In this document: in pieces, positions 1 through 26,192 of the stretch
Numbering within the stretch: position 1 is the first letter of the stretch
Layout: every line of letters begins with the position of its first letter
From: a virus
Strand: one strand, 5' to 3'
Length of the DNA stretch: 26,192 bases
IMG/VR virus record: IMGVR_UViG_3300036466_000044
Span: 1 to 26,192 of that record
Made by a program: the position numbers and the translations under genes
Notes under the pieces: generated by a model
Databases searched by the model: none
Told to the model about the DNA's origin: nothing
What the model saw: the letters and a program-made list of their open reading frames with translations, nothing else

Positions 1-3000
1 ACTTTCTATCTTTGCACCTTTGATCACAGGCGCACTAATCTCAGTACCAGCTATAAGCCTATCACCAGCAACAGTGCCTTTAGCGACAATAGAGCCATTA
101 ACTTGCAAGGCTACAGTTACCCAAGAAGAGCCATTAAACTGCCTAGCTTGAGAGTCAGTACCATCAACTCTTGTCTGAGTGAAGATGTCTCCACTAACAG
201 GGTCGCGACCTACTAGGGCACTAAAGAGGCTGTTAGCTGTTGATGTTGTCCATGAGATAGCTGTGTATGTGGATCCGTAAAATCCTGCTCCTGTTGCACC
301 ATCCTCGGCTGCACCAACTCTACCAACTGCTATGTAGTCTAAGTCAAACGTCCGTATACCCCGACCTCTTGGAAAGTCGATACGTAGACCACTTATAGTG
401 CTTGTGATCCAGTCATCTCCTCCGTTTGTTAACTCTCTCATATCAAAATTAATAGTTACCCACTCATTTTGAGGAAGAGTTACTGGAGAGATCAGCTTTT
501 TATATGCTTCTTGCCATCCGTGAGAACTTGTAACATAGAATATTTGGGCATTTGTTGAAAACGTTTCCCCTTTATTCCTGACCCTCATTGATATTATACT
601 ATCTTTTGAGCCATCTACTGATAAACCCCCCCGAATTATCTGAGTGGTACTATCCTGTGTCGTTAACTCAATATACGTGGCTTTTTGTTCCCAAGTCATA
701 TCAACAAGGTCCCAACCTGAAAGTCCATTTGTGAAGTCATAGTTAAGTGTTGCCACTATACTTTCGGCATCTTTACCCGCTTCACCATCATCCCCTTTAA
801 ATCTCGACCAAGTATAATCCCCCTTTACATCAGATTCTGTAGGAGTTAGCCTATTAGGTGCGATACCTATATATAAAGTATTCTCATTAGGCTCTTGGTA
901 TAAATCAGTACCATCTGCAAAGTCTGAGTAAGCTATCCAAGTGTAGTAAGTTGTACCATCTTCACCTGTATCACCCTTCACGCCATCAGTACCTTTGATA
1001 AGTGACCAAGTGTACAAGTTAGGATCGTTAAGTTCTATAGGACTTGCCTGATTATATGCAAAACCAATGTATTCTTTATTGGTTGGAGAGTTACTTATGC
1101 CACCTCCACTAGATGTATCAGCATAGCGTATCCAAGTATAGTAAGTTGTACCATCTTCACCATCCTGTCCCGCTACACCCTGTGGACCTTCGTCACCTTT
1201 TATAATATATTCAGCAGGAGCAGACCATCCACTTTTCACCCAACTTCCATTGCTTTGTTGTGAATATTTTGTTGTTGAAATATAAGTGATTGCACCTTCT
1301 GCAAAATAAGGGGTATCTCGCCAACCACTAGGGAATGTCTCTGTTGTTCCATTGAATGTACCACCTGTCGGTAAAGGTGGTGTTCCTGTAGAAGATGTTT
1401 TGTAAACGTTACTTACAAAAGAACCATCTAGGCCATCAAAGTAATCTATACCTTTGATAGGTGTGTATCCCTTTTCCCCGTTAGATACTGTTACACTATT
1501 TCCTGCGCCATCTGTGATTGTATATGTACCATCACCATTATCAGTAGCAGTAGGTATAGGTGCATCCTCTCCATCAAAGATAGTTGCAGTCTCTGTACCA
1601 TTTGTGATTGTGTATGAACCATCTGGGTTGTTAATTATTTCAGGAGTTGCGCCTGTTATCCTTGAAAGATCTCTCCATGAACTTCTCACACCATTGGTAA
1701 CTGTAGCTGTGCGTCTGAATATATCTCCAGTAGTATAATCATCGTGCCAGTTTGTTGACCCATCTACAGAATATTGATAAACCTCATAGATAGTATCTCC
1801 ATCTAAAGCACGTATATCATCTTCCGACTCAACAGTGTATCCGCCTACAACAACATTTCCCGTAAATACCCACTTGTTCAAATCCGCTCTATACTGTAAG
1901 GCAGGGTTTCCAGCGGAGTCATCAAACTGAACCACATCACCTTGAAACCGTAATCCATTTGTAGATGAGTCAGCGGTAATACCTGTGACTATGGTTTTTC
2001 CATCTACAGTGTTACTTACACCAAGGTATGCTCTACTTGACACAACACCTAGCTCATCAACAGTAGAATCTAATAATAATTGTGCATCAGATACTTCACC
2101 TTGAGTGTTAACCACTTCTGTCTCAAGTGCAGCTAATGATTGGGCTGTTCCATCTGCTTTTGCGTCAGTATTTAGTATAAAAGTTGCATTGGCATCCACT
2201 TGACCTTCTATAGTACCAATAGATGCAGAAAGTTCTGTTATCTGTTGTGCAAGTGCTTGAGAATCGTTTGCAAGAGTTTTAGTCTGTGTATCTATTGTAG
2301 CAATAGAATCTCCTAAAGTCAAGTCTCTGTTACGTTGATCAAGGAGTTTTAATTCAGTGTAAAATTGAGCTTCTTCTAAATCACCACTTTCTATTTGAAG
2401 ACGGTTAATACTTAACAATTGTGTACGAATACTTGCACCGTCAATAGTACTAAGTTCTTGGTTGATAGTGTTAATACTTCCATTAAGACCTTCTAACTGA
2501 TCATCAATCCCCCCCTCTTGCGCGTTGAAGCTAGTGAGGGTGGTTGTTATGTTGGCCTCTGCTGCATCTACCCAAAAGCTTGCAGTATTAGCTTTACCAA
2601 TAGTTCCTTGCTCGTTTAGTACATTCTGGGTAGCCTTCAAAGATATTATAGCTTCCTCACCATCTAACACTTGGGTTACGTTGTTAAGTGTTACCGAGTT
2701 TTCATCGTAAAAAGTTGTTGTTACAAAGCTAGTAAGCTGACCTTCAATAGCGTTTACATCTATACCTAATTGGTTAACTTGTGCTGTAATACCATCAAGG
2801 GCTTCTAATTGTGCAGAAGGCTTACCTATTGTAATACTTTGTATTTCGAATTCATCAGATACAGATCCACCAAGGATTAATCTTAAACCTGTTACTGTTC
2901 CTGTGTAAGAAGCTTCTTCTGCTAAATTTAAAATTTTAACACTTGTTCCGTCTAAGGGTATGTCTTCTATAACACCAGTATAAGTTTCAGCAGAGTTATC

Positions 3001-3891
3001 ATCAAAGAATACAATTAAATCCCCAGTGTAACCAACACCACTTGTTCTAGCTACTGTTAGTGTTATTACGGGATTATCATCTGCCGAATAAGAAAGTGTT
3101 TGATTTTCAATATCACCCCATGTAGTAAGTATCTTACTATTACCTTGAGTGATAGCACCATTTACCGCAGACCAACCTTCTGATGAGTTGAAAAATCCAA
3201 AAGAGTAAGCTGGGATAACTGCATCAAGAGCACCGCTTACATATTCTGTCATCTCTGTGTAGCTTGCTTTAATCTCCACCTGACCTGCAAGCACTTCTAT
3301 ACTTGAATTTGCATCTTGAACAGAATTACCTAAATCTACAATCTTTCCAGCATTAATACTAACCTTCGCATCTACACCATTAATCAAAATACCTGCTTGG
3401 GTGAATTGAGTATCTGTGTAAGAGTAAGCTTTTAGGTTGATTGTACCATTTTCAGGATTAACCTCAAAAACCGCATTAGTGATATCATTTTCAAACTCAG
3501 AAGTCTTTCTTCTAAATTCAGCTAAAGATGCTGCTGTGTCGAATAATGCGCGATCTGACTCTTTACGGCTAAGAACCTCTAAATTTAACTGAGGTTTAAA
3601 CTCTCCATCAATAAAATCTCTCATTGCAAGAATATCATCTATTGCGTTGTTAGTTTCTTCTCTTAGGTCGTCAACTTCTGAATTTATACCGCCAATAATA
3701 TTAATAACTTCTTCTTGGTTATTTTCTATTATCTTAATAATTTCATCTGTTTGATCACCTGCTTCAACATAATCACTGATAGAAGATGCCATAATTGTAA
3801 ACATTTCGTCATTCGGGTTATTACCGTCACTAACATCTAACTCTGTTATTCTCTTTAAATTTGCAACAAAATCTGTCAATGATTGTGCCAT
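1..3891 (-). CDS. Tail fibre / host-specificity protein (J-like, DUF1983-like), 3' end beyond window
   Basis: One uninterrupted minus-strand frame of 1297 codons starts at 3891 (AGGAG five bases upstream of ATG) and leaves the window at base 1, so the C-terminus is missing. The first 150 residues are acidic and helical (SDYVEAGDQTDEIIKIIENN). A long region of short beta and helical segments follows, with alternating 'LTSFVT' and 'SIGTIEGQVDANATF'-type stretches. Around 2040-1840 there is a segment like the DUF1983 domain at the end of lambda-type gpJ proteins (GLRFQGDVVQFDD, then WVFTGNVVVGG). The part after that holds repeated modules with KGDTG-like linkers and a lectin-like sandwich region. 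It is the last gene of the tail cluster seen here, directly after the gp138-like gene. The role in receptor recognition is inferred from position, size and repeats; the gene itself is certain. Confidence 0.88.
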   Translation of the reverse strand, partial: MAQSLTDFVANLKRITELDVSDGNNPNDEMFTIMASSISDYVEAGDQTDEIIKIIENNQEEVINIIGGINSEVDDLREETNNAIDDILAMRDFIDGEFKPQLNLEVLSRKESDRALFDTAASLAEFRRKTSEFENDITNAVFEVNPENGTINLKAYSYTDTQFTQAGILINGVDAKVSINAGKIVDLGNSVQDANSSIEVLAGQVEIKASYTEMTEYVSGALDAVIPAYSFGFFNSSEGWSAVNGAITQGNSKILTTWGDIENQTLSYSADDNPVITLTVARTSGVGYTGDLIVFFDDNSAETYTGVIEDIPLDGTSVKILNLAEEASYTGTVTGLRLILGGSVSDEFEIQSITIGKPSAQLEALDGITAQVNQLGIDVNAIEGQLTSFVTTTFYDENSVTLNNVTQVLDGEEAIISLKATQNVLNEQGTIGKANTASFWVDAAEANITTTLTSFNAQEGGIDDQLEGLNGSINTINQELSTIDGASIRTQLLSINRLQIESGDLEEAQFYTELKLLDQRNRDLTLGDSIATIDTQTKTLANDSQALAQQITELSASIGTIEGQVDANATFILNTDAKADGTAQSLAALETEVVNTQGEVSDAQLLLDSTVDELGVVSSRAYLGVSNTVDGKTIVTGITADSSTNGLRFQGDVVQFDDSAGNPALQYRADLNKWVFTGNVVVGGYTVESEDDIRALDGDTIYEVYQYSVDGSTNWHDDYTTGDIFRRTATVTNGVRSSWRDLSRITGATPEIINNPDGSYTITNGTETATIFDGEDAPIPTATDNGDGTYTITDGAGNSVTVSNGEKGYTPIKGIDYFDGLDGSFVSNVYKTSSTGTPPLPTGGTFNGTTETFPSGWRDTPYFAEGAITYISTTKYSQQSNGSWVKSGWSAPAEYIIKGDEGPQGVAGQDGEDGTTYYTWIRYADTSSGGGISNSPTNKEYIGFAYNQASPIELNDPNLYTWSLIKGTDGVKGDTGEDGTTYYTWIAYSDFADGTDLYQEPNENTLYIGIAPNRLTPTESDVKGDYTWSRFKGDDGEAGKDAESIVATLNYDFTNGLSGWDLVDMTWEQKATYIELTTQDSTTQIIRGGLSVDGSKDSIISMRVRNKGETFSTNAQIFYVTSSHGWQEAYKKLISPVTLPQNEWVTINFDMRELTNGGDDWITSTISGLRIDFPRGRGIRTFDLDYIAVGRVGAAEDGATGAGFYGSTYTAISWTTSTANSLFSALVGRDPVSGDIFTQTRVDGTDSQARQFNGSSWVTVALQVNGSIVAKGTVAGDRLIAGTEISAPVIKGAKIES
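780..1167 (-). repeat. Two tandem protein-level modules in the fibre gene
   Basis: Two copies of a module of about 65 residues occur in the fibre, at about 1167-970 and 969-780. Each begins EDGTTYYTWI, contains a YIG(F/I)A segment about 20-25 residues later and ends YTWS followed by a KG-D-G linker. They are similar rather than identical in DNA. Such repeats are common in fibre shafts and can vary in number by recombination. Confidence 0.8.
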
Positions 3892-3905
3892 CGTATCTCC
3901 TAGTA

Positions 3906-4610
3906 TTAATCTTTCAAAGTATCCAATCTAGCTTTCAATGCTATAAGTTGGGTCTTTGCTCCCATAGGGCTTGTTCCATAAATAGTTGCTGTAAGATTAT
4001 CTGCTACAATCTGAGTCAGTTCACTTAAAACTGAGACTAATTCTTCTGTACCATTTTCTAATCTTATTTTACCATCGAGCAACTGAATCTTTGTATTCTT
4101 GTCGTTCTCTATTACAACATCTCCATCAGGCGACATTGTAATTTTGTTAATTAAACTACCATTCTCATCTTCATAGCGTAACTCTACGTTCTCTGTGGAA
4201 GCCTCCAAGGAGTTACTTTTACTTTTTAATCCTAGGATAGCTATTGCATCATTATAATCGTGGAAACGTTGTGTAGAGGGTTGGGAGGGCAATTTCCCAC
4301 TCACCCACCACGTATCAAATGCACGTTGAGAAAAGATAACCAAACAGCTATCACCTTTGTTCACAGGGAACGTTAAACTACCACCACCACTAGAAGGAAA
4401 CATCACTGGCACACTAAATATATCAGCTTGTCTACGGGTAACACCATCTTTGTCCATATCATACATAACAGGACGAGCTACAATAGTTTGATTTACGTTA
4501 TCATAAGAAACTACAGTACATGGTATTGCTGTGGAAAGGTCTTCTCTATCAAAGGCTATCTTTTCTTCTATGATTTCTGGAAGGGTAGGAGCGTTGTTAT
4601 TATTGGACAT
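3906..4610 (-). CDS. Baseplate/tail-spike protein with gp138-type N-terminal domain
   Basis: A 234-residue protein. The central part (residues about 30-130) has the pattern of the phage Gp138 N-terminal (gpV/spike-like OB) domain: it includes FSVPVMFPSSGGGSLTFPV, then KGDSCLVIFSQRAFDTWW, and then HDYNDAIAILGL. The C-terminal half contains beta-rich repeats (ITMSPDGDVVIENDKN, IQLLDGKIRLENG) resembling the triple-helix needle of gpV-like spikes, and a short helix at the end. It would sit at the distal tip of the tail and help puncture the outer membrane. ATG at 4610 follows AAAGGAG. An extended -10 promoter motif lies 29 bases or more upstream, so the gene may start a small transcript with the fibre gene. 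Family assignment is by recognised pattern, not by a search. Confidence 0.85.
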   Translation of the reverse strand: MSNNNNAPTLPEIIEEKIAFDREDLSTAIPCTVVSYDNVNQTIVARPVMYDMDKDGVTRRQADIFSVPVMFPSSGGGSLTFPVNKGDSCLVIFSQRAFDTWWVSGKLPSQPSTQRFHDYNDAIAILGLKSKSNSLEASTENVELRYEDENGSLINKITMSPDGDVVIENDKNTKIQLLDGKIRLENGTEELVSVLSELTQIVADNLTATIYGTSPMGAKTQLIALKARLDTLKD

Positions 4611-4638
4611 AAAAACTCCTTTACTAATCTATAAAACT

Positions 4639-4647
4639 ATTATAACA
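4639..4647 (-). promoter_or_regulatory. Extended -10 promoter element
   Basis: Minus strand TGTTATAAT (TG-n-TATAAT) in the short gap upstream of the gp138-like gene. No good -35 hexamer is seen 17 bases upstream. The same nine bases occur in the promoters at 21282 and 22976. Confidence 0.5.
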
Positions 4648-4659
4648 TGTTTTTAAATA

Positions 4660-5640
4660 TTATGCATCTATCTGCTTGCAGGACATACTTGTGTCATAAA
4701 CACCTTGACGGTAGTTTATATTGTGACTACAAGAGAGGATCTTATACACACCTTTGTATACTCCATCCAACACTTCTATCTGCTTGTCAACATTGAATCT
4801 TGAGTCCAGAGGGACACTTATATCAATACCTACATCCACTTTACTATTGGTGGTTCCTGTACTGCTGGATTGCTTCCTCACAAAGTAAATACTATCTGTA
4901 GTAACTTGATACCTTTCTACAACTTTAGTAAATGATGCAGGGTGAATAAATAATCTTCCGTTTACAATGTAATGTACATAACCTATACTTTTACAAATAC
5001 GTTTTAACTCGTTAATAAGAAATCCATTTAAAGAATAACCCATTTCAAAAACGGTTTCTGGTGGACGTTTCAATTGCACATAGTCTACAATTTCATTGTC
5101 CGACACTTGAGCTGTATATTGCCCCAGTGGGACACCAGATTCCTGATATCTTGCTATAATGTATCTCAACACTTTATCGGCAGTCGTCTTTTCAGGGAAG
5201 GATTTAACCACTCTCAAGGAATTGTTAGGGATATAACCTTCACCACACACTAATTCTGTAACAGTATCTTGTCCTTCTGTTTTAGTGGTAAAAGATTTAA
5301 CTTGTCCTGAAAAAACAATCCCTATTTCTTCGTCAGAGTAATATCCTGCTTTTAAGATAACATAGTTATTAACCTTTTCTACAATATCTAGGGTTTCTGA
5401 GGACAGGTTGTATAGTTTTAAAGTGGTAGTACCTGAGGAACCGTTGGCTTTAGATCCAACTCTTGCTTGCAGATCACTTTCTGTTATTTCAACCGCATTC
5501 TTAGTAACTGTTAAATAATCTTGTTCATTTGGGATAAGGAGATTACCTATTACTTCCTCCTCAGTAACTACTTTAGAGGTAATGGTAGTGACAGGAGGCT
5601 CTCCTATCACAAGGGAGTATTTCCTTTTAAGAAGTGGCAC
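4660..5640 (-). CDS. Baseplate hub protein (gp27/gpD-like)
   Basis: A beta-rich protein of about 326 residues in the hub position between the plug protein and the gp138-like protein. Visible traits include a Gly-rich turn (SKANGSSGTTTLKLYNLS), a YVILKAGYYSDEEIGIVFSG strand pair typical of hub barrels, and a later KTTADKVLRYII helix. The C-terminal IEVLDGVYKGVYKILS segment matches the second tube-like barrel of gpD/gp27 relatives. The frame is open to 5658 (GTG then ATG), but GTG at 5640 has a GGAGG exactly six bases upstream, while the 5658 and 5655 codons have no ribosome site, so I prefer 5640. The chosen start overlaps the upstream gene by 14 bases, which suggests translational coupling. 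Confidence 0.82.
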   Translation of the reverse strand: MPLLKRKYSLVIGEPPVTTITSKVVTEEEVIGNLLIPNEQDYLTVTKNAVEITESDLQARVGSKANGSSGTTTLKLYNLSSETLDIVEKVNNYVILKAGYYSDEEIGIVFSGQVKSFTTKTEGQDTVTELVCGEGYIPNNSLRVVKSFPEKTTADKVLRYIIARYQESGVPLGQYTAQVSDNEIVDYVQLKRPPETVFEMGYSLNGFLINELKRICKSIGYVHYIVNGRLFIHPASFTKVVERYQVTTDSIYFVRKQSSSTGTTNSKVDVGIDISVPLDSRFNVDKQIEVLDGVYKGVYKILSCSHNINYRQGVYDTSMSCKQIDA

Positions 5641-5995
5641 TTTCCACCTCCGCATCACTTACATACCAAATTTGATATGCCTTTGTTGTCCCAAAATTAT
5701 CTCTGTTCATAGGGGTTCTTGTTCCTGTTGTGTTTACACAAAAAAGACTACCTCCTATTTGTTCAGTGAGTTCCAATGAAATATTAGACATATTCGTAGT
5801 AGATGTAAGTCTTCTTCCTACTAGGAGATTATCTTTGTTAACATCGAGGATATCAATTATCCAATTATCTCTTGTATAAGCTGTGGAAAATGAGAATTGA
5901 ACGAAGAATGTAACCCCGTTCAAAGTAACCCTTTGTTGCTGAGAATCTAAATCGTCAACACGGATAACTAGCGGTTGAAAATTTGCTGTTGCCAT
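5627..5995 (-). CDS. Baseplate plug protein (DUF6983 / Pam3 gp18-like)
   Basis: A 122-residue single-domain protein. The pattern LNGVTFFVQFSFSTAYTRDNWIIDILD followed by LVGRRLTS is that of the small 'baseplate plug' family described in cyanophage Pam3 and seen in many myophages between the Dit-like protein and the hub. It is thought to close the tube lumen at the baseplate. A very good ribosome site (GGAGG, six bases from ATG at 5995) lies at the end of the preceding gene, and its own 3' end contains the ribosome site and start of the hub gene. No signal peptide or membrane segment. Assignment from family memory plus gene order; confident of the gene, fairly confident of the family. Confidence 0.83.
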   Translation of the reverse strand: MATANFQPLVIRVDDLDSQQQRVTLNGVTFFVQFSFSTAYTRDNWIIDILDVNKDNLLVGRRLTSTTNMSNISLELTEQIGGSLFCVNTTGTRTPMNRDNFGTTKAYQIWYVSDAEVESATS

Positions 5996-5997
5996 TG

Positions 5998-6624
5998 TTA
6001 TCCTCCTGTAGTGGTTTGTCCAATGACGGATTTAATTGAAGGTTTACTGTTAACTTCGTCCAATTCATAATCAACAACACTATCAACTAAGAAGGAAGTG
6101 CCTGTCCTACTCACCTCAAAGTCGCCTTGTTGCAAAGTACTGTTAGATTGTGTTCGTTGGGTATCAACATCGGATTTCAATGCAGGAAGTGGTTCAGGTA
6201 CTGCAACAACAGTAGCTCTATTGGTGAATTGAATCTCTTTAAAAGTGAAATTAACTCGCCAACCACCAACACCTTCTGAGGAAGTTTTACTTATATCAAA
6301 AGTGGTGATCTGACAATTCAACACGGATTGGTTTTCTGCAAATACATCAACTAGAACAGGAGGTACTTCTGACCGCAAACCTTCTATCTCTTTTATAAAT
6401 TGATCCGTATCTCCTGAACCAGAAGTGTTTTTTATATTAGTGATTATTCCTGTAAAGTTAACCGTTGCGTTTTCTAAATAGGAATTATCTGTGAGTGATT
6501 TACCTGATTCAACTCGTCTATTTGTAGCAATAAGAGGTCTGCTGATTGAGACCTCTGTAGTTGCCGATAGTTCATAAGCTTCGTCAGTATCTTGTCTAGT
6601 TATGTAGAACTTAGTTACTGCCAT
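5998..6624 (-). CDS. Dit-like tail/baseplate protein
   Basis: A 208-residue protein immediately after the tape measure gene. The N-terminal 135 residues contain EVSISRPLIATNRRVESGKS, then a NFTGIITNI strand, then WRVNFTFKEIQFTNRATV, the pattern of the Dit-like N-terminal domain of myophage baseplates (DNA-circularisation-like/Pam3-type). The remaining 70 residues are low complexity and probably flexible (PEPLPALKSDVDTQRTQSNS). Its position between tape measure and plug proteins agrees with a ring at the tube/baseplate junction. The ribosome site (GAGGAAG) lies inside the last codons of the tape measure gene, so the two are coupled. Confidence 0.8.
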   Translation of the reverse strand: MAVTKFYITRQDTDEAYELSATTEVSISRPLIATNRRVESGKSLTDNSYLENATVNFTGIITNIKNTSGSGDTDQFIKEIEGLRSEVPPVLVDVFAENQSVLNCQITTFDISKTSSEGVGGWRVNFTFKEIQFTNRATVVAVPEPLPALKSDVDTQRTQSNSTLQQGDFEVSRTGTSFLVDSVVDYELDEVNSKPSIKSVIGQTTTGG

Positions 6625-6630
6625 TTTAAA

Positions 6631-7506
6631 TTATCTTCCTCTTGCTGCATTGGTTATACCATTTAGGACATCCACTGCAACATCTTCACTAGGTGCATCT
6701 ATTTGGATGTATTGAGTGACATTTGCTGCGGGTTGTGCTTTTGGTGTGTCAGAACCGAAGAACGTTTTAGCTAAGTAAGCTGGAGGAGAATATTCCCAAC
6801 CTAAATGACTTAATTTTACAACATCGCGTAGTATCCCTAAGTCCATAGGTCTAGATTGTTCACTCATAAGGTTACCATCTTTACGGTAAAGTTTAGATTG
6901 AGTCATATTCTTTATGTTCAGCTGTTCACCCATAGCTAATTCTATATTACCAACAAGTTTATCACTGAATAAAGAGGAAATCTCTTCCAATCCTGCAACT
7001 GCTGCTGTTATAGGTAAGAAAGCGGTTCTAATGGCAAGACCCAACCCCCCAAAGGCTACCGTTAACCTAGATAAGCTTGCCAACATGAAACCTCCTGTGA
7101 GGAGTTCTAAGTTTGACACAACGGCTGCTAGTAAGGGTTCAATAACTCTTAGGATGTGTGCGATACCTTTGAAAACTCTTCCAAAAGTGGCACCTAATTT
7201 AGCTAAGGCTTCTTCATTATCCTTGAATATTTCGGATAATGTTCCATAAAGTTCAGATAATCCTTTTTCAAATCCTGAGTTGAAGATGGTTTTAGCAGAA
7301 CGTTGTACACTTGTTGCAAATTGTCCTTCTGTAACACGTAAACCTTTTAAGGCTAGTTCGTATGCTCCACCTTCGGTAGCAGACTTTTTAAATTCTTTAG
7401 CTACTTTTGGTAATACTTCTGCTGAAACAAGTTGACCTTGTTCCATCATTTTGAATAATTCGGCTTCTGAAACATTCAATGCTCTGCTGAATAATTGTAC
7501 AGCACC
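6631..7506 (-). CDS. Tape measure protein, exon 4 (C-terminal part)
   Basis: The last exon of the spliced tape measure gene, encoding residues 393-683. It begins GAVQLF and continues with the conserved RALNVSEAELFKMMEQGQ segment, where tape measure proteins normally read L-P-G-A after a G-Q-L-G motif. A run of hydrophobic helices follows (ILRVIEPLLAAVVSNLELL; GLGLAIRTAFLPITAAVAGL), as expected for the part that forms the membrane channel. A naive reading would start at ATG 7515, but those codons (MYK) belong to the intron: the exon begins after the terminal G of the intron at 7507. The full join is 10489-9375, 9080-9048, 7906-7879, 7506-6631 (2052 nt, 684 codons with stop). The gene is followed after six bases by the Dit-like gene. 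Confidence 0.9.
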   Translation of the reverse strand, partial: GAVQLFSRALNVSEAELFKMMEQGQLVSAEVLPKVAKEFKKSATEGGAYELALKGLRVTEGQFATSVQRSAKTIFNSGFEKGLSELYGTLSEIFKDNEEALAKLGATFGRVFKGIAHILRVIEPLLAAVVSNLELLTGGFMLASLSRLTVAFGGLGLAIRTAFLPITAAVAGLEEISSLFSDKLVGNIELAMGEQLNIKNMTQSKLYRKDGNLMSEQSRPMDLGILRDVVKLSHLGWEYSPPAYLAKTFFGSDTPKAQPAANVTQYIQIDAPSEDVAVDVLNGITNAARGR

Positions 7507-7878
7507 CTTGTACATTCAACAACTTACGTAACTAAGTTGCCAATTATTGCCTTCAACCAAACAATAACTTACACACTTCTCAGTGTGGGTAGATCATATC
7601 TTATACTACAGCATCACCTGTTTAGCATCCTCCCGTTTCGATTAGCCATTAACTTGCTAACCTACTCTACTCCCTTCCACCAAAAGGTGTGGTTTCGATG
7701 ACCGTTGATCGTTCTTCTCTTTTAAAGAAGCTTCGATGCTGATTGCCAATATTATTAAGATTTTTAGGGGGCGTTACTACATTTCTGTGTAATATCCTAC
7801 TTAATACTTAACTTGGGTTTCCAGCAGTTAAAGAGGTTTCTTCATCATTGATTTCGCAATGAGTACCCAGTGTTATTT
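7507..7878 (-). ncRNA. Group I intron C of the tape measure gene (no ORF)
   Basis: A 372-nt intron. The 5' splice site is TTACCT|AAATAA: exon UACCU pairs with the internal guide GGGUA at 7864-7868, with U.G at the splice site. The 3' end is GTACAAG|GGTGCT, giving codons LP then GAVQLF. Core elements: R at 7702-7714 (GAACGATCAACGG) and S at 7590-7602 (AAGATATGATCTA), which pair as P7 through GATCA/TGATC. A terminal hairpin (CAACTTA/TAAGTTG, about 7516-7543) precedes the 3' splice site and is nearly identical to one in intron B. No protein is encoded. The short open frames on the plus strand here are chance. Confidence 0.9.
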
Positions 7879-7906
7879 AGGTAATGAGTCGCCTAGCTGA
7901 TTTTTT
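7879..7906 (-). CDS. Tape measure protein, micro-exon 3 (28 nt)
   Basis: A 28-nt exon that completes Leu383 (TT|A) and encodes KNQLGDSLP, residues 384-392. It is recognised because tape measure proteins carry E-E-L-(R/K)-x-Q-L-G-x-x-L-P-G-A at this point; exon 2 supplies the EEL and exon 4 the GA. The left edge is set by the U.G of P1 for intron C and the right edge by the terminal G (7907) of intron B. Any other combination of G or U positions that I tried either hits a stop or breaks the motif. Confidence 0.88.
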
Positions 7907-9047
7907 CTTATATTATTCAACAACTTACGCTACTAAGTTGCCAGCACCTTTACGTGCATCTACAGGTCTCCCTGTAAGAATAGACTATATCTTCACCCTC
8001 AGCGTTACCTGTTTGGGGTTCCCCATTTCCCACACCAATCGCTTGTGCGGTATGCCTTGTCACAGGACTTACTAGTCGTTGAGCTTTACTCTAGAAAAAT
8101 TTATCTGAGATTTCTTTGAATCTTATCTTATGTCTGATTCTCTTTACTTCGATGACTTTCATATTATCGTCAGGGCATTGCTTAGCAATATTTATATCGG
8201 AAACACCCTTGTTGATACCCTCACAAACAAAATTCACTGTTTCAAAAGAAAAATCTTGTTTAAACTTGTGAGGGATATCGTACAACTTTCTTATGTGAAA
8301 ATAGGTACTTCCTGTTTTTAATTTATTTATTGCATCCCTAGATGTATTAAACTCTTCTGCTAAATCAGTAGGTTTGTCACCACCCATTAATCTTATACAC
8401 AGAGTATGTACCAACTCTTCTGTAAAAGATGCGTTATATAGGCTATCACCAAAGTTACCTTCCAGAGTACAACCGTGTTGATTATTTTTAGCTAAAGTAG
8501 TCCATTCTAAGTTACTAATGTGGTTGTTAAGCTTATCCCCGTCTATATGGTTAACCGTATCTTTACTTTCGGGGTCATCATTAGGTAACCAAGCTTGTGC
8601 TATGAGTCTGTGCAATCTGACATTTTGAGCCTTATTACCGTGACTAGTGCGGACATACCAGTACTCAGGTACACCCCTTAAGTTAGGGGTTAGCTGAGTC
8701 TTCTTATCTAACCTGTAAACTTTACCAGACTCTGTTACACCATAATTAGGGTAGTACTTACATTGTCTTACTAATTCATCATCTATATATTGGTCTGCGA
8801 CTTTAATAAATTCATCGTAGTTCTTTACTTGTAATCTCATTAATTATCTCCCCTAGAGTCTTAGTTGCGGATTGTGTCTATTATTGACGTTATTACCTTA
8901 CCATAAAAAGTTACTTCTATGTGCCTTATATTATCACTAATACTGGCGGTAGTCAATACCTAACAACATATCCCCGCAATTAGAGGAATTTTACCATTAG
9001 TGTTTCCACTAAAAAGAGTCAAAAAACTTGTTTAAAAACAATAACAT
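7907..9047 (-). ncRNA. Group I intron B of the tape measure gene, carries HNH endonuclease gene
   Basis: A 1141-nt intron. The 5' splice site is GAAGAGTT|ATGTT: exon GAAGAGUU pairs over eight positions with the guide GACUCUUU at 9013-9020, ending in U.G. The 3' end is ATATAAG|AAAAAA. Core elements in order: P (AATTGCGGGGA, 8971-8981), Q (AATCCGCAACTAAG, 8860-8873; GCGG/CCGC form P4), R (CTCAACGACTAG, 8072-8083) and S (GAAGATATAGTCT, 7982-7994; GACTA/TAGTC form P7). The endonuclease gene lies between Q and R, that is, in the P6 region. About 100 nt between P and Q (8874-8970) form an enlarged P5 region without a gene. Confidence 0.92.
8091..8840 (-). CDS. Intron-encoded HNH homing endonuclease (NUMOD4-HNH)
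   Basis: A 249-residue protein within intron B. Residues 28-45 (YYPNYGVTESGKVYRL) are the NUMOD4 motif. Residues 75-122 form the HNH domain: LHRLIAQAWLPN with His77, TVNHIDGDKLNN with His98, and SNLEW, the set typical of phage HNH homing enzymes. The C-terminal 110 residues look like helix-turn-helix DNA-binding repeats (PTDLAEEFNTSRDAINKL; SDINIAKQ). ATG at 8840 has GGGGAG seven bases upstream. The product would cut intron-minus tape measure genes near the insertion site and so spread the intron. The gene is complete with intact motifs, so activity is plausible. Confidence 0.93.
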   Translation of the reverse strand: MRLQVKNYDEFIKVADQYIDDELVRQCKYYPNYGVTESGKVYRLDKKTQLTPNLRGVPEYWYVRTSHGNKAQNVRLHRLIAQAWLPNDDPESKDTVNHIDGDKLNNHISNLEWTTLAKNNQHGCTLEGNFGDSLYNASFTEELVHTLCIRLMGGDKPTDLAEEFNTSRDAINKLKTGSTYFHIRKLYDIPHKFKQDFSFETVNFVCEGINKGVSDINIAKQCPDDNMKVIEVKRIRHKIRFKEISDKFF

Positions 9048-9080
9048 AACTCTTCTGCCATTACTTTCCCTTTTGACATC
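9048..9080 (-). CDS. Tape measure protein, micro-exon 2 (33 nt)
   Basis: A 33-nt exon: G completes Met372 (AT|G), then MSKGKVMAEE (373-382), then TT of Leu383. S-K-G-K-V-x-A-E-E-L is the hallmark motif of the N-terminal conserved region of tape measure proteins, and it is absent from the two large fragments of the gene. It lies between the terminal G of intron A (9081) and the P1 U.G of intron B (9048). Because its length is a multiple of three, skipping it would keep the frame. Confidence 0.9.
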
Positions 9081-9374
9081 CAATACCTTCGAACAAGTAC
9101 GTTACCTCTTGCCCCGCAAATCCTTATTGCAGCTCTATATCGCTATAGAAGTTGAGACCATATCTTCACCCTCAGCCTTACCTGTTTGGGGTTGTGCGCT
9201 TCCACTCACTTGAGTGTACAGATTTCATAAACCTTTAAGGTTCGTTTATCTTGGTCGTTACACCTTGGAAAGAATTACTTCTAACCCTTGGCTCGGCATA
9301 ATCTACAAGAGAGTTCCACCGAATTCACACAATTTGTTCATGCTTATTACTAAGCAGCCAGACAATAATCGTCT
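9081..9374 (-). ncRNA. Group I intron A of the tape measure gene (no ORF)
   Basis: A 294-nt intron. The 5' splice site is CCAGAT|AGACG: exon CCAGAU pairs perfectly with the guide GUCUGG at 9358-9363 with U.G at the splice site. The 3' end is GGTATTG|GATGTC. The core contains AATTCGGTGGAA (P), ATGCCGAGCCAAG (Q), R (GTGTAACGACCA, 9252-9263) and S (GAAGATATGGTCTC, 9154-9167), with P7 formed by GACCA/TGGTC. The 3' half shares almost 40 bases with intron B around S. No gene is encoded, so this intron may move only together with its neighbours. Confidence 0.92.
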
Positions 9375-10489
9375 ATCTGGATCAAGGCTTTCTGACTTCG
9401 CTTCATGCTTTCATCATCTACCTTCAATGCTGTCCCGAACATACTCAATCCTGTGAATAAGTCCTCTTGTTCCGTTTGGGAAATTTTTCCTTTTGATGCA
9501 AATTTAAACTTAACGAAAGCGTCTGTAGTATCTTTCAAACTAAGACCCATTTCATCAACTATTCCATTTATGAACATCATATCTTTTGCAGCAGCTTCCG
9601 AACTACCACTTGCCGCAAGCATAGATGCCTCCATTCCCTGAAAGTCTTGTCCTACCCGCTTAATAGCAGTAGTCCCTTCAAAAATAGCATATAAGCTTGC
9701 ATAACTACGAATCATATTCCTTGTTGAATCGGTTAGACCTTTTTGGGCAATGTTAGTCTTCCTTAAACTCTTACGATAACGAGTCATATTTTCACGAACA
9801 TTAGTCATCTCGTAGCGAAGTTTTCTTAACCCTTCTAAGTCTTTATTATCTACTAAACGTTGTATTTCCTTGTCATACTTACCACTTTCGCCCATACGCC
9901 CCGCAAGTTTAAAACCTGCTGTCCTACGTATCATATCTGCCTGTTTATCCATTGCCTCTGAAAACTTACGTTCCTTTTGTTTAGAAGCTTTAAAAGCTTG
10001 TAGGCGCTTGTTTAATGACTGCCTGTAAGAGTCTTCCTCTTTCCTACGATCATCTTCCCTTTGTCTTTTTAAAGCAGCTCTACGTTTTTGCTTATCAACC
10101 CACCGCTTCCTTTCCATTTCAGAAAGTTTTGCAGACTGTTTAGCTTCTTCTTTGAAACTCTTTTCAAAAACACTTGCACTGCTTTGGGCGCTTTTGTTTG
10201 AAAGCTGGTTATTTGGCATAAGAGAACTAATTTTCTCTCTACGTTCCCATGCCTTACGAGCCTTCTCAGCTTGTATTTTACTATCCCTACCGTATGTTGC
10301 CTCATCCTTGAGTTTCTTTGCCAGCATTGTTTTGTGTGCTTTATTTTCCACTTTTGCATTGGTTGTAGCACGTTTAACTTGTTTCTTTCCTATACCGTCA
10401 AGGAGTTTATCAATCTCTTGAGCACCCTTTTTAGCTTCCTTAGAATCGGTGAGAAACTTTATTACAAATTCTTCAATTATATTAGACAT
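9375..10489 (-). CDS. Tape measure protein, exon 1 (N-terminal part)
   Basis: First exon of the tape measure gene, residues 1-371 plus two bases of codon 372. The N-terminal 200 residues are highly charged and coiled-coil-like (KAEKARKAWERREKISSL; KRQREDDRRKEEDSYRQ). The conserved tape-measure region follows (ASLYAIFEGTTAIKRVGQDFQGMEA, then a MLAASGS loop and ALKVDDESMKRSQKALIQ). An open frame continues to 9350, but its last residues (DDYCLAA) are intron translation. The spliced protein has 683 residues, rather short for a tape measure, implying a tail of roughly 100 nm if the usual 1.5 angstrom per residue holds. The start at 10489 has a weak AAGG about 11 bases upstream. Confidence 0.9.
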
Positions 10490-10506
10490 TCATATCTATA
10501 CCTTAT

Positions 10507-10532
10507 ATTATAGAAGGAGAAGAGTTTCCCCT
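10507..10532 (-). terminator. Hairpin between chaperone and tape measure genes
   Basis: On the minus strand AGAAGG pairs with CCTTCT about 12 bases later in the gap between the two genes. There is no clear U-run, so it may be an attenuator or RNA-processing site rather than a full terminator. Confidence 0.35.
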
Positions 10533-10543
10533 TCTGATTAAAA

Positions 10544-10801
10544 TTAATCTTTTGGCTTAGTGTCCTCATAATGAGCAATTTCATAATCTTGTTGCATTAG
10601 CATTTCTTCTTCATAATGAAGGTAATCTTCTATACAAGACTCGTACATAAGCTCATTGTAACTTATGCCATAATTCTTCCATGCATACTTTGCTACAGTG
10701 TTTTGGTAAAGTCTTTCTGAGTCTAAAGCAGAGGTCTTTTCCACATGGTTATCCACTATGCGTCTGTGTGTTGCATTACCTTCGACAGAATTCCTTTCCA
10801 T
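10544..10801 (-). CDS. Tail assembly chaperone, frameshift extension (GT-like)
   Basis: An 85-codon frame from an ATG at 10801 that in fact stays open upstream to the slippery site at 10825-10831. There is no ribosome site before the ATG, and the frame is -1 relative to the upstream chaperone gene. This is the arrangement of lambda G/GT and of many phages, where a -1 ribosomal shift adds a C-terminal domain to a fraction of the chaperone. The predicted long product has 131 residues of the upstream frame plus 93 of this one, about 224 in total. The extension is acidic and Tyr-rich (SYNELMYESCIEDYLHYEEE). It precedes the tape measure gene, as expected for a factor that recruits tube subunits onto the tape measure. 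Confidence 0.82.
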   Translation of the reverse strand: MERNSVEGNATHRRIVDNHVEKTSALDSERLYQNTVAKYAWKNYGISYNELMYESCIEDYLHYEEEMLMQQDYEIAHYEDTKPKD

Positions 10802-11217
10802 GATCGGGTTATAGCGTTTTCTGTAAAAAAACCTTTGAAGTTTTCCTCCAACATGAACATGATTAATTCCATAAATAATTCTGGACTACCTTGGAAATCT
10901 TGATCTAAGTCTTTATACGTGTTGAAAGTAACACCTTCATCATTACTACAGCCCATAAGCATCTTACTAATAAGCTCATCAATTTCTGGTTTATCCAAAT
11001 CATAGGCAATCATTTTCATAACATCTTTAAAAGTACTACTCTTCTGGAAAGCTGCATACTCTTCATCAACGTTCTTACTATCTAACATTTCACCCATAAC
11101 TGGGGCAATAGTTTTTAAAAGCGTACGACTACCTTTAAAAGCATCCATTGTACCAAGTAGTACGATTGTGTAAGTTTTATCTCCGATCTGTTTCTTACGT
11201 GTGGGTAATTTCATCAT
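10756..11217 (-). CDS. Tail assembly chaperone (G-like)
   Basis: A 153-residue acidic, helical protein between tail tube and tape measure genes. It starts with a basic strand region (LPTRKKQIGDKTYTIVLLG) and contains the SRTLLKTIAPVMGEML segment that resembles the R-x-x-L-L-x-x-L-x-P pattern of myophage tail assembly chaperones. ATG at 11217 (a second ATG follows directly) lies about nine bases after GAGG. Codons 129-131 (GGT TTT TTT) form the slippery site for the extension described separately. The assignment rests on order, size and the frameshift arrangement. Confidence 0.8.
   Translation of the reverse strand: MMKLPTRKKQIGDKTYTIVLLGTMDAFKGSRTLLKTIAPVMGEMLDSKNVDEEYAAFQKSSTFKDVMKMIAYDLDKPEIDELISKMLMGCSNDEGVTFNTYKDLDQDFQGSPELFMELIMFMLEENFKGFFTENAITRSWKGILSKVMQHTDA
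10825..10831 (-). promoter_or_regulatory. -1 ribosomal frameshift site (T TTT TTT)
   Basis: Seven T residues placed in the zero frame as GG-T TTT TTT ACA. This fits the X XXY YYZ rule, and a -1 slip enters the downstream open frame, which has no stop until 10544. Confidence 0.75.
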
Positions 11218-11251
11218 TGTCTCTCGCCTCTATGCCATTTTACTGTTGTAC

Positions 11252-11289
11252 AAAAAGAAAAAGCACCTACCCATGTAGGTAAGTGCTTT
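11252..11289 (-). terminator. Rho-independent terminator or attenuator after the tail tube gene
   Basis: Minus strand AAAGCAC and GTGCTTT form a seven-pair stem with an inner CTAC/GTAG stem, followed by a T-rich tail (TTTTTCTTTTTG). It lies between tube and chaperone genes and would lower chaperone expression relative to tube. Confidence 0.75.
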
Positions 11290-11307
11290 GATATAGTTTA
11301 TCTATTT

Positions 11308-11889
11308 TTAGAATAAGCCAAAGTTTTTAGCTGTGTCTTTTACAAGACCAACGAAACCAACTGCTTGTTCAGCGTAATCAATATAACGCTCTGCTGTTTC
11401 AAGAGCAGTTTCTTCTTCACCATCAGCATTAGTGGTTGTTGATGCTGTTGAAGGTGCTTGTGAGAAACCCTCTGGTCTAGATACGTATTCAACTTCACCA
11501 ACGTGGATCATATGAGTACGAGTACCCGCCTCTACACCTAAACCTTGAGGTGCCATCTTTTGCAAGTGACAATCCTTAAGTGAGCCAATTAACATACCAC
11601 CACTTCTATCCATAATGGTTACATCGAAGAATAATAAGTTATTACCATTCTTGATAGCTTCATCCATTGCAGCTAAAGCTAAGTTAACTTCATTGTTGGT
11701 TTGTTGAACCTCTATCTCAAGTGTACCCGTCTTATCAGCAATAGCTGTGTAAGCAGGAATACCATCAGCACCAGTAGTTACTGTACTGTTGTCAGAAGTT
11801 CTATCCACTGTTAATGATACCCAGCCAGAAATGTTCTGGATACCCGCGAATGCTATTTTTACGTCCTTTGGACTATATACGGTTGCCAT
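11308..11889 (-). CDS. Tail tube protein (DUF3277-like)
   Basis: A 193-residue protein directly after the sheath gene. The pattern SPKDVKIAFAGIQNISGWVSLTV, then TGTLEIEVQQTNNEVNLALAAMDEA, then FFDVTIMDRSGG fits the DUF3277 group of myophage tube proteins, which build the inner tube on which the sheath contracts. Tube proteins of this family are usually about 140-150 residues. Here about 50 extra residues at the C-terminus (a Ser/Thr/Asn-rich linker, then a helix ending KNFGLF) may be an added outer or packing element. AAGGA precedes ATG at 11889. Confidence 0.85.
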   Translation of the reverse strand: MATVYSPKDVKIAFAGIQNISGWVSLTVDRTSDNSTVTTGADGIPAYTAIADKTGTLEIEVQQTNNEVNLALAAMDEAIKNGNNLLFFDVTIMDRSGGMLIGSLKDCHLQKMAPQGLGVEAGTRTHMIHVGEVEYVSRPEGFSQAPSTASTTTNADGEEETALETAERYIDYAEQAVGFVGLVKDTAKNFGLF

Positions 11890-11900
11890 TACTTATTTCC

Positions 11901-13277
11901 TTAGTTGCCAAGTGTACCAGTGATTTCAATCATGTGGATAGCACCACGTAAAGTAGCTTTGAATGTACACTGTTTGAAAATATTAGCCGCTTTGTCTGCT
12001 GCGGTGATATTATTAACACTAGGTATCGTGATTTGTGGGTTAGGCATAATAAAATTATGGAAACCTTCATCAACGTAGTTATTAAGAACAGTTCTCACTG
12101 TGCCACGGATTTTATTCAAACTTGTTTCATCAAACGCTAAACGACCCTCTTTTTGACGGTTAAGAAGTTCTGTCAATGCAGATTCTAAATCTACTTGAAG
12201 GTTGTCACGAGCCACGATGTTCATAGTAAGCTCACCACTTGCAACCTTACCACCATAAGTGATAGAAGGATTTGAAGAGAATGAAGCGCCACTAATTTGA
12301 ACTTTGTCGTAGAAGTTTACGTTGTTTTTCTTCATGTTTGATACTTGAGTACCAGATAGGTTTTTACCCTCTGCATTTAATGCTGCTGGAATACCAGAAA
12401 CAATACGCGCGTGGTATGTAACTCTACCCGTGGTAAAAGTAGCAATCTCACCTAAAGCTGCAACTTCTGGGTAAGTGTCTTCTGCTAGGTGATGGTATTC
12501 ACCCATAGTACGGAAGTACTGGTTATCTTGTACGGTTTTTAAGCTTCCTGCTAGAGTAGTGGCATAAGAACCTTCTTCTGAAGTGGTGTAACGGTAAAGC
12601 TTAAAGCGAGATTCTGTTTCCGCAGCCAAATCTTCAATGAAAGAAACACTTTTCTCTTCACATGTTATATAGTACCATGTATCATCTTCTAATGCAATAG
12701 CTGCTAACATATCGGCTGCAGATTCATCCACATCACCAGCAGTATCTTCTAAGTTTAAAAGGTTTGTAACAGAAAACCAATCATCATTAACTTTGTGGTC
12801 AAGCTCAAGTGTTGCATCGTTACCAGTGCCTACAATAGTAGGAGTGATTTTAGCATTTAAACCTGCATCACCTGTGATTGCAATAACCATTTGGTCAAAG
12901 AGAGTTTCTGCTGTGTCAACACCAGTAGCTGTGATAGAGAGTTCTAATGCCGCAGCAGCATCTGCTGCGTTAATGGTTAACTTGTATTCTAAGCCGTCTA
13001 CCACGTCCTCTGGGGCAGAAATAACAGACTTGCTGTTAATACGACCAACCTTAATTGATTGTGGTCTAGGGGTTTGTGAGAAGCCTCCACGTAACGCTTT
13101 ATATGCTGCAGAAGTTGATGAGAAACCATCTTCTAATAAAGCATCAGCATCAGTGTATGTACGGATACGCTCAGGCCATAAGTTGTGTTTTGCCGCAAAC
13201 ATTATTCCTTGGAAACCTTGACGACCTACTGTTGCCGTTTCCAAAGAGATGTTAGCAATGGCTAATTGTACACTCAT
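11901..13277 (-). CDS. Contractile tail sheath protein (DUF3383-like)
   Basis: A 458-residue protein with the DUF3383 pattern: an N-terminal VQLAIANISLETATVGRQGF strand region, then YTDADALLEDGFSSTSAAYKALRG, then SQTPRPQSIKVGRI. The insertion domain follows (residues about 90-190), and the C-terminal half contains GEIATFTTGRVTYHARIVSG and a closing FKATLRGAIHMIEITGTLGN strand. Sheath proteins of this type form the contractile outer cylinder, so this gene is the main reason to call the phage a myovirus. AAGGA precedes ATG at 13277. The next gene, twelve bases on, encodes the tube. Confidence 0.9.
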   Translation of the reverse strand: MSVQLAIANISLETATVGRQGFQGIMFAAKHNLWPERIRTYTDADALLEDGFSSTSAAYKALRGGFSQTPRPQSIKVGRINSKSVISAPEDVVDGLEYKLTINAADAAAALELSITATGVDTAETLFDQMVIAITGDAGLNAKITPTIVGTGNDATLELDHKVNDDWFSVTNLLNLEDTAGDVDESAADMLAAIALEDDTWYYITCEEKSVSFIEDLAAETESRFKLYRYTTSEEGSYATTLAGSLKTVQDNQYFRTMGEYHHLAEDTYPEVAALGEIATFTTGRVTYHARIVSGIPAALNAEGKNLSGTQVSNMKKNNVNFYDKVQISGASFSSNPSITYGGKVASGELTMNIVARDNLQVDLESALTELLNRQKEGRLAFDETSLNKIRGTVRTVLNNYVDEGFHNFIMPNPQITIPSVNNITAADKAANIFKQCTFKATLRGAIHMIEITGTLGN

Positions 13278-13302
13278 TGATTAATCCTTAATTGGTTAGT
13301 TA

Positions 13303-14004
13303 TTATTTTATTGTACTAAAGGTTACAGCCATAGGAGCAGGGTCATCTTCATAATGATCCAATTCTCCGCCTTCGGAGGCTTCTTGAGAAGGTAATCCAC
13401 TATTAGGTGGAACGGGAGGTAAAATGTTTAAATCGGAATCTACATCTATCTGGTCAAAGTATCCAATATAATCTGTGGAAATTGAATACTCATCGATCAC
13501 AGATAAGAATATATCGAATGATCTCATTTCCATGTAAGTGTCTTGATAAACTAGATTAGAAGGGACGACATCTGATTTGTTCCTCAATGCCACACTCTGC
13601 CCATAAAAACTTTCTAACATAAGTCTGAAATGTTCTACTTCTAAACTCATATGCATTCTATTAGCAATACTATCAGCAGAATTCTTTCTGTTTCCTATAA
13701 ATTTAATATTTACAGAAACTATTTTACTTGTTTGGTAAACGTAATCATCCCCATCTAGAAAAATATTAGTGATTTCATTACCATCATCTACTATTCTATT
13801 GTGTGTCACACTACAGTAAGGATAATCAGGTAAATTAGGTTTTCGATGAGAGCCACCTTTTTCAAAGTTCCTCTCTAACACTATTGCAGGGACTTCTCCA
13901 CTTGTGCTACCATCAATACTACCTTTCATAGTGGCAAGTTGATCACCTACACTGACAGAAACTATTCGAGCAACTGCCTTTTCTAATTTATCAATATCAA
14001 TCAA
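13303..14004 (-). CDS. Neck / tail terminator-like protein
   Basis: A 233-residue protein in the position of the tail terminator, just before the sheath gene. It has an N-terminal helix (IDIDKLEKAVARIVSVSV), a central strand region (YPYCSVTHNRIVDDGNEI; KIVSVNIKFIG) and a helix (ADSIANRMHMSLE), matching the LIC12616/gp12-type neck terminator fold. A Pro/Glu/Asp-rich C-terminal tail ends at 13303. The start is TTG at 14004, with AGGAG eight bases upstream, and overlaps the previous gene by eight bases. Function from order and fold pattern only. Confidence 0.72.
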   Translation of the reverse strand: MIDIDKLEKAVARIVSVSVGDQLATMKGSIDGSTSGEVPAIVLERNFEKGGSHRKPNLPDYPYCSVTHNRIVDDGNEITNIFLDGDDYVYQTSKIVSVNIKFIGNRKNSADSIANRMHMSLEVEHFRLMLESFYGQSVALRNKSDVVPSNLVYQDTYMEMRSFDIFLSVIDEYSISTDYIGYFDQIDVDSDLNILPPVPPNSGLPSQEASEGGELDHYEDDPAPMAVTFSTIK

Positions 14005-14377
14005 CTTTATCTCTCCTATAAAATAGGCCGAGATAATGATTAGGTATCAGACTAATCCCACCTGTAGAATGTCCTGTCCAATTGGCAACATCTAAACAGT
14101 AGAATGTACGACCTTCGTAAACTATTTCATCTGCCATCCAATCTTCTAATTCATCATTGGCACGTAGTTCAGAAGGAGATCTTATTTCAATAGCATAAAC
14201 ACTTCGGAAACCATCTGGAAGTTTTAAAGTATTCTTGCCATCACGATAAGGTTGAATATTACATTCTATATCAACTGGATAATCTTCGGAAGGGACTACC
14301 TCAAAATCGATATACTGTGTACCACCATCATTTCTACTGAGAGTTTCCACTCGGTTAAACAGAGATATTTCGCTCAT
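13997..14377 (-). CDS. Head-tail connector / neck protein, small
   Basis: A 126-residue protein between the gp10-like and terminator-like genes. It has a beta-rich make-up (GGTQYIDFEVVPSEDYPVDI, then LPDGFRSVYAIEIRS, then VYEGRTFYCLDVANW, then ISLIPNHYLGLFYRR). The YEGRTFYCLDVANW segment resembles head-closure/stopper proteins that measure about 110-130 residues. Its ATG overlaps the stop of the upstream gene by four bases (ATGA). The exact neck ring cannot be named from the sequence alone. Confidence 0.7.
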   Translation of the reverse strand: MSEISLFNRVETLSRNDGGTQYIDFEVVPSEDYPVDIECNIQPYRDGKNTLKLPDGFRSVYAIEIRSPSELRANDELEDWMADEIVYEGRTFYCLDVANWTGHSTGGISLIPNHYLGLFYRRDKVD

Positions 14378-14871
14378 AAGTATTTTATCTCCATTGATAA
14401 TGATGTTTTGTAACCAAAATGATCCATAAGTTCACCTTCATCAATTAAGGGTGTAGGGTTCTTTGTTACAACTAGGTAAGCTGAGTTTCCGAATATTCCT
14501 TTTCCATCTTGCATGTACTTTCTGCCAATATCATTTAAGGCATTGTTCATGCTGTAAGTAGTTTTAACATTGAGGTAATTTTTGAATATACCGCAGAAGA
14601 ATTTAGTTTGATTTAAAGTACCACCTACAATAGGTTTTATTGGGGACATGACATCACGTTTAGGAAAGCTTACATTTAAAGCATCTGCATTAGCATGAAT
14701 AAAAGCTAAGTTTGCAAAGGTCATATTGTTTCTATTATCCCATTCACCAAAACCTGAAGCATTCGCGGGAAAACCTACATCGACACGTTTACCATCAAGA
14801 TCCTGAATCTTCTTCTTTAACTTCTTCCAAACTTGATTGTTTCTGTTTTTTCTTATTATTTTTGCTTGCAC
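14374..14871 (-). CDS. HK97 gp10-like neck / tail completion protein
   Basis: A 165-residue basic protein with the gp10-like pattern: a Lys-rich first helix, then the strand RVDVGFPANASG, then ANLAFIHANADALNVSFPKRDVM (the usual 'A-x-x-H-E-F-G ... P-x-R' motif with Glu-Phe-Gly replaced by Ala-Asn-Ala), and a C-terminal LIDEGELMDHFGYKTS turn (usual 'D-T-G-x-L'). GTG at 14871 is chosen because GGAGG lies seven bases upstream. The gene overlaps the 54-codon gene before it by 77 bases in another frame. Confidence 0.78.
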   Translation of the reverse strand: MQAKIIRKNRNNQVWKKLKKKIQDLDGKRVDVGFPANASGFGEWDNRNNMTFANLAFIHANADALNVSFPKRDVMSPIKPIVGGTLNQTKFFCGIFKNYLNVKTTYSMNNALNDIGRKYMQDGKGIFGNSAYLVVTKNPTPLIDEGELMDHFGYKTSLSMEIKYL

Positions 14872-14959
14872 GAGATTTCCTCCGTGGAGCTTTCTTTTCA
14901 GGAATTACTTCCTCTTTTGTTCCATCTGGGTATATTTTTGTAACTCTAATAGTTGCCAT
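14795..14959 (-). CDS. Small Lys-rich protein (54 aa), unknown
   Basis: A 54-codon frame beginning MATIRVTKIYPDGTKEEVIP and ending in a Lys/Arg/Ser-rich, then acidic tail. It has AAGGA eight bases before its ATG at 14959 and starts with the same ATGGCAAC context as other genes here. Its last 77 bases overlap the gp10-like gene in another frame, and the ribosome site of that gene lies inside it, which suggests coupling. I do not recognise a family. The strong start and its place in the neck operon make it a likely real gene. Confidence 0.6.
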   Translation of the reverse strand: MATIRVTKIYPDGTKEEVIPEKKAPRRKSRASKNNKKKQKQSSLEEVKEEDSGS

Positions 14960-15038
14960 TAATATATTCCTTTCTATTCTAATAATTATATAGGTAATCT
15001 AACGATTTGTCAAATCACCTATTTTATGCTAAGAGTGT

Positions 15039-15578
15039 TTAAATATCGTAGTAACGTTTATTCTTTCGTCTATTGGAAAAACAACTGTAAGGGGATTTCC
15101 TATACTCTGTTTCAACGTCATATCCATTGCGAGAATCAGGGTTATCTTTTACTCTTTGATACTCTTTCTGAGAAACACCACCAAACAATGCATAACCTAG
15201 ATCACTTTTTGCAAGGTAAGCTAACGATTCACAAACTATAGCAGGATCATTCTTGAATTTGTCTAGTAGATTTTCCCACCCAGTTGATTCATTGGGTGCA
15301 GATTCAGAGTACTCAAGTTGTATTTCGACATCGCCAACCTTCTCCCTACGCCTTGTAATTTCGGTGGTAGAGGAAGCTTGTTCTTTGTTAATAAGCCATT
15401 GTAAAGTGGATAAAAGGCTTTCATAGGTTACTATACAAAAGTCTTCATCCTCCAGAGAGTAATTATCAACACTTCGCTGAATAATTTTATTTAAGTTTTC
15501 ATCAGATATTACGGAAACGGGTAAATCTCCTAGAAGGAATCGTATTTCCTCATTAACATCTGCTATTGTAAATGTCAT
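15039..15578 (-). CDS. Head-tail adaptor / connector protein (gp6-like)
   Basis: A 179-residue, mostly helical protein. The N-terminal pattern ADVNEEIRFLLGDLPVSVISDENLNKIIQRSVDNY followed by a long helix (YESLLSTLQWLI) is that of the adaptor ring proteins that dock below the portal, which typically begin with two short helices and a D-x-x-L/I loop. The C-terminal 40 residues are basic and Tyr/Asn/Arg-rich (YSCFSNRRKNKRYYDI) and could reach into the portal channel. AGGAG lies six bases before ATG at 15578. It is the first clearly structural gene after the interrupting moron. Confidence 0.72.
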   Translation of the reverse strand: MTFTIADVNEEIRFLLGDLPVSVISDENLNKIIQRSVDNYSLEDEDFCIVTYESLLSTLQWLINKEQASSTTEITRRREKVGDVEIQLEYSESAPNESTGWENLLDKFKNDPAIVCESLAYLAKSDLGYALFGGVSQKEYQRVKDNPDSRNGYDVETEYRKSPYSCFSNRRKNKRYYDI

Positions 15579-15600
15579 TTATTTCTCCTAATTAAATTTC

Positions 15601-15681
15601 TTACCTGTTAGTTTTAAGGTGATAGATGTCACTGGTTGGACTAATGTACCTTAAAGATTGAAATTGGTAATATGTTGCCAT
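15601..15681 (-). CDS. Possible 26-residue peptide
   Basis: A short frame, MATYYQFQSLRYISP and eleven further residues, just upstream of the adaptor gene. Its start context (AGGGA then ATGGCAAC) resembles other starts in this region, but the ribosome site is weak and the length is at the limit of what can be trusted. Confidence 0.35.
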   Translation of the reverse strand: MATYYQFQSLRYISPTSDIYHLKTNR

Positions 15682-15705
15682 TATTATTTCCCTAAAGCTA
15701 ACCAC

Positions 15706-15733
15706 TTGACACTAGGTTTCATAATGTTAAAAT
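15706..15733 (+). promoter_or_regulatory. Sigma-70-type promoter of the moron gene
   Basis: TTGACA at 15706-15711, 16-base spacer, TAAAAT at 15728-15733. It faces right, against the structural operon, and lies 28 bases before the start codon of the only plus-strand gene. Confidence 0.72.
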
Positions 15734-15761
15734 GCCCCCCTTTAAAATAAGGAGACTATTT

Positions 15762-16106
15762 ATGAATTTTGATGTTAAAGAAAGTGTCTTAACTTTTGAC
15801 AAAACAATCCAAGTCGCTAAAGGAGATAAAACTTTTCCTTATCTTACTTTGTTGAAATTGGATAACTATTGTTACATAGTGTGTCATGTTAAGAACAAAA
15901 TACCCTCTAAGAAGGAACTTCTTTCTGGGAAAGGATATTCTGAGAAGGGGTATAGTTGGGAAATGACCTCTGATCGGGAATATAACACTATTAAGAAAGG
16001 TATCACTTGCTTACAAAATAACCCCGCTCATGGTATTATTACATTCAGCTATTTATTAGGTTATTGCGAGGCGTGTGGTGTTGACCTATTGGATTATTTA
16101 GATTAA
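15762..16106 (+). CDS. Plus-strand 'moron' protein of unknown function (114 aa)
   Basis: The only convincing plus-strand gene. ATG at 15762 has AAGGAG seven bases upstream. The frame is open further upstream (to 15732), but that would place the start over the promoter -10 box. The product is a small soluble protein: MNFDVKESVLTFDKTIQVAKGD, a strand-rich middle (YLTLLKLDNYCYIVCHVKN), a Lys/Gly-rich loop, and a helical end with two cysteines (LGYCEACGVDLLDYLD). No signal peptide or membrane segment. I recognise no family. A promoter, one gene and a terminator inserted in opposite orientation between head genes is the classic layout of a moron, which often serves in superinfection exclusion, anti-defence or host modification. 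That role is inferred from layout only. Confidence 0.85.
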   Translation: MNFDVKESVLTFDKTIQVAKGDKTFPYLTLLKLDNYCYIVCHVKNKIPSKKELLSGKGYSEKGYSWEMTSDREYNTIKKGITCLQNNPAHGIITFSYLLGYCEACGVDLLDYLD

Positions 16107-16123
16107 CCCCGCCCTTTACGCAA

Positions 16124-16161
16124 AAAGACCGCCTAAGAGAGAATGTCCCTTGGCGGTCTTT
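16124..16161. terminator. Bidirectional rho-independent terminator
   Basis: AAAGACCGCC (16124-16133) pairs perfectly with GGCGGTCTTT (16152-16161). On the minus strand the stem is followed by a run of five T, on the plus strand by three. It ends both the moron transcript and the leftward transcript carrying the 156-residue gene. Confidence 0.88.
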
Positions 16162-16183
16162 AAACTCTTAACTTTTAATTATA

Positions 16184-16654
16184 TTAAGCTGAGTATTCAT
16201 TTTTAAACTTTTTCTTCATGTTCTCAAGTTTAGCATTTTTAGCTAGTGTTACTTTGAAAGATTCAGCATAGTCTGCTAATTCATCTTTATCTTCCATAGC
16301 ATCAACTTTGTCCCAATCAGGATTATCCACTTCTAAAGTGATTAACTCTTCTTCAACAGGAACTTCTTCTACAATAGTTTTCTTTTCAGCAACAACGTTC
16401 TTGAAGAATAACATGATTGCAACTTGACCTTTGATACGAGAAGCCACTTCATCAAGCTGTGCTTCTTCTGGTAAAAAGGTGTTTAACTTTTCACACATGA
16501 TTCGCATATTAGGGCAATGGTAGAAATCTTTTCCTACGAAGAATGAAAATCGTGAGCTAGTGATACTCTTGTTGAAATCTAAATCTTCGATGAAGAATTG
16601 TAACCATTGGTAGAATTGTTTCTTAGTTTTAAAAAGTTTGTATTGTTCTTTCAT
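16184..16654 (-). CDS. Unknown phage protein with SAP/HeH-like C-terminal domain
   Basis: A 156-residue protein of unknown function, the last gene of the leftward transcript that ends at the terminator at 16124. The N-terminal 95 residues are aromatic-rich (QFYQWLQFFIEDLDF; SRFSFFVGKDFYHCPNM). An acidic linker follows. The last 45 residues (VDAMEDKDELADYAESFKV then KNAKLENMKKKFK) have the pattern 'D-K-D-x-L-x-x-Y-A-x-x-F-x-V-x-L-x-x-x-x-K-L-x-x-M' of the small helix-extension-helix (SAP/HeH-like) domains often found at the end of phage head and neck proteins. The function is not known; a minor head or neck protein is possible. AGAGG lies six bases before ATG at 16654. Confidence 0.8.
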   Translation of the reverse strand: MKEQYKLFKTKKQFYQWLQFFIEDLDFNKSITSSRFSFFVGKDFYHCPNMRIMCEKLNTFLPEEAQLDEVASRIKGQVAIMLFFKNVVAEKKTIVEEVPVEEELITLEVDNPDWDKVDAMEDKDELADYAESFKVTLAKNAKLENMKKKFKNEYSA

Positions 16655-16682
16655 TTGTTTCCTCTCTGGGGATAATTGTAAG

Positions 16683-18128
16683 TCACATTCCGTGTAATGA
16701 CTTTTGGTATTCTTGTTGTAAGATATCCTTTATCTTATGGTAATCTGCGTGACTGTAACATTCTGTCCAACCATCACTGAATTTTTCTCTATCAACTGTA
16801 ACTCTATCGAACAAGGGTTTCAACATAGCTTCAATTGCAGGAGGAGTTTCTCCGTTTTCAAAGTGATACTCGTCTAAGATAATACCTTCGTAATCTTTAC
16901 TATTTCTACTTTGATTTTCTAATCGGGTTATTGCACCAAGATTGGTTATACCTACTTTTAGAAAACTGGGTTCACCTGTTAAAGTGTTCAACCATATAGA
17001 AATGTAAATACTTCCTGCAAGGTGTGACTTGTAACCATTAGCTTTGCAACAAGGACAACCTTTACCTAGTCTTACGTTACTATAAGCAATAGGGAACGGT
17101 TTATTAGTAACAGGGCAGAGGAATCTTATAGGAGTATTGTTATTGACATAGTCATCAATTCTTGTATAAAGTACACCCTTTGCTTTTAATTCGGCATCCA
17201 CTTCTTCATTAGTAAGTCTTTGTCTTTCACCAGCAAGTTTAGCACTACATTTAGAACAGAAGTGAGCTTTCTTGTATAAAGTTCTAGTACCTAAAGGTTG
17301 CATACCATGTTCTTCACAGAACACTTTGACAAACTTTTTGTTGAAATCTTCTCTAGTGACGTGTTCTGTAGGATAATTACGTTCTTCCATTCTAAGTAAA
17401 AAATCTTTGTATCTGGTTTCGTTTATCTTATCTTGTTTAACACATCCGCAGGAGGATTTATGTATCTGGTTAGAACTTTTCATAAAGTAAATCTTATTTT
17501 TACATTTACATTCTATAAAATAACCTTCTACCCCTTCCCTAGATAAGCCCCTACCTAAGACTAAATTTCCATTCACCAAGTCACCAGAAAAATATTTTAA
17601 ACGTCTACCTTCTTCAGGTAAAAATTCTATATCTCCTAATTGATAAAACCTATCTACTCTTATGTGGTCACCCTTTTTAAGAGTCAATATTCTTTGTTTT
17701 TGAGCACATATTTGGCAACCATTACCGTGTTGGTGGTGATCTGCTACAATAGGGAAATAATCTTTGCATGTATTACAAAACACTTGAATAATTTCTCTCA
17801 CACCGTTTAAAGATGTGATTTCCGTGTAATCATACTTATCACCGTGGACGGATTTACATTTGTGTATAAAGTCTCCTACTTTTAAAAGTTTTTTGCTTAC
17901 CCTTATAGCTTCGTTACATTGTTTACAGGGTGTGACAGCTTTAGTGAATAAAGACCCGTGGTAAACTGTACCTACCACTCCATGTTCTTTACAAGTAACC
18001 TTTAAATCTTTATCCAACCACTTATAGATATCTACATCATATAAAGGGTAATCTGGGAAAGTATCTTCATACTTTTGTAAAAACTTCTTGTATCTGGTGG
18101 GGTGATTGTGTAATAATTCTCTCTTCAA
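16683..18128 (-). CDS. Free-standing endonuclease-like protein: zinc-finger repeats plus GIY-YIG-like domain
   Basis: A 481-residue protein inserted between the major capsid gene and the unknown gene. The first 330 residues contain several Cys/His-rich repeats of the DUF723-like type: V-x-C-x-x-H-G followed later by C-x-x-C (for example LKVTCKEHGVVG with CKQC, then KYDYTEI with CQIC, then VKVFCEEHGMQ with CSKC, then CPCC). After residue 365 comes GSIYISIWLNTL and FLKVGITNLGAITRLENQS, then a conserved acidic helix (PPAIEAMLKPLFD). This resembles the T5orf172/GIY-YIG-type nuclease fold (Y-I ... K-V-G-I-T ... R). A homing endonuclease role is likely but not proven. The start is TTG at 18128, ten bases after AAGGAG. 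Confidence 0.82.
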   Translation of the reverse strand: MKRELLHNHPTRYKKFLQKYEDTFPDYPLYDVDIYKWLDKDLKVTCKEHGVVGTVYHGSLFTKAVTPCKQCNEAIRVSKKLLKVGDFIHKCKSVHGDKYDYTEITSLNGVREIIQVFCNTCKDYFPIVADHHQHGNGCQICAQKQRILTLKKGDHIRVDRFYQLGDIEFLPEEGRRLKYFSGDLVNGNLVLGRGLSREGVEGYFIECKCKNKIYFMKSSNQIHKSSCGCVKQDKINETRYKDFLLRMEERNYPTEHVTREDFNKKFVKVFCEEHGMQPLGTRTLYKKAHFCSKCSAKLAGERQRLTNEEVDAELKAKGVLYTRIDDYVNNNTPIRFLCPVTNKPFPIAYSNVRLGKGCPCCKANGYKSHLAGSIYISIWLNTLTGEPSFLKVGITNLGAITRLENQSRNSKDYEGIILDEYHFENGETPPAIEAMLKPLFDRVTVDREKFSDGWTECYSHADYHKIKDILQQEYQKSLHGM

Positions 18129-18168
18129 AACTTAGATTCTCCTTTTAGTAATATACTCTTAACCTTAT

Positions 18169-18180
18169 ATAGTATACTAT
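18169..18180. promoter_or_regulatory. 12-bp perfect palindrome upstream of the free-standing endonuclease gene
   Basis: ATAGTATACTAT is its own reverse complement and lies about 40 bases before the TTG start, between the capsid-gene terminator and the ribosome site. It contains a TATACT that could serve as a -10 box, without a good -35. Operator or promoter role is a guess. Confidence 0.35.
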
Positions 18181-18181
18181 T

Positions 18182-18207
18182 AAAAGGAGAAGCACAAGGC
18201 TTCTCTC
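18182..18207 (-). terminator. Rho-independent terminator after the major capsid gene
   Basis: Minus strand GAGAAGC pairs with GCTTCTC across a five-base loop and is followed by CTTTTAATA. It would separate capsid gene transcription from the inserted endonuclease gene. Confidence 0.7.
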
Positions 18208-18244
18208 TCTTTAAAAATGTTTAATCGATTTTTTCAATCGTTTA

Positions 18245-19285
18245 TTAAACTGTGAACGAATATACACAAACCATATCAGATCTCGTATTAACGGCACATA
18301 GCGACGATTCACTTTCTATCACTTCTTTACGCTCGTCACCTTTAATGAAAAGGTAACCCTCTGAGATAGCTTCTTCACGATTTGCGCCAGCGATAGTGTC
18401 TGAATGACCATATACAAGTTTAAACATATCATCAACACCACGAGGGAAGAAGTAACCAGCGTCTGCTGCAATCTCACCACTTACGTCTTCAAGGTAAGTG
18501 ATACCCTGCCAGCGAAGTACACGGCCTGTAGAAAGACCACCTAAACGTTGACGTAAAGGCTCTTCTTGTGATGCGTAGTTAGCGAATGCTTCAACGTAGT
18601 CAGTGTGGTTCTTAAGCGCTGTGAAAGCATCAGTACCAAGGATACCTACGATTTCATAATTATCACCTAAATCACCAGCTTTATCGAACACATGCTTACG
18701 AACTTTTTCAAATTCATCCGCTGGGTTACTTGCTTGGTCTGTTAAGTCATAAGTTGCTGCACCACCTGCTGCACCATTATACATATCAGCATTTGGAATT
18801 TCAAACATTGCTTGGAAAGAACGTTGAAGGTTAGGACGAGGATTACCATTTGCATCTACTGCATAAGTCGAACCTTTAAGTGCTTGGTACATAACTTTCT
18901 GGTGAAGTTTAGCATGAGACTTTTGAATACGTGCAATAACACGAGCAGCCTTTGAGCGAACTGTCTCAGGGTCTTGTGCTGTAGCAAACTCACGAAGAGA
19001 TTGTACATCTTTTGGCTTGATAATTTTATCTAATGTGAAGAATGGGATCTCTACCCACGCTGTACGCGCTTCATCATCACCAGCTACTTGACGGTCTGCA
19101 CCACGAGCAACTGAATACATGTTATCCATACCAGAAACGATACGTTCAAATGCAACAACACTCTCATCAGAATATTCTACATCAAATAAACCCATTTTCT
19201 CAAGCATGTTCTCAACACGTGGAACTAGTGTCATTAGTGGTGTAAAGTTCTGTAAACCTTGATCACCTAAGCGTAAATCTGCCAT
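18245..19285 (-). CDS. Major capsid protein (lambda gpE-like)
   Basis: A 346-residue protein of the Phage_cap_E type. Recognisable parts are the N-terminal PLMTLVPRVENMLEKMGLFD, the DKIIKPKDVQSLREF segment (the usual 'I-x-P-x-D-x-q' loop), the long helix AARVIARIQKSHAKLHQKVMYQALKG, the central DLGDNYEIVGILGTDAFTAL, and the C-terminal GYFFPRGVDDMFKLVYG segment. It forms the HK97-fold capsid shell. It follows the decoration and protease/scaffold genes in the same order as lambda C-Nu3-D-E. AAGGA precedes ATG at 19285, and a terminator follows the stop codon, as expected for a highly expressed gene. Confidence 0.93.
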   Translation of the reverse strand: MADLRLGDQGLQNFTPLMTLVPRVENMLEKMGLFDVEYSDESVVAFERIVSGMDNMYSVARGADRQVAGDDEARTAWVEIPFFTLDKIIKPKDVQSLREFATAQDPETVRSKAARVIARIQKSHAKLHQKVMYQALKGSTYAVDANGNPRPNLQRSFQAMFEIPNADMYNGAAGGAATYDLTDQASNPADEFEKVRKHVFDKAGDLGDNYEIVGILGTDAFTALKNHTDYVEAFANYASQEEPLRQRLGGLSTGRVLRWQGITYLEDVSGEIAADAGYFFPRGVDDMFKLVYGHSDTIAGANREEAISEGYLFIKGDERKEVIESESSLCAVNTRSDMVCVYSFTV

Positions 19286-19319
19286 TATTTATTTTCCTTT
19301 TATTCTTATTATTGTTGGA

Positions 19320-19688
19320 TTAAACTAATACTTCGTGAGAAGCTTGAGTCTTTTTACCGAATGCTGTAAGCTGTGCTTCTGAAAGTGGTGTATTACCAAC
19401 TTTTAATTCCTCTGCACGGAAGATAACCCAATCTAGTTCAACAACTGCACGGACAGTAGCTTCGTCACCAGTTGCAACAGCGTCAATTAGGAAATCATCA
19501 ATTACGTAAACAACGTCACCAGCAGTGATATCTGCATCAGCAGCTTCAGTGAAGTCAGCTTTAAGCAAAGTACCATGAGTCATAGTAGCAGTTTTAGTAA
19601 CTTGAAGAGTTGTGTTAATCATTGCATCGCCAGTACCTTCACCTTGAAGAGCACGTAATACAACTTGGTTACGAGATAATGTAGCCAT
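19320..19688 (-). CDS. Head decoration protein (lambda gpD-like)
   Basis: A 122-residue protein of the HDPD/gpD type. After a short N-terminal arm (LSRNQVVLRALQGEG) comes MTHGTLLKADF, then ADADITAGDVVYVIDDFL, then ATVRAVVELDWVIFRAEEL, the small beta-barrel that sits at the three-fold axes of the shell and strengthens it. It lies between the protease/scaffold and major capsid genes, exactly as D lies between C/Nu3 and E in lambda. AAAGGAAA precedes ATG at 19688. No anomalies. Confidence 0.9.
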   Translation of the reverse strand: MATLSRNQVVLRALQGEGTGDAMINTTLQVTKTATMTHGTLLKADFTEAADADITAGDVVYVIDDFLIDAVATGDEATVRAVVELDWVIFRAEELKVGNTPLSEAQLTAFGKKTQASHEVLV

Positions 19689-19735
19689 TATATTTTTCCT
19701 TTATTTATAATTATTATGTTCTGCTAATGCAGGGA

Positions 19736-20272
19736 TTACTTGTTAGCGTTTAACTTTTTAAGATTAATTGCTAATTGCTCTTCGATACTTAATGAGGTAG
19801 TATCTGTTTGAGGTAATGCTTCTTCAGTAGTTTGAGGAGCAGCACCAAATTCTTCTTGAATAGTTTTCATTTCAGATTGAAGTGTTTCTTCTTTTGCTGC
19901 GAACTCTTCTTGAGCTACAGTAAGAGCAGAAGTAGCTTCTTCAACTTTACCAGTTAACTCATTAACAGCCATATCAGCAGAAGCGATAACAGTGTTTAAA
20001 AGTTCTTTGTATGTACCAGATACTTCATCAGAAAGTAACACTGATACTAAAGACTCTTTACAATCAGCAGCCCATACGCTAGAATCTAATTTAGCTTCAA
20101 GTTCTTCTTTTGCAGCAAGTGCTTCTTTAGCTTTATAATTTGCTAATTCTGTAGAAGCTTGTTCTTTTTCTGCTTCAAGAGCGGCTAGTTTTGTTTTGAT
20201 TGTTTCAAGTTCTTGAAGTTGAGCTAATTGTTCAGCATCAACACTAGAAGCTTGCTCTGTGTTCTTCGACAT
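19736..20272 (-). CDS. Nested scaffold protein (Nu3-like, internal start)
   Basis: An internal ATG at 20272, in frame with the protease gene, is preceded by GAGG eight bases upstream and would give a 178-residue coiled-coil scaffold, MSKNTEQASSVDAEQLAQLQ and onward. Lambda makes Nu3 from the C gene in the same way. The strong ribosome site in the middle of a gene and the exact fit to the protease/scaffold boundary support independent translation. Confidence 0.72.
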   Translation of the reverse strand: MSKNTEQASSVDAEQLAQLQELETIKTKLAALEAEKEQASTELANYKAKEALAAKEELEAKLDSSVWAADCKESLVSVLLSDEVSGTYKELLNTVIASADMAVNELTGKVEEATSALTVAQEEFAAKEETLQSEMKTIQEEFGAAPQTTEEALPQTDTTSLSIEEQLAINLKKLNANK

Positions 20273-21193
20273 TAAGATTTCCTCATCAGTCTTAGTTAAT
20301 TTTGCAGCTACTTGTGTAGTGCCTTGTTGTTGCTCAGAGGTGATAGAGTAACCACCCAAATAAGCTTGGAATTCATCTTCTTCCATGATTTTATCGATTA
20401 AACCTAGTTGTAAAGCTTTCTCTGCTTTGAACATTCTGGCCTGTGTATCACGGACAGTTTGAACAGAAATATTACGCATGTTAGCTACATGGTTGGTAAA
20501 CTTGATATAAAGGTCGTCTACACTTTCCTGTAAATCTTCTAAGAAACCTTTACGGAAACTGCCATCATCTTCAAATGGAACTTTTTCGCTACCAGCAGTG
20601 ATGAATGTACGTTCAATACCTTCTTTCTCAAGTTGTTTACTGTTGTTGGCAAGAGAAATCACTACACCAATAGAACCTACCTCTGCTTCTGGATTAGCAA
20701 TCAACTCGTGACAAGCCGCAGCTAAACCCATACCAGCAGACGCTGCCATACCATCAATGTAACCTACCAAGCGGATCTTATTGTCATCTGCAATCTTACG
20801 TAACTGGGTTGCCGTAAAAATCATTCGATATGCCTGACCGCCACCGCTGTCTAGTTTCATCAATACAGTTTTAACACCTTCCTCAGCAAACTCTTGCATT
20901 TGAGAAAGTAAACTTGTGTAACTACAACCACCGCATAAAGCTTCAAAACCATTAGGTTTATAAGTTGTCGGACCTTCTACTCGAAGAATACCAATATCTT
21001 CCGAAATGTTAAGATACTCTTTACCTTCATTGAAATCCTCTGACAAAAGAAGTTCTTCTTTATATGCGTTAAGGTTTTCTCTGTTTTCAAGAACTTCTGA
21101 TATTTCTCGGAATTTAGATTCTAATATGAGTTGAGGTTTTTCTAGGATTGATTTACTAAAGCGGGGGAGTTGATGAGCTTTCTTTTTAGCCAT
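19736..21193 (-). CDS. Capsid maturation protease (S49) fused to scaffold
   Basis: A 485-residue protein with an N-terminal S49/SppA-like protease and a C-terminal scaffold, as in lambda gpC. KLDSGGGQAYRM (about 113-124) is the oxyanion/Gly-rich loop. GMAASAGMGLAAAC holds the nucleophile Ser152. EVGSIGVVIS and FITAGSEK follow, with Lys204 as the likely general base; the 52-residue spacing equals that quoted for the lambda gpC Ser/Lys dyad. From about residue 308 the sequence is a long acidic coiled coil (ELETIKTKLAALEAEKEQAS), the scaffold. The frame is open to 21223, but ATG at 21193 has AAGGA six bases upstream and begins MAKKK, so it is preferred. An extended -10 promoter lies at 21282. 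Confidence 0.9.
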   Translation of the reverse strand: MAKKKAHQLPRFSKSILEKPQLILESKFREISEVLENRENLNAYKEELLLSEDFNEGKEYLNISEDIGILRVEGPTTYKPNGFEALCGGCSYTSLLSQMQEFAEEGVKTVLMKLDSGGGQAYRMIFTATQLRKIADDNKIRLVGYIDGMAASAGMGLAAACHELIANPEAEVGSIGVVISLANNSKQLEKEGIERTFITAGSEKVPFEDDGSFRKGFLEDLQESVDDLYIKFTNHVANMRNISVQTVRDTQARMFKAEKALQLGLIDKIMEEDEFQAYLGGYSITSEQQQGTTQVAAKLTKTDEEILMSKNTEQASSVDAEQLAQLQELETIKTKLAALEAEKEQASTELANYKAKEALAAKEELEAKLDSSVWAADCKESLVSVLLSDEVSGTYKELLNTVIASADMAVNELTGKVEEATSALTVAQEEFAAKEETLQSEMKTIQEEFGAAPQTTEEALPQTDTTSLSIEEQLAINLKKLNANK

Positions 21194-21226
21194 TACTCTT
21201 CCTTTTATTATTAGTGGAGACAAAGT

Positions 21227-21254
21227 GATTAATAAGAATTGATTAATAAGAATT
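21227..21254. repeat. Tandem 14-bp direct repeat in the portal-protease gap
   Basis: GATTAATAAGAATT occurs twice in direct succession, in the leader between the promoter at 21282 and the protease start. On the minus strand GATTAAT and ATTAATC can also pair into a short hairpin. Function unknown. Confidence 0.6.
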
Positions 21255-21281
21255 AATCCACTCTATCTCCTTTATTGTTAC

Positions 21282-21310
21282 ATTATAACATAGCATTGCA
21301 AATAACACAA
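21282..21310 (-). promoter_or_regulatory. Extended -10 promoter of the capsid operon
   Basis: Minus strand TATAAT (21282-21287) preceded by TGT, with TTGTGT 17 bases upstream (21305-21310). It lies directly after the portal stop codon and upstream of the protease-scaffold-decoration-capsid genes. Confidence 0.65.
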
Positions 21311-21321
21311 CACTTAACATA

Positions 21322-22875
21322 TTACGCTGCATTTTCATTGTTAACATCTGAATTATCCTGTGCATTGTTCCCAGATCCTGATGTACCACCATTATCTTCT
21401 CCTTGATTATCCTGTATATCGAAAAGCATCTCTCTTAACACTTCCGCAGGTGTATCAATTGGAACACGGTAATCCACATCCATCATATCAAGAACATAGT
21501 TTATAACGTCTGGGTGTGCTGGAAGGATACTCTTTGTACGTGAAACAAGCTTACCTGCCTCATCAGCAGAAATCTTCTGAACATTACCCGCTTTCCACTT
21601 AGGCATATCCGAAGCTTTGTAATCCCAATTGTTAAGTTTCATTAACTTAGGGAAAATTTGCTTATTCCACATGTCATCTATGATCATAGTGTCTAATTCA
21701 ACAAAGTGAGCTTGAATAGAAGATTGACCTTCTAAAAGGTTGTAACTTCCGCCACCATTTTCACCTGATAACATATTCTGACATGCGAAACAGTTGTAGA
21801 TTGCACGTTTACGTTGTTCTACTAACTCTATGATATCGAAGTTTTTCCCGCTTCCTTCAATACCTAAGAATTGAAGCTTAAACTGTGCAGCACCAGAACC
21901 ATTTTCAGAATGTGTATCTGTTGGAAGAACGCAATAACTTTGATCACCAGCATGTAAGTTGGCAAGGTTGTCTTTCAATTGTTCAACCATTCTAGCTTCT
22001 GGTCCCGTTGGATTATCAGAGGCAGCAGCTAACAATGAACTTGGAGCACCAAGAACAGGCATACCAGCCATATCCTTTTGAACACCAATCAATGTTAAAT
22101 CTTGTAAAAGTTGTTTCTCTTTCCAAGGGATATACGCTGAATCAAATACTGAGATTCCAGCAGGTTGAGTTGGAGTTGATGAATATGAACAATAAGCCAC
22201 TCGGTTAAAGGGAATAGATTGCACACCTGCATTACCTTTGAATCCATTGAACCCTATTGAACGAATGCCATCCACACCTTCAAAAGCTGATTGCGATTGA
22301 TTCAAAGAGGTTATTCTATCTCCATTAGGAGTAGTCGCCCAAGGAGTGATCTTATCTAAAGTGAGAGGATGGATATAGGCAAGTTTTTTAAGCTTCCGCT
22401 TATCCTTCCATTCTGCATCACCATTTTCAAACACCATCTCAAAAGGAGACCATCCATCACGGATCATTGCAGCAGAACACATACCCACAACTAAAGGAGT
22501 TTGTCCAAAAAGGTTTTCCATGTTATATTCAAGGAACTCTTTGATGCGAAGTGACTCTTCTGAGTTTACATCATATTTGAACTTACCTTTAGCTTGAGCT
22601 TTTGCAACAGCCATACTCCTCGCAGAAAAACAAGTAGCTATTGCATCATCGTTTAACATTTGCTGGTAAGTGGTTAGTCGTTGCGTCCTACTGAGTTCCC
22701 AAGGTTTAAGAATAGCAATTTGACGCTTGACAAACTCTATTGCTGCAGTGGATAATTGTTTATTAGAGGAACGTTGTTCACGAGTTGAATTTGGGGGAGT
22801 GGCATTTGTTGCAGCCATGTTAGCACGTTGAGAAGAAGTGTTTTTCTTCCGTCTGCGCCTAGTCTTATTAGCCAT
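21322..22875 (-). CDS. Portal protein (DUF935-like)
   Basis: A 517-residue protein between terminase and capsid protease. The first 40 residues are basic and Ser/Asn-rich. Then come AAIEFVKRQIAILKPWELSRTQRL, the RDGWSPFEMVFENGD segment typical of DUF935/gp29-like portals, and FNRVAYCSYSSTPTQPAGISVFDSAY (usual 'G-x-S-x-l-r-a-v-y' motif). The ELVEQRKRAIYNCFACQNMLSGENGGGS stem/wing helix follows (usual 'Q-I-s-k-a-i-L-g-q-t-l-t'). The C-terminus is acidic and Asn/Gly-rich. It forms the dodecameric portal at one capsid vertex that docks the terminase and the neck. AGGAG lies six bases before ATG at 22875. Confidence 0.9.
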   Translation of the reverse strand: MANKTRRRRKKNTSSQRANMAATNATPPNSTREQRSSNKQLSTAAIEFVKRQIAILKPWELSRTQRLTTYQQMLNDDAIATCFSARSMAVAKAQAKGKFKYDVNSEESLRIKEFLEYNMENLFGQTPLVVGMCSAAMIRDGWSPFEMVFENGDAEWKDKRKLKKLAYIHPLTLDKITPWATTPNGDRITSLNQSQSAFEGVDGIRSIGFNGFKGNAGVQSIPFNRVAYCSYSSTPTQPAGISVFDSAYIPWKEKQLLQDLTLIGVQKDMAGMPVLGAPSSLLAAASDNPTGPEARMVEQLKDNLANLHAGDQSYCVLPTDTHSENGSGAAQFKLQFLGIEGSGKNFDIIELVEQRKRAIYNCFACQNMLSGENGGGSYNLLEGQSSIQAHFVELDTMIIDDMWNKQIFPKLMKLNNWDYKASDMPKWKAGNVQKISADEAGKLVSRTKSILPAHPDVINYVLDMMDVDYRVPIDTPAEVLREMLFDIQDNQGEDNGGTSGSGNNAQDNSDVNNENAA

Positions 22876-22893
22876 TGTATCTCCTGTTAGGAA

Positions 22894-22910
22894 AGGAGAA
22901 CATTTCTCCT
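22894..22910 (-). promoter_or_regulatory. Hairpin just upstream of the portal ribosome site
   Basis: AGGAGAA pairs with TTCTCCT across a three-base loop, followed on the minus strand by TTCC and then the true AGGAG of the portal gene. The 5' arm mimics a ribosome site and the 3' arm is an anti-ribosome-site sequence, so it may modulate translation or mark RNA processing. Confidence 0.4.
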
Positions 22911-22920
22911 AAATGTAGAT

Positions 22921-22950
22921 GTTTCCGCAATGTTATATTATTACGGAAAC
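22921..22950. repeat. Inverted repeat (GTTTCCG / CGGAAAC) in the portal leader
   Basis: A seven-pair perfect stem with a 16-base AT-rich loop between the promoter at 22976 and the portal gene. There is no T-run on the minus strand, so it is not a good leftward terminator. Possible operator or leader stem. Confidence 0.45.
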
Positions 22951-22975
22951 TTTATTAATTCTTGTTATAAGAGAT

Positions 22976-23004
22976 ATTATAACACAAGGGGTTTGTTTTG
23001 GCAA
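22976..23004 (-). promoter_or_regulatory. Strong sigma-70-type promoter upstream of portal
   Basis: Minus strand TTGCCA (22999-23004), 17-base spacer, TATAAT (22976-22981) with an extended TGT in front. It is the best promoter match in the window and sits between the terminase stop and the portal gene. Confidence 0.78.
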
Positions 23005-23020
23005 CAGAACCCACTTCCCG

Positions 23021-24136
23021 TCATCGGATAGACTTGCGGTAAGAGGTGTAAGCTGTTGGAGAAGTGGTGTCTGGGAGGCTGTAGACGCGGATTACCCTTT
23101 CTTTGGATAGGAAGTTGTAAGCCGAAGCTATAGCATCTGCAAAGTCATCCTTTTTGGTTTTGGTTGATCTTTCACCATCAAAGTTTTCCAACTGTTTCAT
23201 TATATGGTTGTAAGTATTCTCTGAAAAAGTAGACTTAACTATCTTAATCAAACCATTCTCTGCACTTGTTGCAAAAGGTAAGAATTTGGTAAGTTTATTC
23301 TTTGTGATAGGCATAGGATCTTTTTTATAAATATAACCCTCTTCTGCAAAATACTTAGCTTGTTGTGCCCATAATGCCTTACCCGCAGCAGCAGGGTCTT
23401 GCGGGGAAATAAGGTAAACTTCTGAACCGTCAAATTCAGCTTGCTTCAACATTACTCTATCCCTCTCACCAGAACTGAGATACATTGCACCTTGGATGTC
23501 ATCTACTTTGTCATAAAAGTCTTCGTGATAGTCTCCCATTAAAGTATAATACCCATCTTTACTTTTGTGCATTTTTATACTTACTGTTGGATCGGGATTC
23601 TTATTTGACATAGTTCTTTCAGATGCTCCGAAATCGTATGCCCTAACAGTGAGACCATCCGTAGGTACTTTATCTACGTGGTCTATCCAATCACGCTTAA
23701 AGTATTTACTCCCGAATGCAAATTCTGCCCAACAACCATGTAAAAGTTGAGCTTTATCTATTTCATTCAAACCTTCTAGGAAGCCGAGGTACGCTGGGTT
23801 GCTCTCAATCATCGGAGGATTATCATAAATATTTGCACTCACGAAACTGAAAGATAGTATTAAGTTTTCCCAATCTTTTTCAGGGATATCAAATCTTGTA
23901 CCTAATTCTTCTCTGGTTTCTCCCCATACATATTCACCGTCTCTTTGTAGGAAATACCTAACTAAACCATCCTTTTTAGGGTCAGGGTATCCGTCCTCTG
24001 TCAAGTAGAATGAGATCATTTTCTTAATCTCATGAGAGGGTGACGGGTTACAAGAAATAACCATACGGGAAAAATGTTTTGATTGTGATCTGAGTCGAGA
24101 CATGAAGTATTCTATCTGACTCCATTCGAATTGTGT
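23021..24136 (-). CDS. Terminase large subunit, exon 3 (nuclease part)
   Basis: The last exon of the large terminase, 371 residues and a stop. It starts at ACA (24136) after the terminal G of the intron, giving GIDEG|TQFEW, the normal Walker B continuation. Residues 26-33 (VISCNPSP) are the coupling motif. The RNase H-like nuclease follows, with AYDFGASE (Asp168), SPQDPAA (Asp247) and KKDDFADAIASA (Asp330, Asp331 and Asp334) as the metal-binding set. It cuts the DNA concatemer during packaging. A naive gene call would start at TTG 24139, which is intron sequence. The gene ends 17 bases before the -35 of the portal promoter. Confidence 0.93.
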   Translation of the reverse strand, partial: TQFEWSQIEYFMSRLRSQSKHFSRMVISCNPSPSHEIKKMISFYLTEDGYPDPKKDGLVRYFLQRDGEYVWGETREELGTRFDIPEKDWENLILSFSFVSANIYDNPPMIESNPAYLGFLEGLNEIDKAQLLHGCWAEFAFGSKYFKRDWIDHVDKVPTDGLTVRAYDFGASERTMSNKNPDPTVSIKMHKSKDGYYTLMGDYHEDFYDKVDDIQGAMYLSSGERDRVMLKQAEFDGSEVYLISPQDPAAAGKALWAQQAKYFAEEGYIYKKDPMPITKNKLTKFLPFATSAENGLIKIVKSTFSENTYNHIMKQLENFDGERSTKTKKDDFADAIASAYNFLSKERVIRVYSLPDTTSPTAYTSYRKSIR

Positions 24137-24390
24137 CAATTGTGTTCAAAGATGTTTGCAAGTCATCTTCCGCCTATTGTGGCTGCTCTATGTCGCCATA
24201 GAAGTTCAGACTATATCATCACCTGTTCTAGGTGTCCCGCGCTTCCACAACCATTAGCTTGTTGTGTACTCCTTTTCAGGATAGTCGTTGCACGGTCTCT
24301 TTCGAGCTTCGCTCAGGATTACCTACTAGAGGCTTCCCCTGAATTCACGGGATTTGCTAAATGTATTCCTACATTAAGGGGCTACAATTA
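24137..24390 (-). ncRNA. Group I intron 2 of the terminase gene (Walker B site, no ORF)
   Basis: A compact 254-nt intron. The 5' splice site is GATGAGGGT|TAATTG: exon GGGU pairs with guide GCCC (24379-24382), U.G at the splice site. The 3' end is ACAATTG|ACACAA. All core elements are close to consensus: P (AATTCAGGGGAAGCC, 24331-24345), Q (AATCCTGAGC, 24311-24320), R (GTGCAACGACTA, 24282-24293) and S (GATATAGTCTGA, 24206-24217), with P7 formed by GACTA/TAGTC. Splicing joins codons GGT and ACA in frame. The short plus-strand frame over this intron is chance. Confidence 0.94.
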
Positions 24391-24726
24391 ACCCTCATCT
24401 ATACCAACAAAAGTCCATTGCAAACCTTGGGCATTTAGTTTACTTTGTTCTACATTTTCTGCTTGTTGATATTTTATCTTGGCACCATTATAACTACGCC
24501 TACCTTTCTCATCTTTAGTAGGAAATATAACTTCTAGGTCACCTGTTTTAATCTTTGGTCTTATATTATGAGGGAGCTGATTGTATATTCCACAACCTGT
24601 ACTAAATATACCACCTGCACCTTTTATCTGGGGATTAGTTCTACGGAACATTACCATTTCCGAATTGGGGTCATCTATTAACATTAAAGGGATCATTTGC
24701 AATAGATAACTTTTTCCTGAACCAGC
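24391..24726 (-). CDS. Terminase large subunit, exon 2 (ATPase part)
   Basis: A 336-nt exon of 112 codons. It begins AGSGKS, the end of the Walker A P-loop; the upstream glycines come from exon 1. It continues YLLQMIPLMLIDDPNSEMVM, FRRTNPQIKGAGGIF (usual 'R-k-t-x-x-x-l-r-x-s' element), the EVIFPTKDEKGRRSYNGAKI segment, and ends LQWTFVGIDEG, the Walker B motif with catalytic Asp-Glu. The open frame begins at ATG 24729, but that ATG is the last triplet of the intron. The stop seen at 24388 is the first intron codon. The motor ATPase drives DNA into the procapsid through the portal. Confidence 0.92.
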
Positions 24727-25056
24727 CATTTTCAGGATCGGTTTTAGAGGCGTTACTCTCTTTCCACAGTTTCCTGTGTTGTCGGATCATATCTTCTATG
24801 TTATAACATAGCCCTACGTTTGGAAGTCACTTGACTCCTACATCGTTACACTCATCACGATTGATCTCTACACCCATGAATTTAATCATTCGGCTCGATA
24901 TTAGCTTATGCATCACACTTAGCCTTCATCGAATTAGCAGGGTTATTTAATGTGGAACCACTGGATTTTTAAGCTCCACCTATAATTGTCACCTGTGTAT
25001 CAGAAGCCCTTTTAAGAATAAGAGCTTGCTTCTCGCTGGCGGGTTTGAAGAGCGGT

Positions 25057-25944
25057 TCACTCTTCTTTTTCTTTGTCATTCTTTTTATCCTTTATTAATC
25101 TATTATATTTAATACCTAATTCTTTCCTTTTACTTTGTACTGTTGTTCTTGATAAGTTTAGTAAAGATGAAACTTGTTTAGTAGTTAAACTTGTATCTTT
25201 TATTAAAAATAATTCAGCTTCTGTCCACTCTCTTTTGGAAACCCAAGACCCTTGTTTTACAGCAGGAATATTAAGTTCCCTTCTTTTACTAGTTACACGA
25301 GTTAAAGGGATATTGAATTTTTCCGATAAACTGGAATCACTTTCTATACCTAGTAAGTTTACAAGTTCTTTAGAGAGATTATATTCGGGAGATTTGAATT
25401 TGGGGATTTTTAATAACTTCCTCCTATCACTTATAGAAGAAGTGGATATACTTATAAAATTAGACAGGTCTTTATCAGACATAGTACCTAGTAGGTTATC
25501 GTGATCTGTCCAATCGAACTTATTAGCTTTTACGTAGGAAGGTATTCCTGCCCCTTTTCTTCTACTGGAAACTATATCAATACTGGTACTTGTCTTTTCC
25601 GCTACAACTCTATCGGGATACTTTCCTAAAAGTTTATTCCATCCATCTTTCCATTTAACTTTAGTTGCACCATCACCTCCTAATGTGATATTATACCCAT
25701 TAGGTGACACAGTGTTGAATTTTTCTATGGCCTTCACTTCTAACTCATCTATGTACTTGTCTTCTCCACAAACTAGCAAGTCGAAGATAAAGGTATCAGA
25801 CCCGTACTTCTTAATTGCACTTTTAAGGACACTGCAGTTAGTATTCATACTTTTGTGCTGTGACCATCTTCTTTCAGGATCTATAGTAACACCTATGTAC
25901 ATTTTATTGTTTAAGGTGTTGGTAATCTTATACAACCACTTCAA
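25057..25944 (-). CDS. Intron-encoded GIY-YIG homing endonuclease
   Basis: A 295-residue protein within terminase intron 1. Residues 1-90 are a GIY-YIG domain: LYKITNTLNNKMYIG (Tyr5, Tyr16-Ile-Gly), Arg25/Arg26 and His30 in RRWSQHK, Glu69 in ELEVKAIEKF, and GYNITLGG. The first 'GIY' reads W-L-Y, a tolerated variant. Residues 100-285 hold four repeats of about 45 residues of the type 'L-L-G ... S-x-x-x-I ... K-R-R-E-L-x-I-P', which look like helix-turn-helix or Myb-like DNA-binding units. The start is TTG at 25944, five bases after GAGGAG. A sigma-70-like promoter lies about 50 bases upstream. It probably cleaves intronless terminase genes at the P-loop sequence. Confidence 0.92.
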   Translation of the reverse strand: MKWLYKITNTLNNKMYIGVTIDPERRWSQHKSMNTNCSVLKSAIKKYGSDTFIFDLLVCGEDKYIDELEVKAIEKFNTVSPNGYNITLGGDGATKVKWKDGWNKLLGKYPDRVVAEKTSTSIDIVSSRRKGAGIPSYVKANKFDWTDHDNLLGTMSDKDLSNFISISTSSISDRRKLLKIPKFKSPEYNLSKELVNLLGIESDSSLSEKFNIPLTRVTSKRRELNIPAVKQGSWVSKREWTEAELFLIKDTSLTTKQVSSLLNLSRTTVQSKRKELGIKYNRLIKDKKNDKEKEE

Positions 25945-25991
25945 AACATCTCCTCATAAAATTAACATTATTAAACTATTCCCATTACCCA

Positions 25992-26020
25992 ATACTACCA
26001 CACCATCTCAACAAAGTCAA
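25992..26020 (-). promoter_or_regulatory. Possible promoter for the GIY-YIG gene inside the intron
   Basis: Minus strand TTGACT (26015-26020), 17-base spacer, TAGTAT (25992-25997). It begins one base inside the proposed intron, and is well placed to transcribe the endonuclease gene independently of the terminase. Confidence 0.55.
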
Positions 26021-26190
26021 CACCTCCACTTGCAACTAACCTTACGCCAAAAAGCAGCTATCCTCACAAAAGAATAATTTATAAAAGTTTTTACTTTACA
26101 AAGTCCACACTCTTTCATAAGTTGTTTATAATATTTGTGAATGGTGATCTTATCATAACCGTCCAATCCGTGAGAATGTCTATACATCTG
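26017..26190 (-). other. Open frame at the right edge, identity unresolved
   Basis: A frame open from the window edge to a TGA at 26019-26017 reads MYRHSHGLDGYDKITIHKYY and onward to FINYSFVRIAAFW. It overlaps the terminase segment in a different frame. If one T is removed from the TTTTT run it continues as FVRIAAF into GVRLVASGG, so it could be the terminase N-terminus with a frameshift. It could equally be the end of another gene or part of an upstream intron. I recognise no family. Confidence 0.4.
26022..26057 (-). CDS. Terminase large subunit, coding segment before the Walker A intron (partial)
   Basis: Twelve codons, LLFGVRLVASGG, end at the proposed 5' splice site and supply the first glycines of the Walker A motif, with the hydrophobic strand (V-R-L-V-A) that normally precedes it. 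An in-frame TAG at 26060-26058 closes the frame upstream, and no ATG, GTG or TTG start is available. The rest of the N-terminal region must therefore come either from an exon further upstream (another intron ending near ATAG|CTG) or from the neighbouring frame through a one-base shift at the TTTTT run (26050-26054). Confidence 0.7.
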
Positions 26191-26192
26191 GC

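What the first reader, a model, noticed from the sequence alone, without database searches (positions are those of the whole stretch)
6631..10489. Tape measure gene with three group I introns and two micro-exons (33 and 28 nt)
Seen in sequence: each of the three introns has a P1 helix ending in U.G (CCAGAU/GUCUGG, GAAGAGUU/GACUCUUU, UACCU/GGGUA), a terminal G, and matching R/S (P7) elements. Splicing restores a single frame of 683 codons, and the junctions rebuild the conserved tape-measure motif MSKGKVMAEEL-KNQLGDSLP-GAVQLF, which is split over four exons. Established: a phage gene with three group I introns was described in staphylococcal phage Twort. Inference: this is an independent case in a tape measure gene of a myophage with a lambda-type capsid module. 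Standard annotation would give two unlinked fragments and lose 61 bases of coding sequence.
Basis: partly seen in the sequence, partly recalled or inferred. Interest (0 to 1): 0.9.

Follow-up and report, generated by a model that had tools for sequence, protein, structure and literature searches.

The report
Three self-splicing introns in tail gene
This virus of marine bacteria has its tail-length gene cut into four pieces, two of them tiny, by three RNA segments predicted to splice themselves out; the same arrangement was already shown by experiment in the cholera phage ICP1, but comparing 32 related viruses shows that one 75-base stretch of this gene is an intron hotspot, with up to five introns and coding pieces as short as 8 bases.

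Summary
On the minus strand the tape measure gene has exons 9375-10489, 9048-9080 (33 nt), 7879-7906 (28 nt) and 6631-7506, with introns of 294, 1141 and 372 nt; splicing gives 683 codons plus a stop. A spliced alignment to a profile of intronless homologues recovers the same junctions. Pfam TMP_3 rises from 32.6 and 20.2 bits (separate ORFs) to 82.4 bits when spliced; profile positions 100-119, missing from both ORFs, are what the micro-exons encode. Rfam group I matches (E = 8e-12, 2e-10, 2e-5), P1 helices with U.G, covariation including P7, and intron-free relatives agree. Splicing of this phage's RNA is inferred, not measured.

"Independent case" does not hold. [quoted passage not shown] The window is a new member of a known kind.

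What looks new is the family pattern: 64 introns in 32 tape measure genes sit at only nine sites within 75 nt of the most conserved motif. Phage H101 has five introns; the shortest exon is 8 nt. Two more group I introns split the window's terminase gene.

The parts
9375..10489 (-). tape measure gene exon 1 (1115 nt)
   Evidence: homology to TMPs; Pfam TMP_3 profile 5-99
9081..9374 (-). group I intron 1 (294 nt, no ORF), phase 2
   Evidence: RF00028 52.1 bits; 98% identical to the J2-1 intron at the same site
9358..9363 (-). internal guide sequence GUCUGG of intron 1, pairs with exon-1 end CCAGAU (P1, U.G)
   Evidence: sequence; 6 contiguous pairs, poor pairing with the other exons
9048..9080 (-). 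micro-exon 2 (33 nt)
   Evidence: spliced alignment; empty-site comparison
7907..9047 (-). group I intron 2 (1141 nt) carrying the HNH gene, phase 2; same insertion point as ICP1's middle intron
   Evidence: RF00028 30.4 bits for the 3' part; 91% over 167 nt to the H101 intron without HNH gene at the same site
9013..9020 (-). internal guide sequence GACUCUUU of intron 2, pairs with exon-2 end GAAGAGUU
   Evidence: sequence and fold
8091..8840 (-). HNH homing endonuclease gene (249 aa) inside intron 2, in the P6/P6a region
   Evidence: Pfam HNH_3 29.8 bits; PHROG 59 E 2e-38; aligned against the intron of H101 that lacks it
7879..7906 (-). micro-exon 3 (28 nt)
   Evidence: spliced alignment; empty-site comparison
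7507..7878 (-). group I intron 3 (372 nt, no ORF), phase 0
   Evidence: RF00028 47.4 bits; 96% identical to HM1 at the same site; covariation
7864..7868 (-). internal guide sequence GGGUA of intron 3, pairs with exon-3 end UACCU
   Evidence: sequence; 5 contiguous pairs
6631..7506 (-). tape measure gene exon 4 (876 nt with stop)
   Evidence: homology to TMPs; Pfam TMP_3 profile 120-163
24972..25079 (-). large terminase exon 1 (MTKKKK...IIGGA), start inferred
   Evidence: tblastn with intronless terminases
24727..24971 (-). group I intron in terminase, at Walker A (GGA|AGSGKS)
   Evidence: RF00028 46.5 bits, E 1.7e-10; boundaries read by eye from homology
24391..24726 (-). large terminase exon 2
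   Evidence: tblastn
24137..24390 (-). group I intron in terminase, at the DEG|TQ motif
   Evidence: RF00028 92.3 bits, E 8.5e-23; boundaries read by eye from homology
23021..24136 (-). large terminase exon 3
   Evidence: Pfam Terminase_6C; tblastn

Best explanation
[quoted passage not shown] Each folds into a P1-P9 ribozyme, uses its own internal guide sequence to hold the end of the preceding exon (U.G at the cut), and removes itself by two transesterifications, so that 1115 + 33 + 28 + 876 nt are joined into one mRNA for a 683-residue tape measure protein. The middle intron carries an HNH endonuclease gene that probably cuts intron-free tape measure alleles during co-infection and copies the intron into them (homing). 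The introns cluster because homing favours the most conserved stretch of the gene: many phages' introns have entered the same 75 nt, leaving exons too short for gene finders. Shown here: exon and intron anatomy, ribozyme signatures, covariation, family-wide site sharing, and HNH gain or loss at fixed sites. Inferred: splicing in this phage, endonuclease activity, homing.
For: Independent spliced alignment gives the same junctions, with a shuffle null. Profile matches run through the junctions only after splicing. Rfam matches. P1 pairing is specific: own guide sequence pairs 6, 9 and 5 contiguous bases, foreign ones 1-3. Covariation including P3 and P7. Close relatives PH357 and u19935 have uninterrupted coding DNA at all three window sites, and u31523 and PT11-V22 have no introns in the motif; PT11-V22's whole genome has no RF00028 match. 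The homologous ICP1 gene splices as four exons by RNA-seq and RT-PCR, and the same program reproduces the published layout of ICP1 and of ICP1 M4, including which introns hold endonuclease genes. 52 of 64 introns have their best match at the same site in another phage, against a shuffled mean of 8.4 and maximum of 22.
Against: No RNA data exist for this phage. Intron 2 scores only 30 bits and intron 3 47 bits, both under the Rfam cut-off of 50. The intron 3 boundary could shift by 2 nt if the U/G rule is ignored.
Confidence: 0.94

Rival explanations
1. The gene is truly broken: two separate proteins are made (N-terminal 379 aa and C-terminal 294 aa) that work together, as some phage ribonucleotide reductases split by an endonuclease gene do.
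For: Both fragments are open reading frames with start codons, and records of relatives annotate them as two proteins.
Against: Both fragments lack profile positions 100-119, which the conserved micro-exons encode in frame. Exon DNA is conserved across phages whose introns lie at different sites. The homologue in ICP1 is spliced.
Confidence: 0.03
2. Alternative splicing: micro-exon 2 (33 nt, a multiple of 3) is sometimes skipped, giving two tape measure lengths, as exon skipping was reported for Twort.
For: Skipping exon 2 keeps the frame; exon skipping was reported for a Twort gene with three group I introns (cited in PMC11878797).
Against: Exon 1's end pairs with only 1 base of intron 2's guide sequence and 2 of intron 3's; the skipped residues are among the most conserved of the protein; skipping exon 3 or both breaks the frame.
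Confidence: 0.05
3. Assembly chimera or degenerate introns that no longer splice.
For: Environmental contig; two introns under the Rfam cut-off.
Against: A second contig is identical over 9,631 bases; cultured phages HM1, J2-1 and H101 have closely related introns at the same sites; both flanking exons are open and conserved.
Confidence: 0.03

Closest known systems
Vibrio phage ICP1 tape measure gene (gp79-gp81; PMC10448857, PMC9040626)
   Same: Homologous gene; four exons and three introns; HNH gene in the middle intron; middle intron at the same codon and phase (47.2). Splicing shown by RNA-seq and RT-PCR.
   Different: ICP1's outer introns are at sites 45.0 and 53.0, the window's at 36.2 and 57.0; ICP1's inner exons are predicted here at 8 and 16 nt (the paper's text gives no lengths), the window's are 33 and 28 nt.
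Pseudoalteromonas phages HM1, J2-1/SL20 and H101 (tape measure genes)
   Same: Same gene, overlapping intron sites; the window's introns are 96-99% identical to HM1 or J2-1 (sites 36.2, 57.0) and 91% over 167 nt to H101 (site 47.2).
   Different: HM1 and J2-1 have 45.0 in place of 47.2; J2-1 has 58.0 in place of 57.0; H101 has five introns. HM1 carries an endonuclease-sized insert in intron 1; H101 has no endonuclease gene in intron 47.2.
Staphylococcal phage Twort orf142 (Landthaler and Shub 1999; not readable here)
   Same: One phage structural gene with three group I introns (cited in PMC11878797, which calls it a tail tube gene).
   Different: Different gene and host group; no sequence comparison made here.
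Other multi-intron phage genes: Bastillevirinae DNA polymerase and terminase (PMC11878797); Pectobacterium phage CB7 terminase, DNA polymerase, NrdB (PMC7344957)
   Same: Group I introns in essential genes, in CB7 with HNH genes and splicing shown by RT-PCR.
   Different: Not the tape measure gene.

Membership tests
group I intron (RF00028) | Covariance model match over the whole model | tested here: met
   Intron 1 over the gathering score (52.1); intron 3 47.4 and intron 2 30.4 below it but with E 2e-10 and 2e-5 over the whole model
group I intron (RF00028) | P1 with U.G at the 5' splice site and terminal G | tested here: met
   All three introns; U.G invariant in 8 of 8 in the intron 3 family
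group I intron (RF00028) | P3-P8 core with P7 (R/S) pairing | tested here: met
   Intron 3 family: P7 100% paired with a compensatory change, P3 four of six pairs with changes on both sides. Introns 1 and 2: core read from the Rfam alignment and the H101 alignment only
group I intron (RF00028) | Guanosine-dependent self-splicing | not testable with these tools
   Needs in-vitro transcription and GTP labelling
mobile intron with homing endonuclease | Endonuclease gene inside the intron, present or absent at a fixed site | tested here: met
   HNH_3 gene in window intron 47.2; the H101 intron at the same site lacks it
mobile intron with homing endonuclease | Cutting of the intron-free allele | not testable with these tools
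   Needs purified protein or phage cross
ICP1-type multi-intron tape measure gene | Homologous tape measure protein, several group I introns in the TMP_3 / tape_meas_nterm motif | tested here: met
   Same gene order (sheath, tube, chaperone, TMP), sites map to the same motif, one site shared exactly
Twort orf142-type | Homologous gene | not tested
   Twort sequence was not fetched; the literature names orf142 a tail tube gene

The most novel reading that the evidence does not exclude
A 75-nt stretch of the tape measure gene is a recurrent landing zone for group I introns across marine myophages: nine distinct insertion sites, up to five introns in one gene (H101), and internal exons of 8, 11, 16 and 18 nt, so that several ribozymes must cut and join within tens of bases of each other. 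With an 8-nt exon the whole exon is about the length of the guide-pairing segment of the next intron, which may force an order of splicing.
Probability: 0.85. Interest if true: 0.68.

Novelty: new member of a known kind. Interest (0 to 1): 0.55.

Why it matters
Gene finders report such genes as two unrelated fragments and lose the best conserved part of the protein, so tape measure genes of this phage group are mis-annotated in public records. The hotspot gives a natural series of phages with zero to five introns in one motif, with which one can test how several group I ribozymes splice in order across exons of 8-40 nt, and why introns pile up at the most conserved codons.

Tried and rejected
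Split protein, exon skipping and assembly artefact: see rivals. A minor Rfam match to NRON (18 bits, gathering 50) inside intron 2 is chance. Introns called by the program near the ends of the profile (columns 3-18 and 87-93) or in low-scoring loci such as L045, L057, L121 and L085 were discarded as alignment artefacts. The first, gap-free mixed profile mis-placed introns in some Vibrio phages; three profiles by insertion type fixed this. Cross-site similarity of introns (for example J2-1 site 58.0 and u37962 site 33.0, 93% over 116 nt) hints at movement between sites but may lie in the conserved core, so it was not claimed as transposition. The Twort paper itself was not held.

Full report
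What was checked. The window is an IMG/VR virus fragment of 26,192 bases, closest to Pseudoalteromonas phages HM1 and J2-1 (genus Qingdaovirus; about 86% identity over about half the window). Late genes run on the minus strand. The claimed exons and introns were extracted: 1115 + 33 + 28 + 876 nt join into 2052 nt, 683 codons and a stop.

Independent test of the junctions. A profile was built from seven intronless tape measure proteins (PT11-V22, J2-1_QLiu-2017, VPMCC14, 1.170.O, K408, 1.121.O, PcCB7V), none of them from the intron-bearing phages tested. Without introns the score is 6, with them 219. With the block 7507-9374 shuffled the best of 100 runs reaches 186.5. Pfam TMP_3 matches the two annotated ORFs at 32.6 and 20.2 bits (cut-off 41) over profile positions 5-99 and 120-163; the spliced protein scores 82.4 over 5-163, so the micro-exons supply the missing 100-119. 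NCBIfam TIGR02675 is matched only by the spliced protein (41.5 bits). At DNA level, PH357 and u19935 have continuous coding sequence at all three window sites and u31523 has no intron in the motif at all.

Ribozymes. Rfam RF00028 finds all three introns (52.1, 30.4 and 47.4 bits). Each exon end pairs with its own guide sequence (6, 9 and 5 contiguous pairs) and poorly with the others (1-3), which argues for faithful joining. An alignment of intron 3 with seven related introns gives 98.7% standard pairs over 57 pairs, 27 pairs with changes on both sides, P7 included; sliding the partner strand by 1-3 columns gives 2-5 such pairs. Intron 2 aligns along its core to the H101 intron at the same site, which lacks the HNH gene; the gene sits in the P6 region.

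Known precedent. [quoted passage not shown] The program used here reproduces both layouts from sequence alone: ICP1 introns of 330, 1112 and 328 nt; M4 introns of 921, 372 and 990 nt. ICP1's middle intron is at the same codon and phase as the window's. The paper's text does not state exon lengths; here they come out as 8 and 16 nt.

Family survey. 32 intron-bearing tape measure genes from phage records and IMG/VR contigs hold 64 introns at only nine sites: 33.0, 36.2, 39.0, 45.0, 47.2, 51.1, 53.0, 57.0 and 58.0 (column.phase), all within 75 nt. Nine random sites would fall within 75 of the 288 nt scanned with P about 7e-5, and the stretch is the best conserved of the part examined (mean entropy 1.11 against 1.89 bits; P = 0.002 for the sites). 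These two figures treat sites as independent and rest on one alignment. H101 has five introns, each with its own Rfam match, and inner exons of 25, 8, 11 and 20 nt; CoeS_P1 and S4-7 have four, also with Rfam matches. For introns of most IMG/VR contigs no separate Rfam check was made. Introns are site-specific lineages: 52 of 64 have their best match at the same site in another phage (shuffled mean 8.4, maximum 22). That group I introns favour conserved positions is established (PMC2814812).

How it most likely works. Three self-splicing group I introns are removed from the late transcript; the HNH gene spreads its intron by homing. The clustering follows from homing to conserved DNA. Shown: anatomy and comparative evidence. 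Inferred: splicing here, homing.

Verdict. New member of a known kind, with a family-wide hotspot that I found no report of in the papers searched; most subscription papers were not searchable.

Noticed in passing
23021-25079: The large terminase gene is also split by two group I introns, at Walker A (GGA|AGSGKS) and at DEG|TQ; spliced length about 519 codons. The window thus holds five group I introns in two genes.
   Followed up: partly
25057-25944: GIY-YIG homing endonuclease gene just upstream of, and overlapping the start of, terminase exon 1: a free-standing endonuclease next to an intron-bearing terminase, as reported for ICP1 and called collaborative homing.
   Followed up: partly
16683-18128: 481-aa endonuclease-like ORF (PHROG 681, E 2e-45) next to the major capsid gene; a free-standing endonuclease candidate.
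   Followed up: no
10544-11217: Two overlapping tail chaperone-region ORFs before the tape measure gene (10756-11217 and 10544-10801), with TTTTTTA just upstream of the overlap: a candidate programmed frameshift.
   Followed up: no
L004:4828-5684: HM1's intron at site 36.2 is 99% identical to the window's over 219 nt but 563 nt longer: insertion or loss of an endonuclease-sized segment at a fixed intron site.
   Followed up: partly
L007:4388-6877: H101 tape measure gene: five group I introns and six exons, two of only 8 and 11 nt; the public record annotates fragments.
   Followed up: yes
L005:5784-6829 and L052:5067-5428: Introns at different sites (58.0 in J2-1, 33.0 in an IMG/VR phage) share 93% over 116 nt: possible movement between sites.
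   Followed up: partly
15732-16106: One plus-strand ORF of 124 aa among minus-strand late genes, only a weak PHROG match of unknown function.
   Followed up: no

What the first reader, a model, noticed from the sequence alone, without database searches (positions are those of the whole stretch)
23021..26057. Terminase ATPase split at both Walker A and Walker B by group I introns
Intron 1 separates the glycines of the P-loop (SGG|AGSGKS), and intron 2 follows immediately after the Walker B Asp-Glu-Gly (GIDEG|TQF). Both sites are the most conserved DNA in the gene, as expected for homing targets. No active packaging motor can be made until both are removed, so splicing may set the timing of packaging. 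Only intron 1 carries an endonuclease gene.
Basis: partly seen in the sequence, partly recalled or inferred. Interest (0 to 1): 0.72.

Follow-up and report, generated by a model that had tools for sequence, protein, structure and literature searches.

The report
Twice-interrupted phage DNA-packaging motor gene
A phage carries two self-splicing RNA inserts inside the two ATP-handling motifs of its DNA-packaging motor gene, next to a separate DNA-cutting gene that probably helps the first insert spread; the same arrangement is already known in the cholera phage ICP1.

Summary
The core observation holds: two group I introns interrupt the terL gene on the minus strand, one inside Walker A and one directly after Walker B. 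The anatomy of intron 1 was misread. Its true 5' exon is 25079-24972 (ends IIGGA), so intron 1 is 245 nt (24971-24727) and splits GGA|AGSGKS. The 'SGG' near 26040 is an out-of-frame reading of another ORF's end. The GIY-YIG endonuclease gene (25944-25057) lies upstream of terL, not in the intron; neither intron carries an ORF. Intron 2 is 24390-24137 (DEG|TQF). Removing both gives a 519-aa TerL that aligns without gaps across both junctions to the uninterrupted TerL of Vibrio phage RYC. P1 and P10 covary across 17 related introns.

The same Walker A intron, with a free-standing endonuclease gene directly upstream, is in ICP1, where others showed splicing and named collaborative homing. In my panel 17 of 18 Walker-A-intron genes have such a neighbour, of at least four nuclease kinds; a 95%-identical phage has an HNH gene in place of the GIY-YIG gene and both introns. 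So this is a new member of a known kind. The timing idea has no support here.

The parts
24972..25079 (-). terL exon 1 (36 codons, ends IIGGA)
   Evidence: gapless match to uninterrupted TerL of Vibrio phage RYC; AAAGGA stretch upstream of the ATG
24727..24971 (-). group I intron 1, 245 nt, no ORF, splits Walker A GGA|AGSGKS; starts U|UAA, ends G|
   Evidence: RF00028 47.7 bits; P1/P10 covariation in 17 homologues
24952..24979 (-). P1: exon 24979-24972 (GUGGAGCU) pairs with internal guide 24959-24952 (GGUUCCAC), U.G at the splice site
   Evidence: compensatory A-U / G-C / U-A at one pair
24960..24964 (-). P10 strand CCAGU, pairs with the first bases of exon 2 (GCUGG, 24726-24722)
   Evidence: 17 of 17 paired, A-U to U-A in 2
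24391..24726 (-). terL exon 2 (112 codons, AGSGKS...GIDEG)
24137..24390 (-). group I intron 2, 254 nt, no ORF on the coding strand, DEG|TQF; starts U|UAA, ends G|
   Evidence: RF00028 92.3 bits; the same site holds an intron with an endonuclease VII gene in phage JES2013
23021..24136 (-). terL exon 3 (371 codons plus stop; rest of ATPase domain and RNase H-like nuclease domain)
   Evidence: Pfam Terminase_6N/6C, phrog_979
25057..25944 (-). free-standing GIY-YIG homing endonuclease gene (295 aa), directly upstream of terL, overlapping its start by 23 nt
   Evidence: PF01541 E 6.6e-11; an HNH gene takes its place in the 95%-identical phage L004
26017..26192 (-).
   Evidence: L005 2423-2848

Best explanation
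terL is a three-exon gene interrupted by two small ORF-less group I introns, one inside Walker A and one just after Walker B. Each intron folds, uses guanosine to cut after the U of its U.G pair, and joins the exons to give a continuous 519-aa large terminase. The presence and boundaries of the introns are shown by sequence, and for intron 1 by covariation; splicing in this phage is inferred, and the related ICP1 terL intron was shown to splice by others. Intron 1 most likely moves by collaborative homing. A free-standing endonuclease gene, whose end lies 85 nt from the insertion site, would cut intron-less terL of a co-infecting phage at the P-loop codons, and repair would copy endonuclease gene and intron together; the intron then shields the carrier's own site (all inferred). 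The endonuclease gene is interchangeable: unrelated nucleases occupy the same slot in relatives while the intron stays (shown by comparison).
For: Spliced TerL aligns without gaps across both junctions to uninterrupted RYC TerL, 61% identity. RF00028 hits. P1 and P10: 97.3% of 221 cells paired, 8 cells changed on both sides, 0 of 500 shuffles reach the covariation score, and slid controls reach at most 0.071 against 0.131; the consensus fold has 32 of 44 pairs with double changes. The Walker A intron recurs in 19 phages counting this one, including ICP1. Endonuclease gene directly upstream of terL in 17 of 18 of these with readable upstream sequence, against 5 of 17 TerL genes without a Walker A insertion, Fisher one-sided p 8e-5. 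L004 against the window: both introns kept at about 95% identity, endonuclease gene different. Splicing of ICP1 terL by RNA-seq, RT-PCR and Sanger sequencing, and the collaborative-homing reading: PMC10448857 section 21.
Against: No RNA data for this phage. Intron 1 scores just under the Rfam gathering cut-off (47.7 against 50). The endonuclease's cleavage site is unknown; nothing shows that it cuts at the P-loop. The association is not corrected for phage relatedness: most intron-less comparators come from other lineages, and five of them also have an endonuclease gene in that slot. One intron carrier (L089) has none. In L008 and L010 the only in-frame splice leaves an intron ending in A rather than G, unexplained. 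The exchange of endonuclease genes fits HEG turnover without any collaboration equally well.
Confidence: 0.8

Rival explanations
1. HEG turnover: intron 1 once carried its own endonuclease ORF, lost it, and is now an immobile but harmless passenger; the upstream slot is a separate hot spot visited by any endonuclease gene that targets the packaging region.
For: At least four unrelated nuclease kinds use the same slot; the slot is also occupied beside terL genes without a Walker A intron (L007, L048, L090, L091, L104); proposed as an alternative in PMC10448857.
Against: 17 of 18 carriers have the endonuclease gene directly beside the short exon 1, more than the comparators. The intron sits in very divergent TerLs (27-35% identical to the window's, e.g. 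L020, L038), which suggests that it still spreads.
Confidence: 0.35
2. One reading: intron 1 is about 1.3 kb, runs from about 26040 and carries the GIY-YIG gene; its exon 1 ends SGG.
For: Reading by eye; the GIY-YIG ORF does lie just before the ribozyme core.
Against: TerL sequence EPLFKPASEKQALILKRASDTQVTIIGGA lies between the GIY-YIG ORF and the core and matches RYC TerL. P1 forms with GUGGAGCU at 24979-24972. The 'SGG' letters are out of frame in a separate 141-aa ORF. L004 has another gene in place of the GIY-YIG gene and the same intron.
Confidence: 0.01
3. Splicing acts as a timer or sensor that delays assembly of the packaging motor until late in infection.
For: Both introns start with an in-frame UAA (15 of 17 Walker A introns have a stop within three codons), so no motor is made without splicing. 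Authors on TerL inteins have proposed modulation (PMC5050341, passages).
Against: No measurement here. Early stops may equally serve to keep ribosomes out of the ribozyme core (recalled idea, no call). In SIOphi only spliced terL RNA was seen in the time course (PMC11878797, passage). The relative RYC does without either intron.
Confidence: 0.05

Closest known systems
Vibrio cholerae phage ICP1 terL (gp129/gp128) with free-standing tcgB (Barth, Dunham and Seed 2023, PMC10448857)
   Same: Same intron family at the same Walker A codon, 82.6% over 84% of the query; intron without an endonuclease gene; endonuclease gene directly upstream overlapping exon 1. ICP1 tape-measure gene has three introns with an HNH gene in the middle one, as it seems here.
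   Different: ICP1 TerL is only 28% identical; its upstream endonuclease is of T5orf172 type, not GIY-YIG; its terL has two exons, with no intron at Walker B.
Vibrio phages qdvp001 and 1.187.O
   Same: Walker A intron at the same site; endonuclease gene upstream (GIY-YIG in 1.187.O); qdvp001 also has a Walker B intron.
   Different: qdvp001 intron 2 lies two codons earlier (D|E); 1.187.O has further introns at about aa 180 and 253 instead.
Bastillevirinae terL introns (SIOphi, phiAGATE; PMC11878797)
   Same: terL split by one to three group I introns; splicing shown (passages).
   Different: Bacillus phages, another TerL family; nucleases listed there are intron-encoded; the insertion motifs were not read by me.
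Mycobacteriophage TerL inteins (PMC5050341)
   Same: Splicing elements placed in P-loop, Walker B and C-motif of TerL (passages).
   Different: Protein-level inteins, not RNA introns.
T3/T7-like and cyanophage collaborative homing (Bonocora and Shub 2009; Zeng et al. 2009; seen only as cited in PMC10448857)
   Same: Intron beside a free-standing endonuclease gene.
   Different: There, as cited, the endonuclease cleaves at the intron insertion sequence; here this is untested.

Membership tests
Group I intron | Conserved ribozyme core matching the covariance model | tested here: met
   RF00028: intron 2 92.3 bits (cut-off 50); intron 1 47.7 bits, E 2.1e-9, slightly below cut-off; intron 1 family fold 32 of 44 pairs with double changes
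Group I intron | P1 with U.G at the 5' splice site, P10, terminal G | tested here: met
   Intron 1: U.G and P10 in 17 of 17 homologues, terminal G in the window; L008 and L010 lack the terminal G. Intron 2: U at the 5' site and terminal G in the window; its P1 was only judged by eye
Group I intron | Removal restores the host reading frame | tested here: met
   519 aa, gapless across both junctions against RYC
Group I intron | GTP-dependent self-splicing | not testable with these tools
   splicing of the ICP1 terL transcript was shown by others
Collaborative homing pair | ORF-less intron beside a free-standing homing endonuclease gene | tested here: met
   GIY-YIG gene 25944-25057, outside intron 24971-24727; differs independently of the intron in L004
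Collaborative homing pair | Endonuclease cuts intron-less allele at the intron insertion site | not testable with these tools
   no cleavage data
Collaborative homing pair | Recurrent linkage across phages | tested here: met
   17 of 18 against 5 of 17, not corrected for relatedness
Terminase large subunit (Terminase_6) | Walker A, Walker B and RNase H-like nuclease domain in the spliced product | tested here: met
   GGAAGSGKS, GIDEG; Pfam Terminase_6N and 6C, phrog_979

The most novel reading that the evidence does not exclude
The Walker A intron is a shared shield used by many unrelated homing endonucleases. The first 36 codons of terL plus the gene before them form a cassette in which GIY-YIG, HNH, T5orf172 and endonuclease VII genes replace one another, each adapted to cut the same P-loop codons, while one intron protects the carrier and travels with whichever endonuclease is present. 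The P-loop of the packaging motor would then be a common battleground for introns (three registers seen) and inteins (two seen).
Probability: 0.35. Interest if true: 0.55.

Novelty: new member of a known kind. Interest (0 to 1): 0.35.

Why it matters
It adds a two-intron case to the ICP1-type terL arrangement. It also gives a natural pair of 95%-identical phages that differ in the endonuclease gene but not in the introns, which makes the open question in the ICP1 work (collaboration or turnover) testable. The panel also shows that phage annotations often miss the first terL exon.

Tried and rejected
First-reader exon 1 (SGG near 26040): rejected by frame, homology and the L005 contig. The option that exon 1 ends GGTGGAG|CT is in frame, but it breaks the U.G rule and shortens the P-loop against RYC; rejected.

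'Most conserved DNA' claim: a first test on 11 uninterrupted TerL genes, L100 included, gave site A a weak rank (20-nt windows: 17.8% of windows at least as high). L100 proved to have an intein-like insert in its P-loop, so I dropped that row and repeated on 10 (rank 61 of 1537); both results are told. Site B fades in windows of 30-40 nt in both tests.

A search from RYC TerL in viral contigs gave one distant hit, not used in the panel. The 16-nt intron pattern gave 18 stretches, of which 5 were terL introns and 13 unrelated; the second pattern gave 8 stretches, all terL introns.

Association count, rows left out: L097 (record starts inside exon 1), L018 and L103 (record starts at or near terL), L015 (near copy of L014), same-contig or near-identical loci (L006, L024, L039, L040, L041, L042, L044, L059, L060, L065, L066, L070, L072, L085, L086), Walker A insertions of other registers or kinds (L013, L055, L073, L077, L078, L080, L081, L084, L093, L100) and L074-L076. 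L011, L016, L019, L046, L047, L049-L053, L056, L057, L061, L062, L064, L067, L068, L071, L079, L082, L083, L087 and L088 were not assessed; the panel is not exhaustive. Of the left-out rows, L077, L080 and L075 also have endonuclease-type ORFs upstream; L013 and L073 show none by reading. The viral-contig retrieval used a Walker B peptide as a pattern, so that set was not used for the conservation test.

Exon skipping (exon 2 is 336 nt, in frame) was considered: intron 1's P10 strand fits exon 2, and by eye not exon 3, so no support. No structure prediction was run.
Full report
WHAT IS THERE. The window is a 26,192-base virus record, a piece of a tailed phage with portal and tape-measure genes on the minus strand. 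The terminase large subunit gene runs from 25079 to 23021 in three exons. Exon 1 (25079-24972) ends IIGGA; exon 2 (24726-24391) begins AGSGKS and ends GIDEG; exon 3 (24136-23021) begins TQFEW. Joined, they give a 519-aa protein. It aligns without a gap over both junctions to the uninterrupted TerL of Vibrio phage RYC, 61% identical. Pfam Terminase_6N/6C and PHROG 979 support the identity.

THE INTRONS. Intron 1 is 24971-24727 (245 nt) and intron 2 is 24390-24137 (254 nt). Both match Rfam RF00028, both follow a U and end in G, both begin with an in-frame UAA, and both lie between codons. Neither contains an ORF of 60 aa or more on the coding strand apart from exon pieces. For intron 1, 17 homologous introns were aligned with their exons (the window is represented by its near-identical contig L005). 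P1 pairs exon GUGGAGCU with guide GGUUCCAC, U.G at the cut. At one pair the exon base and the guide base change together: A-U in 10, G-C in 4, U-A in ICP1, with 2 unpaired. P10 pairs exon 2 GCUGG with CCAGU in 15 and GCAGG with CCUGU in 2. The covariation score is 0.131 against 0.052 in shuffles (0 of 500 as high) and at most 0.071 in slid controls. RNAalifold finds 44 pairs, 32 with double changes. Against this, at a neighbouring P1 pair four sequences have a G-A mismatch.

Those letters are out of frame at the 3' end of a 141-aa ORF, seen whole in contig L005, which is 99.97% identical over the overlap. The true exon 1 lies after the GIY-YIG ORF. That ORF (25944-25057, PF01541 E 6.6e-11) ends 23 nt inside the terL start and 85 nt before the insertion site of the intron.

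RELATIVES. In viral contig L004 the terL region is 95% identical and has both introns, and identity resumes at 25949-26192, but the stretch between holds a NUMOD4-HNH gene and a 103-aa ORF instead of the GIY-YIG gene. The Walker A intron at the same codon is also in Vibrio phages 1.187.O, qdvp001, P018-4, 1.161.O and 424E50-1, Pseudoalteromonas phage PH357, ICP1, and contigs L020, L021, L032, L037, L038, L043, L054, L069, L089, L092. With L004 and the window that makes 19 phages, counting L038/L039 and L069/L072 once each. Some of these TerLs are only 27-35% identical to the window's.

ENDONUCLEASE GENES. Eighteen of the nineteen have readable upstream sequence. In 17 an endonuclease-type ORF is the next gene upstream: GIY-YIG in the window, L008, L020, L099, and by PHROG in L032 (an ORF cut by the locus end) and L069 (SegE type); NUMOD4-HNH in L004, L021, L043; other HNH in L037 (112 nt from exon 1) and L038; T5orf172/phrog_681 in L010, L054, L092, L095, L098; endonuclease VII in L096. 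L089 has only a 95-aa ORF there without a family. Of 17 TerL genes without a Walker A insertion, 5 have such a gene (L007, L048, L090, L091, L104) and 12 do not (L009, L012, L014, L017, L045, L058, L063, L094, L101, L102, L105, L106). Fisher one-sided p is 8e-5. The two groups differ in lineage, so this is an association, not a proof.

OTHER SITES. In the same TerL family, introns also sit at Walker B in two registers (DEG|T in the window, L004, JES2013, L079, L043; D|E in qdvp001, L077, L091, P018-4), at the CNP motif, at YD|NP, and near LLHG. DNA around five such sites is more conserved than random positions in 10 uninterrupted TerL genes (p below 0.002 at all four window widths), but sites A and B are not consistently the top of the gene. 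Walker A itself is hit in further registers: GG|AAGSGK in Rheinheimera phage Barba4A, with RF00028 at 43 bits, and GGAAG|SGKS by reading in L073. Inteins also use it: L032 has a LAGLIDADG-bearing insert at AGSGK|S in addition to the intron five codons upstream, and PWH3a-P1 has an intein-like insert at SAG|SGKS, judged by eye, without a Pfam match at E 0.01.

WHAT IS KNOWN. Barth, Dunham and Seed (PMC10448857; abstract, outline, section 21 in full and passages seen) showed by RNA-seq, RT-PCR and Sanger sequencing that ICP1 terL is spliced, noted that its endonuclease gene lies beside exon 1 and not in the intron, named collaborative homing as one reading and HEG turnover as another. An ICP1 review (PMC9040626, passages) describes tcgA and tcgB flanking the capsid module. 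Bastillevirinae phages have terL genes split by introns, some by two or three (PMC11878797, passages). TerL inteins in P-loop and Walker B are known (PMC5050341, passages). Insertion of introns and inteins in conserved sites is an old observation (PMC2814812, passages). A search for group I intron with terminase and Walker A found no paper in the held library. I did not read all papers listed, so I make no claim that the co-occurrence of intron and intein in one P-loop is new.

MECHANISM. Splicing restores the motor gene: boundaries are shown, the reaction is inferred from the family and from ICP1. Mobility: the ORF-less intron and the neighbouring endonuclease gene most likely spread together; linkage is shown, cleavage is not. 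The L004 pair shows that the endonuclease gene can differ while the introns stay, which turnover predicts and collaboration allows. A timing role for splicing has no support here.

VERDICT. A rightly suspected but partly mis-drawn case of a known arrangement. New member of a known kind; interest 0.35.

Noticed in passing
window 10489-6631 (minus strand): The tape-measure gene appears to be split by three group I introns (RF00028 at 9384-9133, 8193-7960, 7888-7571) with an HNH endonuclease ORF (8840-8091) in the middle one; the two internal exons look very short. Same layout as the experimentally shown ICP1 tape-measure gene.
   Followed up: partly
window 16683-18128 (minus strand): A 481-aa phrog_681 endonuclease ORF follows the ORF at 18245-19285, which looks like the major capsid gene by eye; [quoted passage not shown]
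   Followed up: no
L032 3479-2216 (minus strand): One terL P-loop carries both a group I intron (GGA|A) and, five codons on, an intein-like insert with a LAGLIDADG domain (GK|S); exon 1 also has an in-frame TGA.
   Followed up: partly
L013 1147-1522 and sister records: Rheinheimera phage Barba4A terL is annotated as starting after the P-loop; the true exon 1 seems to be the 'hypothetical' gene before it, separated by an unannotated group I intron at GG|AAGSGK. 112 Rheinheimera records match intron 1 by blastn.
   Followed up: partly
L100 994-2964 (PWH3a-P1): terL ORF of about 657 aa with an intein-like insert at YGGSAG|SGKS in Walker A; no Pfam match at E 0.01.
   Followed up: partly
L074, L075, L076 (L075 about 2970-3010): In L075 terL has a stop and a frame change exactly at the P-loop (FIGG* then ACGGGKS) without room for an intron; an HNH gene lies upstream. 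L074 and L076 have the same match pattern but were not read.
   Followed up: no
L008 3361 and L010 3000: In these two Walker A introns the only in-frame splice leaves an intron ending in A instead of G.
   Followed up: no
Walker A introns of 17 phages (alignment A3): 15 of 17 have an in-frame stop within the first three codons of the intron, where about 13% would be expected per intron by chance; this may keep ribosomes out of the ribozyme.
   Followed up: no
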